In this document: positions 1 to 64,000 of the stretch, piece after piece
Position numbering within the stretch: the first letter of the stretch is position 1
Layout of the letters: every line of letters begins with the position of its first letter
Assembly (NCBI RefSeq): GCF_900142565.1
Contig: NZ_FRBH01000003.1
Span: forward strand, 186,001 to 250,000
From: Chishuiella changwenlii
GTDB lineage: Bacteria > Bacteroidota > Bacteroidia > Flavobacteriales > Weeksellaceae
Direction: 5' to 3'
Length of the DNA stretch: 64,000 nucleotides
Made by a program: the position numbers and the translations under genes
Notes under the pieces: generated by a model
The model's input: the letters and a program-made list of their open reading frames with translations, nothing else
Databases searched by the model: none
What the model was told of the DNA's origin: nothing

Positions 1-1194
1 AAATTAACTTCTTCAGAGTTAGTTGGAGGAAGCCAAAATGGAGATTTTGTAATTGCTGATTTTAATAATGATGGATTACTTGATGTTGCTATTTTTGGTT
101 TAAATGGAGAAAATGAAACCGAAACAGATTACGGTGCATTTTTCAAAGTTTACACAAATCAAAATGGAAATTTAGTACAAAGTCAAGAATTATATGGAAT
201 GTTATATGGTTCTATGGTTTCTGCCGATTTTAATGCAGATGGTTTTCAGGACCTTGTTGTAACAGGTATCGGAAAAAGTGTAGAAGATGCTCCAACAACT
301 TTATATTTAGAAAATGATGGTGCAGGAAATTTTATTACACATGACTTGTTACAAGGTGTGCAGAATTTTAGCTCTGTAAAATCAATTGATAAAGGAGATA
401 TAAATAACGATGGTTATTACGATTTTGTAATGGTAGGAGAGGATGAAACAGGTTCACCATCATCAAAAGTATTTTTATACGATCCATCTACTGATACATT
501 TAATTTGGATGAAAACTCTGGTTTAGCAAATTATGTAATATCTGCTAGTTTACGATTATTCGATTATGATAACGATAACAACTTAGATTTAATTTTAGTT
601 AGTGCGGATGAAAATTATGATCCAAAAACTTCATTGTACAGAAACTTAACAACTGTAAAAAATGAAGCTCCAAATGCGCCAACAATTTTTGATACTCAAG
701 TTTCTGACGATAAAATAACTTTTTCTTGGGACGGAGCATCGGACGATAAAACACCAAATAATGCACTACAATATGAACTATCTGTAGGTTCTGCTTCAGG
801 AAAAGCAGATATCGCAAAATACGTTGTAACAACCAAAAATTGGTTTTTAAATAAAGAAAATATGCCATCAACTTTTTACTGGTCAGTAAAAGCAATAGAC
901 GCTTCAGCTGTACACTCTTTAAGTTCGGAAGAACAAGTTTATTCTAGCTTATCTACGAATGATGTTACAAAGAAAAATATTTCTATTTATCCAAATCCAA
1001 CAAGTGATGTGGTAAATATTAAAGCCAACCAATCGGTTGTAAAAGTTAATGTTTACAATTTAGCTGGACAGCAAGTATTCTCGAGAGCAGATGCATCTCA
1101 AATTAATATTCAATCATTAAATAAAGGAGTTTATTTAGTAGAAGTGATATTAAAAGACGGACAAAAAATCCAAACTAAATTAATTAAGAAATAG
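1..1194 (+). CDS. T9SS-secreted FG-GAP/VCBS repeat protein, 5' end outside window
   Basis: Reading frame 1 is open from the first base, so the gene begins upstream of the window. The visible part has four Asp/Asn-rich calcium-loop-like repeats (DFNNDGLLD, DFNADGFQD, DINNDGYYD, DYDNDNNLD) typical of FG-GAP/VCBS beta-propeller blades. A fibronectin-like stretch with W and Y residues follows. The last ~75 residues are a classic type A type IX secretion sorting domain (IYPNPTSD, VYNLAGQQV, LNKGVYLVEV, terminal KLIKK). The product is therefore exported through the outer membrane and anchored or released at the cell surface. Its substrate cannot be told from this fragment. A strong terminator follows directly. 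Confidence 0.88.
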   Translation, partial: KLTSSELVGGSQNGDFVIADFNNDGLLDVAIFGLNGENETETDYGAFFKVYTNQNGNLVQSQELYGMLYGSMVSADFNADGFQDLVVTGIGKSVEDAPTTLYLENDGAGNFITHDLLQGVQNFSSVKSIDKGDINNDGYYDFVMVGEDETGSPSSKVFLYDPSTDTFNLDENSGLANYVISASLRLFDYDNDNNLDLILVSADENYDPKTSLYRNLTTVKNEAPNAPTIFDTQVSDDKITFSWDGASDDKTPNNALQYELSVGSASGKADIAKYVVTTKNWFLNKENMPSTFYWSVKAIDASAVHSLSSEEQVYSSLSTNDVTKKNISIYPNPTSDVVNIKANQSVVKVNVYNLAGQQVFSRADASQINIQSLNKGVYLVEVILKDGQKIQTKLIKK

Positions 1195-1230
1195 AATCTC
1201 AACTCATTTACTTTAATACTTACTTTAATT

Positions 1231-1270
1231 AACACAGAAATTGTAGAATTGCAGTTTCTGTGTTTTTTTA
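1231..1270 (+). terminator. Rho-independent terminator
   Basis: Arms AACACAGAAA (1231-1240) and TTTCTGTGTT (1255-1264) pair over 10 bp, followed by a T run. It ends the T9SS-protein transcript. Confidence 0.85.
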
Positions 1271-1287
1271 TTTGCTTAATAATTGTT

Positions 1288-1295
1288 TAATTTTG
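1288..1295 (+). promoter_or_regulatory. Flavobacterial -7 box for the acid phosphatase gene
   Basis: TAATTTTG matches TAnnTTTG and ends 18 bp before the start codon. No well-spaced -33 TTG is visible. Confidence 0.5.
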
Positions 1296-1313
1296 CTCTA
1301 GAATTTATATTTT

Positions 1314-2147
1314 ATGAAACAATTACAATTGATGCTAGGAAGTGCTATCCTTTTAGGATTTACAGCATGTCAAACACCTAAAGTAGCGACAGAGCAGCAA
1401 CAAACAAAAAATAATTATCATAGTTTACAGGTTGATGGAAAAATTTATGCAGCATTTTACCAACAACGTGCAGCAGAATATCAAGCATTAAGTCAACAAG
1501 CTTACAATATTGCCAAGTTACGTTTAGATGAGGCGATAGCTAAAAAAGGAGCAAAACCTTTGGCTATTGTAACAGATATAGATGAAACATTTTTAGATAA
1601 TTCTTATTATGCTGTAGAAATGGCCAAACAAGGAAAAACTTGGTCACAAGATTCTTGGGCAAATTGGACATCTAAAGGAGTTGCAACACCATTAGCTGGT
1701 TCGTTAGATTTCTTTAACTATGCAGCAAGTAAAGGTGTGCAAATTTTTTATATTACAAATCGTTACGAAGTAGAAAGACCAGGGACATTAGCTAATTTAG
1801 AGAAGTATAAATATCCTGTGCAAAGCGCAAATAACTTAATTTTAAGAAGTAAAGAAAGTAGTAAAGAAGCTCGTCGCCAAAACGTCGCGAAAGATTACGA
1901 TATCGTTTTACTTTTAGGAGATAGTTTAACGGATTTTTCTTCTTTATTTGACAATCATAAATCAGAAAAGGAGAGAGCAGATGCTGTTGAAACTTTGAAA
2001 GCTGATTTCGGGAAACGTTTCATCGTATTACCAAATGTTGGTTATGGAGATTGGGAATCTGCCATCTTTAATTATAAATATGATTTAACGCAAGAGCAAA
2101 GAGATTCTATCTTATATGAAGCAGCAAAGGAAATGCCTGCTAAATAA
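1314..2147 (+). CDS. 5'-nucleotidase / acid phosphatase lipoprotein, e(P4) family (HAD class)
   Basis: 277-aa lipoprotein. The signal peptide ends in a lipobox (LLGFTAC, Cys ~19). The HAD nucleophile motif DIDETFLDN (~residues 89-97) and the acidic motif LLGDSLTDF (~200-208) are intact. Family members (Haemophilus e(P4), class C acid phosphatases) dephosphorylate nucleotides and other phosphomonoesters at the cell envelope, for example to release nucleosides from NMN. Length is normal for the family. The gene stands alone between a terminator upstream and a shared terminator downstream. The family is sure; the physiological substrate is inferred. Confidence 0.9.
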   Translation: MKQLQLMLGSAILLGFTACQTPKVATEQQQTKNNYHSLQVDGKIYAAFYQQRAAEYQALSQQAYNIAKLRLDEAIAKKGAKPLAIVTDIDETFLDNSYYAVEMAKQGKTWSQDSWANWTSKGVATPLAGSLDFFNYAASKGVQIFYITNRYEVERPGTLANLEKYKYPVQSANNLILRSKESSKEARRQNVAKDYDIVLLLGDSLTDFSSLFDNHKSEKERADAVETLKADFGKRFIVLPNVGYGDWESAIFNYKYDLTQEQRDSILYEAAKEMPAK

Positions 2148-2173
2148 GATGAAATAACTTCTAAAAAATATCA

Positions 2174-2217
2174 AAAATAAAACCCAACAGTAAGTGAAAT
2201 CTGTTGGGTTTTATTTT
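2174..2217. terminator. Bidirectional terminator between convergent genes
   Basis: AAAATAAAACCCAACAG and CTGTTGGGTTTTATTTT form a near-perfect 17-bp stem with A and T runs on both sides. It serves the phosphatase gene and the convergent MutS-like gene. Confidence 0.88.
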
Positions 2218-2232
2218 TTATTTGGAGTATGA

Positions 2233-4017
2233 TTAATCTATAATCTTAAACTGTTTCATCAAGAAAATAGCATTCATCATTTTTGTAGTTCCTTTTCTCA
2301 ATTTATAATCCGAATAGTAATTGTTGTTTTCATTTTTTAATTCGAAAGAATAATTAATAATATGTTCTGGGAAATCTTCTTCCATTTTAGTTAACTCTAA
2401 ATCGTGTGTCGCAATAAAACCAGTTAAATGAGTAGGAAATTTAATTAGCTTTTCTAAGAATTTTTGAGAACCAATTAACTTGTCCTCAGAGTTTGTTCCT
2501 TTTAGTATTTCATCTAAAATAATAAACTGAGGCTGATTGTTTTCTAATCGATCAATTAAGATTTTAAGTTTGTTTATTTCATTCTTAAAATAAGAATCAC
2601 CAGACGATAGATTATCTACAGTTCTAATACTTGTAAACAAATCCATTGGGCAAAATATCATTTTTTCTGCACTCACTTTTGCGCCATTCATTGCTAAAAC
2701 TAAATTACAACCCACAGTTCGTAAAAATGTACTTTTTCCAGCCATATTTGCTCCCGTAATAATTGCTATATTATTTAGTCTATTGGTTTCGAAACTATTT
2801 TTTACAGCAATGTTTTCATCTAATAATGGGTGAAAAGCATTAGAGATTTCTAATTGATTGGGTTGATTTACAATTGTTGGAAAAGTAAAATTTTGATGCA
2901 AATCATTAAAAATAGCAAATGAAACAAAAGCCTCTATTTTTGCCAATTCATCTAACCAAGGCTTGATATATGTAACGGTTTTTTGAATGTCATTTTCAAA
3001 TTGAATTGAGTAATACAAGCGCCAAAGAAAGAATGTATTAAGAATAAAACCAACAAGAGGAAAATTTGAAGCATCTAAAGTTTCTTTGCTAGCTGAAATA
3101 ACTTTTATTAATGCTGATGAAGATTGTGGTTTTTGAAAAATATGTTGCGCTTCTTTATTAATTTTTTCTTCGAAATTTTCTTGTTCGATATGCGAGAAAA
3201 CTTCGTGAAGATTTACCAATTCATCAGCTTTTAAATTGGTATAAGCAGCTACTTTTCTCAGCTTATTTTTATATATAAGATTTATTACAAAAGAGATTGC
3301 TACAGCACCAAGAATCCAATAAAAAACAATTTCTTTAGGAAAACCAATTATTGCTAAATGGATAAACGTTAGTACATTGATAACAGAAATAACAATTGGT
3401 ATATATTTTACATTTTGTTGATGGAAAACTCTATTCTCGAAAATGAAAACAGAAGCTTGATTCATGTTTAATCGTTTTGTAAAGGTTAAAAACTTAACAA
3501 TCCATTCATGTTTTTTTCCTATTTCGGAGAATGCTTTTTGTCTTTCTAAAATTTCTTCTTCATTAAGAACAAGATTAGAAAGAAAATGTTTTAGTTGTAA
3601 ACTTCCAATACGTGTTTGTGTTTTATTAAGACGATTAAATATTGAATTTCCTTCGAGAATATCTAAATCTTTGTTGTATACATTATTAAAATCTGCATTG
3701 TCTTCTGGGAAAGAATCAACCTTAGTTATTGATTTTATTTCACGAATAATTTCTAATGCCTGAGTAATATATGTTAATTGCGTACTAACTTTTGATGCTT
3801 TAACAACGAAAAATAAGAAAATAACAAACAGAATTATTGCTAAACCTAGAAATAAATTGTTGCTAGTTGTTACATAAATTAGAAATAAGATAAGGGAAAC
3901 AAAAAATAAAGAAAATCTAATGTTACTTAATTTATTTTTTTTTGATTTTAGGAGAGAAAAATCTTGATTTAATTTTTCCTCAATCGAGTTGTATTGATTC
4001 ATTCTTGTATAATTCAA
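2233..4017 (-). CDS. Membrane-anchored MutS-family ATPase
   Basis: 594 aa. The C-terminal third is the MutS ATPase (domain V): Walker A GANMAGKSTFLR at ~residue 420 and Walker B FIILDEILKGTNSEDK at ~500, followed by an ATHDLEL motif. The N-terminal half has two adjacent hydrophobic helices (~30-80) and another pair (~205-250). The mismatch-recognition and connector domains of true MutS are absent. This layout recurs in Bacteroidota as 'MutS-related protein', and its role is not established. The hydrophobic segments suggest a membrane-bound ATPase rather than a mismatch-repair enzyme. Confidence 0.85.
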   Translation of the reverse strand: MNYTRMNQYNSIEEKLNQDFSLLKSKKNKLSNIRFSLFFVSLILFLIYVTTSNNLFLGLAIILFVIFLFFVVKASKVSTQLTYITQALEIIREIKSITKVDSFPEDNADFNNVYNKDLDILEGNSIFNRLNKTQTRIGSLQLKHFLSNLVLNEEEILERQKAFSEIGKKHEWIVKFLTFTKRLNMNQASVFIFENRVFHQQNVKYIPIVISVINVLTFIHLAIIGFPKEIVFYWILGAVAISFVINLIYKNKLRKVAAYTNLKADELVNLHEVFSHIEQENFEEKINKEAQHIFQKPQSSSALIKVISASKETLDASNFPLVGFILNTFFLWRLYYSIQFENDIQKTVTYIKPWLDELAKIEAFVSFAIFNDLHQNFTFPTIVNQPNQLEISNAFHPLLDENIAVKNSFETNRLNNIAIITGANMAGKSTFLRTVGCNLVLAMNGAKVSAEKMIFCPMDLFTSIRTVDNLSSGDSYFKNEINKLKILIDRLENNQPQFIILDEILKGTNSEDKLIGSQKFLEKLIKFPTHLTGFIATHDLELTKMEEDFPEHIINYSFELKNENNNYYSDYKLRKGTTKMMNAIFLMKQFKIID

Positions 4018-4031
4018 TGTAAATGTATGAA

Positions 4032-4060
4032 AAAAAGAGCGTCTAAAAAACGCTCTTTTT
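4032..4060 (-). terminator. Terminator of the DUF2089/S12 operon
   Basis: AAAAAGAGCGT / ACGCTCTTTTT hairpin, 11-bp stem, with T run on the minus strand, about 150 bp past the hydrolase stop codon. Confidence 0.8.
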
Positions 4061-4212
4061 CTACCATATTAACTAAACCTTACGTCTTAATTTTTGAATA
4101 AAAATTAAGACAAAACCAAACTTTAAATCTCAATTTCTTTATTATAAAAAAGAAAATATATACGAAATTATGACCTAAAAATTTAATATAAATTGATCTA
4201 TATCAATGGATT

Positions 4213-5532
4213 TTAATTTTTATTGAAATTGAATGTCTTACCATTCTGAATTAAATTCATCTTGTTTCCATTTTCTTCAAAAACAATTTTTATTTTGGCT
4301 GCAGCAAATTCAAACTCTGTATTAGATGTTGCAGATAAAGGAAATGCTCTTTGCCCAGTAGCCTGTGCCATTAGATTATTATTCTCTATAAAAAACTTTA
4401 CTGTAACAGGAATTTCTACAGAAGAATAGTCGTTCGTGTATTGTTTTAAAACTTCATTAGAAACAGCAAAAGAAGTAGATTTTGTTGGAATTGAAATATT
4501 TTTTGAGTGTGTGGCATTAAATAAATTATTCTTTAAATCTGATGTAGAATATTCGTCTACATTTTTAATGAATGAATAACAGAATTCGTTATTGTCAAAG
4601 CAAAAAGAGTACGATGAAAAACCATCTATTCCTCCAGTGTGCCCAAAGCCAATAGAACTATCCGCTGTATCTTTAAATAATCCTAAGCCAGCAGTTTCGT
4701 TAATTTTTTTCATTAACTGAAGCGTACTTTCTTTTAGAATTTTTCCACTTAATAAACTATACATAAATTTATTTAGATCTGATGAAGTGGAAACAATAAA
4801 TCCAGCTCCTAAAGGAATTGACATAGAAGTTTCGGGCTGCAAAACATAATTATTATTAATGTATTGATATGATTTAGCCTCATTTTTTTGATCTAAAATT
4901 TTTCCACCAACTTTTGTGTTCTTTAAACCTAATGGTGTTGTAATATATTTTTGTAATGCGTCTTTGTAAGATTTTTTTGTAACATCTTCTATTATAAAGG
5001 ATAGTAAGATATAATTTGGATTTGAATATCCTTCTTCTGACGAAGGATCAAAATCTGATTTTAAATTATAAATCTTAGATAATAATTCTTCTTTTGTAAA
5101 ATCTGTAGATAACCAACTATCATAATCAACATCATCTGTAATATTATGAATACCACTAGTATGCTGCAATAAGTCTTTTATAGTAATCTTATCTGAATTT
5201 AAAACTTTTGGATAGAATTTAGATAATTTAGTATCTAACGATAATTTGTTTTCCTCAATTAATTTTAAGATTAATGTTGCTGTAAATGTTTTTGAAATAG
5301 AACCTATTCTAAACTTTGTTTCTGTGTTGTTGATTAAACTATTTTCGTAATCTCTGTTTCCATAACTATTCGCATATACTTCTTTTCCATTTTTGAAAAT
5401 AGAGACACTTCCTGCGCCAATTTTTTGTTGATTAAGATGTGTAAATAAACTATCTAAAGATTTTTTATTTACCTCTTGTGCAAAAGATGTTAGAGATAAC
5501 ATGCACAATGTGCTTAACATAATTTTTTTCAT
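4213..5532 (-). CDS. Serine hydrolase, beta-lactamase/DD-peptidase family S12
   Basis: 439 aa with a signal peptide (MKKIMLSTLCMLSLTSFAQ). It carries all three S12 motifs: SISK (SxxK, ~residue 78-81), YSN (~168) and HTGG (~300). The family includes class C beta-lactamases, D-alanyl-D-alanine carboxypeptidases and esterases. Which activity applies here cannot be read from sequence. The protein is probably periplasmic. The start codon overlaps the stop of the upstream membrane-protein gene by 4 bp (ATGA), so the two are translationally coupled. It is the last gene of a three-gene operon headed by a DUF2089 regulator. Confidence 0.88.
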   Translation of the reverse strand: MKKIMLSTLCMLSLTSFAQEVNKKSLDSLFTHLNQQKIGAGSVSIFKNGKEVYANSYGNRDYENSLINNTETKFRIGSISKTFTATLILKLIEENKLSLDTKLSKFYPKVLNSDKITIKDLLQHTSGIHNITDDVDYDSWLSTDFTKEELLSKIYNLKSDFDPSSEEGYSNPNYILLSFIIEDVTKKSYKDALQKYITTPLGLKNTKVGGKILDQKNEAKSYQYINNNYVLQPETSMSIPLGAGFIVSTSSDLNKFMYSLLSGKILKESTLQLMKKINETAGLGLFKDTADSSIGFGHTGGIDGFSSYSFCFDNNEFCYSFIKNVDEYSTSDLKNNLFNATHSKNISIPTKSTSFAVSNEVLKQYTNDYSSVEIPVTVKFFIENNNLMAQATGQRAFPLSATSNTEFEFAAAKIKIVFEENGNKMNLIQNGKTFNFNKN

Positions 5533-6125
5533 ATTGTTTGTGGAATTATTAGTGATAAAATTGAAGTAGAGATTATAATGAATAAAATAGCTGCTATAAA
5601 AGCAAAAACTTGAGGTAATGTTTTGAGATTGGTAACCGTTTTGAAACTGATGTATAAGTAATAAAACATTAAAGCAATGAATGCTATAGCAATAAATGCT
5701 ACAATAACAATAACTGTCATTGTAGAGGCATCTTGTAATACACTTAGGTTATTAGAGGCAACACCTTCTGTTAAATGTTCTATTTTTTTATTGATGATAG
5801 GAATAAAATCTGTTACAAAAACCATGTAATAAGCAATACGAGAAATTAAAACAACATTTACAATATCTATAATTCTTGTCCTAGAATTGATGAACTTTCC
5901 TACAGCGAAAAGAACAAGAATTGCAATAGCTATGCTTCTTGTATTTTGATATAGAATATCAATAAACTTAAAATCGATAGTTGATTTTTTAATACTCAAA
6001 AAATCTGGAAAGAATGAATGAGTAACATAAGCAATATAACAGAAAAGTAGATGCGTTATAATGCCGATAAATAGTAGAGTTTTTGCATTATAATAGGCGA
6101 GAGGATTAAGTAATTTTTTCATCAT
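5529..6125 (-). CDS. Multi-pass membrane protein, possibly Yip1-like
   Basis: 198 aa with about five hydrophobic segments (~residues 15-35, 60-80, 90-110, 135-160, 170-195) and few charged residues between them. The size and helix pattern resemble bacterial Yip1-domain proteins, but I see no diagnostic motif, so that name is tentative. It sits between a small DUF2089 regulator (108 bp upstream) and the S12 hydrolase (4-bp overlap), which suggests the hydrolase and membrane protein act together. Confidence 0.7.
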   Translation of the reverse strand: MMKKLLNPLAYYNAKTLLFIGIITHLLFCYIAYVTHSFFPDFLSIKKSTIDFKFIDILYQNTRSIAIAILVLFAVGKFINSRTRIIDIVNVVLISRIAYYMVFVTDFIPIINKKIEHLTEGVASNNLSVLQDASTMTVIVIVAFIAIAFIALMFYYLYISFKTVTNLKTLPQVFAFIAAILFIIISTSILSLIIPQTI

Positions 6126-6233
6126 TTTTTAAAGTGTTAATAGTGATTGTCAATTAATATAAGTGTCGTTATTAATTTTTGAGTGATATGAAATAAATAA
6201 AATTAAGTTTGACTTTAATTTTATTAAAACACT

Positions 6234-6509
6234 TTATTCATCTTTCATTAAATTTATTTTGCTAATTAAGTCATCAACTTTATTTCTCATTGTAGGATAA
6301 CTTACATCTAATTGTTTTGCCATATCTTTTAAGCTACCAGAACTTAGAAAAAATTGCATAATAAAATCTTGCTCTTCCGCAGATAATTTCAAGAATAAAG
6401 GGAGTTTGTAATTTCCTACAACTTGCGTTTCACAACTGTTACAGATTAATTTTTCTACAGAAAGTTCTTCTGTACAACTTGGACATAAAACAGGTAATTT
6501 TTTATTCAT
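6234..6509 (-). CDS. DUF2089-type zinc-ribbon/HTH regulator
   Basis: 91 aa. Residues 8-30 form a CPSC...CNSC zinc ribbon. Residues ~40-88 match the DUF2089 helical region (LSAEEQDFIMQFFL, then the helix-turn-helix LKDMAKQLDVSYPTMRNKVD). DUF2089 proteins are small predicted DNA-binding regulators commonly encoded beside the membrane proteins they control. As first gene of this operon it probably autoregulates it. Confidence 0.82.
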   Translation of the reverse strand: MNKKLPVLCPSCTEELSVEKLICNSCETQVVGNYKLPLFLKLSAEEQDFIMQFFLSSGSLKDMAKQLDVSYPTMRNKVDDLISKINLMKDE

Positions 6510-6590
6510 TTTTAAATAAAATTAAACTAATATTTAATAAAGTTAAAAATAATATTAATAAAAACAAGTATTGTTTAAAAATAATTATTC

Positions 6591-6619
6591 TTGTTATATA
6601 AAGTATTTGGTTAATTTTG
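6591..6619 (+). promoter_or_regulatory. Promoter of the OsmC gene (TTG-N18-TAATTTTG)
   Basis: -33 TTG (6591-6593) and -7 TAATTTTG (6612-6619) are separated by 18 bp, matching the flavobacterial consensus. The box ends 8 bp before ATG 6628, so the mRNA would be leaderless or nearly so. This excludes any start codon upstream of 6628. Confidence 0.6.
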
Positions 6620-6627
6620 AAATAAAA

Positions 6628-7095
6628 ATGGTCTTTAAACATCTTTTTAAAGTAGGATTAGATTGGAAGATGGATTCTACTAATGCTTCAAAAAAATGCA
6701 GTAGAAATCATCAATTAAGTATTGAAGGAAAACCAATTTTAGATGTTTCTGCTGCAAAAGCTTTTAAAGGAGATCCAAGTTTATATAATCCAGAAGATTT
6801 ATTATTGAGTAGTGTAACATCTTGCCATATGATGTCTTATTTATACTGTTGTACACAGCATAATATAGAAGTTGTTGCTTATACAGATAATTCTGAAGCC
6901 TTTCTTGAAGTAAATGAAGATGGAAGCGGTAAAATTGTAAAAGTTATTTTAAATCCAGTTGTTACAATTGCAGATATTAATCAATCCGAATTAGCAAAAT
7001 CGCTTCATATAAAGGCTAATCAACTTTGTTTTATAGCCAATTCTTGTAGTTTCCCAATAGAACATCATGCTACAATAAAAGGAGTTGATTTTTAA
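6628..7095 (+). CDS. OsmC/Ohr-family protein
   Basis: 155 aa. The start at 6628 (MVFKHLFKVGLDWK) is chosen over an in-frame ATG at 6571 because a promoter lies between them and homologues begin at KH-x-F/Y. Conserved OsmC features are GDPSLYNPEDLLLSSVTSCHMM (first Cys) and, near the C-terminus, a second conserved region with Cys residues (LCFIANSCSFP). OsmC/Ohr proteins are thiol-dependent peroxidases acting on organic hydroperoxides, in the cytoplasm. Codon use is normal. The gene converges with an MFS gene after only 7 bp. Confidence 0.87.
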   Translation: MVFKHLFKVGLDWKMDSTNASKKCSRNHQLSIEGKPILDVSAAKAFKGDPSLYNPEDLLLSSVTSCHMMSYLYCCTQHNIEVVAYTDNSEAFLEVNEDGSGKIVKVILNPVVTIADINQSELAKSLHIKANQLCFIANSCSFPIEHHATIKGVDF

Positions 7096-7102
7096 TCAGG
7101 AT

Positions 7103-8341
7103 TTATTCTTCAATGTAATTTAAATCTTTATCAAAACTCTCCTTTAATTGAGTGAGAGAATATATTGCAATTCCAGATAATAAAAAGATCATAACAAAAG
7201 CAGCAGTAATAATTCCGAATTGATCTACAATATATCCATATAAAATTGTAGAAGGAATTAATGCTCCACGAACAAAGTTAGGCGCTGTTGTTGCTACAGT
7301 AGCACGTAGATTTGTCCCAAATTGTTCGGCAGATATTGTAACGAAAGTTGCCCAATAACCAACACCAAGTCCCATGAAAAAAGCCAACCAAAGAAATTTA
7401 GTTTCTGTAATTCCTGTAGAACTAAGATACCACGTAGAACTAATGATGATAATAACTTGACAAATAAAAACAACTTTTTTACGAGATTTAAAAACCTGAG
7501 CAAATAAACCTGCTAAAACATCTCCCAAAGAAATACCAATGTAAGTAAACATTACACCTTTACCAGCATTTAATTCTACCTCAGCTCCAAGTGCTTTACC
7601 TATTTCTGGTGCTTGTGTAACTAAAACTCCAACCACAAACCAAATAGGTAATCCAATACACAAACAATTAAGATATCTTTTTAAACGCTCTTTATTAGAG
7701 AATAGCATGGTTACATCTCCTTTTTTAACGTTTGTATTTTCTTCTTTCTTAAAAAGACCAGACTCCAAAGATCCAAAACGTAAAAGTAATAGTAAAAGAC
7801 CCATTCCTCCACCAACAAAATAGGCAATTCGCCAATTGTATTCACTTGATACATAATACGCTAATAATGCACCCAAGACACCGATAGAAGCAACTAACAT
7901 TGTTCCATATCCACGTTTAGATTTATGCATGGTTTCCGATACAAGCGTTATTCCTGCGCCTAATTCTCCTGCTAAACCAATTCCAGCTATAAAACGAATT
8001 ATTCCGTAAGTTGTAACATCATTCACAAAACCATTGGCAATATTGGCCAAAGAATACATTAAGATAGAACCAAATAAGACTTTCATTCGTCCCATCTTAT
8101 CACCAATAATTCCCCAAATTAATCCACCAATTAATAAACCTCCCATTTGCATATTAAGAACAAATTCCCCTTTAGTTCTCATTTCATCTAATGGCACGCC
8201 AATATCATGGAAAGAAGTAATTCTTACAATCGAAAAAATAATTAAATCATAGATATCTACAAAATAGCCTAATGAAGCGATTGTAATAATGATCCATACA
8301 TTTTTATTATTATTGACTGCGGAATTGTTTTGTGTTGACAT
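7103..8341 (-). CDS. MFS transporter (metabolite:H+ symporter-like)
   Basis: 412 aa, about 12 membrane helices. The loop 2-3 signature GDKMGRMKV (~residues 81-89) and an N-terminal acidic motif (FVDIYDLIIFS) resemble the metabolite:H+ symporter and sialic-acid/aromatic-acid branches of the MFS. The substrate is not identifiable. Single gene with its own -7 box 22 bp upstream; no co-directional partner. Confidence 0.85.
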   Translation of the reverse strand: MSTQNNSAVNNNKNVWIIITIASLGYFVDIYDLIIFSIVRITSFHDIGVPLDEMRTKGEFVLNMQMGGLLIGGLIWGIIGDKMGRMKVLFGSILMYSLANIANGFVNDVTTYGIIRFIAGIGLAGELGAGITLVSETMHKSKRGYGTMLVASIGVLGALLAYYVSSEYNWRIAYFVGGGMGLLLLLLRFGSLESGLFKKEENTNVKKGDVTMLFSNKERLKRYLNCLCIGLPIWFVVGVLVTQAPEIGKALGAEVELNAGKGVMFTYIGISLGDVLAGLFAQVFKSRKKVVFICQVIIIISSTWYLSSTGITETKFLWLAFFMGLGVGYWATFVTISAEQFGTNLRATVATTAPNFVRGALIPSTILYGYIVDQFGIITAAFVMIFLLSGIAIYSLTQLKESFDKDLNYIEE

Positions 8342-8363
8342 TTCTATTACGATTAATTGCAGG

Positions 8364-8371
8364 CAAAAGTA
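8364..8371 (-). promoter_or_regulatory. -7 box of the MFS gene
   Basis: CAAAAGTA on the + strand reads TACTTTTG on the minus strand (TAnnTTTG), 22 bp from the start codon. No clear -33 element. Confidence 0.5.
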
Positions 8372-8624
8372 ATATGCGGAAAAAATTTATTTTCTAAATG
8401 AGATATAATATTTGTCAATAAAGTAAATAATTAATTGATAATTCAAAAATACGTGTGTTTTGCTATATTATGTTTAACAAATAGGAGTTGAAATTGTAAA
8501 CTGAATAGTTGAAAATGTTATCGTTTTTTTAGAACAGACTCTTTATCTAAAAAGATGTATGATTTTGCTTACAATATAACATTAAACTTGATTTTTCACA
8601 TAGGGTTAAAAAGCAAGTTTTTTT

Positions 8625-8632
8625 TATATTTG
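8625..8632 (+). promoter_or_regulatory. -7 box of the GH3 gene
   Basis: TATATTTG (TAnnTTTG), 22 bp before the start codon. Confidence 0.5.
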
Positions 8633-8654
8633 TGAAAACTACAATACAATTTAT

Positions 8655-10916
8655 ATGCTAAAGAAAATTATCTTTCTAGGTTTATTAAACTTTACACATA
8701 CAGCTTTAATAGCACAAACTAAAACAACTCCAATCTATTTGGACGAATCTAAGCCAGTCGAAGATCGTATTAAAGACGCTCTATCTCGAATGACTGTTGA
8801 GGAAAAAGTGAGAATGTTACATGCACAATCTAAATTTAGTTCTGCAGGTGTTCCAAGATTAGGTATTCCAGAATTTTGGACAACAGATGGACCACATGGA
8901 GTAAGAGCAGAGGTGCAATGGGACGAATGGGATCAAGCAGGATGGACAAATGATTCTATTATTGCTTATCCAGCATTAACAGCTTTATCTGCAACTTGGA
9001 ACAAACAAATGTCTTGGAATTACGGAAAAGCAATTGGAGAAGAGGCAAGATACCGTAAAAAAGATGTTTTATTAGGACCTGGAGTAAATATTTACAGAAC
9101 TCCACTTAATGGTAGAAACTTCGAATACATGGGAGAAGATCCTTATTTAACATCTATCATGGTAGTTCCTTATATTAAAGGTGTACAGTCTAATGGAGTA
9201 GCAACAAGTGTAAAACACTATGCGTTAAATAACCAAGAAATGTTTCGTCATACAAGTAATGTTAAATTAGATGACAGAGCGTTGTATGAAATCTATCTTC
9301 CACCTTTTAAGGCAGCAGTAACAGAAGGAGATTCTTGGACGATTATGGGTGCTTATGACAAATACAAAGACCAATATGCTAGTCAAAATCAATACCTTTT
9401 AAATGACATTCTAAAAGGAGAATGGGGATATAAAGGAGTTGTTGTATCTGATTGGGGAGCTGTAAATAATACCGAGCAGGCTATTAAAAATGGTCTTGAT
9501 ATGGAATTCGGAAGCTGGACAAATGGTCTTTCAGCAGGTACAAGCAATGCATATGATAATTATTATTTAGCAAAACCATACTTAGATTTAATTAAATCTG
9601 GAAAAGTAGGAACAAAAGAATTAGATGATAAAGTTACACGTATTTTACGTTTGGCTTACAAAACAACAATGAACAAAAATAAACCTTTTGGTAGTGTAGC
9701 ATCTGAAGAACATATAGCTGTTGCAAAACAAATAGGTGAGGAGGGAATTGTTTTACTTAAAAATGATAATAATATTCTTCCAATAGATGCAAATAAAGTA
9801 AAATCTATTGCTGTTATTGGAGAGAATGCCATTAAGATGATGACTGTTGGTGGAGGTTCTTCTTCATTAAAAGCAAAATATGAAACTTTACCTCTTGACG
9901 GAATTAAATCTCGTTTCGGAAAACAAACTGAAGTAAAATATGCGAGAGGTTATGTTGGAGATCCAGGAGGAGAATATAATGGTGTAAAATCTGGTCAAAA
10001 TTTAGAAGATAAGCGTTCAGAAAAAGAACTTTTTAACGAGGCAATTGCTTTAGCAAAATCTGCTGATGTTGTTATTTTTGTTGGAGGATTAAACAAAGCG
10101 GATTTTCAGGATTCTGAAGGTAATGATAGAAAAAGTTATAACTTACCATATAATCAAGACAAGTTAATACAAGAACTTGCAAAAGCAAATAAAAATCTTG
10201 TTGTAAGTTTAGTATCTGGTAATGCAGTTGCAATGCCTTGGATAAAAGATGTACCAAGTATTGTACAAACATGGTATTTAGGATCTGAAGCAGGAAACTC
10301 TTTAGCATCTGTATTAGCTGGAGATGCAAATCCATCTGGAAAATTACCATTTACATTCCCAGTTAAATTAGAAGATAACTCTGCTCATCAATTAGGAGAA
10401 TATCCTGGGAATAAAGAAGAGTTAGCAGCCGGAAAAGGTAAAGATCAACAAAATCCGATTAACATTACATACAACGAAGGAATCTTAGTTGGTTACCGTT
10501 GGCATGATACTAAAAAGATTAAACCTCTTTTCAGTTTTGGACATGGATTAAGCTATACAACATTTGAGTTTGGTAAAGTAAAGGCTGATAAAACAACAAT
10601 TAGTCAAAACGATAAAATCACATTTACATTTACTGTGAAAAATGTTGGTAACGTTGCAGGAGCCGAAGTTGCTCAACTTTATATTACAGATGTAAAATCG
10701 TCTGTTCTTCGTCCAACAAAAGAATTAAAAGGTTTTGAGAAAGTTTACTTAAAACCAGGAGAAGAAAAAGAAGTTAAAATTACAGTAGATAAAGCTGCAT
10801 TAAGTTATTTTGATGCTGATAAACATGCTTGGGTTGCAGAACCAGGAGATTTTGAAGCTTTAATTGGAAATTCTTCTGATAATATAAAAACTAAAATTAA
10901 GTTTACACTTAAATAA
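8655..10916 (+). CDS. Beta-glucosidase-type glycoside hydrolase, family GH3
   Basis: 753 aa with a signal peptide (to ~residue 21, ALIAQ). Domain order is GH3 N-terminal barrel (~residues 45-345), GH3 C-terminal alpha/beta sandwich (~375-600) and fibronectin-III-like domain (~660-745). The catalytic nucleophile is Asp266 in GVVVSDWGAV, and the substrate-binding KHYALNNQE motif is present. GH3 enzymes release terminal beta-linked glucose (or xylose) from oligosaccharides in the periplasm. There is no SusC/SusD pair or other carbohydrate gene next to it, so this is not a classical polysaccharide utilisation locus. Specificity is not readable. Confidence 0.92.
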   Translation: MLKKIIFLGLLNFTHTALIAQTKTTPIYLDESKPVEDRIKDALSRMTVEEKVRMLHAQSKFSSAGVPRLGIPEFWTTDGPHGVRAEVQWDEWDQAGWTNDSIIAYPALTALSATWNKQMSWNYGKAIGEEARYRKKDVLLGPGVNIYRTPLNGRNFEYMGEDPYLTSIMVVPYIKGVQSNGVATSVKHYALNNQEMFRHTSNVKLDDRALYEIYLPPFKAAVTEGDSWTIMGAYDKYKDQYASQNQYLLNDILKGEWGYKGVVVSDWGAVNNTEQAIKNGLDMEFGSWTNGLSAGTSNAYDNYYLAKPYLDLIKSGKVGTKELDDKVTRILRLAYKTTMNKNKPFGSVASEEHIAVAKQIGEEGIVLLKNDNNILPIDANKVKSIAVIGENAIKMMTVGGGSSSLKAKYETLPLDGIKSRFGKQTEVKYARGYVGDPGGEYNGVKSGQNLEDKRSEKELFNEAIALAKSADVVIFVGGLNKADFQDSEGNDRKSYNLPYNQDKLIQELAKANKNLVVSLVSGNAVAMPWIKDVPSIVQTWYLGSEAGNSLASVLAGDANPSGKLPFTFPVKLEDNSAHQLGEYPGNKEELAAGKGKDQQNPINITYNEGILVGYRWHDTKKIKPLFSFGHGLSYTTFEFGKVKADKTTISQNDKITFTFTVKNVGNVAGAEVAQLYITDVKSSVLRPTKELKGFEKVYLKPGEEKEVKITVDKAALSYFDADKHAWVAEPGDFEALIGNSSDNIKTKIKFTLK

Positions 10917-10920
10917 TCAA

Positions 10921-10950
10921 AAAAAGCTGTTCTGAAAAGAACAGCTTTTT
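10921..10950 (+). terminator. Terminator of the GH3 gene
   Basis: Perfect 13-bp stem AAAAAGCTGTTCT / AGAACAGCTTTTT with a GAAA tetraloop. Confidence 0.9.
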
Positions 10951-10975
10951 ATTTATCTTATGCTATCTTTAGACA

Positions 10976-11674
10976 ATGGAAAATCTATTTTCAGCACATA
11001 AACAAGTTGCAACTGTTTCTTCTTTTTCGGAGCTAATCACAAAACATTTTCATGGAGAAATAAATGCATTATGTTGGCAAAGAAACTTAGAAGGAGATTT
11101 TAAAGAAATAGTCTCTCAACTACAATTAAAAGAGAATATTACTGAAATTTCTATTGAAGATTTAAAACAATTAAATTTATCCGATAAAGGAAATAGAGCA
11201 AGAGAAATCATTATAGATGATTTGGTTAATTTAACTGCTTTTGGAGCTATGCCAACTCTCAATCTATTAAAGGCGTATGACCGTGACGATGAGTTTGATT
11301 TTATTTCTACGGATGTTTATTCATTTCATGTGGATCGTTCACCTATTGGAACAGATACGTTTTTATGTACATATTATGGCGCTTCGAGTGATATTATTCC
11401 AAATGATGAGGTTGAACAAAAAATATTAATTCCAGAAGTTAGAGCAGCGCTGAAAAAACTACATGAAGGTACAGAAGATGACTTTGAGAATTTTTTAAAA
11501 GATAATTACTTTGATTTACATTATCAACCAAAACCAAATGCACAATCTGTAAATTTAGGATTAGGTCACCTTTGGCGATTAGCTGTAGATCATCCAGACC
11601 AAGAGGTTTTACCTTGTGTACATAGAGCTCCAAAAGAAAATAAGGACGAATATCGACTTTTGTTGATTTGCTAA
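10976..11674 (+). CDS. DUF1826-like protein
   Basis: 232 aa, cytoplasmic (no signal peptide). It contains FHVDRSPIGTDTFLCTYYG (~residues 118-136) with an H-x-D pair and a C-terminal LPCVHRAP...EYRLLLIC with a distal His and Arg. This resembles the DUF1826 family and more loosely the metal-binding His-x-Asp...His arrangement of cupin/2-oxoglutarate oxygenases. I recognise the family only from these motifs, so the name is tentative and any oxygenase role is inference. Single gene after a terminator. Confidence 0.55.
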   Translation: MENLFSAHKQVATVSSFSELITKHFHGEINALCWQRNLEGDFKEIVSQLQLKENITEISIEDLKQLNLSDKGNRAREIIIDDLVNLTAFGAMPTLNLLKAYDRDDEFDFISTDVYSFHVDRSPIGTDTFLCTYYGASSDIIPNDEVEQKILIPEVRAALKKLHEGTEDDFENFLKDNYFDLHYQPKPNAQSVNLGLGHLWRLAVDHPDQEVLPCVHRAPKENKDEYRLLLIC

Positions 11675-12085
<411 letters not shown>

Positions 12086-12092
12086 TAACACT

Positions 12093-12569
12093 TTATTGAT
12101 TAAGAAAGTTGAAATTCAATGGGATTTCTAAACTATTTTTATCAACGCTCATTGCTACAACTGTACGAAATCGTTTAATGTTTTTATTGCTAAAAAATAG
12201 TTCTCGAGAAAGTATTTCATAATCTTTCATCGTTGGAACAACTATTACTAAGAAAAAATCTGATTCACCAGTGACATAAAAATATTGTTGAATTTCAGGA
12301 ACTAAAGAAAATTGTTCTTTTAGGGCATCAATCTGTTCTATTTTCTCACATTCAAGAAATAACTCTACCAATATAGTAACCTTATTACCTAGTTTATCTC
12401 TATTTATAACAGAAACATCTTTTTCAATAATTCCATCTTCACGTAATTTTTTTATACGTCTTTGTACAGCAGGAGCAGAAAGACCAATTGCTTCACCAAT
12501 ATCTCGTTGTGAAGTTAAATTATCTTTTTGTAGAATATCTAAAATTTTATAATCTAAAATATCAAGCAT
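12093..12569 (-). CDS. Lrp/AsnC-family transcriptional regulator
   Basis: 158 aa from ATG 12569. A TTG codon at 12581 would add four residues but the usual family N-terminus (MLDxxDxKIL) starts at this ATG. The N-terminal helix-turn-helix (TSQRDIGEAIGLSAPAVQRRIKKL) is followed by a RAM/ACT-like effector domain with GESDFFLVIVV. Lrp-type proteins sense amino acids. It is divergently transcribed from an EamA exporter gene with 103 bp between start codons, an arrangement typical of a local regulator and its target. Confidence 0.9.
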   Translation of the reverse strand: MLDILDYKILDILQKDNLTSQRDIGEAIGLSAPAVQRRIKKLREDGIIEKDVSVINRDKLGNKVTILVELFLECEKIEQIDALKEQFSLVPEIQQYFYVTGESDFFLVIVVPTMKDYEILSRELFFSNKNIKRFRTVVAMSVDKNSLEIPLNFNFLNQ

Positions 12570-12598
12570 AACACGAAACAAAATTGCATAATGATATC

Positions 12599-12639
12599 CA
12601 AATTTAATAAAAAAGACAACTATAACTGATATAATTTTG
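12599..12639. promoter_or_regulatory. Divergent promoters of the Lrp and EamA genes
   Basis: + strand TAATTTTG (12632-12639) lies 33 bp before the EamA start. CAAATTTA (12599-12606) reads TAAATTTG on the minus strand, 29 bp before the Lrp start. The two boxes are 25 bp apart, so one bound regulator could control both. Confidence 0.55.
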
Positions 12640-12672
12640 CGTGCTATATAATAAAATTAAGATCAGAGTTAA

Positions 12673-13545
12673 ATGAAAAAAGGAATTATTTTAGGAATAC
12701 TAGCAGCTACATTATGGGGAATATCTGGAACATTAGGTCAGTTTCTTTTCGAAGAAAAAGAAATAAATGTTGAATGGTTGATAACAATACGTTTATTGAT
12801 TTCTGGTATTTGCCTTTTGTTATTTGCAAAGTATAGAAAAAATGATCTTTTTAAAATATGGACGAATAAAAAAGATAGCGTTCAATTAATCGTATTTAGT
12901 ATTGTTGGAATGCTAGGAGTACAGTATACTTATTTTGCCGCAATAAAACATTCTAATGCTGCTACAGCAACCGTTTTACAATTTATAGGTCCAATTCTTA
13001 TTGCAATTTATTTAGCCATAAAATATAAAACATTACCAAAAAAAATAGAAATTCTAGCTATTGTTTTAGCTGTTTTAGGAACATTCTTACTCGTAACTCA
13101 CGGAAAATTAAATAGTCTTTCTATAAGTCCTTTAGCATTATTTTTAGGATTAGCTTCAGCTGTTACACTGGCAATATATTCCCTACAAGCAAAAGAATTA
13201 TTAATAAAATATAATTCAACAGCTATTGTAGGTTGGGCAATGCTGATAGGAGGAATAGTATTTAGTTTTGTAAAAGCTCCTTGGCAAATAGAAGGGAAAT
13301 GGGATTTAGAAAGTCTCCTATCAATAATTTTTATTGTCTTTTTAGCGACATTAGTAGCCTTTTATTCCTATTTAACTGCAACAAAAATAATTGGTCCACA
13401 GAAAGCAAGTTTAGTAGCTTCTGTTGAACCACTTGTTGCTGTAGTTTTATCTGTTACTTGGTTAAATATTCCTTTTCAAATCATAGATTGGATAGGAAGC
13501 TTGTGCATAGTTTCTACTATTTTTTTATTGAGTAGAAGTAAATAA
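12673..13545 (+). CDS. EamA/DMT-family transporter
   Basis: 290 aa with ten predicted membrane helices in two EamA repeats (ILAATLWGISGTLGQ at ~10-24; SVEPLVAVVLSVTWL near ~255). Drug/metabolite transporters of this group usually export amino acids or related metabolites through the inner membrane. The divergent Lrp/AsnC regulator supports an amino-acid substrate, but this is inference from context. Confidence 0.86.
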   Translation: MKKGIILGILAATLWGISGTLGQFLFEEKEINVEWLITIRLLISGICLLLFAKYRKNDLFKIWTNKKDSVQLIVFSIVGMLGVQYTYFAAIKHSNAATATVLQFIGPILIAIYLAIKYKTLPKKIEILAIVLAVLGTFLLVTHGKLNSLSISPLALFLGLASAVTLAIYSLQAKELLIKYNSTAIVGWAMLIGGIVFSFVKAPWQIEGKWDLESLLSIIFIVFLATLVAFYSYLTATKIIGPQKASLVASVEPLVAVVLSVTWLNIPFQIIDWIGSLCIVSTIFLLSRSK

Positions 13546-13823
13546 GAATTCTTAATTGTGTTGTATTTAACACATTTATACCGTATATGGTATGTTTATT
13601 GAATATTCTTAATCATAACGAAGCGTTCGTTTATAATTTTATAAAAAATAATCTCTACTTAATTAACAACCTTCACCTGTGTATGTCAGACAAATTGCTT
13701 TATAAATTTTAATAAAGCAAAGCAATTCAATTATTAATCTTAAAAGTAGATTAATTGAATGATGGTTTAGAGCTAAAGACTCTATTAGATATAGAATACT
13801 TATAACAGTTAAAACTAATCGTT
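13546..13823 (+). other. Structured leader region upstream of a 47-aa membrane peptide
   Basis: Holds a 17-bp motif shared with 15719-15735 (13586-13602), a degenerate Crp/Fnr-like site (13602-13617), a -7-like TAATTTTA (13634-13641) and two consecutive hairpins. The first pairs TTGCTTTAT (13695-13703) with ATAAAGCAA (13712-13720). The second, 13725-13760, pairs an ATTCAATTA...ATCT arm with AGATTAATTGAAT, with a 3-nt bulge. A ~180-nt structured 5' leader or a small RNA is possible. Confidence 0.4.
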
Positions 13824-13967
13824 ATGTTTCCACAATTTGAAGAGTTCTTTTTATCTAGCTTACATATTTTTGCCTATATACTCTTACTTATAGGTGGATG
13901 GTTTTTTCTTTTCTTTTGGCTTAGAAAAAAGAAAAGAAATAAAAAGAACAGAGAGAATAGAGAGTAA
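13824..13967 (+). CDS. Small membrane peptide with basic tail
   Basis: 47 aa from ATG 13824 to TAA 13967. One strongly hydrophobic helix (~residues 13-33, AYILLLIGGWFFLFFW) is followed by a 14-residue tail made almost only of Lys, Arg, Asn and Glu (RKKKRNKKNRENRE). No family recognised. The clean signal-anchor/positive-inside layout and its place in the stress cluster argue for a real gene. The 360 bp after it have no ORF before the next gene but carry an operator. Confidence 0.55.
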   Translation: MFPQFEEFFLSSLHIFAYILLLIGGWFFLFFWLRKKKRNKKNRENRE

Positions 13968-14183
13968 AGTAGTGTTACTTTAATTAGTCGATTAACCAGT
14001 ATATTTAAAACTGCCAATCGACTAATTTTTTTTCAATTGATTCTTAATAGAAAGAAGAAAAATTAAATAAAACTTATTTTCACTTTACTTATTACATTTA
14101 TTTATTATTCTAAAAGTATACTAACAAGCAAATGTTAGTGTACTTTAATACATTAATTTTAAGAGCTTTAAATGTTTAAGAGT

Positions 14184-14231
14184 GTTTATGATCTTAATCA
14201 TAAACAAGGCATGCTTATCTTGATAATTTAG
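14184..14231 (+). promoter_or_regulatory. Crp/Fnr-type operator and promoter of the KGG-protein gene
   Basis: Perfect inverted repeat GTTTATGAT-CTTA-ATCATAAAC (14184-14205, 9+4+9 bp). Exactly 21 bp after the TATGAT-N4-ATCATA core (14187-14202) is the -7-like box TAATTTAG (14224-14231). The operator centre would lie near -41.5 from the transcription start, the class II activation position. The 5' UTR would be ~95 nt. Confidence 0.68.
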
Positions 14232-14333
14232 CTAAACAAAGAAATCTAATTAGTATTTCGATAAAAGTTTAATCCAATTTATAGCGTAAGTAAATACTAG
14301 TCCATTTATGAGATAAATTACAAAACTACAATT

Positions 14334-14981
14334 ATGAAAAGGAGTAATTCAAACAATCACAATTCGCAAAGCAATTCACACAACAATTCCCATAATGCAA
14401 AGTCTACGTTAGAAGAAATCTATCAGTTGGGTTATGATCATGGTTTTAACGACGCATCTCAGGACGAAGACTATGATGATGATTTTTCTGATTATGAAGA
14501 CGAATATGACAATTTTGCAAGTGGTTATAACGAGGATAACTACGGCGACGATGATTATGATGACGACGACAATTATGACGTTGATTATGATTATGATGAA
14601 AGCGATTATCAGGACAATAGAAGAGGAAACAATAGAAGAAACATGCCAGAAAGAGACAATAGAGGGCGATTTGTTTCTTCTGATGATCGTTCTTCTGGTC
14701 GTGGAGGTCGCTCTTCATCATCACAATCAAATAACAGAAGATCTTCTTCTAATTCTAGCTCTAATTCTCGCAGTAATGCATCGAGAAGCGGGAATAGCAG
14801 AAATTCAGGAAGTGGAACAGGCTCTTCAAAAAGAGGTTTTGCTTCATTGAGTAAAGCTGAACGTATACGTATAGCGCGTATGGGAGGAAAAGCATCTCAT
14901 GGAGGAGGTAATTCATCAAACCGACGTAACCAATCTTCAAATTCGAGCCGTTCAGGATTCGGAGGTAGAAGAAATGGTTAA
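14334..14981 (+). CDS. KGG-motif stress protein with low-complexity polyampholyte regions
   Basis: 215 aa in four parts: an Asn/Ser/His-rich head (1-24); a short ordered stretch EEIYQLGYDHGFNDA (27-41); a block of ~50 residues almost wholly Asp, Tyr and Glu; and an Arg/Ser/Asn/Gly-rich basic tail containing the stress-protein KGG/Con-10 motif (GFASLSKAER...ARMGGKASHGG, ~168-192). KGG proteins are hydrophilic stress-induced proteins in other bacteria. Most of this protein is probably disordered. Clear terminator after it. An operator for a Crp/Fnr-type activator lies upstream. Confidence 0.8.
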   Translation: MKRSNSNNHNSQSNSHNNSHNAKSTLEEIYQLGYDHGFNDASQDEDYDDDFSDYEDEYDNFASGYNEDNYGDDDYDDDDNYDVDYDYDESDYQDNRRGNNRRNMPERDNRGRFVSSDDRSSGRGGRSSSSQSNNRRSSSNSSSNSRSNASRSGNSRNSGSGTGSSKRGFASLSKAERIRIARMGGKASHGGGNSSNRRNQSSNSSRSGFGGRRNG

Positions 14982-14991
14982 TTGTTTTGTA

Positions 14992-15020
14992 TTGCCTCTT
15001 CTACAAGAAGAGGCAATTTT
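14992..15020 (+). terminator. Terminator between the KGG and DUF892 genes
   Basis: Perfect 10-bp stem TTGCCTCTTC / GAAGAGGCAA with a TACAA loop, then TTTTATT. It lies only 20 bp before the DUF892 start, so it could also attenuate read-through into that gene. Confidence 0.82.
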
Positions 15021-15040
15021 ATTCTAAAAAAAGTAAAATT

Positions 15041-15607
15041 ATGGTAAAGAAAGATTCAAGCACAACTGTTACAACAGAAATGCCAAAAGAAAATGTAGAT
15101 ACGAACATGAAAAAGTCTGAACTACATAAGTTTTTTTTAGCTGCATTAAAAGATATTTACTACGCAGAGCATGCACTGGTTGATGGTTTAGATAAAATGC
15201 AAAAATCAGCTACAACAGAAGAGTTACAAGATGCTTTTGAAGATCATCAATTACAAACGAAAAAACATATTAGTCGTTTAGAGAAGGTTTTTACATTATT
15301 AGATGAAAAAGCAGAAAAAAAGGAATGTGAAGCTATTAAAGGTTTAATAAAAGAAGCAGAAGAAATTATAAAATCTACTAAAGAAGGTACAATGACACGT
15401 GATGCAGCTTTAATTATTGCAGCCCAAAAAATTGAACATTATGAAATTGCGACTTATGGAGGTCTAGTTCAATTAGCACTAACAATGAAACATGATAAAA
15501 TAGCTAATCTACTTGAAAAAACATTATTTGAAGAGGAAGAAACGGATTATAACCTAACCGATATTGCTGAGACTTCAATTAATTTTGAAGCTGAGGAAGA
15601 AGATTAG
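15041..15607 (+). CDS. DUF892 (YciE/YciF-like) ferritin-like stress protein
   Basis: 188 aa from ATG 15041. An in-frame TTG at 14987 would run through a terminator hairpin and is rejected. The four-helix DUF892 pattern is clear (KSELHKFFLAALKDIYYAEHAL, then ALIIAAQKIEHYEIATYGGLV, then LLEKTLFEEEETDYNLTDIA), with Glu/His residues placed as in ferritin-like di-metal sites. YciF relatives are stress-induced and structurally ferritin-like, with no proven reaction. A neighbour of other general-stress genes. Confidence 0.9.
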   Translation: MVKKDSSTTVTTEMPKENVDTNMKKSELHKFFLAALKDIYYAEHALVDGLDKMQKSATTEELQDAFEDHQLQTKKHISRLEKVFTLLDEKAEKKECEAIKGLIKEAEEIIKSTKEGTMTRDAALIIAAQKIEHYEIATYGGLVQLALTMKHDKIANLLEKTLFEEEETDYNLTDIAETSINFEAEEED

Positions 15608-15810
15608 TTCTCTATCAGGTCTCTTATTTTTATTTTTTATTTCTGAAAATATTAATAAGAGATCTTTTTATTTAAGTAAAAGTTTAATTACTAATGTTTT
15701 TAACATTTTATTGTCGCTTATGGTATGTTTGTTGAGCTAAATTACTTTGACTTAAAATACCAAATACCAAATGTAACAGACCAAATAAAAACAAACTAAA
15801 AAAACAAGCT

Positions 15811-16410
15811 ATGTTAATTGACGAGAAATTATTATATCAGTATGGAGCTGAAAGAATGTTCTATAAAAGTGGAGATATCATTTTTAATGAAGGTATGAGT
15901 CCATTTTTCTATTATCAGATTGTAGTTGGAAAAGTTAAACTCAATCATTATAACGAAGAAGGAAAAGAATCTATTCAGAATATTATATTGCCTGGACAGA
16001 GTATAGGAGAGTGTTTATTATTTTTAGACAATTTTTATCCTATGAATGCGGAGGTTTTAGAAGAAACAGTTCTTTTAAAATTAAGTAAAACAAAATTTTT
16101 AGAGCTATTAAATTTCTATCCCTACTTATACAAAGACCTTAGTTTATTTATGTCTGGAGAGTTATATCATAGATTTTTATTAATGCAAAATAATTCGATT
16201 AATAGTCCAATTATTCGATTAAAAGGATTACTAGATTATTTAAAGAATGAGACTTTAGATGCAGCAATTCCTTTTTCATTTAAAATAGATTTAACACGCC
16301 AACAATTGGCAGGTTTAACAGGGATGTGCGTAGAAACAGTAATTAGGACCGTTAAGCTAATGGAATCTCAGAATATGTTGAGGTTAAAAAAAGGAAAAAT
16401 ACTTTATTAA
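15811..16410 (+). CDS. Crp/Fnr-family transcriptional regulator
   Basis: 199 aa. The cyclic-nucleotide-binding-type beta-roll (~residues 10-120) contains GQSIGECLLF. The C-terminal winged helix (~145-199) has the recognition helix LTRQQLAGLTGMCVETVIRTVKLM. There is no N-terminal Cys cluster, so it is not an Fe-S oxygen sensor of classical FNR type. It begins MLIDEKLLYQYGAERM, nearly the same as the HTH-less paralogue encoded 2 kb away. It is the obvious candidate to bind the TATGAT-N4-ATCATA operators in this cluster. Confidence 0.9.
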   Translation: MLIDEKLLYQYGAERMFYKSGDIIFNEGMSPFFYYQIVVGKVKLNHYNEEGKESIQNIILPGQSIGECLLFLDNFYPMNAEVLEETVLLKLSKTKFLELLNFYPYLYKDLSLFMSGELYHRFLLMQNNSINSPIIRLKGLLDYLKNETLDAAIPFSFKIDLTRQQLAGLTGMCVETVIRTVKLMESQNMLRLKKGKILY

Positions 16411-16534
16411 TTACGATGTAATTTCTTCAACTGCTATATCACTAATAACTACATTATTTTATTCCGATATTTTTTATTAATATGTACAAGAAGCAGATTT
16501 TTGTTTTAATTTAAAATCTGCTACAGAGTATGTC

Positions 16535-16891
16535 TCACTCAAATTTTTCTCTTAACATAAAGAGAATTTCTTGTTCTTTTTGCACTTTAAAATAAGCAAA
16601 TTTTGAGTATAAATTTATCAATGTTTCTTTTGTGATATTTGGTTTTAACTCTTGATTATGTTGTTTATTTGCTTTCAAGAAATCAATTGCTTGAGATTTA
16701 TACGCTATTACTAAATTCGTTAAAAATTCCTTCTTTTCTTGGCAATTTGTTAATTGGCTCATTTTGTCTATAGATTGTATAATAAAAGGAAGATCGTGCA
16801 ATAAATGATTTGTTGTAGAACCAAAAATAAACTCATGAATGAAGTCTACAAATTCATGATCTTTTTGGGTTATTTTTATAATTATACTCAT
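16535..16891 (-). CDS. Hypothetical alpha-helical protein
   Basis: 118 aa, predicted all-helical, with no signal peptide. I do not recognise the family. It is third in an operon with the HTH-less Crp/Fnr-like gene and an SDR (24 bp after the SDR gene's... start-proximal neighbour on the minus strand), so it shares their operator-controlled promoter. Confidence 0.6.
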   Translation of the reverse strand: MSIIIKITQKDHEFVDFIHEFIFGSTTNHLLHDLPFIIQSIDKMSQLTNCQEKKEFLTNLVIAYKSQAIDFLKANKQHNQELKPNITKETLINLYSKFAYFKVQKEQEILFMLREKFE

Positions 16892-16915
16892 ATAGCAAAT
16901 TTTTGAATTTATTTT

Positions 16916-17767
16916 TTATCCATTAACTATTTCACTACCATTTGGATGAATAACTTGTCCACTAATAAATCGTGAATCTTCACACGCTAAAAATAAAAAT
17001 GCAGGAGCAATTTCATTTGGCATACCTGCTCTTCCCATAGGAGAATCAGTTCCAAATTTTTCAATTTTTTCTGGCTCAAAAGAAGAAACAATTAATGGAG
17101 TCCAAACTGGTCCAGGAGCAACAGCATTCACTCTAATTTCCTTTTCGACTAAATTAGCAGCTAAACTTCTTGTAAAAGATACAATAGCTCCTTTAGTTGC
17201 AGCATAATCTATTAACTTTGGACTTCCTCTGTAAGCTGTAACAGAAGTTGTGTTGATAATAGAACTTCCTTTTTTCATATATGGCAAAGCATATTTTGTT
17301 ACCCAGAAACATGAGAAGACATTGTTTTTAAAAGTTTTCTCTAGTTGTTGAGTACTTATTTCCTCTAAACTTTCACTTTCCCAATGTAAAGCGGCATTGT
17401 TGATTAAAATATCAATTTTTTGATACGATTTTATAGTTTGCTCTACAGCTTTCTCACAGTTCTTTTCAATAGATAAATCAACTTTAATTAGTTTACATTT
17501 AACATTATATTTTTCTACTTCTTTTTTGGTTTTTGACGCTTCATGTTTTTCACTTAAGTAAACAATAGCTAAATCGGCACCTTCTTGAGCAAAAAGCAAA
17601 GCAGTTGCTTTTCCTATTCCACTATCTCCTCCTGTAATTAAAGCAATTTTACCAGCTAATTTGCCTTCTTTTTGATAATCAATTGGAGAAGTTTCTGGTA
17701 CAGGTTTCATTTTTTTTTCTTCACCTGGTCGCTTTTGCTGTTGACTTTCTTGATTTATTTTTTTCAT
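16916..17767 (-). CDS. SDR-family oxidoreductase (YghA/YdaD general-stress type)
   Basis: 283 aa. Classical SDR Rossmann motifs TGGDSGIG (~46-53), NNAA (~124-127) and the active-site YAATK (~195-199). The long polar N-terminal extension (QQQKRPGEEKKMKPVPE) before the fold is characteristic of the E. coli YghA / B. subtilis YdaD (GSP39) stress-induced branch. It reduces carbonyls with NAD(P)H in the cytoplasm; the true substrate is unknown. It lies 30 bp downstream of the HTH-less Crp/Fnr-like gene in the same operon. Confidence 0.88.
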   Translation of the reverse strand: MKKINQESQQQKRPGEEKKMKPVPETSPIDYQKEGKLAGKIALITGGDSGIGKATALLFAQEGADLAIVYLSEKHEASKTKKEVEKYNVKCKLIKVDLSIEKNCEKAVEQTIKSYQKIDILINNAALHWESESLEEISTQQLEKTFKNNVFSCFWVTKYALPYMKKGSSIINTTSVTAYRGSPKLIDYAATKGAIVSFTRSLAANLVEKEIRVNAVAPGPVWTPLIVSSFEPEKIEKFGTDSPMGRAGMPNEIAPAFLFLACEDSRFISGQVIHPNGSEIVNG

Positions 17768-17797
17768 ATCGTATTGTTTTTATTATTCAAAATCAAT

Positions 17798-18223
17798 TTA
17801 TACTTCTTCAAAAATTTCTTCTTCTCGTACAGCGTTTATAGAGAAATATTGCATCATTATAAACTGATAAATCAATTTTTCACCCATACATTTGCATAGA
17901 ATAAGATATAAATAAGGATGCATTTCTAATAAATTGAAAAAGTTTATTTTTTCTAATCTAATAACATCGCAATCCTCAATTGCTTGAATAGCTATTGAGT
18001 AACAATCTTCCGAGAATAAAAAAGATTCTCCTAAACTTTGACCATTTACAAGGCTGGTCTCTAAAATAATTTCTTCCTGATTAAAATTGTCTCTTCTTAC
18101 GCTTCCACGTGATAGTTGAAAATAAAATTTTGCATTATCTCCTTTTTCCACTATCATATCTCCTTCCTTATATGTTTTTTGGATTGCTCCAAATTCAAAT
18201 AATAATTTTTTGTCTATTAACAT
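17798..18223 (-). CDS. Crp/Fnr-like protein without DNA-binding domain
   Basis: 141 aa. It aligns along its length to the first ~130 residues of the 199-aa regulator at 15811 (MLIDKKLL..FGA, GQSLGESFLFSEDCY, FNLLEMHPYLYLIL) and then stops with an acidic tail (REEEIFEEV) just where the winged helix would begin. Only 30 bp separate its stop from the next gene, so no HTH remnant is left and the truncation is settled rather than a sequencing slip. It could sense the same ligand or pair with the full-length regulator. Its own promoter carries the cluster operator. Confidence 0.82.
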   Translation of the reverse strand: MLIDKKLLFEFGAIQKTYKEGDMIVEKGDNAKFYFQLSRGSVRRDNFNQEEIILETSLVNGQSLGESFLFSEDCYSIAIQAIEDCDVIRLEKINFFNLLEMHPYLYLILCKCMGEKLIYQFIMMQYFSINAVREEEIFEEV

Positions 18224-18281
18224 ATAGTAAGTTTTATAAGGGGTTAAAAAATGACAATTTATCTTGTCTTAGAAGTATTAG

Positions 18282-18326
18282 CTAAAGTACGTTTACATTA
18301 TTGCTGTTTTTATGAGTGCAATCATA
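18282..18326 (-). promoter_or_regulatory. Crp/Fnr-type operator and promoter of the HTH-less Crp/Fnr-SDR operon
   Basis: Core TATGAG-TGCA-ATCATA (18311-18326, one mismatch from a perfect dyad). On the minus strand, the -7-like box TACTTTAG (18289-18282) follows after exactly 21 bp, the same spacing as at the two + strand operators of this cluster. Confidence 0.65.
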
Positions 18327-18421
18327 TTTATACTTAATCTTTTGAGTTGAAAAAGTAGCATTACTCTTATAAAATTCAATTTTACTGTAATACTTTATAA
18401 GCATATTATATGAAAATCCAA

Positions 18422-18466
18422 TATGATCTCAATCATAAACTTATAGTTTTTCTACTTTTAATTTTG
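18422..18466 (+). promoter_or_regulatory. Crp/Fnr-type operator and promoter of the small lipoprotein gene
   Basis: Core TATGAT-CTCA-ATCATA (18422-18437, perfect 6+4+6 dyad, then AAC as at 14203-14205). A perfect -7 box TAATTTTG (18459-18466) follows after exactly 21 bp. Confidence 0.72.
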
Positions 18467-18527
18467 AAACTATATATGATGAATGTCATTTATAAATGTA
18501 CTTTGTTTAACCACAAAAAGATAATTT

Positions 18528-18737
18528 ATGAAATCTATTGCGACTATCACATTTCTATTTGCTTTAATAGTTTTTAGCTGTAAAAGAACAAATGAAATGA
18601 AACGAAATAACACAGATATTGTCCCACACGATAGTATCATGTCAGGAGAGACCCCAATGTACCCTGACTCTACAAGTACTATACTTCCAGTTGATAGTAT
18701 ATCTCATAAAGTAGATTCTATTAAAAGAAGTAGATAA
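18528..18737 (+). CDS. Small lipoprotein
   Basis: 69 aa. Lipoprotein signal peptide with lipobox IVFSC (Cys ~18), then a short, Ser/Asp/Thr-rich, probably unstructured chain. No family recognised. It is transcribed from a Crp/Fnr-type promoter and ended by a terminator, so it is a single-gene unit of the stress cluster. Confidence 0.68.
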   Translation: MKSIATITFLFALIVFSCKRTNEMKRNNTDIVPHDSIMSGETPMYPDSTSTILPVDSISHKVDSIKRSR

Positions 18738-18756
18738 AAGAAGTATTTGTGTTAGG

Positions 18757-18788
18757 AGAATTCCTATGTAAATAGGAATTCTTTTTTT
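18757..18788 (+). terminator. Terminator of the small lipoprotein gene
   Basis: Perfect 11-bp stem AGAATTCCTAT / ATAGGAATTCT, GTAA loop, then seven T. Confidence 0.9.
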
Positions 18789-18854
18789 ATAGTTGAAAAA
18801 GATACATTAACCTATACCTGTAATCCATTAATAATTTTTCCTAAATCCTAAATT

Positions 18855-19841
18855 ATGAGTTTATTTCAAACAAAAAAAAGTATAAGTGGTAAAGTAGTTG
18901 TAATTACTGGTGCATCGAGTGGTGTAGGTTTAGCTACGGCAATTGCGTTTGCAAAAGAAGGGTGTAAAATAGTTTTGGCTGCTAGAGGAGAAGAGGCTTT
19001 AAAAAAAGCATTACAAGAATGTAAAGATCTAGGAGCTACTGTTGTGTATAAAACAACAGATACCTCAAATGCAGAAGAAATAGAAGAGTTGGTTAACTTC
19101 ACATTAAAACATTTTAGTCAAATAGATTTCTGGATAAACAATGCAGGAGTTATGGCAAGTGGTAAATTCGAAGAAATTCCTATGGAAGTTTCCGAACAAG
19201 TTATCAAAACAAATTTAATGGGATATATGCATAGTGCATATTATGTTTTACCAGTTTTTAAGAAACAAGAAAAAGGAATTCTTATTAATAATGTTTCCAT
19301 TGCAGGTTATATGCCAGCTCCTTTTAGTGCGGTATATTCTGCTACAAAATACGGGATAAAAGGATTAATGGCTGGTCTACAAAGTGAGTATTCTATTTAT
19401 CCAGAGATTCATATTTGTAATATTTACCCTCAAGTCCAACAATCTACAGGAAATATGCATTCTGCAAAATATTCTGGTTTAGATTTTAAAATACCTCCAT
19501 TTGCAGCAGATCCAACAGATACAGCTCAACTTATGGTTAATTTAACTAAAAAACCTAAAAATGATAACTTTCCAGATGCTAGTTCTTACTTATTAAAATC
19601 CGTTCATGATTTTTTTCCACAAATAATTACGAATATAGCCCATACCGCTATGCGTGTAATGATGAAAATGAAACATGGAGAAGAGGACGAAGGCAATATC
19701 TTGAAACCATCAGGAGAACCTCATCAAATTTATGGAGAAACGAGTTTGCCTGTTCCTTCTAAAAATACTAAAAGGATAGTGACTTTAGGAGTTGTGATAG
19801 GATTTGGGTTATATATGATGAAGAAAGGAGGGAAGAATTAA
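18855..19841 (+). CDS. SDR-family oxidoreductase with C-terminal hydrophobic tail
   Basis: 328 aa. SDR motifs TGASSGVG (~20-27), NNAG (~97-100) and YSATK (~161-165) are intact. The C-terminal ~75 residues are outside the SDR fold and end in a hydrophobic segment followed by Lys/Gly (VTLGVVIGFGLYMMKKGGKN), perhaps a membrane anchor. Enzymes of this group accompany stress genes in many bacteria. The substrate is unknown. It is not homologous in detail to the YghA-type SDR at 16916. Confidence 0.85.
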   Translation: MSLFQTKKSISGKVVVITGASSGVGLATAIAFAKEGCKIVLAARGEEALKKALQECKDLGATVVYKTTDTSNAEEIEELVNFTLKHFSQIDFWINNAGVMASGKFEEIPMEVSEQVIKTNLMGYMHSAYYVLPVFKKQEKGILINNVSIAGYMPAPFSAVYSATKYGIKGLMAGLQSEYSIYPEIHICNIYPQVQQSTGNMHSAKYSGLDFKIPPFAADPTDTAQLMVNLTKKPKNDNFPDASSYLLKSVHDFFPQIITNIAHTAMRVMMKMKHGEEDEGNILKPSGEPHQIYGETSLPVPSKNTKRIVTLGVVIGFGLYMMKKGGKN

Positions 19842-19902
19842 TGATAGAATGTGCTTATATATTATTTATAATGAATAATATATAGAATGTAATTTAAGAA
19901 AT

Positions 19903-19918
19903 TATGGCTCTGCTCATA
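19903..19918 (+). promoter_or_regulatory. Degenerate Crp/Fnr-like operator
   Basis: TATG-N8-CATA has the same 16-bp frame as the stress-cluster operators but keeps only the outer four bases of each arm. A -7-like TAAATTTA begins 22 bp downstream. Weak. Confidence 0.25.
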
Positions 19919-19983
19919 AATTACAACTCTTATAAAATTTTAAATTTATAGTAAGAATATTGTTTAATCAAAATACAATAACC

Positions 19984-20247
19984 ATGAAACATATTGATGT
20001 ACATAGTTTAAATAGAGACGAAATTCAAAATATATTGAATCAATTCTATGATAGAGTATTCGAATTAGGATATAATGAAGGTAAAGCTGAGGTTAATGAA
20101 GATTGTAAAGTTGATACAAGAGAAGGAGTGATATTAAGCGAAGGAGGAAAACCTGAAGATAATGAAGGAGGTCTTTATTCCATCAAAGAAAAGTCTGGTT
20201 TAGTAGAATATGTCACTGCTCAATTTTATGATATTTTAAATGCTTAA
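19984..20247 (+). CDS. Hypothetical acidic protein
   Basis: 87 aa from ATG 19984; a TTG 24 bp upstream is less likely. No signal peptide or membrane helix. It contains FELGYNEGKAE, similar to the QLGYDHGFNDA stretch in the KGG protein of the same cluster, which hints at a shared short module. Family not recognised. Likely co-transcribed with the lmo0937-type gene 85 bp downstream. Confidence 0.62.
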   Translation: MKHIDVHSLNRDEIQNILNQFYDRVFELGYNEGKAEVNEDCKVDTREGVILSEGGKPEDNEGGLYSIKEKSGLVEYVTAQFYDILNA

Positions 20248-20332
20248 AAACTAATAAAACTTTATAAAATAATAATTTAAATATTTTTCGGAATAGATTT
20301 TGTAAACCTTATAATAAATAAAAAACATTAAT

Positions 20333-20491
20333 ATGAGAAATTTAATATCAATTGTTGCCGTTGTTTTGCTTATTCTATGGGCTATTGGTTATTTTGGTTT
20401 TGGTGAAGCCGTAGGTCAATTTATCCACATCCTTTTAGTATTAGCAGTTATTGCCATACTTTACAGATTAATTACAGGTAATAGACCTTAA
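20333..20491 (+). CDS. lmo0937-family (DUF5670) small membrane protein
   Basis: 52 aa with two hydrophobic helices joined by a GYFGFG turn and ending RLITGNRP. This matches the lmo0937/DUF5670 pattern (MRN-hydrophobic-GxFGF-IHILLVLAVI-LxRLI-G-RP). Such peptides are found in stress-induced operons of many bacteria; the function is unknown. Confidence 0.8.
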   Translation: MRNLISIVAVVLLILWAIGYFGFGEAVGQFIHILLVLAVIAILYRLITGNRP

Positions 20492-20493
20492 TG

Positions 20494-20539
20494 AAAAAAG
20501 CTGAAAGAATCTATTGTTTAAAAGTTCTTTCAGCTTTTT
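20494..20539. terminator. Bidirectional terminator
   Basis: AAAAAGCTGAAAGAA pairs with TTCTTTCAGCTTTTT, 15-bp stem. It closes the stress cluster and the convergent S12 hydrolase operon. Confidence 0.88.
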
Positions 20540-20609
20540 AGTTTTTCTAATAATTAGTTTTCTTTATTTCAGAATTAATCTTAGCATATAATTGTTCTAA
20601 GAAATTATT

Positions 20610-22019
20610 TTACTCATTATTTTTTTCAGTTTCCTGCAGTATTTTTTCAATCATTTTTTCTGCGTTGCCATTAGTTCCACCCAATTCTATGGCTTTTTTA
20701 TAACAATTTATTGCTAAATCATATTGTTTATTGGTGTAGTAAGCTTCTGCTAAACTATCCATTACATTGGAATTTTCTGGAAATTCTTTTACCACTAATT
20801 TAAAAATTTCGATGGACTCATTTATTTTACCTGCTCTTAGTAATTCATAACCTAATGAATTTAGTTCGCTTGGGTTATTAAAACTATATTCTTCTTCAGA
20901 AGTTTTTTTCACTTTATAGTAAGTTTCAATCGCTTTATTTACATCAACAAAAGCTTCTTTTTTTAAGAGTTGAGCAACCGATTTTTTAAGAATTTCGTAA
21001 GCTTTTCCAAGCATAATATCTCGAATTATATGACCTAAATCCCAAACTTTATTGCGATTGTTTGATGCTAGGATTACAATGATATCATTTTTAATATCGT
21101 TTAATAAAATAGATTCAAATTTATACGAAATACCATTGTGAAGTTGAAATTTATCTTCTTCATAGAATCGACCAAGTGATCCGCCCTGATCTTTTGCGTA
21201 TGGATTATTCAATAATGTTTCAAAGGATTTTTTAGAAATTAAACGATTATGATTCATCGCATCAATCCATTTGTACATATCGTTAACATCTAACCAAAGC
21301 CAACCGCTGATAAATTCCATTTCTGGACATCGCACATTATCCATATCGTAGCAAGATGTTCGGTTTTTGTAACCCGATTTTGCATCAAAAACGGAATTGT
21401 TCATTTTCAATGGTTTGATAATATTTTTAGTGACAAAATCTTGGAAAGTCATTTCTGTTATCTTTTCAATAATTCTTCTTTGCAAAAACACATTACCATT
21501 ATCATATCTGTAACCTTTTCCAGGTTCAAATAACAAGGTGTCCGTTTTTTTCAAAATCTTCCAAGCTTCATCATCATTTTTCGGAACAATTAATCCATTC
21601 TCTAATCTGGGAATTCCACTGACGTAATTAATCAAATGTCTTGTCGTTACTTTTTCCGACCATTTTGGTAAGTCAAAATTATATTTAGAAATAGGATCAT
21701 CAAGATTTAACTGTCCGCGTTCAGCTAACATCATAATAGCAACCGCATTAAACTGCTTTGCAATAGAGCCAAAATTTAAAATTGAATTCTCTGTTAATAG
21801 TGTTTTTTTAGTTTCATCAGTAAAACCAAACGATTTTTGATAGATGATTTTTCCTTTTTTAGCAACCAAAACATTTCCGTTGAATAAACCTTTTTCGTAG
21901 GATTTAGTCATTAATTCATTAATTTGATTGATTTCATTTTTTTGTTCAATCGGCTTTTGAGCTAAAAGAAAATTGGTGAATAAAACGGCTATTAACAAAT
22001 AAAAAAACTGATTTTTCAT
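20610..22019 (-). CDS. S12 serine hydrolase with C-terminal TPR repeats
   Basis: 469 aa with a signal peptide (LLAQ). S12 motifs SIAK (~residues 79-82) and YDN (~162) are present; the third motif is less obvious. The C-terminal ~110 residues contain TPR-like helices (AKPEN-type pattern: FKLVVKEFPENSNVMDSLAEAY). Probably periplasmic. Activity (peptidase, esterase or beta-lactamase-like) is not readable. It follows its paralogue by 8 bp in one operon. Confidence 0.85.
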   Translation of the reverse strand: MKNQFFYLLIAVLFTNFLLAQKPIEQKNEINQINELMTKSYEKGLFNGNVLVAKKGKIIYQKSFGFTDETKKTLLTENSILNFGSIAKQFNAVAIMMLAERGQLNLDDPISKYNFDLPKWSEKVTTRHLINYVSGIPRLENGLIVPKNDDEAWKILKKTDTLLFEPGKGYRYDNGNVFLQRRIIEKITEMTFQDFVTKNIIKPLKMNNSVFDAKSGYKNRTSCYDMDNVRCPEMEFISGWLWLDVNDMYKWIDAMNHNRLISKKSFETLLNNPYAKDQGGSLGRFYEEDKFQLHNGISYKFESILLNDIKNDIIVILASNNRNKVWDLGHIIRDIMLGKAYEILKKSVAQLLKKEAFVDVNKAIETYYKVKKTSEEEYSFNNPSELNSLGYELLRAGKINESIEIFKLVVKEFPENSNVMDSLAEAYYTNKQYDLAINCYKKAIELGGTNGNAEKMIEKILQETEKNNE

Positions 22020-22027
22020 GTTGAAGA

Positions 22028-23536
22028 TTATTTTGAATATAAGATTTGATTAATTTTTGAAAGCATTTCTTTTGCGTTTTGATTGGTTGGTTCTAATTCC
22101 AATACCTTTTGGTAATCTTTTATAGACAATTGGTAATCTTTATTGTTGAAATAGGCTTCACCTCGGCTATCATAAGCATTTGCATAATTTGGAAATTCAT
22201 TCACACTTAAGTTAAAAATTTTGATAGCTGAGTTGATGTTGCCATCTTTCAAAAACTCATATCCTAAGGTGTTTAATTCATTTTGATTGGAGAAGTTATA
22301 AAAATCTGGTTCCTTTTTCTTTAATTTTTTATAAAGTTCAATGCCTTTATTCACATCATTTTGGGCAACTTTTCTTATCGTTAAATAAATAGACTCCTTA
22401 ATAGGTTCTAAAGGAAAGTTTTCCCAATTATTAATGCTCGCAATACTATTCACAATCTCATAAACAAGATTTATATTGTTTCCGTTTGTCATTACAGCAA
22501 TTCCATTTCCGTTTTCCAAACTACCCACATAATGACAAACAAATCCATAATTCCCGCCGCTATGACCAAAATATTTTATTCCTTTATAGTCCTGTGTAAA
22601 TGCCCCAAGATTATTTTCAAGCCTTTGAAGCGACATTTCTTGGGTTAAGATTTTATTAGATTCTCCTAACAAAGACAATTGTGTTTCGATCATGTAATGA
22701 GCTAAATCTGTCGGAGTAGTCCATAATCCAGCAGCAGCTTGCTCTGGATAAATATGATACTTTCCTTCAACTTCTTTTCCATTGATATAGGCTGTTGCAA
22801 GTGAGTTTTCTTTATCTTTTAATGGAGGTTGATTAAAAAAACTGCTCTTCATTCCTAAAGGAATTAATACATTCTTCAACATATAATCCTCGTATTTTTC
22901 ATTGGTTGTATTTTCGAGAATTAATTGACTAATCGTAGTACCTCCACCAGAATATTTAAATTCTAGATTAGGTTCAAATATAGAACGAACAGCAGGAGTA
23001 TTAGCTGGTTTTTCACCATTAAGAATTTGAATTATTGTTGGTAATTTTTGTTCTCTTTCATAACCTCCGAAACCATTAACAGATAAACCCGCTTTGTGAT
23101 TTAACAAATTTTCAATTGTAATTTTTTTCCCTTTAGAAATAGAATCATATGGAAATTTCCAAATTTTTAAATAATTATTAATGTCATTATCTAACCTTAA
23201 TTTTCTTTGCTCCACTAATTTTAAAATCCCAAGACTATTAAGTGATTTACTTATAGATGCCGCTTGAAAAAGAGTTTCTGCTGTTGCTGATCTTTTTTCA
23301 GAAACGTCAGCAAAACCGTAGGCTTTTACCCATTCTATTTTATAATCTTTAATGAGTGCTATACTAACGGCGTTTGCATTGTAAAATGACATACGTTCTT
23401 TTAAAGACGATTTTTTATTTCTGGATTTGTCCCAATGATTAAGATTGGTTTCGAGTAATTTGATTTTATCACTTAAATTTTGAGCAAATGAGTTGAATGA
23501 TAATAGAAGTGAAATAAATGCAATTATTTTTTTCAT
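22028..23536 (-). CDS. S12 serine hydrolase with C-terminal TPR repeats
   Basis: 502 aa from the ATG at 23536 (another ATG two codons upstream at 23542 is possible). Signal peptide to FAQ. Motifs SISK (~93-96), YSG (~192-194) and GHSGG (~328). C-terminal TPR-like repeats (FNLSVNEFPNYANAYDSRGEAY). It is a paralogue of the next gene, arranged in tandem with an 8-bp gap, and lies 117 bp downstream of a membrane AraC-type regulator that may control both. Confidence 0.86.
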   Translation of the reverse strand: MKKIIAFISLLLSFNSFAQNLSDKIKLLETNLNHWDKSRNKKSSLKERMSFYNANAVSIALIKDYKIEWVKAYGFADVSEKRSATAETLFQAASISKSLNSLGILKLVEQRKLRLDNDINNYLKIWKFPYDSISKGKKITIENLLNHKAGLSVNGFGGYEREQKLPTIIQILNGEKPANTPAVRSIFEPNLEFKYSGGGTTISQLILENTTNEKYEDYMLKNVLIPLGMKSSFFNQPPLKDKENSLATAYINGKEVEGKYHIYPEQAAAGLWTTPTDLAHYMIETQLSLLGESNKILTQEMSLQRLENNLGAFTQDYKGIKYFGHSGGNYGFVCHYVGSLENGNGIAVMTNGNNINLVYEIVNSIASINNWENFPLEPIKESIYLTIRKVAQNDVNKGIELYKKLKKKEPDFYNFSNQNELNTLGYEFLKDGNINSAIKIFNLSVNEFPNYANAYDSRGEAYFNNKDYQLSIKDYQKVLELEPTNQNAKEMLSKINQILYSK

Positions 23537-23653
23537 ATACATTTTTTAGATTGAATGATATTTTTAAAAAACTTTTTGCAAATATGCTGTGAAAAGCTGT
23601 GATAGGCGACCGACTAAAAATAGTCGAACGCATTTGTAAGGAAAAAAGACAAA

Positions 23654-24790
23654 TTATTTTGGATTTTTTCTGAAATCTGTGGGAGTTGTTCCCGTATATT
23701 TTTTGAATGATGTACTAAACGACGATTTAGAATTGAAACCTACTTCATAAAGAATTTCTAAAATAGTGAGTTCTTTTTTAGATGGATTTTTTAAAATTTC
23801 TTTGGCTTTTTCGATTCTATATTCATTAATGAAATCAAAGAAATGTTTGTTCATGTATAAATTAATCAAAGCCGATAATTCTTTCACGGGCATTTCTACT
23901 TGCTCTGCCAAATTCTGAATCGTTAATGAAGAATCGAGATAAGGTTCATTTTTAATCATAAACTCTTTTAACGTTTCAATTTGCGTATTCTTTTCTTCAT
24001 CTATCTCTAAAGATGGTTTTTCTTCGGAAACAACTTCTTCTATCGGTTTTAAATCTGAATTAACTCCTCGGAAAAAATCAGGATTGTTTAATGCTACAAA
24101 AAGATACCAACACGTGCAAAACAAAAATGCAAATCCATCAATAGTAACAATCCATGCTCTAATTTCGCCAAATCCAAAAATATAGGTAACCAACCATCTT
24201 GTTAAGACAATAAAATGTAAAACGTAATAGAGAATGGTAATTTTGTAAAGAGCATTAAGTGCTGAAATATTTGGGTTTGTATAATTCTCGAGATACACTT
24301 TTTTAGCCTTTCTAATTGCCAAAAATGAGGCAATAAAATAGACTTGAAACAGGACTTCGAAAAGGTAGAGCAAAAATTGAAAGAACGGCATATCGTTCAT
24401 GCCATTAATGAATTTTATTTTAGCAGGTCTATCATTAAAATAAATTCCCCACATCATAAACCCATTGAATACCAAAAATGGAATAAGATGTATGATGTGT
24501 TTCGGTTTAAAACGAAAATTGGTGTAACATACAGATACTACATACAGATAAAATGATGCTGAAACTATGTAGTTAGTGCTCCAACGAAATGCCTCGAGGT
24601 TGATGTAATTGATGGGAAAATCACGTATCAAAAACTTCAATCCATCTGCAGCAGTTGTAAAAAGAAAAAGAGCAAGCAACCAATTGGATAGTTTGTTCTT
24701 GGTTTTTACAGTTACCAAAAACAATGCAAGAACAAATACAAGAAAAATTCCTATAAAAGCAGCTATTTCTTTAAAAGTGAAGTTGTCCAT
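23654..24790 (-). CDS. Membrane-bound AraC-family regulator
   Basis: 378 aa. The N-terminal ~230 residues form about seven membrane helices. After an acidic linker (~240-265) comes an AraC helix-turn-helix domain (~275-378: SLTIQNLAEQVEMPVKELSALIN ... EILYEVGFNSKSSFSTSFKKYTGTTPTDFRK). Such proteins sense a signal in the membrane and bind DNA from there. It is co-directional with two S12 hydrolase genes and probably regulates them. Confidence 0.87.
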   Translation of the reverse strand: MDNFTFKEIAAFIGIFLVFVLALFLVTVKTKNKLSNWLLALFLFTTAADGLKFLIRDFPINYINLEAFRWSTNYIVSASFYLYVVSVCYTNFRFKPKHIIHLIPFLVFNGFMMWGIYFNDRPAKIKFINGMNDMPFFQFLLYLFEVLFQVYFIASFLAIRKAKKVYLENYTNPNISALNALYKITILYYVLHFIVLTRWLVTYIFGFGEIRAWIVTIDGFAFLFCTCWYLFVALNNPDFFRGVNSDLKPIEEVVSEEKPSLEIDEEKNTQIETLKEFMIKNEPYLDSSLTIQNLAEQVEMPVKELSALINLYMNKHFFDFINEYRIEKAKEILKNPSKKELTILEILYEVGFNSKSSFSTSFKKYTGTTPTDFRKNPK

Positions 24791-24916
24791 TTTTGTAAAC
24801 CAATACCTCTATACTATATTATTTCGTCTTGTTTGTAGAGGCGGTAAATATAAAATTTTAATTTATATTAATTTAGTTTTCTATTTCAAATTGATGAATA
24901 TGGATTTATTTGAAAT

Positions 24917-24950
24917 AAAAACCTCATCAGATTATTTTGATGAGGTTTTT
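24917..24950 (-). terminator. Terminator at the end of the island 1 operon
   Basis: Perfect 13-bp stem AAAAACCTCATCA / TGATGAGGTTTTT with an 8-nt loop. It lies 28 bp to the left of the att-like repeat, as the other terminator hairpin does at the two other copies. Confidence 0.85.
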
Positions 24951-24978
24951 ATCTATATTTATAATATGTTTGATTTGA

Positions 24979-25045
24979 TTACTTCTTAATACAGAAAGTG
25001 TGAATTCCTTTATTTATCTAAAGCGTAGGGGAGTGAGGTGTAGTT
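24979..25045. repeat. att-like repeat copy A (mnmE 3'-end-like core plus left island end)
   Basis: TTACTTCTTAATACAGAA (24979-24996) differs at two positions from the mnmE-end sequence at copy B. It is followed by ~50 bp (…GTAGGGGAGTGAGGTGTAG…) that match 30863-30911 with 7 mismatches. It marks the boundary between backbone and island 1. Confidence 0.7.
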
Positions 25046-25100
25046 ATATTTATAAAAAATTAACTAAAAATAATTCATCTATAAACTCAGATTATGAGAA

Positions 25101-26138
25101 TTATATATCCCCATTACTTTTATATTCTTCTAGTTCTTTATAAAAATCACTTTTGAATTTATGTAAAGGTATATTTTGTATATTCTTGTCTGTATACGAT
25201 GTTTCAGAAATAAACGATTCTAAATTATCAGAAATATCTTTTTCAGTTAGTTTTGAAATTTGCATTTTATAAGATGGAGAATTAAATTTTTTGTATCTAT
25301 CCAATAGATTTACTATTGGTGATTTATATTCTTTATATAACGAAGTTAATTCTAATCTACTTTCCAATGTTGGATTGATATTATCTATGATTAAATCATC
25401 CATTTTGTTAAGTTTCGCTTCTCCATTGCTAATATCAATAACATTTTTAAAATTAAACTTTGGAATTTGATGATTATCAAATGGATTAAAATTAAAATTA
25501 TTATCGGTAGCATCTGATTTTCTTTGATTGCAAAGAGAACAAACAGGAATTAAATTATTTAAACTTACACTGATTAGGGCATTTTTACTTTTAGGATATA
25601 TATGATCTAAATTCCCATTTAAATACATCTTCATTTTTCCTGTATAAATTGTAGTATATTGTGCTAAACAGTAATGGCAATTACTTGCTTCTCGTTTCGA
25701 ATAATATAAAATCAATCTATCTTTTCTTTCAGAGTAATTGAATACAGATTCTAAATAAGTATTTAAATTTAAAAGTTCATTCAATTCGTTATTTATTTTA
25801 GACTTTTCATTGGAATTTAAATTAGTGTCATTCTTTTGTTTTTCTAAATCTTTTATTTTTTTATCATTTTTCAATTCTTTTCTTTGAAATGATATATTTT
25901 CAAGAGAAATTTGATTTAATTTTTTTACTGTTTCTAAATTAGCCATTACAAAAGAATCCGTTGAATTAACGTCAATTGAAATTACATTTTCTAAACTCGA
26001 AAAAAAAGTAGTTAAATTACTTATTGAGTATTTTTTTAACTCTATTAATTTTTTTTTTATTTTTTTATCAATTTTCTTATATCTATTTATCAAGTCCTTG
26101 TCGAGGTTAGTAAATTTATTTTCATTAATTTGTATCAT
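25101..26138 (-). CDS. HNH endonuclease, PtuB-like
   Basis: 345 aa. The N-terminal ~120 residues are Lys/Asn-rich and helical or coiled-coil. The HNH core is CHYC (~152-155), LDHIYPKSKN (~177-186), LNNLIPVCSLCNQRKSD (~190-206), so both zinc-knuckle pairs and the catalytic DH are intact. It overlaps the upstream AAA ATPase gene by 14 bp. An ATPase of this type next to an HNH nuclease is the composition of Septu (PtuA/PtuB) anti-phage systems. The protein is longer than the small PtuB proteins I know of. Strong terminator downstream. Confidence 0.82.
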   Translation of the reverse strand: MIQINENKFTNLDKDLINRYKKIDKKIKKKLIELKKYSISNLTTFFSSLENVISIDVNSTDSFVMANLETVKKLNQISLENISFQRKELKNDKKIKDLEKQKNDTNLNSNEKSKINNELNELLNLNTYLESVFNYSERKDRLILYYSKREASNCHYCLAQYTTIYTGKMKMYLNGNLDHIYPKSKNALISVSLNNLIPVCSLCNQRKSDATDNNFNFNPFDNHQIPKFNFKNVIDISNGEAKLNKMDDLIIDNINPTLESRLELTSLYKEYKSPIVNLLDRYKKFNSPSYKMQISKLTEKDISDNLESFISETSYTDKNIQNIPLHKFKSDFYKELEEYKSNGDI

Positions 26139-28269
26139 TTTTAGAACGTTTTTGCTTAATTTTTTGTAATCTCTCTATCTCTTTTTTTAATGCATCATCA
26201 GATAGCTTATCTTCAATTTTCTTTTTGATAACACCTTTAAGAAATGGATCTCCTACAAGATTAATTATAGACCAATCTTCTTCCTCTATTGGATCTTTTA
26301 TTAAAATATCATTTATCTTTTTAGATACAAAAGCACCAATTGCACCATTTTCAAGAAAGAATTCATCTTTCAATAAGTCATAAATGTTAGCTGCAAAGGA
26401 ATTGATTTTATCAGTAGATTCAGGTTTTCCTTCATTAAGTTTCAAAATATTTTGAGATGGAATATCTGAAAGAATAAACGGTGAGTGGGTTAGAAAACAA
26501 ATGTTAATTGATTCTATTCCTTCATTTTCTTTAGTTTTAATTAATTCTAATGAATCTAATATATTTTTAAGAATCTGCCTTTGCATTTCAGGATGATAGT
26601 ATAATTCAATTTCGTCCAAAATAATGCTTACATTCTTGTAAACCAATCTTGTATTTTTTGAAGAGAATGATGATTGAAGATTATAAAGATGATACAAGAC
26701 AGTGTTAATGTTAAATATCATCTGTTGTTCACCTGAGCTTAATTGACTTAAGAGAATACGTTCTTTATCAACTATGGATAATTCAAAATCGATATTAAAA
26801 ATACTTGGCGGCAAATAATTCATTAATTCTAGTACATTTAATGAATTTGATTTCTCCTCCTCTGAATGAGATTTATTTTCAAGAATGAATGCAACAAATT
26901 CATCGCTAGTAAATGAGCATGTTTTAAGGACTTCAAGTTGGAAGATAGCGTCAAGTTTTTTAGAATTTTCTGCGTACCTAATATAATTTACAACTTGTTT
27001 TATTTTTTTTGTTATGTGTGAATTATCTTCAAGTATAAAATTTTGAAAATATTCTTCTTCACTTTGGGATGAACTATCAAACTCTTTAAAGATTATAGAA
27101 TGATAATTCCGTCTAATTTTCTTTAGTTTTCTCTCTAAATACCCCACAGCAATATCAAAGTGCTTGATCTTTGCAAAATTATTTTCATTAACAATGTTTT
27201 TTATTAAAAAGTGAGAACTTGATTGCTGTAATCCATCATTATTAAAGTTCAATAAAGCCGGATAGCTTTTAGGTTTAATAGAAAAGTTAATTGTTCTAAT
27301 TTTATATTTGTCTAATAGCTTGTATTCTTCTTTGTTATTCTGACTTTTTACAAGATAATAAGCCAAATTAAACATTAATCTTTCTTTAGATAAATTTAGC
27401 TCATTATTTATATCATAAATACCTTCATCACGCATAGGATTTATTACAACAGGAGTTTTGTATCCATCATTTTTATGAAATAACGTGTCAATCCATCCCC
27501 CTATAATATTTGAATTTAATGAATGATGTGAGTAGTTTAAATTGATTGAGTAGAAAAATTTATCAAATTTAAAATTAGAACTGATATTTAAACCTTTATA
27601 ATCCTTACAAGTCAATTTTCCATTTATAAATTCTAATATATAAATATGATTTTCTAACTCATAAATTAGAGCCATGTTAAGCTCCTTTTGTATAAGATTT
27701 TCATTCTCTAAAGCTTCATTGTAGGTGTTTTTAATTAAATGCAACTTGTCATTTAAAGATTGAAGAAGCGAATTTTTATAATTTGATTTTTTATTTTTTA
27801 AAATTACTTGGATATTATATTTTTCTTGATATTGAATCCCTAGAGAATAATTCTCTTTTTCACTATTTATAAATTTAATATCTCTCTCTAATAATTTTAA
27901 TTTATCTTGAACAATATTTGAATATTTCTGTAATCCGATTTCATCATCTTCTTTCAAAGAAGAAATCGCATACACAAAATAATAAAAAAGCTCTATTAAC
28001 GCACTTTTACCTGAACCGTTTTTTCCAACAACAGCAGATATATTTATCTTGATTCCATTATCAAGATTGTACATAGTATTTGGAACATTACATCTATTTA
28101 CTGTAATGGCATTTACTGAGGAATTTTTATCATTAAGTTCGACAGTATAATTATTATATAGTAAATACGGAGTTCCAATTTTTAAATTTTTCCGGAATTT
28201 CTGGTTACAATCCTTAAGGGGGACTATACCGATTAATTTAAAGCCGTTATGATTATTTACATCGTCCAT
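26125..28269 (-). CDS. AAA family ATPase, PtuA/SMC-like
   Basis: 714 aa from ATG 28269. A TTG at 28347 would add 26 residues and leave only 10 bp after the previous gene, so it remains possible. ABC/SMC-type ATPase motifs: Walker A GKNGSGKSA (~83), a long helical insert (~105-480), signature LSSGEQQM (~510) and Walker B SIILDEIEL (~550), then THSPFILSD (~600). The P-loop motifs are intact. Predicted sensor/ATPase subunit of the adjacent HNH nuclease, as in Septu. The C-terminus is very basic (LQKIKQKRSKN). Confidence 0.82.
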   Translation of the reverse strand: MDDVNNHNGFKLIGIVPLKDCNQKFRKNLKIGTPYLLYNNYTVELNDKNSSVNAITVNRCNVPNTMYNLDNGIKINISAVVGKNGSGKSALIELFYYFVYAISSLKEDDEIGLQKYSNIVQDKLKLLERDIKFINSEKENYSLGIQYQEKYNIQVILKNKKSNYKNSLLQSLNDKLHLIKNTYNEALENENLIQKELNMALIYELENHIYILEFINGKLTCKDYKGLNISSNFKFDKFFYSINLNYSHHSLNSNIIGGWIDTLFHKNDGYKTPVVINPMRDEGIYDINNELNLSKERLMFNLAYYLVKSQNNKEEYKLLDKYKIRTINFSIKPKSYPALLNFNNDGLQQSSSHFLIKNIVNENNFAKIKHFDIAVGYLERKLKKIRRNYHSIIFKEFDSSSQSEEEYFQNFILEDNSHITKKIKQVVNYIRYAENSKKLDAIFQLEVLKTCSFTSDEFVAFILENKSHSEEEKSNSLNVLELMNYLPPSIFNIDFELSIVDKERILLSQLSSGEQQMIFNINTVLYHLYNLQSSFSSKNTRLVYKNVSIILDEIELYYHPEMQRQILKNILDSLELIKTKENEGIESINICFLTHSPFILSDIPSQNILKLNEGKPESTDKINSFAANIYDLLKDEFFLENGAIGAFVSKKINDILIKDPIEEEDWSIINLVGDPFLKGVIKKKIEDKLSDDALKKEIERLQKIKQKRSKNDTN

Positions 28270-28357
28270 AATCTTGTAGTAGTTAATTCTAATTATTAGT
28301 TTTTTCTTAAACCATGATGTTGAATACTTGTTCTGGTTAATATTCAACGAATTTTGT

Positions 28358-30274
28358 TTAATTTAAAGAAATTAATTTATCAAAAGCTTCTTTTATTTTG
28401 ACAGGAATATGTTCTTGATGATTTATTACATTTAAAATAAATTCGGCAGATTCATTTCCCTTGTCTGGTATAGAGATAAAACTATCTATATCATTTCCAT
28501 CTTCTTGCCATTTAGTTTTTAAAGCATATGATAACTTCTTAAAAAATTTTTTATTACTTTGAACATTATCTCCTTCAGGAATAGAGTCAAAAATAGTTTG
28601 TATAAAACTATCGTTAATAATTAACGTTTCATCATAAAACTGATTTACGATTTCCGTCCACAAACCAATTGCAATTGAATCTTCAATATCTTGTTTTCCA
28701 ACAAAAAAGACATTCTCAGTTTTATCAATAGCATCCATTTGAAAACTCATATCATTATCGAATAGAAGAATCATTGAATTTTCAATTTTATTGAATCCTT
28801 GTGTTATGGCTCTTAAAACTTCTTTATTTAATCTCCACTTATCCTTTCCTTCAATATTAATTAATTGAATATTATCTTCAATAAAAGTTTTACCAGTATA
28901 TATTTTATATAAAGCGGGTATTAAATATTGTTCTGTATCTCCTTCCACAATTAGAAATTTATCATGAAATAAGAAATCAGAATTTTTAACTTTTAAACTA
29001 TCAAAAATACTTTCTACATCTTCACAACTTGATAAGTTTGTATATCCTGATTCTAACTTATATGTATTCAAAATATCATTAGTATTAGCTTTATCAATAA
29101 ATATTGTTGAGTGAGTACTTATTAAAGTTTGAACGTTTCCTCGAGATAACCCTTTTAAATTATCAAAAAACTCTCTTTGCGCACCAGGATACAAATGAGT
29201 TTCAGGTTCGTCAAATGCCCAAATATGGTTTTTAATTCCTGATTGTTCTGATCTTTCAGCTTTTGCCTTAATTAAAGAAAACCAAATTTTTCTTTTTAAA
29301 CCTTCTTCTTGGTTATCTAAATGTATCAATCCATCACTTTGTAATTTTTGTACCATTATATCAGAAACTTTTTCTTTAACTTCAAAATGAATTTTACTAT
29401 TAATTGACTGTATTTCTGGTGCTACAGAGGAAATAGTTTCTTGAATTCTGTTGAACTCTTCATTTATAGCTTCCTCTGCTAATTGTGCTTTTTCTTGAGC
29501 TGTTACTTTTATAGGCTGAATAAATTCTTCTATTTTGTCTTTCATCAAACTAGTTGCTATAGAAATAACTTCTTCCATAGAACAGTTCCAATCAAAATAT
29601 TTATACTCAGGAAAAATATCAGAATCACTTTTTGCAGGTTTATATTCAATCCAAAATCTTTCTAATTCTATTTTACTATTAATAGCTCTTATTAACTCCA
29701 AATTAGAAAATCTTCCAAGGGCATTAGAATTAGTAATATCGTCAGAAGTAATATTCAACTCTCTTTTTATTATATTTAATTTCGCTGCTGTCTCACTATA
29801 AATATGTTTGTAATCATTATTTGAATTTTGAGCTAAATATCCAGTTGATGTATTAGCATTAATCTTCTTGATTAACCAAATGGAATTATCAATCAAATTT
29901 TCTAACATCCAACTTAAGCTGTTAGATAAATCTATACTTTCAAATAAATCTAATTCATTTTCTTGTAATCGTAATTTACCTAATACATATATGCTGGTAT
30001 TATCATATTCTTCAAAAACAGGTAAATTCCTTTCTTCGAAAATAGAAACAAATTCTTCTTGATCTAATGTAGAATTTGATAAATCACTTTTATTATTTCC
30101 TTCTTGACTAAATGAACAATTAACTTTATTGAATAATAACTCTATCCCTTTTAACAAAGTAGATTTCCCACAATCGTTTAATCCAATAAAAATATTCGGA
30201 TTATTTTCTTTTAGCTTGATATCTAATATTTTACAGCTTTTATAATTTATAATTACTACCTCTTCTAAATACAT
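28358..30274 (-). CDS. OLD-family ATP-dependent endonuclease (ATPase + TOPRIM)
   Basis: 638 aa. N-terminal ABC-type ATPase: Walker A GLNDCGKST (31-39) and Walker B region IWAFDEPETHLYP (~350), with THSTIFID (~390). C-terminal TOPRIM nuclease: FLIVEGDTEQYL (~440) and LLFDND (~500). OLD nucleases act in phage exclusion; GajA of Gabija belongs to this family. The usual class 2 partner, a UvrD-like helicase (GajB), is absent here. Its start codon overlaps the KTSC stop (TAATG), so translation is coupled. Confidence 0.87.
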   Translation of the reverse strand: MYLEEVVIINYKSCKILDIKLKENNPNIFIGLNDCGKSTLLKGIELLFNKVNCSFSQEGNNKSDLSNSTLDQEEFVSIFEERNLPVFEEYDNTSIYVLGKLRLQENELDLFESIDLSNSLSWMLENLIDNSIWLIKKINANTSTGYLAQNSNNDYKHIYSETAAKLNIIKRELNITSDDITNSNALGRFSNLELIRAINSKIELERFWIEYKPAKSDSDIFPEYKYFDWNCSMEEVISIATSLMKDKIEEFIQPIKVTAQEKAQLAEEAINEEFNRIQETISSVAPEIQSINSKIHFEVKEKVSDIMVQKLQSDGLIHLDNQEEGLKRKIWFSLIKAKAERSEQSGIKNHIWAFDEPETHLYPGAQREFFDNLKGLSRGNVQTLISTHSTIFIDKANTNDILNTYKLESGYTNLSSCEDVESIFDSLKVKNSDFLFHDKFLIVEGDTEQYLIPALYKIYTGKTFIEDNIQLINIEGKDKWRLNKEVLRAITQGFNKIENSMILLFDNDMSFQMDAIDKTENVFFVGKQDIEDSIAIGLWTEIVNQFYDETLIINDSFIQTIFDSIPEGDNVQSNKKFFKKLSYALKTKWQEDGNDIDSFISIPDKGNESAEFILNVINHQEHIPVKIKEAFDKLISLN

Positions 30275-30477
30275 TACAATTCTTGATATCTAAATTTATT
30301 AACAATATTTGAAGCTAAATAAGAACCATGTGAAGATGCATTCATTAATCCATGATAAATATTCTCAGGAATATTATAATATTGGTAAACTCTTCCGTTA
30401 TTAAATTCCACTTCTAAAATTGAGTTTTGATATCCTATACTTCGGATATTACTTGATGATACTCTTTGTCTTTCCAT
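30274..30477 (-). CDS. KTSC-domain small protein
   Basis: 67 aa, the whole of it a KTSC domain (VSSSNIRSIGYQNSILEVEFN, VYQYYNIPENIYHGLMNASSHGSYL). KTSC domains occur at the C-terminus of some lysyl-tRNA synthetases and as stand-alone peptides in phages and mobile elements; the role is unknown. It is the first gene of the operon and its stop overlaps the OLD nuclease start by one base (TAATG), suggesting a stoichiometric partner, adaptor or inhibitor of that nuclease. Confidence 0.85.
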   Translation of the reverse strand: MERQRVSSSNIRSIGYQNSILEVEFNNGRVYQYYNIPENIYHGLMNASSHGSYLASNIVNKFRYQEL

Positions 30478-30512
30478 AATCTATGTTTTCTAGTAATTTT
30501 AGTTTATCTTTC

Positions 30513-30544
30513 TAACGTTATCAAATGACTTAACAATAACGTTT
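30513..30544 (-). promoter_or_regulatory. Repeated TAACGTTW boxes upstream of the defence operon
   Basis: TAACGTTA (30513-30520) and TAACGTTT (30537-30544) lie 24 bp apart, 36 and 60 bp upstream of the KTSC start. They may be operator half-sites. No -7 consensus box is evident. Confidence 0.3.
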
Positions 30545-30775
30545 ACAATTGTGTGAGTTTTAGTTTAGTGTAATTATATATCAATAGGAATACTACTTGC
30601 TTATCATAATTTGGAATTATGTTTGCTGAATCCTAAAAGATTTTTTCTGTGCTTTTTTAGCTATTTATTAATTTCTGATATTCTTACATAATAAAAACTC
30701 AAATAAAAACATACGAACCAATAAATCCTAAAGGAAAACCGTAATCCTAAATAATAAAAGTGATTATAAATAAGT

Positions 30776-30862
30776 ATAAAAACAAAAACAGCGATAAACT
30801 AAAAGTTTACCGCTGTTTTTTTTATATGTTTTTTCAAATATTTTTTACTTCCCAATACAGAA
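30776..30862. repeat. Right island end plus att-like core, copy B
   Basis: 87 bp identical to 37509-37595 except for three bases. It includes a hairpin AAAAACAGCG...CGCTGTTTTT (the mnmE-type terminator), the stretch TATATGTTTTTTCAAATA and the mnmE-end core TACTTCCCAATACA. The core reads FCIGK-stop on the minus strand, as at the true end of mnmE. Confidence 0.85.
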
Positions 30863-30911
30863 AGTGTAAATCCCTTTATTAATGAACAGTGTAGGGGAGT
30901 GAGGTGTAGTT
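30845..30911. repeat. att-like core plus left island end, copy B
   Basis: 67 bp matching copy A (24979-25045) with about nine mismatches. Together with the 87-bp repeat it shows a right-end/core/left-end junction between two tandem elements. Confidence 0.75.
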
Positions 30912-31117
30912 TTGGTGAAGTGAAATTTATTAAAGTTTAACATTTAATTACTCAATATTTTTCTACTTTTCTACAGATAACAAAATTATTGTAGAAGTAT
31001 AGTATATATTTTTTTGATTTGGTACATACAAATATATGGTTGCTATAAATTATTTAGATGTAATTATGTTAATATGCTTCAATTTAACAAATAATAATTA
31101 TCACTAACGAGAGTAAA

Positions 31118-31138
31118 ATCCTCCTAAATTAGGAGGAT
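31118..31138 (-). terminator. Terminator of the island 2 operon
   Basis: ATCCTCCTA / TAGGAGGAT, 9-bp stem, with TTTTACTC following on the minus strand. Confidence 0.78.
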
Positions 31139-31153
31139 CTAACACAACTTAAC

Positions 31154-31534
31154 TCAAACTACCTCATCTTCCAAAATAAACTCCATTGTTTTTTCTACAT
31201 GCTTTTTCCCGGCTAAACCTTTCGCAAAAAAAGCATTAGTGCCAAAATCGTACGTTTTCATATACGCATTGTTGATAGGCTCTTCCAATTCATATAAGTC
31301 TTCAGGAATTTTCGCTTTTATATTAAATACTTTATCTCCACTTTTAATCTTACCATTTTCATTATTTAAAAAAGTATTGTACCAGCTTCGTTCAGCTATT
31401 CCCCACGATCTTGCGAAAATTCTATCATCTACTATTACCATCCAAATGTCTAGAAAACGATGATCATCTGTACCAGCTTTTATTCCTGTCAATATCTCTG
31501 AATCAATTGATTCTTTAAATTCTTGTTTTGTCAT
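31154..31534 (-). CDS. DUF2255-like protein
   Basis: 126 aa from ATG 31534 (MTKQEFKESI). An upstream in-frame ATG at 31579 overlaps the preceding gene and is less likely. Conserved features WMVIVDDRIFARSWG and RSWYNTFL, then FNIKAKIPEDLYE, resemble DUF2255, a family of small proteins of the pyridoxamine-phosphate-oxidase-like split-barrel style. No known reaction. Last gene of the redox operon, 25 bp after the NTF2-like gene. Confidence 0.68.
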   Translation of the reverse strand: MTKQEFKESIDSEILTGIKAGTDDHRFLDIWMVIVDDRIFARSWGIAERSWYNTFLNNENGKIKSGDKVFNIKAKIPEDLYELEEPINNAYMKTYDFGTNAFFAKGLAGKKHVEKTMEFILEDEVV

Positions 31535-31559
31535 AACATTTCTATTTCTTATTTTAAAA

Positions 31560-32534
31560 TTATATAAATCGATCAGCATAATCTTTTAAACCTGCAAAAC
31601 TTCTGAAGTTATGTGGTATGTAATTGAATTTTTCCATTTTCCACTGACCATCTTCTTTGACCATTGTTAATGGATAAAACGCTGCATAATTCTTCTCTTC
31701 TTCTAATTTCTCAAAATACTGTGGCACTATTCTACCGACAATCATATGAGCACTAATTTCGTCATCATTAATTGCAACCTTAATCGGCTCCGCAAAATGC
31801 TGCATCTGTGTCCACGGTTGTCTAAAATCCTTTATTTGCCCAATAATATTAGATAAACCTTTCAAATCTCCCATTGGTGTTAAATTACCTTCAGCAGCTC
31901 TAGAAAATGTACTTATTAATAAACCAATATCATTTTGATCAATCGCCCATGAATATCTTGAATAAGCTTCCATAATCCAATCTTTTTCTGTTCCTATTGG
32001 AATCAAATTTTTGTACTTATTCCAGGGTGCATCTAGCTCACTTACAATCACAGGAGTAGTATCACCAGGTTGCCAAAATCTCTGCCCTCTTATTGGAGAC
32101 CACTTTTGAAGTAAATGTGCATCACCTTCAATCCAGTTAACGGAAAATTTGAAATCAGTTATTTCCATTGTCTCTGAATCTTTCATTAGAATCTCAATGA
32201 TTGATGTCGCTCCAAAAGTTGCGATACTGTCATTTTCATCACTAATTATTCCATATAGATAGAAACTGAAAACCACTTTATTTTCTTTGCCATCAGGGAT
32301 GCCTGCTATAAAATGATTACTGCTTGCTAAGCTTAATGAATGGTTTGATCTATCTTCAAACAGATTTTTAGCAACATTTACTTTTCCTTTAATTACCCCA
32401 TGAACATTACTTCTAAAATTCACAAAAGGAGCAAGATCATCTGCAATTTTGTTTTCGTCTGAATTTGCCCAATGATTTATAAAATCTTTTAGAAAGATTT
32501 CAATATCAGAACGATGATATCGTGTCGTTTCCAT
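31560..32534 (-). CDS. NTF2/SnoaL-like protein, duplicated
   Basis: 324 aa from ATG 32534 (METTRYHRSD); a GTG at 32567 would add 11 unlikely residues. Two SnoaL/NTF2-like halves are visible: ~10-150 (FLKDFINHWANSDENKIADDLAPF) and ~180-320 (IMEAYSRYSWAIDQNDIGLLISTFSRAAEG). Such folds serve as isomerases, dehydratases or ligand binders in oxidative pathways. Its place after three oxidoreductases suggests action on the same small molecule. Function is inferred only from context. Confidence 0.7.
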   Translation of the reverse strand: METTRYHRSDIEIFLKDFINHWANSDENKIADDLAPFVNFRSNVHGVIKGKVNVAKNLFEDRSNHSLSLASSNHFIAGIPDGKENKVVFSFYLYGIISDENDSIATFGATSIIEILMKDSETMEITDFKFSVNWIEGDAHLLQKWSPIRGQRFWQPGDTTPVIVSELDAPWNKYKNLIPIGTEKDWIMEAYSRYSWAIDQNDIGLLISTFSRAAEGNLTPMGDLKGLSNIIGQIKDFRQPWTQMQHFAEPIKVAINDDEISAHMIVGRIVPQYFEKLEEEKNYAAFYPLTMVKEDGQWKMEKFNYIPHNFRSFAGLKDYADRFI

Positions 32535-32587
32535 ACTTTTATATTGTTTGTACACAATAATTAACACTAAGGTTTCAAGTCGATACC

Positions 32588-33688
32588 TTATTTGGTTTGA
32601 TGAAGAAATGGATAATCAGTATATCCTACCGAACCCATTCCGTAGAAAGTTGTTCTGTCTGCCTGATTTAACGGAGCATTCTGCTCAAAACGTTCAACTA
32701 AATCGGGGTTCGCAATAAATGGAACACCGAAAGAGACTAAATCTGCATAGCCTTCTTCCAATGCTTTATTTGCAGAATCTCTGGTGAATCCACCATTAAT
32801 CATATAAGTTCCTGTATATAGCTTACGGTAATATTTCGCCGTTTCAATAATATTTTTCTCCTTATTCGCCGGATCAAGTGAAAATCCTGAAATATGAAGA
32901 TAAGCCAATCCATAATCACTCAGCTTTTTACAGATATATTCAAAAAAAGCAACTGTTTCATCGTCTTTTACAATACCAAAAGTATTGGTAAGATCCGGCG
33001 CAATCCTGACACCAACTTTATTTAAACTAACTTTTTCTTTTATACTATCTAAAATATCAAACAAAAATCTTGCTCTGTTTTCTATACTTCCTCCATATTG
33101 ATCTTTTCTTTGATTAGAACATTTCGCAAAAAACTGATGCAAAAGATAGCCATTGGCCGCATGGATCTCTACGCCGTCAAAACCACTTTTTATAGCATTT
33201 ACCGCTGCTTGCTGAAAATCTAAAATTGTCTGTTCTATATCTTCAATAGACATTTCTTTTGGAGTTACTGTATCTGTAAAACCATTTTTAGTGTAAGACT
33301 GAAAATCTGGGTTTATTGCTGATGGAGCTAACGGCAACTTTCCATCTAAAAGATCAGGATGCGAAATTCTTCCTACGTGCCATAATTGAGCAAAGATTTT
33401 ACCTCCTTTCTCGTGGACAGCTGCGGTTACTTTTTTCCAGCCTTCTAATTGTGCTTCGGAGTAAATACCCGGTACATCAATATACCCTGTTGCATTGCTG
33501 TTTATGGGAGCTCCTTCAGATATTATTAATCCGGCAGAAGCTCTTTGTCTGTAGTATTCGACATTTAGTTCTTCAGGTGCTAATTCTTCATTATTACACC
33601 TTGTTCTCGTTAAAGGTGCCATTACAACCTTATTCTTAAGGTTTAAATTATTGTTATTGAATTCTTTTAATAATGTTAGTTTTTCCAT
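32588..33688 (-). CDS. Old yellow enzyme family alkene reductase (NemA-like)
   Basis: 366 aa FMN barrel. Motifs: VVMAPLTRTR (~22-31), LWHVGRISHPD (~101-111), HAANGYLLHQFF (~183-194; substrate-binding H-x-x-N) and YGGSIENRARF (~205-215). These enzymes reduce activated C=C bonds, nitro compounds and nitrate esters with NAD(P)H, often as detoxification. Second oxidoreductase of the operon, 12 bp after the luciferase-like gene. Family sure; substrate unknown. Confidence 0.92.
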   Translation of the reverse strand: MEKLTLLKEFNNNNLNLKNKVVMAPLTRTRCNNEELAPEELNVEYYRQRASAGLIISEGAPINSNATGYIDVPGIYSEAQLEGWKKVTAAVHEKGGKIFAQLWHVGRISHPDLLDGKLPLAPSAINPDFQSYTKNGFTDTVTPKEMSIEDIEQTILDFQQAAVNAIKSGFDGVEIHAANGYLLHQFFAKCSNQRKDQYGGSIENRARFLFDILDSIKEKVSLNKVGVRIAPDLTNTFGIVKDDETVAFFEYICKKLSDYGLAYLHISGFSLDPANKEKNIIETAKYYRKLYTGTYMINGGFTRDSANKALEEGYADLVSFGVPFIANPDLVERFEQNAPLNQADRTTFYGMGSVGYTDYPFLHQTK

Positions 33689-33700
33689 TTATATAAGTAA

Positions 33701-34651
33701 TTATCTGAATTGTGGTATGATGTATTCACTGAACTCCTGTATCATCTCTTCAGCAGGTCTTCGGGTCGGTTTTGGATTTAAGACTGCGTGTGACAACCCT
33801 TCCTGTTGCTGTTGTTCCCAAAACTCAATTAAAGCTTTTCGGCCTCCCTGAACATAATTTCCCGCAAAAAATATTGGTGCATCTGGGTTTTCATTGAGGT
33901 CAAAAAAATGAGCATAACCATAAGGTTTATCAACTCCATTAGTGGCCTTGTTCCACAGATCTCTTCTTAAAGAAACTTTTCTGGCATTCTCTCCGTGCCA
34001 TAGCCATCCATCCATATTCTCCCCAATCCAACTCAGATCCTGTCCTCCACGGCCTATTGATATTGTCGGAATGATACCGGAAAGCGGTTTTGGAATTAAA
34101 TCAATAGAGCCATTAAATGATCCGTAAAACTCAGTATCAAAGGAAGGAAAGCTTTCTTCCGTAACCTTACGAATAACTTCGCGAGCTTCGCGGAAACGTT
34201 CAACACGATTTTCGAAATTGCTTCCGAATGCGGGATATTCATTGTAACGATCTCCTGAAGCTAGTCCTAAAATAAAACGTCCTCCAGAAAGCTGATCTAA
34301 AGTCGTTGCTTGCTTTGCAACAATCAGAGGATCTCTCAGCGGTAAAACTATGCCAGCTGTTCCAATCGCTATCCGTTTTGTTGTAGCTGCCAAAATTCCG
34401 CCATAAACCATTGGATCATAAATTTGCCCAGTATCTCCGAAATTGGGATCTAAGAAAGGAACATCACGCAGCCAAATTGCATCGATACCACCTTCATCTG
34501 CTGCTTTTACGGTATTTGCAAAACCTTCTGCATCTGGTATGGGACTATCAGGATAACCTGCCATTGGGGCAACAAAACCAAAAGTTAATTTTCCCGGACG
34601 AAACACCTGAGAAAATCCTTTATGCTGTTTCAATAATTCTTGTCTGTCCAT
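33701..34651 (-). CDS. Luciferase-like (LLM class) oxidoreductase, TIGR03571 type
   Basis: 316 aa. LLM-family barrel with AIWLRDVPFLDPNFGDTGQIYDPM (split here: ~59-82), GTASIVLP-like GTAGIVLPLRDPL and DQLSGGRFILGLASGDR. The pattern matches the TIGR03571 subfamily. These use reduced flavin (FMN or F420) to oxidise or desulfonate small molecules. G+C content is plainly higher than in the backbone genes. Five bp separate it from the upstream PRISE-type gene, 12 bp from the old yellow enzyme gene, so all are one operon. Confidence 0.9.
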   Translation of the reverse strand: MDRQELLKQHKGFSQVFRPGKLTFGFVAPMAGYPDSPIPDAEGFANTVKAADEGGIDAIWLRDVPFLDPNFGDTGQIYDPMVYGGILAATTKRIAIGTAGIVLPLRDPLIVAKQATTLDQLSGGRFILGLASGDRYNEYPAFGSNFENRVERFREAREVIRKVTEESFPSFDTEFYGSFNGSIDLIPKPLSGIIPTISIGRGGQDLSWIGENMDGWLWHGENARKVSLRRDLWNKATNGVDKPYGYAHFFDLNENPDAPIFFAGNYVQGGRKALIEFWEQQQQEGLSHAVLNPKPTRRPAEEMIQEFSEYIIPQFR

Positions 34652-34656
34652 AGCTA

Positions 34657-35712
34657 TTAAGGAATTATATTTTTATCTTTAAGATTCTGGAATGTACTCA
34701 GTAAATTACTTAATGTATCTCCATTCATTTCGTGGAAGCCAAATCTTCTCGCCTTGTTTACATCAAGAAAAGCATCTACTTCAACATTAAAAATAAAGTC
34801 ACCAAATCCCCATTGAACCAATGAATCTAAACTGTGCGGATCTAGATTGTATTTCTCTACTATTTCATTCCAAATTTTAGATTTCCCAGGCATATATTCG
34901 GTAAGAGAAAATGTTTGTGGTTCGGCTACTTCAACCCCAAAATAGTCTCCTATTTTTGGCCAAATCTGTGACCAGCGGAAAACATCTCCATTTGTGATGT
35001 TGAATATTCCGTCTTCTGCTTTAGTTTCAAGTGAAGCCCATTCCAGTGATTTAGCCAAAACATCCGCACCTGTTACATTAACTAAGGCATTGTAAGCCTT
35101 ATAAGAACCCGGAAAACGCATTGGAATTCCTTCTTCTTTACAGATGGTTGCATAAACTGCAATAAGATTAGCCAAATTCATAGGTGTATTAACTGTAAAT
35201 CCAATTACTATGTCTGGTCTTAATGCTGTCCATGACCAATTTTTACCTTGAGATTGCTGGCGAAGAAAATCCTCCTGATCATAGTAGAAATTAGGAGTCA
35301 TACTACGAGGATCAGTTTCGTATGCCGGAGTTTTATAAATACCTAAATGTGCACCATATGCTTTACCTCCCTGAATGAATAATACTCTCTTGAGATTAGG
35401 TGCTATTTCCTCCAAAGCAGGGATAAAGATTTTTAGTAAATTTACATTAGCTTCAGCCTGTTGATAAGGATCTTTTCTTTCAGTATAAGCATTGAAAAAG
35501 ATATGGGTTACATTCTTCAGTTGTTCAGAAAAAGAATATATCTGCTCACTATTTTCCAAATCCAATGCAATAAAGTCGGCAGTACTTTCATAGTTTAATG
35601 ACTGGCGTGCTGATGCAATTACATTCCAATCATCAGATTTTGTAAGATGCTCGGTAAGATGTCTTCCGATGATACCATTTGCTCCTACAATTAATGCTGT
35701 ATTATTTTTCAT
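34657..35712 (-). CDS. SDR-family oxidoreductase, PRISE (progesterone 5-beta-reductase/iridoid synthase-like)
   Basis: 351 aa extended SDR. N-terminal ALIVGANGIIGRHL nucleotide-binding motif, FNAYTER, NFYYDQEDFL (catalytic Tyr context) and NITNGDVFRWSQIWP, which is typical of PRISE enzymes. These reduce the C=C bond of enones or related substrates with NADPH. First gene of the redox operon and divergent from the LysR regulator, the likely controller. Confidence 0.85.
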   Translation of the reverse strand: MKNNTALIVGANGIIGRHLTEHLTKSDDWNVIASARQSLNYESTADFIALDLENSEQIYSFSEQLKNVTHIFFNAYTERKDPYQQAEANVNLLKIFIPALEEIAPNLKRVLFIQGGKAYGAHLGIYKTPAYETDPRSMTPNFYYDQEDFLRQQSQGKNWSWTALRPDIVIGFTVNTPMNLANLIAVYATICKEEGIPMRFPGSYKAYNALVNVTGADVLAKSLEWASLETKAEDGIFNITNGDVFRWSQIWPKIGDYFGVEVAEPQTFSLTEYMPGKSKIWNEIVEKYNLDPHSLDSLVQWGFGDFIFNVEVDAFLDVNKARRFGFHEMNGDTLSNLLSTFQNLKDKNIIP

Positions 35713-35787
35713 TTTTTTGATGAATTAATTATGGTACAAATTTCTGTATAATACACTTATAATAATAATATTAAAAATTAGCAATAA

Positions 35788-35810
35788 CTATTAAAATTTT
35801 AATAGATTTG
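35788..35810 (+). promoter_or_regulatory. LysR operator overlapping the lysR -7 box
   Basis: Perfect 18-bp palindrome CTATTAAAATTTTAATAG (35788-35805). It overlaps TAGATTTG (35803-35810, TAnnTTTG), which ends 3 bp before ATG 35814. The lysR transcript would be leaderless and LysR binding would repress it. Confidence 0.6.
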
Positions 35811-35813
35811 TAT

Positions 35814-36707
35814 ATGGTTAATTTTGAATGGTACCGGACTTTTGTAGCAATTTATCAAAAAGGTAATTTAACGAAAGCTGCACAAGAATTATTAATTTCA
35901 CAACCTAACGTGAGTGTTCATCTGGCTGCGCTTGAGCAATATGTGGGAGATAAACTATTTGACAGAATGCCTCGTAAAATGGTGCCTACTGAGTCGGGCA
36001 GACAATTGTACACTCAAGTAATCGGTTCAGTAGAAAATCTGACATCGATAGAGGCTTTATTTACGAAGAAAGCCTTAGTAAAACGTTCTGTTATAAAATT
36101 AGGTGCACCCATTGAGTTTTTTTATTCTGAAATTACCCCCAACCTTAACAAAACTACTTCTCAAATACACGCAACATTTGGTCTTGCTAAAGAACTTACT
36201 CAACAGCTTATTGATGGAGACCTTGATTTTATTATTGCCAGTCAGAAAACAGCAGATCACAAACAGATTGTTTATGAAGAAATCCTGAAGGAAAATTTTA
36301 TCATTATAGCTGATAAAACATTGGATATTAAAGTATTTAACGATTATATTGAGCAAGAGAATTTTATCGAAGCAGAACAATGGCTATTACAGCAGGATTG
36401 GTTTGCATATAGCGCAGATCTTGCTTACATACGAAGATTTTGGCTTAAGAATTTTAATAAAAGACCTGTCCTGATTCCAAAGTACATTGTTCCTAACCTT
36501 ATTACCATTATCAAATCTATGAGTGAAGGTTCGGGTATCAGTGTTGTTTCAGACTTTCTTGCAAAAGATTATATCAAAGAAAAAAAAGTCATTTCGATTT
36601 GGAATGGCAAAGCCAAAGCCGAAAATACAATTTATCTTGCTTACGATAAAAGTAAAATATCCAATCAAAAGATAGAAGAAATGAAAATGTTATTAGATAG
36701 CAACTAA
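35814..36707 (+). CDS. LysR-family transcriptional regulator
   Basis: 297 aa from ATG 35814 (MVNFEWYRTF); the TTG at 35808 lies inside the promoter box. N-terminal winged helix with KGNLTKAAQELLISQPNVSVHLAALEQ, then a periplasmic-binding-protein-like effector domain. Divergent from the redox operon, with a perfect palindrome between them. It probably senses an electrophile or other small molecule and controls that operon. Confidence 0.9.
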   Translation: MVNFEWYRTFVAIYQKGNLTKAAQELLISQPNVSVHLAALEQYVGDKLFDRMPRKMVPTESGRQLYTQVIGSVENLTSIEALFTKKALVKRSVIKLGAPIEFFYSEITPNLNKTTSQIHATFGLAKELTQQLIDGDLDFIIASQKTADHKQIVYEEILKENFIIIADKTLDIKVFNDYIEQENFIEAEQWLLQQDWFAYSADLAYIRRFWLKNFNKRPVLIPKYIVPNLITIIKSMSEGSGISVVSDFLAKDYIKEKKVISIWNGKAKAENTIYLAYDKSKISNQKIEEMKMLLDSN

Positions 36708-36735
36708 GCAAAGTCATAGATTAAAATCTTCTATC

Positions 36736-37401
36736 TTACAGAGTTTTATGTACAATTAGAATGAGCTTTTGAGAAATGAAATACAGCCATCTAATGTCAA
36801 TGATGAATATGAAGAGAGCAAACCAATCAAAACTGTCTTTAGTATTCCAATTATTCGGATTGATTTTATCCAAATAATCGTACTTCAACAATAAAACTGA
36901 ACTTGAAACCCATAGAATAAAACTAATTGAAATAATCCATATTTTCCAATCAGGAATATTAATAATTCTTTTAAAACGAGATTCTGGAATTTCATCTGGT
37001 TTAACGTGATAAAATATTTGTTGTAATATGCTGACTTCTAATAATCTTTCTAATTCTTCTTTTTGTAATTTTTTTTCAGTAGAAGTTAATACATCATCAC
37101 TTTTTTTCTTATTAAATGAAGCTAATGATATATTTAAAAAATTCTTATTGAGGATTTAATTCTTTAAAAGTTCCAATAATAGTACTTTTTCCCGAACCAT
37201 ACCCACCTGTTAGAGCTATATTATTAATACCTTTAGTATCTATTGTCTCATTTAGTTTATCCAAATAAGGTTGTATCTTTTCTATATCTTTCTCATCCTT
37301 TAAAATTTTAGGAGCCAAAGAACTTATTATAGATTCTGTTTTTTGAGAATCAACTTTTTTTTTTTATTGAAGAAGTTTAGAAAAGACAAATTAATATTCA
37401 T
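36736..37401 (-). pseudogene. Decayed YobI-like P-loop NTPase gene
   Basis: Minus strand, starting MNINLSFLNFFNKKKK at ATG 37401. A frameshift in an 11-A tract (37355-37365) leads into a frame reading SLAPKILKDEKDIEKIQPYL, then NNIALTGGYGSGKSTIIGTF (Walker A GGYGSGKST). A second shift near 37160 leads into FLNISLASFNKKKSD..., a polar region and a membrane segment (WKIWIISISFILWVSSSVLL), ending at 36736. The order P-loop, linker, membrane helices matches the N-terminus of YobI-type NTPases, which are normally over 1000 aa. The rest is lost. Confidence 0.7.
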
Positions 37402-37577
37402 ATTAAGATAATTTATGTTTTTTATTAAATTGATTATTGATAAAAACACATTAATACTAAAATACAAATAAAGAAATAACCAAGTATATATTCTTATGGA
37501 AAACCATAATAAAAACAAAAACAGCGATAAACTAAAAGTTTACCGCTGTTTTTGTTATATGTTTTTTCAAATATTTT
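37402..37577. other. Right end of island 2 and mnmE 3' flank
   Basis: Contains the 87-bp right-end repeat and the mnmE terminator hairpin. The ORF reading here is low-complexity and not supported. Confidence 0.5.
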
Positions 37578-37595
37578 CTACTTCCCAATACAAAA
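37509..37595. repeat. Right island end plus mnmE 3' end, copy C
   Basis: 87 bp with three mismatches to 30776-30862. It includes the hairpin CAGCGATAAACT / AGTTTACCGCTG, which serves as the mnmE terminator, and the last codons of mnmE (FCIGK-stop). Confidence 0.85.
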
Positions 37596-38975
37596 CTTTC
37601 CGAAGATGGTACCTAATATATCTTGGTCAACATCTATTTCGCCAGTAATATGACCTAAATAAGTTAACGCCTCACGAATGTCCATTGCTAATAAATCTCC
37701 AGGAAGTCCCATGTCCATACCTTGTTTTATTTTTCCGATTTGTGATAGCGTATTTTGTAAAGCCTCCAAATGACGAGAATTTGTAACAATTGTATCGTCT
37801 TGATTAGTTCCTTTTAACTTTATTTGATGAATTAATTGTTCTTTTAAAGCTTCGATGTTAAACTGATCTTTTGCAGAGATTTCTAAATGAACAACATCTT
37901 TAAATTCTTCTTTAATAGCGGCCGGAATTACAGCTTCTGTGTTCGAAACATCAATCTTATTTGCAACATTGAATAGAATTTTTCCACGACGTTGTAAATC
38001 ATCTAACTGATTCGCAATTTGATTATCTTCTGTGATATTCGAATCATACAAATAAATAATAATTGAAGCATTGTCTATTTTTTCGAATGTCTTCTCAATT
38101 CCAATACGTTCTATCGAATCACCAGCTTCTCTAATTCCTGCTGTATCAATAAAACGAAATCCAATTCCATCTATGTAAATAGTTTCTTCTATTGTATCGC
38201 GTGTTGTTCCTTCTATGTCCGAAACAATAGCACGTTCTTCGTTTAATAATGCATTTAATAAAGTCGATTTACCAGCATTTGGCGCACCAATAATTGCTAC
38301 GGGAACACCATTTTTTATCACATTTCCAAAAGCAAAAGAATCTGCTAAACGTTTTAGGATATTTTGTAACTGATTTAGTAATGCATAAAATTGTGTACGA
38401 TCTGCGAACTCTACATCTTCCTCAGAAAAATCTAATTCCAATTCCATTAGCGCAGCGAAATTAATCATCTGATCTCTTAAATCTTTTATCTGATTAGAGA
38501 ATCCTCCACGCATTTGTTTAATTGCAATTTCGTGGGATGCCTTAGAGTCTGATGCAATAAGATCTGCCACAGCTTCTGCTTGTGTTAAATCCATTTTACC
38601 ATTCCAAAAAGCACGGAAAGTATATTCTCCAGGATTAGCATTTCGAATACCAATTTTATTTAAAAGTTCTAAAACTTTTTGTTGAATATAGATAGAACCA
38701 TGTGTAGAAATCTCTACAACATCTTCTCCTGTATAAGAATGTGGGTTTTTAAAAATAGAAAATAAAGCCTCATCAACAATTGTTTCACCATCCATTATAT
38801 AACCTAAATTGATGGTATGCGAAGCTGCATCAGTCAAAGATTTAGTTGAATTAAATTTTGATTGATAGATTTCTGCAACTTTGGTAATTGCTTCTGGTCC
38901 AGAAATACGAATCACCGCAATTGCACCCATTCCATTAGCCGTAGCTAATGCACAAATTGTATCATTGTTTAGCAT
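37578..38975 (-). CDS. mnmE: tRNA uridine-5-carboxymethylaminomethyl(34) synthesis GTPase MnmE
   Basis: 465 aa, full length. N-terminal tetrahydrofolate-binding domain; G1 motif GAPNAGKSTLLNALL (~229-243), G2 region, DTAGIRE (~277), NKID (~340); C-terminal FCIGK with the conserved Cys needed for function. With MnmG it installs the cmnm5 group on U34 of several tRNAs. Start ATG 38975 follows a -7 box by 4 bp, so the mRNA is probably leaderless. Its 3' end is repeated at two further places to the left, making it the apparent insertion target of two islands. Confidence 0.97.
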   Translation of the reverse strand: MLNNDTICALATANGMGAIAVIRISGPEAITKVAEIYQSKFNSTKSLTDAASHTINLGYIMDGETIVDEALFSIFKNPHSYTGEDVVEISTHGSIYIQQKVLELLNKIGIRNANPGEYTFRAFWNGKMDLTQAEAVADLIASDSKASHEIAIKQMRGGFSNQIKDLRDQMINFAALMELELDFSEEDVEFADRTQFYALLNQLQNILKRLADSFAFGNVIKNGVPVAIIGAPNAGKSTLLNALLNEERAIVSDIEGTTRDTIEETIYIDGIGFRFIDTAGIREAGDSIERIGIEKTFEKIDNASIIIYLYDSNITEDNQIANQLDDLQRRGKILFNVANKIDVSNTEAVIPAAIKEEFKDVVHLEISAKDQFNIEALKEQLIHQIKLKGTNQDDTIVTNSRHLEALQNTLSQIGKIKQGMDMGLPGDLLAMDIREALTYLGHITGEIDVDQDILGTIFGKFCIGK

Positions 38976-38979
38976 AACA

Positions 38980-38987
38980 CAAAATTA
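38980..38987 (-). promoter_or_regulatory. -7 box of mnmE
   Basis: CAAAATTA reads TAATTTTG on the minus strand; it ends 4 bp before the ATG. No convincing -33 element. Confidence 0.55.
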
Positions 38988-39094
38988 GTAGATTTCGTTG
39001 AATTCAGCAGTATTATTTTATTTTTTCACTTTTCGTTAAAGAAGATTTAAGTATTTAGAACTAATTTTATCTTGATTAAATAATTCATAAAACA

Positions 39095-39472
39095 ATGCAA
39101 AAATCGAATCCTGTTATTTATTTTGAAATTCCTGTTAATGACTTAAAAAGGGCAGTGAAATTCTATAAAAACGTATTTAATTTTCAGTTTGAAGAAGAGA
39201 TAATTGATGAATATGAAATGGCATTATTTCCGTTTTATGATAATGAGATGGGAATTTCGGGTGCTTTAGCAAAAGGTGATGTTTACAAACCAACAACCGA
39301 TGGTGTTATTATTTATTTTAGAACTAATGATATTGACGAAGCTTTACGAAATGTAATTTCACAAAAAGGAGAAATTATTTATCCAGTAACAAAGAATGAA
39401 AAATATAAATTCCTAGTTGCAGAATTTTTAGATAGTGAAGGGAATAGGATTGCTTTACAGCAATTTTTGTAA
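39095..39472 (+). CDS. VOC (glyoxalase/bleomycin resistance) family protein
   Basis: 125 aa. Starts with the typical VOC beta-alpha-beta (VIYFEIPVNDLKRAVKFYKNVF) and ends GNRIALQQF. VOC proteins are metal-dependent dioxygenases, glyoxalases or binding proteins. No specific role is readable. Divergent from mnmE. Confidence 0.85.
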   Translation: MQKSNPVIYFEIPVNDLKRAVKFYKNVFNFQFEEEIIDEYEMALFPFYDNEMGISGALAKGDVYKPTTDGVIIYFRTNDIDEALRNVISQKGEIIYPVTKNEKYKFLVAEFLDSEGNRIALQQFL

Positions 39473-39475
39473 TAC

Positions 39476-40048
39476 TATTTTGAGGTTATCTGTCTAAGTT
39501 CTCGATACATTTTTCTGCGAAAAACACTCGAACTGACAGATAAGAAATTGTTTGTTTGAAATTATTCAAAATGTCATTTCGAGTGAAATTCGTTCAGAAT
39601 TTTGTATCGAGAAATTAGATATTTTGAGGTTATCTGTCTAAATTCTCGATACATTTTTCTATGAAAAACACTCGAACTGACAGATAAGAAATTGTTTGTT
39701 TGAAATTATTCAAAATGTCATTTCGAGTGAAATTCGTTCAGAATTTTGTATCGAGAAATTAGATATTTTGAGGTTATCTGTCTAAGTTCTCGATACATTT
39801 TTCTACAAAAAACACTCGAACTGACAGATAGAACTTTGCTTGTTTGAAGTTATTCCGTTTGTCATTCTGAGCTTGTCGAAGAATAATAAAGCATTTTATA
39901 AAATGTTTCGACAGGCTCAACATGACAGAAAATAAAATTATATAGTCAATAATTAATTTAACCAACTTCAATAATATTTTGAGATTATCTGCCTAAGTTC
40001 TCGATACATTTTTCTACGAAAAACACTCGAACTGACAGATAAGAATTT
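39476..40048. repeat. 144-bp tandem intergenic repeats (two full, two partial copies)
   Basis: Units begin TATTTTGAGGTTATCTGTC at 39476, 39620 and 39764, an exact 144-bp period. A diverged half copy begins at 39975. Each unit contains a dyad (TTATCTGTC...TCGA / TCGAACTGACAGATAA) and a second one (CATTTCGAGTGAAATTCG / ...GTATCGAGAAAT). Copy 3 is cut short at ~39830 by the other repeat type. Confidence 0.85.
39860..39928. repeat. Palindromic intergenic repeat (GTCATTCTGAGC-type)
   Basis: TGTCATTCTGAGCTTGTCGAA (39860-39880, shown as two parts: TGTCATTCTGAGC and TTGTCGAA) pairs with TTCGACAGGCTCAACATGACA (39907-39927) around an AT-rich loop. This extragenic palindrome is scattered through many Bacteroidota genomes. 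Confidence 0.75.
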
Positions 40049-40074
40049 GTTTTATTTAACCACTAACCACTAAT

Positions 40075-40809
40075 CTAGTTCGCTCCGTAACTAGCTTTTA
40101 CTGTAATTTGTGCTGTTTTTTGACGAGAAGTTGTGTTGAAAGCTCCTCCGTAAGAATATTCTTCATTGTCATTTTTACCAGTAATCTGAAAAATTCCTAA
40201 ATCGGCTTTTTTAAGGCTTCCTAATTTTCCACCAGATTTTGTTGCAATGTTTTCTGCTCGTTGTTTGGCATTTTCAGAAGCTTGAGCAATTAATTCTAAT
40301 TTTAAATCTTCTAATTTCGAATAATAAAAATTCGGATTAGATGAATTAAGCTCAATTCCTTGACTAATTAAATTTGAAATTTCTCGAGAAGCTTTTTCTA
40401 TTTTATCTAAATCTGTAGATTCTATTGTTACATCTTGCGAAAGAATATACCCGTTGAATTGAGAAGTAGAATTTCCATTTGCATCTGTTCCATAACGGAT
40501 ATCTTTAGAAATATTGACAGCTTTAAAAACAATTTCATTGGATTTAATTCCTTGTGATAAAAGGAAATTTTTCACCATTTCTTGATCATTTTTTAATTGA
40601 TCCGATGCAACTTTTAAATCAAAATCATTACGACTATATGTTGCTCTCCATTTTACTAAATCTGCATTAAAATCTTTTAAAGCATTTCCCGTAACATTAA
40701 TAGATTCGCTGGTTCTAAATTTGTATTTATAAGCATTGCCTAAAATACATGCTGCAATAATTAACCCTATAGCCAAAATACCTGCAACAATTGCTGAAAA
40801 TTTATTCAT
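40075..40809 (-). CDS. SIMPL-domain (DUF541) protein
   Basis: 244 aa. One N-terminal membrane anchor (~5-25), then the SIMPL domain in the periplasm (SINVTGNALKDFNADLVKW, ...RAENIATKSGGKLGSL..., ending QKTAQITVKASYG). Family members such as E. coli YggE (Omp26-like) affect oxidative stress tolerance or are surface antigens; the reaction is unknown. Single gene. Confidence 0.87.
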   Translation of the reverse strand: MNKFSAIVAGILAIGLIIAACILGNAYKYKFRTSESINVTGNALKDFNADLVKWRATYSRNDFDLKVASDQLKNDQEMVKNFLLSQGIKSNEIVFKAVNISKDIRYGTDANGNSTSQFNGYILSQDVTIESTDLDKIEKASREISNLISQGIELNSSNPNFYYSKLEDLKLELIAQASENAKQRAENIATKSGGKLGSLKKADLGIFQITGKNDNEEYSYGGAFNTTSRQKTAQITVKASYGAN

Positions 40810-40944
40810 AATTTAATTCGTTTGGTTTATTGTATGTGCTTTTTTGAAATGATTTTTTCCTTCTAAAAATTCTTTATTAGAATAGGATAGAAGAGTTTTA
40901 ATTAAAAAACACAACATGTTCATTTAGAATAAATCTACGAAAAA

Positions 40945-41577
40945 TTATGCCAATAAAATAGGATAATCAGGGTTGATGATAAAAATGATTAAATCGCCTT
41001 CGGAAAATTCAATTTCGATACTATCGTCATCCGCTTTATTTCTTGTTCCGATACGAGAAAGTAAATTTAAATCTTCCTTATAAAGAGGATATTTTAAACC
41101 TTTTGTTACAATATTCTTACACTCGGGAAAGGGAAGGAGAGATATTGTTTGATCGTAATATCCAGTTAATGTAGTTTTTTTATCTGCAAAAAAGTAAGTG
41201 CTGTAATTATCGTAGAATGTAATTTTTATTTGATTCTTAAAACGAAATGCAGCATTTAAATTACCTATAAAATGATCTTGTTGTTGTCCGCTTGCTCCAA
41301 AAACATCTACAGCATCAAAACCTTTTGAGATGATAATGGCTAAAGTTTTAGCAAAGTCTGTATCATTTTGATCAGGAGTTTGAATAATTTCTATTGTCTC
41401 TGGAAAATCATTTGGATTAACAGAATCAAAATCACCAGCAATTACATCTGGCTGTATATTTAATTTTTCTAAATAGTGAAATGCCCCATCTGTACAGAAA
41501 ACTTTTCCATAATTCTCTACAATAGGAATAATTGTTGGCACTTCACCATTCAGAAATAAGAGTGCTTTTTTACTCAC
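40945..41577 (-). CDS. thiN: Thiamine pyrophosphokinase
   Basis: 210 aa. Motifs of the catalytic domain: CTDGAFHYLEKLNIQPDVIAGDFDS (as CTDGAF at ~29 and DVIAGDFDS at ~46-54), DQNDTDFAKTL (~67-77) and GASGQQQDHFIGNL (~95-108). It transfers pyrophosphate from ATP to thiamine to make thiamine diphosphate. It overlaps the upstream adenosyltransferase gene by 8 bp, so the two cofactor genes are co-translated. Confidence 0.9.
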   Translation of the reverse strand: MSKKALLFLNGEVPTIIPIVENYGKVFCTDGAFHYLEKLNIQPDVIAGDFDSVNPNDFPETIEIIQTPDQNDTDFAKTLAIIISKGFDAVDVFGASGQQQDHFIGNLNAAFRFKNQIKITFYDNYSTYFFADKKTTLTGYYDQTISLLPFPECKNIVTKGLKYPLYKEDLNLLSRIGTRNKADDDSIEIEFSEGDLIIFIINPDYPILLA

Positions 41578-42136
41578 CTGGAATCCATTTTAATTCTTCG
41601 TGCTTATTGTCTAAAGCAATTTTTCTACCTAAAACAAATAAATAATCAGATAAACGATTAAGGTATTTTTGTAATTCAGGACGAATTTCTTCAACTTCAG
41701 CTAATCCAACTGTAAAACGTTCTGCACGGCGACAAATACAACGCGCTACGTGTGCGTGAGAAGCTGCTAAATCTCCACCAGGTAAAATAAAATGAGTTAA
41801 TTGTTCTAATTGACTTTCTAAATCATCAATCCAATCTTCTAATTGTGTAATATCTTCTTCGGAAACTGTTTTTGGAATACGAGGTTTACCGTTTGCTAAA
41901 TATAATTTATTGACAGGAGTTGCCAATTCAGCTCCTAGATTAAATAAATCTTTCTGAATGATAATTATTTCTTCTTCTAAAGCAGGATTAATCTCATAAG
42001 AACGAATTAAACCTAAATAAGAGTTCAATTCATCAACAGTACCATAAGACTCTATTTTTAAACTATTTTTAGAAACTCTTGTTCCTCCATAAAGTCCAGT
42101 TGTTCCTTTGTCACCTGTTTTTGTATATACTTTCAT
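41570..42136 (-). CDS. Cob(I)yrinic acid a,c-diamide adenosyltransferase (PduO type)
   Basis: 188 aa. N-terminal KVYTKTGDKGTTGLYGG phosphate-binding motif, DELNSYLGL, and SHAHVARCICRRAERFTVGL near residue ~125 are all characteristic of PduO-type ATP:cobalamin adenosyltransferase. It makes adenosylcobalamin for B12-dependent enzymes. Coupled to the thiamine pyrophosphokinase gene. Confidence 0.93.
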   Translation of the reverse strand: MKVYTKTGDKGTTGLYGGTRVSKNSLKIESYGTVDELNSYLGLIRSYEINPALEEEIIIIQKDLFNLGAELATPVNKLYLANGKPRIPKTVSEEDITQLEDWIDDLESQLEQLTHFILPGGDLAASHAHVARCICRRAERFTVGLAEVEEIRPELQKYLNRLSDYLFVLGRKIALDNKHEELKWIPGE

Positions 42137-42175
42137 TGTGTATGCGTTATTATAAAGGTCTAAGATAAGAAAATC

Positions 42176-43393
42176 TTACACATTTTTTTGTAAAAGAGGT
42201 TTCGTAAAAAAATGATACCCGATTGCAACTACAAATAATATGATAGAAGTAATAACCCAAAGTGTATTAAAACCGTAAGATGTAGCCACATGTGTTCCTA
42301 AAAAAGGCGAAACAATAAATGCAACAGAAACAGACATTCCATTCAATCCCATGTAGGCTCCTTTATTATTTTTCTGCGAACGAAATGCTGTTACAGTAGA
42401 CATTAATGGTAAAACTAACATTTCTCCAATAGACATTAATCCAATACCTAGGTATAAAAATCCTAATGTATGATTAAATACAAAGATGAAATAACTAATT
42501 GCCGTAACAAATGATCCGAAAACTAATAATTGTGTCACAGTGAATTTTTTCTCTGTGTAATGAATTAATAACATTTCGAAAACAACAATTAAAAATCCAC
42601 TGAATCCCATTAACAATCCAATTTCTGATTGTGTTAATTTCACGACATCTTTATAAAATAGAGGTAACGTGTTAAGTATTTGAAAGAATGCAATAGAAAA
42701 TAATATACAGAATAAATTAAAAACTAAAAATGGAACATCTGTATAAGCGTTTCTTTCTTTTACAGTTTTATCTAATTCTAATTCCTCTGTATTTCCAGTA
42801 TTTCTTTCTTTTCGACCATTAAAAAATACAAAGAATACAATTCCTGCAATTAAAGCCGCACCAGCATTGCAATAAAAAAGTAAATCATATGAGTAATAAG
42901 ATAAGAAACCTCCAAGAGAAGGACCTATAGAAAAACCAAGGTTAACAGCCATTCTATTTAAAGAAAAGGCACGCGTTATGTTTTCTTTTCTTGCATAACG
43001 AGTAATAGCAACAGAATTCGCAGGTCGAAACATTTCGCTAATACTACTTAAAATTAGCATAATTACAGCAAAAGATTCCACTGTTTTAAATAATGGTAAG
43101 ATAAGGAATAGGGGAGCGCTTAGAAATAAACTAATTGCTTGCACTTTAAAATTTCCAATTTTATCTGTAATCCAACCACCAAGCCAAGACCCCACAACAG
43201 AACCTATACCAAAGCAGCTTAAAACAATTCCAGAGTTTTCTAATGTAAAACCTAATTCAGAAATCATGTAAATACCTAAAAAAGGTAAAACCATAGATCC
43301 CATTCGGTTTAACAACATTACAATTGCTAACATCCAAGATTCCTTAGAAAGACCGCTATAAGCATCAATGTAGATTTTTAGAATTTTCATCAT
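42176..43393 (-). CDS. MFS transporter
   Basis: 405 aa, 12 helices. Loop 2-3 motif GGWITDKIGNFKV (~75-87, G-x-x-x-D-x-x-G) and RPANSVAITRYARKE. The drug:H+ antiporter-like arrangement suggests an exporter, substrate unknown. Start could be either of two adjacent ATGs (43393 or 43390). A 39-bp gap to the adenosyltransferase gene makes one operon of three genes likely. Confidence 0.86.
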   Translation of the reverse strand: MMKILKIYIDAYSGLSKESWMLAIVMLLNRMGSMVLPFLGIYMISELGFTLENSGIVLSCFGIGSVVGSWLGGWITDKIGNFKVQAISLFLSAPLFLILPLFKTVESFAVIMLILSSISEMFRPANSVAITRYARKENITRAFSLNRMAVNLGFSIGPSLGGFLSYYSYDLLFYCNAGAALIAGIVFFVFFNGRKERNTGNTEELELDKTVKERNAYTDVPFLVFNLFCILFSIAFFQILNTLPLFYKDVVKLTQSEIGLLMGFSGFLIVVFEMLLIHYTEKKFTVTQLLVFGSFVTAISYFIFVFNHTLGFLYLGIGLMSIGEMLVLPLMSTVTAFRSQKNNKGAYMGLNGMSVSVAFIVSPFLGTHVATSYGFNTLWVITSIILFVVAIGYHFFTKPLLQKNV

Positions 43394-43416
43394 TTTATTT
43401 CAGGTGTAATTTTTTG

Positions 43417-43488
43417 CAAAGGTACTATCTTTTTTTACAAAAAAATCTTCGTTTATAAAGGTTTCTGATATTCTTTTGATTACTTTTG
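43417..43488. promoter_or_regulatory. Divergent -7 boxes of the MFS operon and the beta-propeller gene
   Basis: CAAAGGTA (43417-43424) reads TACCTTTG on the minus strand, 23 bp before the MFS start. TACTTTTG (43481-43488) on the + strand ends 29 bp before ATG 43518. Confidence 0.5.
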
Positions 43489-43517
43489 GAGCCATTATAA
43501 ATACAAAATAAATAACC

Positions 43518-44366
43518 ATGTTATTTTTTGATTTAATTCTTAAAACCTTATTCGTAATTAATGGACCTGGAGCTGCTTCTGGTTTAGTAATCGATCAGCA
43601 ATATATTTATACAATAGCAGATAATGATGCTACGTTATATGTCTACGATAAAAAGAAAAAGAAAGTAGAAAATGTTGATTTAAAACCTGAAATTAAATCT
43701 CAGGAAATTACAAAAGGCAATAAACCCGATTTTGAAGCGATTACAAAATATGAAGATCATATTTACGTTATAGGTTCTGGTTCTAAAGAAAATCGTTTTG
43801 ATTTGATTTCATATAATTTAAATACGAAAGAAATTAAAAATGATAATTATAAATTTCTATTTAGTCAGTTTTTAGAGGTTTCTCAGTTATCAGAAAAAGA
43901 TTTTAATATAGAGGGAATTGTAGCTGATGATAATGCAACTTATTTCTTTAATAGAGGAAATGGACCAGCTAAGAGAAATGGGATTTTTAGAGTTGATGGA
44001 AAAATAAACGATTTAAGAAATAAGAAAGTTGAATTTTTTCCAATAGAATTACCTGAAATTACAAATGAATTAACAACTTTTTCTGATGCTATTTTAGTAA
44101 ATGGAAAAATACTATTTACTGCAACAGTAGAACTGAACAGTACAACTTATCATGATGGCGAAATAAAAGGATCTATTATCGGAGAATTAGATTTGGAAAC
44201 AATGAATGTTGTTCGTTGGGAAAAAATAGTTGACAATAGAAAAATTGAAGGATTAGCCTTAAAAAAGAAAAATAAACGAAAGTATATCGTGTATATGTGT
44301 GAAGATAATGATGATGACTCTAAGAAAGCAACGATTTATCAATATAAATACAAGATTAAAAAATAA
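43518..44366 (+). CDS. Hypothetical beta-propeller-like protein
   Basis: 282 aa, no clear signal peptide although the N-terminus is hydrophobic. Repeating pattern of aromatic strands and Asp turns (GLVIDQQYIYTIADNDATLYVYD, DFEAITKYEDHIYVIGSGS, FNIEGIVADDNATYFFNRGNG, KIEGLALKKKNKRKYIVYMCEDNDDD) suggests a six-bladed propeller, and KIEGLAL resembles the DUF6929-type Bacteroidota family. The function is not known. Confidence 0.65.
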   Translation: MLFFDLILKTLFVINGPGAASGLVIDQQYIYTIADNDATLYVYDKKKKKVENVDLKPEIKSQEITKGNKPDFEAITKYEDHIYVIGSGSKENRFDLISYNLNTKEIKNDNYKFLFSQFLEVSQLSEKDFNIEGIVADDNATYFFNRGNGPAKRNGIFRVDGKINDLRNKKVEFFPIELPEITNELTTFSDAILVNGKILFTATVELNSTTYHDGEIKGSIIGELDLETMNVVRWEKIVDNRKIEGLALKKKNKRKYIVYMCEDNDDDSKKATIYQYKYKIKK

Positions 44367-44416
44367 AATTCAAACTATTATAATACGGATTTTTTAATAT
44401 AATATCTCTTAAAAAA

Positions 44417-44448
44417 TTGTGAAAATATTTCTAAGACTGTTATATTTG
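44417..44448 (+). promoter_or_regulatory. secDF promoter (TTG-N21-TATATTTG)
   Basis: -33 TTG (44417-44419) and -7 TATATTTG (44441-44448), 31 bp before the start codon. Confidence 0.6.
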
Positions 44449-44479
44449 TCCGTTAAAATTTATTTATCAATTAAACATT

Positions 44480-47395
44480 ATGCGAGGAAGATGGCTCATT
44501 GCAACATTTGCAATTATTTTAAGTCTCTTGTGTATCAGACAATTAAGTTATACATGGTACACAACTAAGGTAGAGCATGAGGCGGCTCGTTTAGCGAGTA
44601 AGCCAGAAGACGAACCAAGAATTTTGGATAGTTTAGCTCAACATCCATTAGATTTAGGAATTATTAAATACGATTATGCGTATGCCAAAAACAATGAAAT
44701 CAATTTAGGATTAGATTTAAAAGGTGGTATTAACGTAATCTTACAAGTTTCTGAAAGAGATTTAATCGAGAATTTAGCAGCTAAAACTCAAAATCCAATG
44801 TTATCAACAGCGTTGGATGCTACAGATAAAGCTCAAAAATCAAACGGTAACGTTCCTTACGTTGAATTATTCTTTCAAGAATTTGACAAAGTAAAAGGAG
44901 GAACAAAATATGCTTCATCAGAATTATTTGGTAACAGAGATAATGCAGATAAAATTAAATTTAATTTTACTGACGATCAAGTAAAAGAAGTTATCCGTAA
45001 AGATATCGAAGCTAAAGTTGCTACGGCATATAACGTTATTAGTTCTCGTATTAACCAATTTGGTGTTGTAGAACCAGTTATTCAACGTTTAGGTGAAAAA
45101 GGTGACGGACGTATCTTGGTAGAATTACCAGGTGTTTCGGATACAGATCGTGTAAAAAAATTATTACAATCTACAGCTAAGTTAGAGTTTTGGCAAGTTG
45201 TACGCCAAGATCCTACAGTTTTACAATATTTTTCTTCTATTAATACAGAGAAATATAATGTAAAAAATGATAATGGTCAAGTGATCAAATCATTAGGAGA
45301 AGTTATGCAAGGAATTGGTTCTAACGCTAGTTTCGCTGTCGATGTAAAAGATACTGCTGTTGTAAACCGTGTTTTACAAGACAAAAGTTTTGTAGCAAGT
45401 TTACCAGCTAATGTTAGAGGATATAAATATTCTTGGGCAAATAAAGTAAATAATTATGGAAATGATCCTGCAGCAAAGGATACTCCAAAATTATTAGAAT
45501 TTTATGTTTTAAAAGGTAAAAATGGAACGCAAGAACCATTAATTACTGGTGATAAAGTAGTTTCTGCATCTGCTGAACGTAATGCAGGTTCTATTACAAA
45601 TGAGCCAGTGGTTTCTATGCAAATGAATCAAGTAGGAGCACAAGAGTGGTCTCGTATTACTGATGAATTAAAACCATCTGCTGCAGATCGTAATGGACAA
45701 GGAGTTGCTATTGTTTTAGATAACATGGTATATTCTGCTCCAAGTATCAAGAATCAAATTACAGGAGGAAACTCTCAAATTTCTGGAAACTTCACATTAG
45801 AAGAAGCAAAAGATTTAGGAAACATTTTACAAGCAGGTTCTTTACCAGCTTCATCTAAAATTGTTTCTGCGGAGGTTGTAGGACCATCATTAGGACAAGA
45901 AGCTATTAATAGCTCTTTAATCGCATTTGGTTGTGCATTCGCATTGGTATTAGTATGGATGTTATTCTACTATAGCCGTGCTGGTCTTTATGCAAATGTT
46001 GCATTAATCATTAACTTATTATTCTTATTAGGATTCTTAGTTTCATTAAAAGCAACTTTATCATTACCAGGTATTGCAGGTATTATCTTAACATTAGTTA
46101 CGGGTATGGATGCTAATATCTTAATTTACGAAAGGGTAAAAGAGGAGTTAAGAAAAGGAAAATCGTTGCGTAACGCTGTAGATTTTGCTTATTCTTGGAA
46201 AGGAGCTTTCTCTGCAATTATAGATGCTAACTCTACGTCATTTATCACAGCTTTAATTTTATTCTTCTTTGGTAAAGGACCAGTTGTTGGTTTCGCAACA
46301 ACATTTATGATTGGTATTTTTACTTCTACATTTACAGCAATTTTTATTACACGTTATTTTGTAGAAGGACGTTTAGCGAAAGGAAAATCAGTTCCATTCT
46401 ATACAAGTTTTACAGCACATTGGTTACAAAATATTAAAGTTGATTTATTAAAAACAAGAAAAGTAAATTATGCTATTTCTATTGTTTTAACAATTATTGC
46501 TTTAATATCTATCTTTACAAAAGGATTTGATATGGGTATCGAATTCCAAGGAGGACGTACATATACAGTTCGTTTTGATAAGCATGTAGATCCACAAGAA
46601 ATTTCTGAAAGTTTAGGTGATGTATTTGTTTACGAAGGAGAAAAATTAGTTCCTCAAGTAAAAACTTATGGTGGGCAAAACCAAGTAAAAATTACAACAG
46701 CTTACAAAGCAGACGAAGATGGAACAAATGTAGATGATGAAATTAAGACTAAATTATATACGGGATTAAAATCATATTTACCAGCTAATATAACGGAGAA
46801 ACATTTCTCAGAAGATAATGCATCAATAGGATTAATGTCTTCTGCTAAAGTAGGACCTACAATTGCAGATGATACAACAAGAGCTTCTTTTATAGCAGTA
46901 TCTTTAGCTTTAGTTGCAATTTTCTTCTACTTAATTGTAATGTTTAAACGTTGGCAATTCTCATTATCTACGATTATTGCATTAGCGCATGACGTTATTA
47001 TTGTATTAGGTGTTTTCTCTTTATTTAAAGGTGTATTACCTTTTAATATGGAAATTGACCAAGCATTTATTGCGGCAATCTTAACAGTTATAGGTTACTC
47101 GATGAATGACTCGATTATTATCTTGGATCGTATCCGTGAGAATTTAACAATCGAAAAACATCACAAATTGTACGATATTATTAATATTTCTACATCAGAA
47201 ACATTATCACGTACAATCAATACATCATTATCAACATTCTTGATTGTATTAATCATCTTTGCTTTTGGTGGAGAGTCAATAAAAGGATTTATGTTTGCTA
47301 AATTGGTAGGTATCGTTATTGGTACATTCTCATCAATTTTCGTAGCATCTCCATTATTATATGACTTTACAAGAAAAGGTCAAATGAATAAATAA
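44480..47395 (+). CDS. secDF: Fused protein translocase subunit SecDF
   Basis: 971 aa. SecD half: membrane helix 1, P1 region with NLGLDLKGGINVILQV (~73-88), then GMDANILIYERVKEELR (~547-563). SecF half from ~660: GIEFQGGRTYTVRF (~690-703) and GYSMNDSIIILDRIRENL (~873-890). Twelve membrane helices in all. SecDF uses the proton gradient to pull secreted proteins out of SecYEG. The SecD-SecF fusion is the normal form in Bacteroidota. Single gene with clean promoter and terminator. Confidence 0.97.
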   Translation: MRGRWLIATFAIILSLLCIRQLSYTWYTTKVEHEAARLASKPEDEPRILDSLAQHPLDLGIIKYDYAYAKNNEINLGLDLKGGINVILQVSERDLIENLAAKTQNPMLSTALDATDKAQKSNGNVPYVELFFQEFDKVKGGTKYASSELFGNRDNADKIKFNFTDDQVKEVIRKDIEAKVATAYNVISSRINQFGVVEPVIQRLGEKGDGRILVELPGVSDTDRVKKLLQSTAKLEFWQVVRQDPTVLQYFSSINTEKYNVKNDNGQVIKSLGEVMQGIGSNASFAVDVKDTAVVNRVLQDKSFVASLPANVRGYKYSWANKVNNYGNDPAAKDTPKLLEFYVLKGKNGTQEPLITGDKVVSASAERNAGSITNEPVVSMQMNQVGAQEWSRITDELKPSAADRNGQGVAIVLDNMVYSAPSIKNQITGGNSQISGNFTLEEAKDLGNILQAGSLPASSKIVSAEVVGPSLGQEAINSSLIAFGCAFALVLVWMLFYYSRAGLYANVALIINLLFLLGFLVSLKATLSLPGIAGIILTLVTGMDANILIYERVKEELRKGKSLRNAVDFAYSWKGAFSAIIDANSTSFITALILFFFGKGPVVGFATTFMIGIFTSTFTAIFITRYFVEGRLAKGKSVPFYTSFTAHWLQNIKVDLLKTRKVNYAISIVLTIIALISIFTKGFDMGIEFQGGRTYTVRFDKHVDPQEISESLGDVFVYEGEKLVPQVKTYGGQNQVKITTAYKADEDGTNVDDEIKTKLYTGLKSYLPANITEKHFSEDNASIGLMSSAKVGPTIADDTTRASFIAVSLALVAIFFYLIVMFKRWQFSLSTIIALAHDVIIVLGVFSLFKGVLPFNMEIDQAFIAAILTVIGYSMNDSIIILDRIRENLTIEKHHKLYDIINISTSETLSRTINTSLSTFLIVLIIFAFGGESIKGFMFAKLVGIVIGTFSSIFVASPLLYDFTRKGQMNK

Positions 47396-47421
47396 AATTC
47401 AAATTTTAAATAAATTTTAAG

Positions 47422-47455
47422 AAAGCCATCAAAGAAATTTGATGGCTTTTTTTAT
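47422..47455 (+). terminator. secDF terminator
   Basis: Perfect 12-bp stem AAAGCCATCAAA / TTTGATGGCTTT with a GAAA loop and T run. Confidence 0.92.
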
Positions 47456-47475
47456 TTTTCTCAATTTAGATTTTA

Positions 47476-47483
47476 TACATTTG
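47476..47483 (+). promoter_or_regulatory. -7 box of the TatA-like gene
   Basis: TACATTTG (TAnnTTTG) ends 4 bp before the GTG start, giving a leaderless mRNA. Confidence 0.5.
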
Positions 47484-47487
47484 TTGC

Positions 47488-48012
47488 GTGAATAATTTAG
47501 TAATATATCCAGCGTTTTTAGATTTCCAAGAAATCGTAATTATAATGGTAGTTGCAGTCGTTATTTTTGGACCAGATAAAATTCCAGAAATTGCTCGCGG
47601 CCTAGGATCTGCTGTACGAAAGCTGAAAGAAGCCTCAGAAGACATTAAACAAGAGATAATGAATCCTGTTCAGGATGTTGACCCTACAAAAGATATCCAA
47701 CGAACGATAAAGGAACTAAATCCGATGAATGAAGTAGAAGATTCTTTTAAAGAAATTAATCCAATAAAAGATTTTCAGAAATCATTTGATGAAGTTCGTA
47801 ATCCTGTAGATGAAATACACAATAGCATTCATAATGAAAATGTTGTTGAAGAAAAACCTGATGTAGTAAAAGATGAAAGTGTAAAAACAGAATTAGAAAT
47901 TACACAAGCACCAATTACAGAAGAAAAAAGTATCGAAAAAGAAGATACACCAACAGAAGAGAAGCCTTCTGTAAATGATGTTTTAGGAATGGGAGGAACA
48001 ATTAGTAGATAA
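47488..48012 (+). CDS. Twin-arginine translocase TatA/B-like protein
   Basis: 174 aa from GTG 47488. A membrane helix (~12-30) with the FGPDKIPEIARGLGSAVRKLK amphipathic helix is diagnostic of the TatA/TatB/Hcf106 family. The acidic C-terminal tail is unusually long (~110 residues) and has loose repeats (NPVQDVDPTKD, NPMNEVEDSFKEINPIKDF, NPVDEIHNS). It forms part of the folded-protein export pathway. Whether it acts as TatA or TatB is uncertain; no tatC is in view. Confidence 0.88.
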   Translation: MNNLVIYPAFLDFQEIVIIMVVAVVIFGPDKIPEIARGLGSAVRKLKEASEDIKQEIMNPVQDVDPTKDIQRTIKELNPMNEVEDSFKEINPIKDFQKSFDEVRNPVDEIHNSIHNENVVEEKPDVVKDESVKTELEITQAPITEEKSIEKEDTPTEEKPSVNDVLGMGGTISR

Positions 48013-48590
48013 TGATACAAGATTTCTTTAATTGGGATGCGCAAATATTCTTGTACTTCAATAATTTAGGTGAACAAAAATGGGATTGGTTTTGGTTACT
48101 TGTAACAGAAAAAAAAACATGGATTCCTTTGTATGTAATTTTTCTAATCGTATTATACCTTAAATTAGGTTGGAAAAAAACATTATTGGCAGGAGTATGT
48201 ATTGCTTTAATGATTACTTGTGCTGACCAGTTTACAAATATCTTGAAAAACTATTTTCAACGTCTTCGTCCTTGTCACACACCAGAGTTACAAGGTTTAT
48301 TTCGCCCAATAGATTGTGAAGGGAGAGGTAAATATGGTTTTACATCTGCACACGCATCTAATCATATTGCAGTTGCAATTTTTATAGGTGTTTTATTACG
48401 TAAACAATATAAATGGTTAATTTATGTATTATTACTTTGGGCTTTAATGATTGCCTATAGTAGAGTTTATGTAGGTGTACATTTTACAGGTGATGTATTT
48501 TTTGGATCACTAATAGGAGTAGTAGCTTCGTATCTATTTTTAAAAATCTATTATTATTTAGAGAAAAAATATTTCTTTGAAAGAGATTAA
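48012..48590 (+). CDS. PAP2-family phosphatase
   Basis: 192 aa with about five membrane helices. PAP2 signature: KNYFQRLRP (~78-86), YGFTSAHASNHI (~107-118) and SRVYVGVHFTGDV (~150-162), all with the catalytic His/Arg/Asp. Such enzymes dephosphorylate lipid phosphates such as undecaprenyl diphosphate or phosphatidate at the membrane. The start overlaps the TatA-like stop by one base (TAATG). Confidence 0.92.
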   Translation: MIQDFFNWDAQIFLYFNNLGEQKWDWFWLLVTEKKTWIPLYVIFLIVLYLKLGWKKTLLAGVCIALMITCADQFTNILKNYFQRLRPCHTPELQGLFRPIDCEGRGKYGFTSAHASNHIAVAIFIGVLLRKQYKWLIYVLLLWALMIAYSRVYVGVHFTGDVFFGSLIGVVASYLFLKIYYYLEKKYFFERD

Positions 48591-48694
48591 ATACTCTTTT
48601 TATAGTATAGAAATTGTTTAAATATTTTAGTTTTTTCAAAACTAATGTGAGACAAGCTGAACATAATAAAACATTGTAGAAACAATATTATAAT

Positions 48695-48735
48695 ATAAAA
48701 CAAGGCGAATACTAGTTGTATTCGCCTTGTTTTAT
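48695..48735. terminator. Bidirectional terminator
   Basis: Perfect 18-bp stem ATAAAACAAGGCGAATAC / GTATTCGCCTTGTTTTAT with a 5-nt loop, between the convergent PAP2 and surface-protein genes. Confidence 0.93.
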
Positions 48736-48754
48736 TTACAAATTATAATAAGGT

Positions 48755-49303
48755 TTATGGTTTTTTCCAATAAGCCCATTTACTACCATTAAAAACAGCA
48801 AGTCTTTTTGCATTTGCTTTATTTACATAAACAATCATTCCAGGTGAAGGATTAACTATATCTTGAACATCATTAACAGTTGGTAAAACTAATAATCTTG
48901 TTTGTGATTCTAAAACTAAAACACCATCTTCTGTAGTTGTTTCTCCACCAAAAATTGTTTTAGAAATACTAGTTTCTTTAATATCTTCTGGTAATGGCTG
49001 GTTTGCCAAAGCATCACTAATATTAGAATCTGCATCTCCACTTAGACTTATCCATTCGCCATTAAAATATTTTACATGTGCTTTTTCAGGGTTAGTTGCA
49101 TCAAGTAATAAAGTTCCTTCTGTAGGATTAGTAGGTAGCGTTCTAACATAAGGTAAAATAATACCTTTGTTTTGACCAGTAGCAAAGTCAAGCAAAACAG
49201 AGTTTTTAGATATTGCTGAACCAGTATCATCATCGCCAATGATAACTTGAGCATTTGTATTACTCGCTATTGTTATAAAAATTAGTGTAATTATATTTTT
49301 CAT
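48755..49303 (-). CDS. Secreted protein with C-terminal 'NG-x-W' surface motif
   Basis: 182 aa, signal peptide to TNAQ. Family not recognised. It has NKGIILPYVRTLP and a repeated motif: GTLLLD...VKYFNGEWISL (~64-88) and PGMIVYVNKANAKRLAVFNGSKWAYWKK (~153-182, split). The same motif ends the next protein upstream and occurs in the 447-aa protein at 56838. Probably exported to the cell surface. Only 33 bp separate it from the preceding gene, so they are one operon. Confidence 0.7.
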   Translation of the reverse strand: MKNIITLIFITIASNTNAQVIIGDDDTGSAISKNSVLLDFATGQNKGIILPYVRTLPTNPTEGTLLLDATNPEKAHVKYFNGEWISLSGDADSNISDALANQPLPEDIKETSISKTIFGGETTTEDGVLVLESQTRLLVLPTVNDVQDIVNPSPGMIVYVNKANAKRLAVFNGSKWAYWKKP

Positions 49304-49336
49304 CTTTTTTATTTAAAATTTATTTATCTGTTATAA

Positions 49337-50821
49337 TTAAGGACAAGCAGGAATATTGTAACAAGCCCAAGAAGTACCATCGTAAAGTTTTAGACATTTT
49401 TCATCTCTGTCATATAAAATCATCCCTTCTTGTGGATGAGATATAAAATTCCTTATTTGGGTTGTAAATAATCTATTTATTACAAATCCTTTTTGGTTAG
49501 ATTCTAAAACAAGATGAGCTCCTTTTCTTATCATAGGCCAATTGTCTTTGTTTTTTTCAGATGCTCTTCCTAAAAGTGTTATTCCTACTATACTATCAAT
49601 TCCATTACCACTAGTATTCGCATCATCATAACAACCACATCTTTTTATTGTATAGTCATCAGTTATATTAGTAAATGTGTCAGAAAAAACTGGACTAGTT
49701 GTAGAATCGAAATTATCTGTTGCTCCATTTGTATTTTGTGGTTTAATTTCAAAAGCAAAAGATTCATCAGGTTCATTAATGTCGTCATTTATTGGTGTAA
49801 TATTAATTCTTACACCATCTTCGTGGTTTGTAGAATTTCTATAGCCAAGTGTAGTACCTCCATCATAATTACCAGGAGGAATTGTTATCAAATAAATATT
49901 TGTTCCATCAACATGTGTTACAGAAGGAGTACCGTTAGAGTTGGCTACAGGAGTAAGATTTATATCGGCATTATTCGCTGCAGCATTACCATTTCTAGGA
50001 TTTATTAATTCTACAGCTACAGTAGTTGTTCCAGTAACAGAACCATTAATTCTTAAGAATAAACTACCATTTCCATTTACAACGCCTTCGCATGAAGAAA
50101 GAGCATTAGAGTATTTTAAATCTATTATAGGACTAATTCTAATTCGTATATCATCTAAGAAATTACCAACAGAAGGAGTACCACCATAACCTTGAAATGC
50201 TATTCTATAAACACCAGCAACAAATGTCGAAGGTAAAGTAACTGAATTTTGATTAATAGACCAAGAAGAAGTACTAGAAGGTATATTTGATGTACCTATC
50301 TGTATTTGGTGAATTTGATTTTGATTGTAAACTTGTATAGCTACTTGTTCTGATGTAAATTGCCTTGCTCTATGCCTAAAATAATAATTAATAACGTCAC
50401 CAGGTCTTAGATAGATGTTTTGATAAATAGCAGATTGTTGAATAGCGTTAAGTTCTACGAAATTAATACCTTCTGCAGCAAAGACCCTTGGTTCACCATG
50501 ACCAGATCTCCAAACCTCGATAGGATGACAATTTCCACTACCCATTAAATCACATGCACCTGGTTGGTTAGCATGTGTAGTAAACCATGGATTAGAAGAA
50601 TAATGCCCTCGGTCTACTGCCGAATTGGCATTGGCTCTAAAATTAGTGTCAATATAAGCAAGACCACTTGCAGTAACTCCAAATTCCAGACCAGGATTTA
50701 TAAATGTTCTTGACTGTGAAAATAAAGTTTGTTGTGAAATAATAAGAAATAATATGAGCATAAAAAATCCACGAATTATTTTATAAAATAATTGTGAGGA
50801 GGTAGGTAGTAAGTTTTTCAT
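49337..50821 (-). CDS. Secreted surface protein with jelly-roll-like domain and C-terminal 'DG-x-W' motif
   Basis: 494 aa. Signal peptide with a long N-terminal segment (processed at LFSQ, ~35). Residues ~40-225 (INPGLEFGVTAS...SNPWFTTHANQPG...EVWRSGH...FRHRARQ...FQGYGG) look like the carbohydrate-binding jelly-roll domain common in Bacteroidota surface proteins. Residues ~230-385 resemble a Calx-beta/immunoglobulin-like domain with Asp/Asn turns. The C-terminus has EGMILYDRDEKCLKLYDGTSW. No T9SS domain seen, so export route is uncertain. Confidence 0.7.
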   Translation of the reverse strand: MKNLLPTSSQLFYKIIRGFFMLILFLIISQQTLFSQSRTFINPGLEFGVTASGLAYIDTNFRANANSAVDRGHYSSNPWFTTHANQPGACDLMGSGNCHPIEVWRSGHGEPRVFAAEGINFVELNAIQQSAIYQNIYLRPGDVINYYFRHRARQFTSEQVAIQVYNQNQIHQIQIGTSNIPSSTSSWSINQNSVTLPSTFVAGVYRIAFQGYGGTPSVGNFLDDIRIRISPIIDLKYSNALSSCEGVVNGNGSLFLRINGSVTGTTTVAVELINPRNGNAAANNADINLTPVANSNGTPSVTHVDGTNIYLITIPPGNYDGGTTLGYRNSTNHEDGVRINITPINDDINEPDESFAFEIKPQNTNGATDNFDSTTSPVFSDTFTNITDDYTIKRCGCYDDANTSGNGIDSIVGITLLGRASEKNKDNWPMIRKGAHLVLESNQKGFVINRLFTTQIRNFISHPQEGMILYDRDEKCLKLYDGTSWACYNIPACP

Positions 50822-50873
50822 AAGGTTAGGGGTTAGTTTAAATATTTTACTTGTTAATAATAATTTAACATGA

Positions 50874-50881
50874 CAAAATTA
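50874..50881 (-). promoter_or_regulatory. -7 box of the surface-protein operon
   Basis: CAAAATTA reads TAATTTTG on the minus strand, 52 bp before the start codon. Confidence 0.45.
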
Positions 50882-51072
50882 GAAATATTTTTTAAATAAA
50901 TATAATTGTATCGTATTGTTATTTAATTGTTTAAGTGAATTTAATTTGCTTTTACTTAGTTGTTTTTTTAAATGTTTTACAGATAATATATACAAGTAAC
51001 TATTTTATTATATGAATATAAAACGATTGTTAAACGTGTAATTTATGATTAATTACAGTAATGAAATTATAT

Positions 51073-51106
51073 AAAAAATGTTGTCTTTAAAAGACAACAT
51101 TTTTTT
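51073..51106 (-). terminator. Terminator of the TonB receptor/DUF4876/DUF6850 operon
   Basis: AAAAAATGTTGTCTT / AAGACAACATTTTTT, 15-bp stem with a TAA loop. Confidence 0.88.
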
Positions 51107-51152
51107 GAAAAATTATAATAAAATGATAAATGTGAGATTATTTTTTACATTT

Positions 51153-52673
51153 TTAAAAGAAAAATCCTAATGATATATCAAAGTAAGAATTATAATCACT
51201 CTTCTTAAAATCTGCGTATTTGTATTTTGTTTCTAAGAAGATAGTGTATTTATCGCTAAGAATATAATTATGTCTATAAGAAAGATTAATATACCAATAA
51301 TTTGAAGTTAAATACTGATAGTTTTGATTCATCATTTCTTCTATAGATTGCTTTTGATAGCTATAATTTGATAACCATTGATTACTCAAATTATTATTTA
51401 CACCAAAATCTACTTTAAAATTGAGAAGCGTTTTATCATTTAATTCATAAAATAAATTAGTATTTAAACCAACAATTATCTTTTTTATAGCTTGTTTAAT
51501 TAATGGATCTGTGTATTTTTCTTCTGATGAAATGTATTTAATGAAAGGAGATAGTGATAAATTTTGAAGTTTTGTATTCTTCATTACATCGAATAAAGAA
51601 GATAATTCCACCACTTTTTCATTATAATGGTAGCGTGTAGCTTCGCCAATTTTTTTATAATTTGATGATGTTTCATTAAAAAATATTCCCTCTGTCCCTT
51701 TTCTATTTCTAAATACTGAAGATAATTTTATTCCTTTAAAAAAAGATAAATTAGGAGTAGAGTAAGAGATATTAAAAGAATATTTATCCTCTGTTAATGT
51801 TGATGATACTAAACTTTGCAAATTGGTTAATATTTTCTCAATAGAACTTGTAGAATAACCTACAGATCCCATTAATCCTTTTTTTGTAGCATTTAAATAA
51901 GCTAACTGAAAGCCATATCCATTACCATCAAAATAAACCCGTTTATTATTATTTCGAAATAAATTACTATAAATTCCTAATCCATTAAAATGATATACTT
52001 CTGGATTTCCTAGTTGATTAAAAAACTTTAATTCGTTTGCTTGACTGTATTTATTAAGCAAAATATTTAATGAAATTATTTTCTCTTTTGTAATTTTAGA
52101 AGAAATTCCAAGTCCAAAATTTAAATCTGAAATTGTATTTTTTGGACGAGGATCTCTATTCCTATATTCCATCAAAGCACGATAGTCAGCTTTTATTCCA
52201 AAATTAAAATTTTTCATTTTTCGGTTATATCCACCTTCTATGTAATATTCTTCTAATGATAAATTTCCACCAATAGAATCTGCCATAACATAAGGGGAAA
52301 TTTTATCATAATCAGAACTTTCGTTCCATTTTACATTATTTCTAGTTCCATTTTTATAGAATACATTTCCCCAAACATAATTCGTAGAATCTATAGAATA
52401 ATTAGAAATAACATGAAAAGATAAATGATCTAAACCATTTCCTTTTTGCTTAATATTATTATTCTCTTTAGTATTATAATACCTTCCGCTTAATGCTGTA
52501 TAATTCTTTCTTTTACTAATAATTTGATCTGCAATACTTGTATTGATAGAATCAAAAAAATGATTAGTCGAAAAATTATTTTGCAGGTACTTCTCTAACG
52601 AATTATTTTGTGCATAAGAACATGTAATGCTGATAAAAAAAAGAAATAATGTGTAATTAAAACGAAAGTTCAT
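51153..52673 (-). CDS. DUF6850-type outer membrane beta-barrel protein
   Basis: 506 aa, signal peptide to SYAQ. The whole chain alternates polar and aromatic residues in beta-strand fashion and ends with aromatic strand FDISLGFFF, typical of an outer membrane barrel. The position after a TonB-dependent receptor and a DUF4876 lipoprotein fits the conserved Bacteroidota trio in which this component is DUF6850. The family name rests partly on that context. Substrate unknown. Confidence 0.72.
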   Translation of the reverse strand: MNFRFNYTLFLFFISITCSYAQNNSLEKYLQNNFSTNHFFDSINTSIADQIISKRKNYTALSGRYYNTKENNNIKQKGNGLDHLSFHVISNYSIDSTNYVWGNVFYKNGTRNNVKWNESSDYDKISPYVMADSIGGNLSLEEYYIEGGYNRKMKNFNFGIKADYRALMEYRNRDPRPKNTISDLNFGLGISSKITKEKIISLNILLNKYSQANELKFFNQLGNPEVYHFNGLGIYSNLFRNNNKRVYFDGNGYGFQLAYLNATKKGLMGSVGYSTSSIEKILTNLQSLVSSTLTEDKYSFNISYSTPNLSFFKGIKLSSVFRNRKGTEGIFFNETSSNYKKIGEATRYHYNEKVVELSSLFDVMKNTKLQNLSLSPFIKYISSEEKYTDPLIKQAIKKIIVGLNTNLFYELNDKTLLNFKVDFGVNNNLSNQWLSNYSYQKQSIEEMMNQNYQYLTSNYWYINLSYRHNYILSDKYTIFLETKYKYADFKKSDYNSYFDISLGFFF

Positions 52674-52686
52674 GTTGTATTTATTT

Positions 52687-53901
52687 CTAATTAAATAAAG
52701 ATGGTTTTACTTGCGCAGAAAAATCTCTTGTTGAGTTATTTGTATCAACCAAAATTTTGTTTCCATTAGTAGAAGTAGACAATGTTTTTCTTCTTACACC
52801 TTTTCCATATCTATTACTATCTCTATCTACAGTTCCGCTGTATGTCCAACCAGCATCTAAAGAAGGAGCAGTAACAATCCATTGAAATTCTGAATTAACA
52901 CTAAGGTTTACAGCATCTATAATCCAATCGTTTGGAATTTTATATGCATCATTACTCATAGGAAAAGTATCTTTTCCAAAAACAAAATCATATTCGTACG
53001 TATAATTATATTGTGCTAAGTATTGACTAATATCCATTCCTTGTGGCATTCTAGCTAAAACATAACTTGTAAAACCTCTGTTATGCATAATCATACTAGA
53101 GAAAACTGGAAGTGTATTTTTTACTGAAGGATTGTCTACATCATCCATATCATCATTATAAATTTCAAAATCAGCCGTTCTTAAATCGATAGAATTAGGA
53201 TTAAGTTCTTTGTGATTGATAGCATCTTCTGCAACAACAATAGATTTACCTGGCGCTATAGGAAAATCTTTACCATTTCCTGGTAACATAATTATAGCAC
53301 CTGCTGTAAAGTCTGTTGCCATAATATTAGGTCTGTATGCTTGTTTTTCTACAGTTAAAAATTCAGACTGAACAATTAATAAACCATCTGCATAAAGTAT
53401 TTCATCAGAATTATTGTAAATTTTGAAATATTTATCTCCATTATATTGTTTTCCTTCAGGAGATAATGTCCCTGTAAAAAATAACTCTTCAAGAATTAAA
53501 TCTCCTTTAGCAACTTTTATAAATAATTGTATCGTTTTATTCTTGTCAGTAGAAGTAATAGCCTCAGAAGAAATATATCCTACAACATCTTCTGTACTTT
53601 CACCTCCATCTAATTGAATTTTTATTTGTCCAGATACAGAAACTTCGTAAGAACCAGTTGGTAAATCTATCGTTAATTCTTTGTTTCCGTTTACTGTGTG
53701 TTCCGAAACTTTACCGGTGTTTAATTCTTTGAAAGTATAATTTAATTGAATAATATCAGCATTCTGAATACCATCTGGTAATTTACTTGTATAGATTACC
53801 GAAGAAGATTTTATAGCTTCATCATCATTATTATTACAAGAGAATAGTAAAAATGCAGATAGTACTGTAAGTATACCGAATCTGCTAAGTAATTTTTGCA
53901 T
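52687..53901 (-). CDS. DUF4876 lipoprotein
   Basis: 404 aa. Lipoprotein signal with LLFSCNNN (Cys ~22). An N-terminal Ig-like domain (~35-130) is followed by the DUF4876 region (LILEELFFTGTLSPEGKQYNGDKYFKIYNNSDE at ~133-165, split across the domain start). Such proteins are the surface or periplasmic partners of TonB-dependent receptors. Gap to the receptor gene is 11 bp and to the DUF6850 gene 13 bp, so all are one operon. Confidence 0.84.
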   Translation of the reverse strand: MQKLLSRFGILTVLSAFLLFSCNNNDDEAIKSSSVIYTSKLPDGIQNADIIQLNYTFKELNTGKVSEHTVNGNKELTIDLPTGSYEVSVSGQIKIQLDGGESTEDVVGYISSEAITSTDKNKTIQLFIKVAKGDLILEELFFTGTLSPEGKQYNGDKYFKIYNNSDEILYADGLLIVQSEFLTVEKQAYRPNIMATDFTAGAIIMLPGNGKDFPIAPGKSIVVAEDAINHKELNPNSIDLRTADFEIYNDDMDDVDNPSVKNTLPVFSSMIMHNRGFTSYVLARMPQGMDISQYLAQYNYTYEYDFVFGKDTFPMSNDAYKIPNDWIIDAVNLSVNSEFQWIVTAPSLDAGWTYSGTVDRDSNRYGKGVRRKTLSTSTNGNKILVDTNNSTRDFSAQVKPSLFN

Positions 53902-53912
53902 AGTATTTATAT

Positions 53913-55802
53913 TTAAAATTTTATATTAAGTTCCATTCCAAAATAAGGGGATGTAAGTCCTCTTCGTCCTAAAGTTTGACCGTTAACGTTGTATTCTTTG
54001 TAGTAGTTTAGTAAGCGATTTACGAACATAGAGACACGAAAGTTTTCATAAAAAACTTTCGACACTTTAAAATTGACATTCATAGAAAAAGGAGTTGTAT
54101 ATTTTCTGAATGCATTATCGTTATAATTTAAAATTAACCACTTTAGAGCTGGATCACTTTTATCAGCTTCTTCGTAATTGTATTGATTTCCAGATGGATC
54201 TACATACGCTATTGGTATACCATTTTTTGGTAAAGATCTAGAAGAAGAGAACCACATAATTTGTACAGAAGTAGAAAACTCTAACTTAAGAACAGGAATA
54301 TAAGTATCTCCCATAATATTGGTATTAAAACGTTCTCCTTCAGTTCCATCATCATTTAAATAAAGACCTAAATAAGGTGTTGGTTTTCCATTAATAATGA
54401 TTTTATCATTTCTATCGTATACAGGAAGACTATTGGTATATTTCGTTTTAAACCAAGCACCATTAACTGTAAGTCGAGTATTAATAATAGAAAACCTTTT
54501 TGTACTCATTTGGAATTCAATTCCAGTTTTATCTAATACACTACCGTTTGCTTGTTTAGTATAAGTTCCTAATTCATTTATAGTTTCAGAAGGTAAATCT
54601 TCCACATTAGGTGCTTGATTAATTGCTGTATGATCTATAGCTGAAGTAGAAAATTTTCTATATGTATAGCGGTTATAACCTTTCATATTTCTAAAACCAG
54701 AGCTCATTCTTTCTTGGAAATAAGTAAAAGAGAAATTGGTTCCTTTGTATTCTAAATCAGTTCTAATTTCCCATTTTTTATTTACAGCTGGTTTTAATGC
54801 GTAATTAGTATTATCTAATACATACGTTTTTAAATGAATTCTTCTGTATGCAGGATTATCATGATAATAATTAAGCTGTACAAAATCTACATACGTATTT
54901 TCTGGATACAACATATTTAGAGTAGGCATTTTTGTATTTACCCCATATCCTGCAGTAAAGTCAATTTTTAGAGGATTATTATTGATGTAAATATTAGGTA
55001 ATTTCCATTGGAAATTAATTCGAGGATCAAAATAATACTGCTTACTAATGGTATATTTTTTATCAATACCAGGCGATGTAATGCTTCTTAATCCAGCTAA
55101 AAACTCAAACTGATGTTGTTCTATTTTAAATTTCTTATTTGTTTCTACGAAAAATGATAAATCCTGAATTGCAGGTATTTCTTTATAAGATCTTGTTCGA
55201 GTATTCATATCCTCACTAGGAGGAAGTAGAGGATCATAAACTTGTCCATCACCATTATTTTTTGCATATTTCCATTCTGCTCCAGCTCTAGCGTTAATCC
55301 ATTTTAAATCAAAATTCCCAATTAATTTTAGATATAAATCGATTGGTTTACCATCTACTTTTAAATCTGAAATATATTTTGGTTGAAGAAAAACACCATA
55401 AGATTCTCCTTCTTCTTTTGTGTTAGGAATTGCTTTAGCAGAACTTAACTGTACAAGTTTAGATTGTTTTATTTGATCAAATTGTTGAGAAATTCCAGAA
55501 TAGAAATTTAAACTTTTTAGAAATTTACTTTCTTTAAAAATCCAATCTAGTGTACTAGAAATAGCAATATCATTATAAGAAGATTTATAACTGTCAGTTA
55601 ATGCGTATGAATTATCAGGATCTGTTTTTTCATTATCAATAGAACCAGTATAATCTAAATTTAAATTCCAATCTATAGTAGATTTATCATTGTCCCATTT
55701 TTTGTAAGAACGGAAAGAGGCTGTAATTCTTTTATAATTTTCAAAATCATTTACAGGATCTGGTTTAGCATTAAGAAAATCAACCCCGAAATTTAAATTC
55801 AA
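53913..55802 (-). pseudogene. TonB-dependent receptor, C-terminal barrel part (after frameshift)
   Basis: 629-codon frame that starts with a TTG, not a credible start. It reads NLNFGVDFLNAKPDPVNDF... through a typical TonB receptor barrel to an aromatic C-terminus (GLTSPYFGMELNIKF). It joins in one base step to the upstream 294-codon frame: restoring one A in the A run at 55807-55810 (minus strand) gives ELKNNLNLNFGVD in a single frame. The full receptor would be ~920 aa. Either a true inactivating mutation or a homopolymer sequencing error. Confidence 0.8.
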
Positions 55803-56683
55803 ATTATTTTAAGTTCTATTCCTTTACCTAGATAAAACATTTTGCTGTAAGCATCTGCTTTAAAACGACCTTCTAAATTTGATTGTCCTCTTTTTCGGAT
55901 AATTTTAACCAATCCACTTGTTAAATCACCATATTCCACAGATGGAATACCTCTTACAATTTCAACACGTTCTATTTGATCAGTAGATATTGCGCGCATA
56001 TCAACACCTTTTGCAACACTGCTTCTTCTAGCATCCGAAGCCCCTATGTTATTACCAGAATTAATGGAAAGAGATGAGCCAGCAGTATACTGTAAATTAG
56101 CATTTACATTCTTGGGGATATTATCTACAATAAAACTTGTTCCTAAAGAAGAGATTGTATAATTTTCTTGAGAATCTGCAATTCCAGTTTCTCTTAATTT
56201 TATACTATTGGTACGATTAAAAATAGGGTCAATAGAGCTTCGTCCAGGTAATAACTCTAACAAATCTGTAAAGCTAGACGGCTGTAAATGCTGCATTGCT
56301 TTTTGATCTATTATAGAAGTACTTGTTAAACCTTTCGATTCTTTTGCTGTAAGTACAATTTCGTTTAACTCGTTTATTTTAGTTTCTACTTCGTACTTCT
56401 TTTTTAGATTAGAAGTAAGGTAGATACCTTCTTTAATTGTATTAATCTTAATAGATTCTATTAAAATTGAGTAATTATCGTTTTGTAAATGATCAATTTT
56501 TAAGATTCCATTCTTATTGGTATAACCAATAATCTTATTATTTAGAGGAGATGTAACAGTTATTTGTATACCAGAAACCAAAGAATCATTTTCATTCTCT
56601 AGTTCAATTTCTAGAGAATAATTCTGTGCATTTACTGAAAAAGATAATGAAGTAAAGAGAATAATGTAAAAACAAAATTTCAT
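55799..56683 (-). pseudogene. TonB-dependent receptor, N-terminal part (plug domain)
   Basis: 294 codons from ATG 56683. Signal peptide (SFSVNAQ), a carboxypeptidase-like regulatory domain (~20-100), then the plug: FTDLLELLPGRSSIDPIF and VEIVRGIPSVEYGDLTSGLVKI (TonB-receptor plug signature). It stops at 55799 just where the barrel should begin. On its own it could not form a transporter. Iron, zinc or another scarce nutrient is the usual cargo; which one is not readable here. Confidence 0.85.
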
Positions 56684-56703
56684 TTATGTTTTATTAATTT
56701 CTG

Positions 56704-56711
56704 CAAAACTA
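56704..56711 (-). promoter_or_regulatory. -7 box of the TonB receptor operon
   Basis: CAAAACTA reads TAGTTTTG on the minus strand, 20 bp before the start. Just upstream lies ATTTAGATT on the minus strand, resembling half of a flavobacterial Fur box; no clear second half. Confidence 0.45.
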
Positions 56712-56798
56712 CATCTTATTTTAATTTAATCTAAATAAAATTAAATGATATATGTTGTTGTTTTAACATTAAAAATAAATAAAACATGAATCATTAAA

Positions 56799-56832
56799 TC
56801 TACGAATGCGAGCAATTGCTCGCATTCGTAGA
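56799..56832 (-). terminator. 34-bp perfect palindrome, probable terminator
   Basis: Perfect inverted repeat, TCTACGAATGCGAGC arm with an AATT centre, starting 5 bp past the stop codon of the 447-aa surface protein. The following T stretch is weak (ATTTAATG), so other roles such as a protein-binding palindrome remain possible. Confidence 0.6.
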
Positions 56833-56837
56833 ATAGG

Positions 56838-58181
56838 TTAGTATAACCTTTGTATAGAAAGATATAATCTTCTAATATCATCAGAAGTTGAAGTAGTATT
56901 GTTATTATCTACATTCATAAAATAATAAACTCTATACCATTTGTCGTCCAAATTGATATCCATTGTTAACACTTCTTGGTTGTTAACACCCGTATTGGTA
57001 ATTTCATTTTGTGGATTGTTGATTGTTCCATTCGAACCAAAATTGGAATAAATACCATTATCTAAGTTAACCCAACCACCACCTCCAGGAGCAGATGAAC
57101 CAGAACCTGCAGCAGATAAAACGATATTAGCACCATTAAATCTATCAACATTTGTTAAAGCTGCAAACCAAAATTTTACTGGTTGTTGACTAACATTAAC
57201 TAATCTAGGATTAAAACTTACGGTTCCTGTTCCAGCATTTGCATTAGCGGTAAAGTAGCCATCTAATCTAAGTTTACCACCTAATATTGGGAGTTGATTA
57301 TCTGCACTAACATTAGAGTTTAACCAATTAGAATTTATTGTACCATTTGCTCCACCCGCACCAATACTGGCAGGAATATTATCCGCTTTGTAATAAACTA
57401 GTTCTCCAAGTTTTACATCGTCTCCAATACCAACAACTGCATCACAAGTTTGTCCACCAATTGAGATAGGGAAAGTAGTTGTTTCTGGACTAGAAACTGT
57501 AGGAATACCCGTTACAGTATAATTTAAAACACCAGAACCTTTTTCAAAATTACCTGAATTTAAAGTTGCTGTTAAACCATTTATAGGGCCTATAGATTTA
57601 GAAGTATAAATACCTCCATTTCCTCCTGTGTAAGGTATTGTTAATATTCCATTGTATGTTGTTCCTGCTGTATATGATTTTGGAGATAAAGCGACATCAG
57701 TACAATTTATAGAGCCAATTGTTCCATTAATAAGAGAATTTCCTCCAAGTGTTTTCCATTCTGTACCATTCCAAAAAACATAACCATTATAATCAAAAGT
57801 AGGTTCTGTTCCAAGATTATAAACCAGCAATCCCGTAGCAGGAGATTTTATAGTTGCAACATCTAGGCTAGATGTTAAGGCGACTTGTGGAGCTAAAAAC
57901 CCTTTTTTATTACCAGGTTGAAGTTGATTAACGTTAAGTTCTAAAATAGCAGAAGAGGTAGGTATTGCTCCAATTCCTACACTTCCATTTGGCATTACAA
58001 TAAAATCATCAGATTGTTGTTCTAAAGTTGGAACTCCGGTAGTTGCATTTGTAGTAGCTGAAGTAGATTTTCCATCTACATGAAATAATCCTTGAGGATT
58101 TTCGGTATTAATTCCTACTTGTCCAAATGTAAAATTGTTTAATATTAATGATAGGATTAAAAGTATATATAATTTTTTCAT
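56838..58181 (-). CDS. Secreted surface protein with VGINT head and 'NG-x-W' motif
   Basis: 447 aa, signal peptide to TFGQ. Begins VGINTENPQGLFHVDG, then SVGIG, LELN and KGFLAPQVALTS, the standard head seen in many Bacteroidota surface proteins (trimeric tail-fibre-like heads). Then ATGLLVYNLG...YVFWNGTEWKTLGG (~115-143), shared with the proteins at 48755 and 49337. The C-terminal half (~150-447) is Gly/Asn/Thr-rich and probably all-beta. No T9SS domain seen. Single gene. Confidence 0.72.
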   Translation of the reverse strand: MKKLYILLILSLILNNFTFGQVGINTENPQGLFHVDGKSTSATTNATTGVPTLEQQSDDFIVMPNGSVGIGAIPTSSAILELNVNQLQPGNKKGFLAPQVALTSSLDVATIKSPATGLLVYNLGTEPTFDYNGYVFWNGTEWKTLGGNSLINGTIGSINCTDVALSPKSYTAGTTYNGILTIPYTGGNGGIYTSKSIGPINGLTATLNSGNFEKGSGVLNYTVTGIPTVSSPETTTFPISIGGQTCDAVVGIGDDVKLGELVYYKADNIPASIGAGGANGTINSNWLNSNVSADNQLPILGGKLRLDGYFTANANAGTGTVSFNPRLVNVSQQPVKFWFAALTNVDRFNGANIVLSAAGSGSSAPGGGGWVNLDNGIYSNFGSNGTINNPQNEITNTGVNNQEVLTMDINLDDKWYRVYYFMNVDNNNTTSTSDDIRRLYLSIQRLY

Positions 58182-58490
58182 TTTGTTTTTAATTAGTTAT
58201 TTTATAATTTATTTAAAGCTTTTATAAAAAATAGGCGGACCACGTAAAATGTCATTATTGTTTTTATTTTTCATGTATGTTTGTATGCGAGGTGATAATA
58301 ATTAATCGAGATGAGTAATTATTTTTTCGATTTGTTGTGAGACAAATCTATTAATACTAATAATGGGTTTTGAATTGTTTATTAATGATTTACTGTAAAC
58401 TATTCAAATTAGTTAATTAATTGTATTTAAATGATTTGACCTAATAAAATACCGTAATTTATTATGGTATAGAAATATGAAATTTACTTT
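58182..58490. other. Divergent intergenic region
   Basis: 309 bp between the surface protein gene and the AraC gene. Only the operator-like dyad at 58449-58470 stands out. Confidence 0.55.
58449..58470 (+). promoter_or_regulatory. Operator-like dyad upstream of the araC-type gene
   Basis: ATACCGTAAT-TT-ATTATGGTAT, 10-bp arms with one mismatch, ending 20 bp before ATG 58491. Candidate autoregulatory site. Confidence 0.45.
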
Positions 58491-59456
58491 ATGAATAATA
58501 GTAACATTAGAGAGGAGAAAATTCTTCAATTAAAAAGAGAAATGATCACAAAATATGTTTACTTAATGGTAAGCATCTTTATTTGTTATTTGTGCTATTT
58601 TATATTTTTTCTGAAAAATACATTTATGCAGTATTATGTATTAGGAGGTCTTTTGGGAATAATAATAGGATGGATTATTTTAAAAAATAGAATTGGAATA
58701 AAACAATTAGTTGGAGGATATTTATTAATAGCACCTTTGTATGTATTTACAATAGTTCTTGTATTTTGGGAATATTCTGTTACTAATTTTGTTTGGTTAA
58801 TTCCTATACCTATAGGAGCCTATGTATTCTTTTCATCGAAAGAAGTGGTTTATTATAGTTTATATGCACTAATAATAATTATTGCAGCTTCTATACTTGC
58901 TAATCATTTACCAATACCAACAATAATAGCATCTAAAGAGCAAATAAAAATGTCAGATATATTTCTATTTATTTCTAATGTTATCATAGCAAGTCATTTT
59001 ATGCTTTATAAAGATAAAGTTAGAAGCCTACAGATTATTGATAAATTAGAAAAACAAGAAAAAATAGAATTACCAGTTTCATTAGATCCAAAAGCATTGG
59101 AACATTATAAAAGTTTGTTCGATAAGATAGAGGTATTAATGAAAGAAGAACAAATCTTTAAACAGAAAGATTTAAGTGTAACTAGTTTAAGTGCATTATT
59201 AAAAGTTAGTACAAGTTATATTTCTAGAGCAATTAGATACTCGGATTATTCTAATTTTAATAGTTACTTAAATTTTTATAGAATAGAGTTTGTTGTAGAA
59301 CTTTTACATGCTGTAGATTTAGAGAAAGTGACATTACAGTATGTTTATACAGAAGCAGGATATAAAAATCAGTCCACTTTTAATAATGCTTTTAAAAGTT
59401 TTAAAGGAGTAACACCGTCAGAGTACATTCAAAACCTTGAAGATTATTCAAAATAA
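58491..59456 (+). CDS. Membrane-bound AraC-family regulator
   Basis: 321 aa. About six membrane helices in the first ~175 residues, then an AraC-type DNA-binding domain (~220-315: LSVTSLSALLKVSTSYISRAIRY ... LQYVYTEAGYKNQSTFNNAFKSFKGVTPSEYIQ). It is divergent from the surface-protein gene, a possible target. A second membrane AraC regulator of related layout lies at 23654 but is not a close copy. Confidence 0.86.
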   Translation: MNNSNIREEKILQLKREMITKYVYLMVSIFICYLCYFIFFLKNTFMQYYVLGGLLGIIIGWIILKNRIGIKQLVGGYLLIAPLYVFTIVLVFWEYSVTNFVWLIPIPIGAYVFFSSKEVVYYSLYALIIIIAASILANHLPIPTIIASKEQIKMSDIFLFISNVIIASHFMLYKDKVRSLQIIDKLEKQEKIELPVSLDPKALEHYKSLFDKIEVLMKEEQIFKQKDLSVTSLSALLKVSTSYISRAIRYSDYSNFNSYLNFYRIEFVVELLHAVDLEKVTLQYVYTEAGYKNQSTFNNAFKSFKGVTPSEYIQNLEDYSK

Positions 59457-59467
59457 TATAAACTAAA

Positions 59468-59491
59468 AAAGCTCTATTTAAATAGAGCTTT
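59468..59491. terminator. Bidirectional terminator
   Basis: Perfect 24-bp palindrome AAAGCTCTATTT / AAATAGAGCTTT between convergent genes. Confidence 0.85.
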
Positions 59492-59519
59492 ATGTTTTTA
59501 TGAATAGAATTGTAATGCT

Positions 59520-60878
59520 TTATACAAAAGCACTAAATCCAGTAATTGATCGTCCTACGATAAGAGAATTAATTTCTTTTGTTCCCTCGTAACTATAAAT
59601 CGCTTCCGAATCTGCAACAAAACGAGCAACATCATGTTCTAAGAGAATTCCATTTCCACCTAAAACTTCTCTTGCTCTAGAAACGACATCTCTTGTACGC
59701 ATCGTACAAAATACTTTTGCCAAAGAAGCATGTTCATCTTTTAAAATACCTTCATCTTGCATTTCAGATAATCTAAAAACAAGTGTTTGCATAGCTGTTA
59801 AATTAGATAACATTTCTACTAAATGTCCTTGTATCATTTGATAAGAAGCAATTGGTTTTCCAAACTGTTCACGTTTTCTAGTGTAATCAAGCGCACTTTC
59901 ATAAGCACCTCTTGCACAACCAGTCGCCATCCAAGCAACACCAGCTCTTGTCATTTGTAATACTTTTGCAGTATCTTTAAAAGAATTGGCATTTTGTAAT
60001 CTATTTTCTTCAGAAATAATACAATCTTTTAATGTAATTAAACCATTCTGAACAATACGAAGAGCCATTTTTCCTTTAATTTTTTCTACAGAAAAACCAG
60101 GATTATCTTTTTCAACAATAAATCCTTTTACTTCGCCATCATCTAAATCCTTTGCCCATATAATTATAACATCAGCAAAAGTTGCATTTCCAATCCATTT
60201 TTTCTGACCGTTTAAAACCCATCCATCATCAGTTTTTTTACAAGTAGTTGTTAATCCACCAGCAGCACCAGAACCAACTTCAGGTTCAGTTAATCCAAAT
60301 GCACCAATTTTATCAAATTTTTGCATTTGTGGAAGCCATTTTTGTTTTTGTTCTTCCGAACCACAGATATAAATAGACCCCATAGATAGACCAGATTGCA
60401 CACCAAAGAAAGTAGCAATAGAAGCATCAACTCTTGCCATTTCCATAGCTAAAACACCCTCCATAATAAAAGGCAGATTTGGGCAACCATAACCATCGTA
60501 GGTTACACCAGAAATATTTAGTTCTCTAAATTTATCAATTAATTCGAAAGGGAATTGGTCACGAAGCCAGTAATCATTTACAATTGGTCTAACTTCTTTT
60601 TCCATAAATGCTCTAACTTTAAGTTGTAGTGCACGTTGTTCGGGACTTAAAGTATGGAAAACATCATAAAAATCACCATCGATAGGAGGTAACTCTTTTT
60701 TCTTTTTATCTGAGTTCAACATTTTTGATAAACCCTGTAGTTGTTTATCATCAAGTTTAGAAAAGCTGTTCATTAATAATGGAAGATCAACTTTTTTTGA
60801 TATTGCACTTAATTGCTCTAAATCTACTGATTTCAGTAAACGAATAATATTTTTTAAATTAGAAAATGCTCTTGACAT
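59520..60878 (-). CDS. Acyl-CoA dehydrogenase, glutaryl-CoA dehydrogenase-like, with N-terminal extension
   Basis: 452 aa. Acyl-CoA dehydrogenase core from ~residue 75: FGLTEPEVGSG (FAD/substrate binding), RKREQFGKPIASYQ and catalytic Glu in AIYSYEGTKEIN (~435). The best resemblance is to glutaryl-CoA dehydrogenase (lysine/tryptophan degradation). The first ~65 residues are an extra helical segment (FSNLKNIIRLLKSVDLEQLSAISKK) not in the standard family. FAD-dependent oxidation of acyl-CoA in the cytoplasm. 64 bp after tdh and probably co-transcribed. Confidence 0.86.
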   Translation of the reverse strand: MSRAFSNLKNIIRLLKSVDLEQLSAISKKVDLPLLMNSFSKLDDKQLQGLSKMLNSDKKKKELPPIDGDFYDVFHTLSPEQRALQLKVRAFMEKEVRPIVNDYWLRDQFPFELIDKFRELNISGVTYDGYGCPNLPFIMEGVLAMEMARVDASIATFFGVQSGLSMGSIYICGSEEQKQKWLPQMQKFDKIGAFGLTEPEVGSGAAGGLTTTCKKTDDGWVLNGQKKWIGNATFADVIIIWAKDLDDGEVKGFIVEKDNPGFSVEKIKGKMALRIVQNGLITLKDCIISEENRLQNANSFKDTAKVLQMTRAGVAWMATGCARGAYESALDYTRKREQFGKPIASYQMIQGHLVEMLSNLTAMQTLVFRLSEMQDEGILKDEHASLAKVFCTMRTRDVVSRAREVLGGNGILLEHDVARFVADSEAIYSYEGTKEINSLIVGRSITGFSAFV

Positions 60879-60942
60879 AATTAGTGATTTTATTCAAAAA
60901 TTAGCAAAGAGCATTCCTAAAATATTATATTATGGTAAAATA

Positions 60943-61899
60943 TTAAGCTTTACCTAATTTTATTTTTAAATTATCTAACATTGTCTCTGTCATTTTCTCA
61001 ATAGAAAATTTAGGTTCATAACCCCAGTCTTGTTTTGTTTCTGAGTCATCGATAGATGAAGGCCAAGAATCTGCAATTGCTTGACGGAAATCTGATTCAT
61101 AAGAAATTGTAAAACTTGGAATATGTTTTTGGATTTCCGCAGTTAAATGTTCAGGAGCAAAACTTAATCCACCTAAGTTATACGACTTAAATTCCGTTAA
61201 TTTGCTTTCGTCTGTTGTCATTAATTTTATAATAGCTTCAATTGCATCATCCATGTATAACATTGGTAAATATGTACCTTCATTTAAGAAAGATGTATAT
61301 TTTCCTTCTTCAATAGCTTTATAATAAATGTCTACAGCATAATCTGTTGTTCCTCCTCCAGCAGGAGTTTTCCAAGAAATTAAACCAGGAAAACGAACTG
61401 AACGAACGTCAACATTATGTTTTTCTTTGTACCATTTGCACCAATATTCACCAGCTAATTTAGAAATTCCATATACTGTAGAAGGAGTTTGTACAGGATT
61501 TTGAGGTGTATTGTCTTTTGGTGTATCAGGACCAAAAACACCAATAGAAGAAGGCCAAAATAATTTATCTATAACTTTATCTTTAGCCAGTTCTAGGAAA
61601 GTTAACAAGGTATCCATGTTTAATTTCCATCCGAACATCGGATTTTTTTCTGCAGTTCCAGATAGTAAAGCAGCTAAATGATAAACAGTTTTAATGTTAT
61701 ACTTTGCGATTACTTCTTTTATTCTATCAGAATCTAAAACGTCAATTACTTCATATATTCCATCGTAATCAACATCTTCAGGATTTTTAATGTCTGAGAT
61801 AATTACATTATTTTTCCCATAAATTATTTTTAATTTTTCGGCTAATTCAGACCCTATTTGTCCTAATGCACCGGTGATTAAAATCGTATCGGTTTCCAT
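60943..61899 (-). CDS. tdh: L-threonine 3-dehydrogenase, NAD-dependent epimerase type
   Basis: 318 aa. Extended SDR: ITGALGQIGSEL (~8-19), FWPSSIGVFGPDTPKDNTPQ (as SSIGVFGPDTPKDNTPQ), YGISKLAGEYWCKWY (catalytic Tyr/Lys) and VRSVRFPGLISWKTPAGGGTTDYAVDIYY. This is the Bacteroidota/Thermoplasma short-chain form of threonine dehydrogenase, not the zinc-dependent form. It oxidises L-threonine to 2-amino-3-ketobutyrate. Divergent from an M13 peptidase gene. Confidence 0.92.
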   Translation of the reverse strand: METDTILITGALGQIGSELAEKLKIIYGKNNVIISDIKNPEDVDYDGIYEVIDVLDSDRIKEVIAKYNIKTVYHLAALLSGTAEKNPMFGWKLNMDTLLTFLELAKDKVIDKLFWPSSIGVFGPDTPKDNTPQNPVQTPSTVYGISKLAGEYWCKWYKEKHNVDVRSVRFPGLISWKTPAGGGTTDYAVDIYYKAIEEGKYTSFLNEGTYLPMLYMDDAIEAIIKLMTTDESKLTEFKSYNLGGLSFAPEHLTAEIQKHIPSFTISYESDFRQAIADSWPSSIDDSETKQDWGYEPKFSIEKMTETMLDNLKIKLGKA

Positions 61900-61926
61900 G
61901 CTAAAAAGTTACTTTTGTTGTTTGCT

Positions 61927-61975
61927 CAAAGGTAAAATAATCTACTAGATTTCTAAACTAATTTTAGTAGATTTG
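61927..61975. promoter_or_regulatory. Divergent tdh / M13 peptidase promoters with a dyad
   Basis: CAAAGGTA (61927-61934) reads TACCTTTG on the minus strand, 27 bp before the tdh ATG. TAGATTTG (61968-61975) on the + strand ends 55 bp before the peptidase ATG. Between them AATCTACTA (61939-61947) and TAGTAGATT (61965-61973) form a 9+17+9 dyad whose right arm overlaps the + strand -7 box. Confidence 0.55.
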
Positions 61976-62030
61976 TAACAATCGTTGAACTTTTTCGACA
62001 TATTCTTTTAAAATAAACACTGAGATAATC

Positions 62031-64000
62031 ATGAAAAAACAATTATTTGTAGCAGCTTTTGCATGTACCTCTATATTAGCAACGGCACAGGAAGCATATC
62101 AAGCTTTCAATCCAAATTATATGGATAAGTCAGTTCGTCCACAAGATGATTTATATAATTTTGTAAATGGAAACTGGATGAAAATTACAGAAATTCCTTC
62201 TGATAGAGCTAGATGGGGAAGTTTTGACGAGTTACGTGAAAATACAGATAAAGTTACTTTACAATTAGTAAAGGATTTAATTAAGACAAAACATGCGCAA
62301 GGAACAAGCGAGCAAAAAATTGCAGATTTGTACGAAGCGTATATGAATACTGAAGCTCGTAATAAAACAGGTTTAGCACCTTTACAAAAATATTTCAAGA
62401 AAATTGATGCTATAAAAAACCTTAAAGATTTACAAGATTACTTTATAGAAGTAGCTTCTATTGGAGAAAATCCTTTTTATGGAGCATACGTTTACACAGA
62501 CATGAAAAACAGTAAACAAAATGCTGTTTATTTAGGAGATGTAGATTTATCTTTAGGAAAAACGTATTATCAAAAAGAAGACGCGAAAAATACAGAAACA
62601 TTAGCTAATTTATCAAAATTCGTAGATCAGTTAATGCCTTATACAGGTTCTAAAACAAAAGATTTAAAAGGTCCTAAAATTGTAGAGTTTGAAAAAATGA
62701 TGTCTAAATACATCAAAACTGTAGAAGAAGATCGTGATCCAAACAAATCATACAATCCAGTAAAATTATCTGAAGTAAAAAATCTAACAAAAAATATTGA
62801 TATCGAAAGATATGTAAAATCTTTAGGAATTAATCCTGAAACTGTTATTGTTGGAGAGTTAGATTACTACAAAAACTTAGATAAAATCTTAAATCAAGAG
62901 AATTTACCTTTAATTAAAGATTTCTTACGTTATAAATTAATTAATTCGTTTGCAGGTTATTCTACATCTGATTTAGATAAAATTAATTTTGACTTTTACG
63001 GTAAAACTTTATCTGGACAAAAAGAACAACGTCCATTAGAGAAAAGAGGATTATCTTTTGTAAATGGAACAACAGGAGAGTTATTAGGACAAATTTATGT
63101 TAAAGATAACTTTACACCAGAAGCAAAACAAAATGCTGAAGAATTAATTAGCTATTTATTTAAATCTTTTGATAAACACATAAAAGAATTAAAATGGATG
63201 TCTGATGAAACTAAAACTAAAGCATTAGAAAAATTAAATAAATTTACAGTTAAAATTGGTTACCCAGATAAATGGAAAGATTACTCTGATTTACAAGTGA
63301 AATCTTTAGCTAACGGAGGTAATTTAATAGATGATGTTATTGCAATTAGCAAATGGCGTTCTCAACAAAACTTAAAAGATTACGGTAAACCAGTAGACAA
63401 AACTCGTTGGGGAATGTCGCCACAAACTGTAAATGCTTACTTTAATCCAACAAACAATGAGATTGTTTTCCCAGCAGCAATTTTACAACCACCATTTTAT
63501 GATTACAGAGCAGATGCTGCTGTTAACTTTGGAGGTATTGGTGCTGTTATTGGTCACGAAATTTCTCATGGATTTGATGATTCTGGAGCGAAATATGATG
63601 GTGATGGTAATTTAAAAAATTGGTGGACACCACAAGACGAAGAAAAATTTGCAAAAGCAACAAAAGCTTTAGCAACACAATATGACGCTTACGAGCCTGT
63701 AAAAGGAAGCCATGTAAATGGTACATTTACTTCTGGTGAGAATATCGGAGATTTAGGTGGTGCTTCTGTAGCATTTGATGCATTACAAATGTATTTAAAA
63801 GATAAAGGAACTTATGCAAATATTGATGGATACACTCCACAACAACGTTTCTTCTTATCTTGGGCAACAATTTGGAGAACAAAAGCAACAGATGAAGCTT
63901 TAGTAAGTCAAGTAAAAACAGATCCACATTCACCAGGATATTACCGTTCTTTTGCACCAATTGTAAATATTGATGCTTTCCATGAAGCTTTTAAAACAAA
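62031..64000 (+). CDS. Peptidase family M13 (neprilysin/PepO-like), 3' end outside window
   Basis: 656 codons visible from ATG 62031; only a few tens of residues are missing at the C-terminus. Signal peptide (MKKQLFVAAFACTSILATAQ). Zinc motif HEISHGF (His509, Glu510, His513) and the third ligand/proton donor region GENIGDLGG (Glu570, Asp574) are intact, as is NAYFNPTNNEIVFPAA near ~465-480. M13 enzymes are zinc metallo-endopeptidases cutting oligopeptides; here probably periplasmic. Divergent from tdh. Confidence 0.93.
   Translation, partial: MKKQLFVAAFACTSILATAQEAYQAFNPNYMDKSVRPQDDLYNFVNGNWMKITEIPSDRARWGSFDELRENTDKVTLQLVKDLIKTKHAQGTSEQKIADLYEAYMNTEARNKTGLAPLQKYFKKIDAIKNLKDLQDYFIEVASIGENPFYGAYVYTDMKNSKQNAVYLGDVDLSLGKTYYQKEDAKNTETLANLSKFVDQLMPYTGSKTKDLKGPKIVEFEKMMSKYIKTVEEDRDPNKSYNPVKLSEVKNLTKNIDIERYVKSLGINPETVIVGELDYYKNLDKILNQENLPLIKDFLRYKLINSFAGYSTSDLDKINFDFYGKTLSGQKEQRPLEKRGLSFVNGTTGELLGQIYVKDNFTPEAKQNAEELISYLFKSFDKHIKELKWMSDETKTKALEKLNKFTVKIGYPDKWKDYSDLQVKSLANGGNLIDDVIAISKWRSQQNLKDYGKPVDKTRWGMSPQTVNAYFNPTNNEIVFPAAILQPPFYDYRADAAVNFGGIGAVIGHEISHGFDDSGAKYDGDGNLKNWWTPQDEEKFAKATKALATQYDAYEPVKGSHVNGTFTSGENIGDLGGASVAFDALQMYLKDKGTYANIDGYTPQQRFFLSWATIWRTKATDEALVSQVKTDPHSPGYYRSFAPIVNIDAFHEAFKT

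Follow-up and report, generated by a model that had tools for sequence, protein, structure and literature searches.

Adjacent KTSC-OLD and Septu-like AAA-HNH gene pairs, probable defence modules, in a tandem mnmE array of Chishuiella changwenlii

OLD nucleases are classed by their partners, and those that stand alone are poorly understood. In Gabija, the OLD-type ATPase-TOPRIM nuclease GajA is accompanied by the UvrD-like helicase GajB. Type I-B retrons employ a class 3 OLD nuclease as effector together with a reverse transcriptase. Class 1 OLD nucleases (P2 Old, Thermus OLD and YbjD) are defined by isolated single genes (PMC10568477). Septu and the PADLOC candidate PDC-M62 have in common an SMC-like ATPase gene adjoining an HNH nuclease gene, and PDC-M62 calls in Bacillus cereus group genomes mostly coincide with DefenseFinder Septu (PMC11811056). 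In some SIR2-HerA and HerA-DUF4297 systems a KTSC gene or domain is joined to the defence ATPase. Islands of the SGI1 type at trmE are documented to insert in tandem and to bear phage-resistance cargo (PMC7449626).

The locus described here consists of four genes in a 64-kb window, the whole stretch of C. changwenlii DNA that was analysed (Table 1). Its OLD nuclease matches the PADLOC Old profile best and also matches GajA (1.8e-26). It is related to GajA, whereas GajB is absent, as had been noted from the sequence, and a KTSC gene is found in its place; Pfam detects no helicase among the operon genes or their immediate neighbours. The top match to Old and the lack of a helicase or reverse transcriptase partner are likenesses to class 1, but here a KTSC gene lies upstream and an AAA-HNH pair downstream of the OLD gene. 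The likeness to type I-B retrons lies in the OLD protein as effector and in its nearest relative, which adjoins a UG39-type reverse transcriptase; the difference is that the operon and the scanned neighbours contain no reverse transcriptase. Compared with SIR2-HerA and HerA-DUF4297, the ATPase joined to KTSC is OLD and not HerA.

Table 1. Operon genes, attachment repeats and neighbouring features (positions in the 64-kb window).
Feature	Position	Strand	Evidence
KTSC-domain small protein, 67 aa, operon gene 1	30274-30477	-	Pfam PF13619 4e-22
OLD-family ABC ATPase + TOPRIM nuclease, 638 aa	28358-30274	-	AAA_15 4e-30, OLD-like_TOPRIM 5e-11; PADLOC Old 1e-37
AAA/SMC-like ATPase, PDC-M62A (Septu PtuA-like), 714 aa from ATG	26125-28269	-	AAA_21 1e-6; PADLOC PDC-M62A 3e-38
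HNH nuclease, PDC-M62B (Septu PtuB-like), 345 aa	25101-26138	-	HNH 1e-5; PADLOC PDC-M62B 1e-16
Flanking repeat A: same build as repeat B, att core 24979-24996 degenerate TTCTGTATTAAGAAGTAA	24979-25068	-	alignment of 18 copies
KTSC-bearing element left end, with terminator hairpin	30776-30844	-	hairpin z -4.5
Flanking repeat B: upstream element's right end, then exact mnmE-type att core 30845-30862 TTCTGTATTGGGAAGTAA	30845-30934	-	
Upstream tandem element: LysR regulator, PRISE, luciferase-like, Oxidored_FMN, SnoaL and DUF2255 genes	30863-37577	.	profile scans
mnmE (trmE), anchor gene	37578-38975	-	Pfam MnmE_helical, TrmE_N

The original prediction described a tightly spaced KTSC, OLD, AAA and HNH layout, and an ORF check of the window reproduced its coordinates and spacing. 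All four reading frames are intact and lie on the minus strand. The KTSC stop codon and the OLD start codon overlap in TAATG, and the AAA and HNH genes overlap by 14 bp. The gap between the OLD and AAA genes is 88 bp with the ATG at 28269, or 10 bp with a TTG at 28347 that would extend the AAA ATPase to 740 aa; homologues begin at the FKLI stretch after that ATG, which favours the ATG and with it the 88-bp gap. The four genes are presumably co-transcribed. They encode the two nuclease modules that had been recognised, an OLD TOPRIM and an HNH, with catalytic motifs intact in both. Walker A (GLNDCGKS) and DEPETH motifs are intact in OLD and its TOPRIM residues E444 and D506/D508 are present; K37, D355/E356, E444 and D506/D508 are invariant in the alignment. 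The AAA ATPase retains GKNGSGKS, LSSGE, LDEIE and LTHS, and the HNH protein retains CxxC...DH...CxxC. Single-sequence searches of the PDB with OLD, AAA and HNH gave no match. The operon was also credited with a single terminator of its own, and this did not hold: the only strong one downstream (about 24913-24950) lies past the mnmE-type attachment repeat, which places it in the adjoining segment. An inverted repeat resembling an operator, ahead of KTSC (AACGTTAT/ATAACGTT, from 30543 and 30521), was rejected, as an equal arm arose in 18% of shuffles.

Relatives of the OLD nuclease are few. At E 1e-60 one other genome among 296 of the family carries one, at E 1e-12 they occur in 4 of 246 family genomes, and an alignment-based search across the phylum found them in 6 of 395 genomes (the last two counts include the genome itself). 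KTSC adjoins OLD in none of those other family or phylum genomes. On three related Streptomyces plasmids a KTSC gene precedes, by about 50 bp, a similarly built OLD gene, and a TOPRIM domain is found in the OLD of both annotated plasmids. These OLD proteins are about 20% identical to that of Chishuiella. Since the OLD proteins of the three plasmids share 87-88% identity with the query protein, the plasmids are counted as one lineage; the KTSC-OLD coupling has therefore been found twice, in the window and in one Streptomyces lineage. No KTSC match was found on the plasmids of eight more distant Streptomyces OLD genes, and no KTSC-OLD pair in phage or viral contigs, where KTSC lies near structural or other genes. 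The earlier statement that KTSC belongs to no named system stands for the defence libraries and literature searched. Judged by sequence, KTSC-OLD is a rare OLD-context variant that is unnamed in these sources.

KTSC is found in several other settings. The 67-aa protein aligns to PDB 7X8C and to residues 628-694 at the C-terminus of HerA in 8WIV, and KTSC forms the C-terminal domain of HerA (residues 628-696) in the HerA-DUF4297 deposits (8WIV and six further entries). A literature search for the code 8WIV found no paper; we infer that it is the deposit of PMC11291478, a study of HerA that describes a C-terminal hook and was not among the papers using the word KTSC in a literature search. HerA-KTSC-endoDNase variants have been mentioned as unpublished observations (PMC9503650). 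A KTSC gene directly follows SIR2-HerA in six loci, on plasmids of Rhizobium, Sphingomonas, E. coli, Pseudoalteromonas and Mesorhizobium and in one genome of the family, with the SIR2 and HerA assignments profile-checked in two of them; in one more family genome it follows HerA. On a haloarchaeal plasmid it follows E2-E1 genes. There (locus L113, 2180-5213) an E2 gene, a ThiF/E1 gene and an overlapping KTSC gene are arranged in order, and an integrase gene is close by. Further KTSC genes occur in unrelated settings or in phages, and 82 phage records contain a KTSC relative (e.g., MG592596.1, 52675-52875). KTSC is RNA-binding according to one paper and DNA-binding according to another. Its place behind SIR2-HerA and E2-E1, together with the HerA fusion, makes KTSC look like a small subunit that several defence machines have in common. 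Tentatively, KTSC may be a plug-in subunit of otherwise unrelated defence ATPase systems (SIR2-HerA, HerA-DUF4297, OLD and E2-E1), and KTSC-OLD may then be an OLD context beyond the stand-alone, Gabija and retron ones. A separate observation concerns two family genomes in which one island site (L092, 1985-11381; L094, 1144-11011) has the same flanking genes (87-98% identical) and different contents: SIR2-HerA-KTSC in one genome, and OLD with a UG39-type reverse transcriptase in the second. This is a module swap, and OLD with UG39 is a possible further pair.

These settings bear on what KTSC does beside OLD. If the OLD nuclease were toxic and KTSC its antidote or inhibitor, KTSC would be made first and would hold OLD in check until infection removes it, and a small upstream gene with a stop-start overlap is the usual layout of antitoxin and toxin. 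However, KTSC is the last gene in the SIR2-HerA and E1 loci and is fused in cis to HerA in 8WIV, and a working subunit fits such positions better than a labile inhibitor. We consider the antidote unlikely; gene positions and the HerA fusion suggest that KTSC would be a working subunit. It is just as doubtful that the OLD nuclease is a class 1 stand-alone enzyme with KTSC as a chance neighbour. The closest OLD protein (53% identical) belongs to a different genus of the family; it lies beside the UG39-type reverse transcriptase (3e-175) and lacks KTSC. Since KTSC is likewise missing beside the other OLD genes found in the phylum and in Streptomyces, the coupling could be opportunistic twice. Against this, KTSC directly upstream of OLD recurs independently in Streptomyces, and KTSC is repeatedly associated with other defence genes.

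The second pair is better represented. PDC-M62A and PDC-M62B are the leading PADLOC profiles for genes three and four, ahead of PtuA (3.5e-13) and PtuB (2.6e-8), which bears out the likeness to Septu first recognised in these two genes. They share with Septu and PDC-M62 the adjoining ATPase and HNH genes. They differ from Septu in that the PtuA profiles match more weakly, the NCBIfam PtuA model (retron Ec78) stays far under its cut-off (22.8 vs 500) and the ATPase is long. Relatives of the ATPase, counted at E 1e-20 with the genome itself included, are found in 39 of 246 genomes of the family. Among 29 such loci examined, an HNH gene lies close to that of the ATPase in 27, and neither OLD nor KTSC is present in any (profiles from OLD and KTSC alignments, 1.5-kb flanks); therefore AAA-HNH is a stand-alone pair of known kind. 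The PADLOC check thus divided the suggestion of a new system, since AAA-HNH is a listed candidate and KTSC-OLD has no name.

All four genes had been proposed to form one composite system, in which KTSC may restrain or target OLD; on this reading AAA-HNH would provide a second nuclease stage of the same response. Their tight order, the two overlaps, the common upstream region and the presence of both pairs within one att-bounded segment speak for this. Yet the pairs recur separately: the 29 AAA-HNH loci contain neither partner, and the KTSC-OLD pairs of the two annotated Streptomyces plasmids have no AAA-HNH next to them. The four-gene order was not found outside this locus, so that a comparison of neighbourhoods shows the pairs together here and apart elsewhere, and the 88-bp gap falls between them. 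A single four-component system therefore appears quite improbable. Even so, the four genes are packed so closely, with overlaps, that the pairs could still be functionally linked.

The operon fills a 5.9-kb segment between 90-bp direct repeats that are 79% identical and had gone unnoticed in the original prediction, and the mobile setting that had been proposed is borne out by the mnmE-type att cores with which these repeats bound the segment. The two flanking copies are the only matches to the repeat in the genome. The array attaches at the 3' end of mnmE (37578-37595), whose codons for FCIGK and stop also end the repeats. From the att core in mnmE itself (37578), the cores at 30845 and 24979 (the latter degenerate) lie downstream in the same orientation, and the nearer repeat is 6.7 kb from mnmE. 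The left end of the KTSC-bearing element is 98.6% identical over 69 bp to 37509-37577, directly past the mnmE stop codon. The repeats, together with the shared mnmE core and 69 bp, thus place the operon in the second of two segments inserted in tandem at mnmE; a search revealed no empty attachment site, and it is the repeats that indicate the insertion. The KTSC-bearing segment has a G+C content of 25%, against 29% in its surroundings. No integrase was found in the two elements of the window. At 36740-37400 there is an apparently broken P-loop NTPase gene, in which GGYGSGKST is followed by stops and frame changes.

Copies of the repeat occur in 12 of 14 genomes of the genus, with one to three in each. 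Copies in relatives separate HipA, Cas9-CRISPR with Phd, AbiEii (AbiE) and other cargo, with genes in either orientation. In one relative (L026, 4903-18074) mnmE-type repeats bound a HipA-type segment and, after it, a Cas9-CRISPR locus with a Phd antitoxin gene. Where relatives have mnmE and repeats on one contig, the repeats are downstream in the same orientation, at about 20 to 150 kb. Tyrosine integrase genes lie beside the mnmE core in three relatives (L207, 1651-2793; L210, 1632-2801; L215, 12658-13791) and are candidates for the enzyme that builds the array. Islands of the SGI1/MGIVchHai6 type resemble this array in that they integrate at the mnmE 3' end, do so in tandem and bring phage-resistance cargo, a comparison that concerns the attachment site only; the difference is that here the segments are small, lack an integrase of their own and belong to a different bacterial group. 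Other identities for the repeats were rejected. They are not integron attC sites, as single-stranded DNA folding is no better than in shuffles and their end is the mnmE C-terminus. As a small RNA they fit no Rfam family, and the strong hairpin is part of the terminator that lies past the repeat; a Rfam scan of the region gave no convincing match to a non-coding RNA. As a small peptide gene they have an in-frame start codon in some copies only. The idea of a constant chromosomal position, with the DUF2255 gene on one side and the AraC gene on the other, was rejected as well, since the AraC cluster of relatives is elsewhere, with no repeats nearby. That the segment is decayed cargo with no current defence function is highly improbable, for although its right attachment core is degenerate and the neighbouring element has a seemingly broken P-loop gene near 36750-37350, none of its four reading frames or catalytic motifs is broken.

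On balance, the segment of the tandem mnmE array probably holds two adjacent defence modules and not one four-gene system, and the two would act against phage independently. In the first module, the OLD nuclease would have KTSC as its partner, where other OLD nucleases stand alone or have the GajB helicase or a retron reverse transcriptase. KTSC may be a small subunit that binds nucleic acid or acts as an adaptor and so assists the OLD ATPase in recognising DNA or RNA of the phage, upon which the TOPRIM domain would cut and stop the infection. In the second module, the SMC-like ATPase would sense invading DNA and license the HNH nuclease.

A recurrent KTSC partner provides a testable handle on the activation of OLD nucleases. 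As KTSC follows or is fused to several defence ATPases, one KTSC system, such as KTSC-OLD or the SIR2-HerA-KTSC locus on plasmid A of E. coli strain C5, NZ_CP010123, could inform several. If KTSC is indeed a plug-in subunit, the KTSC genes carried by phages would be candidate decoys against KTSC-bearing defence systems. The mnmE array illustrates how defence and toxin-antitoxin modules are stacked in the genus.
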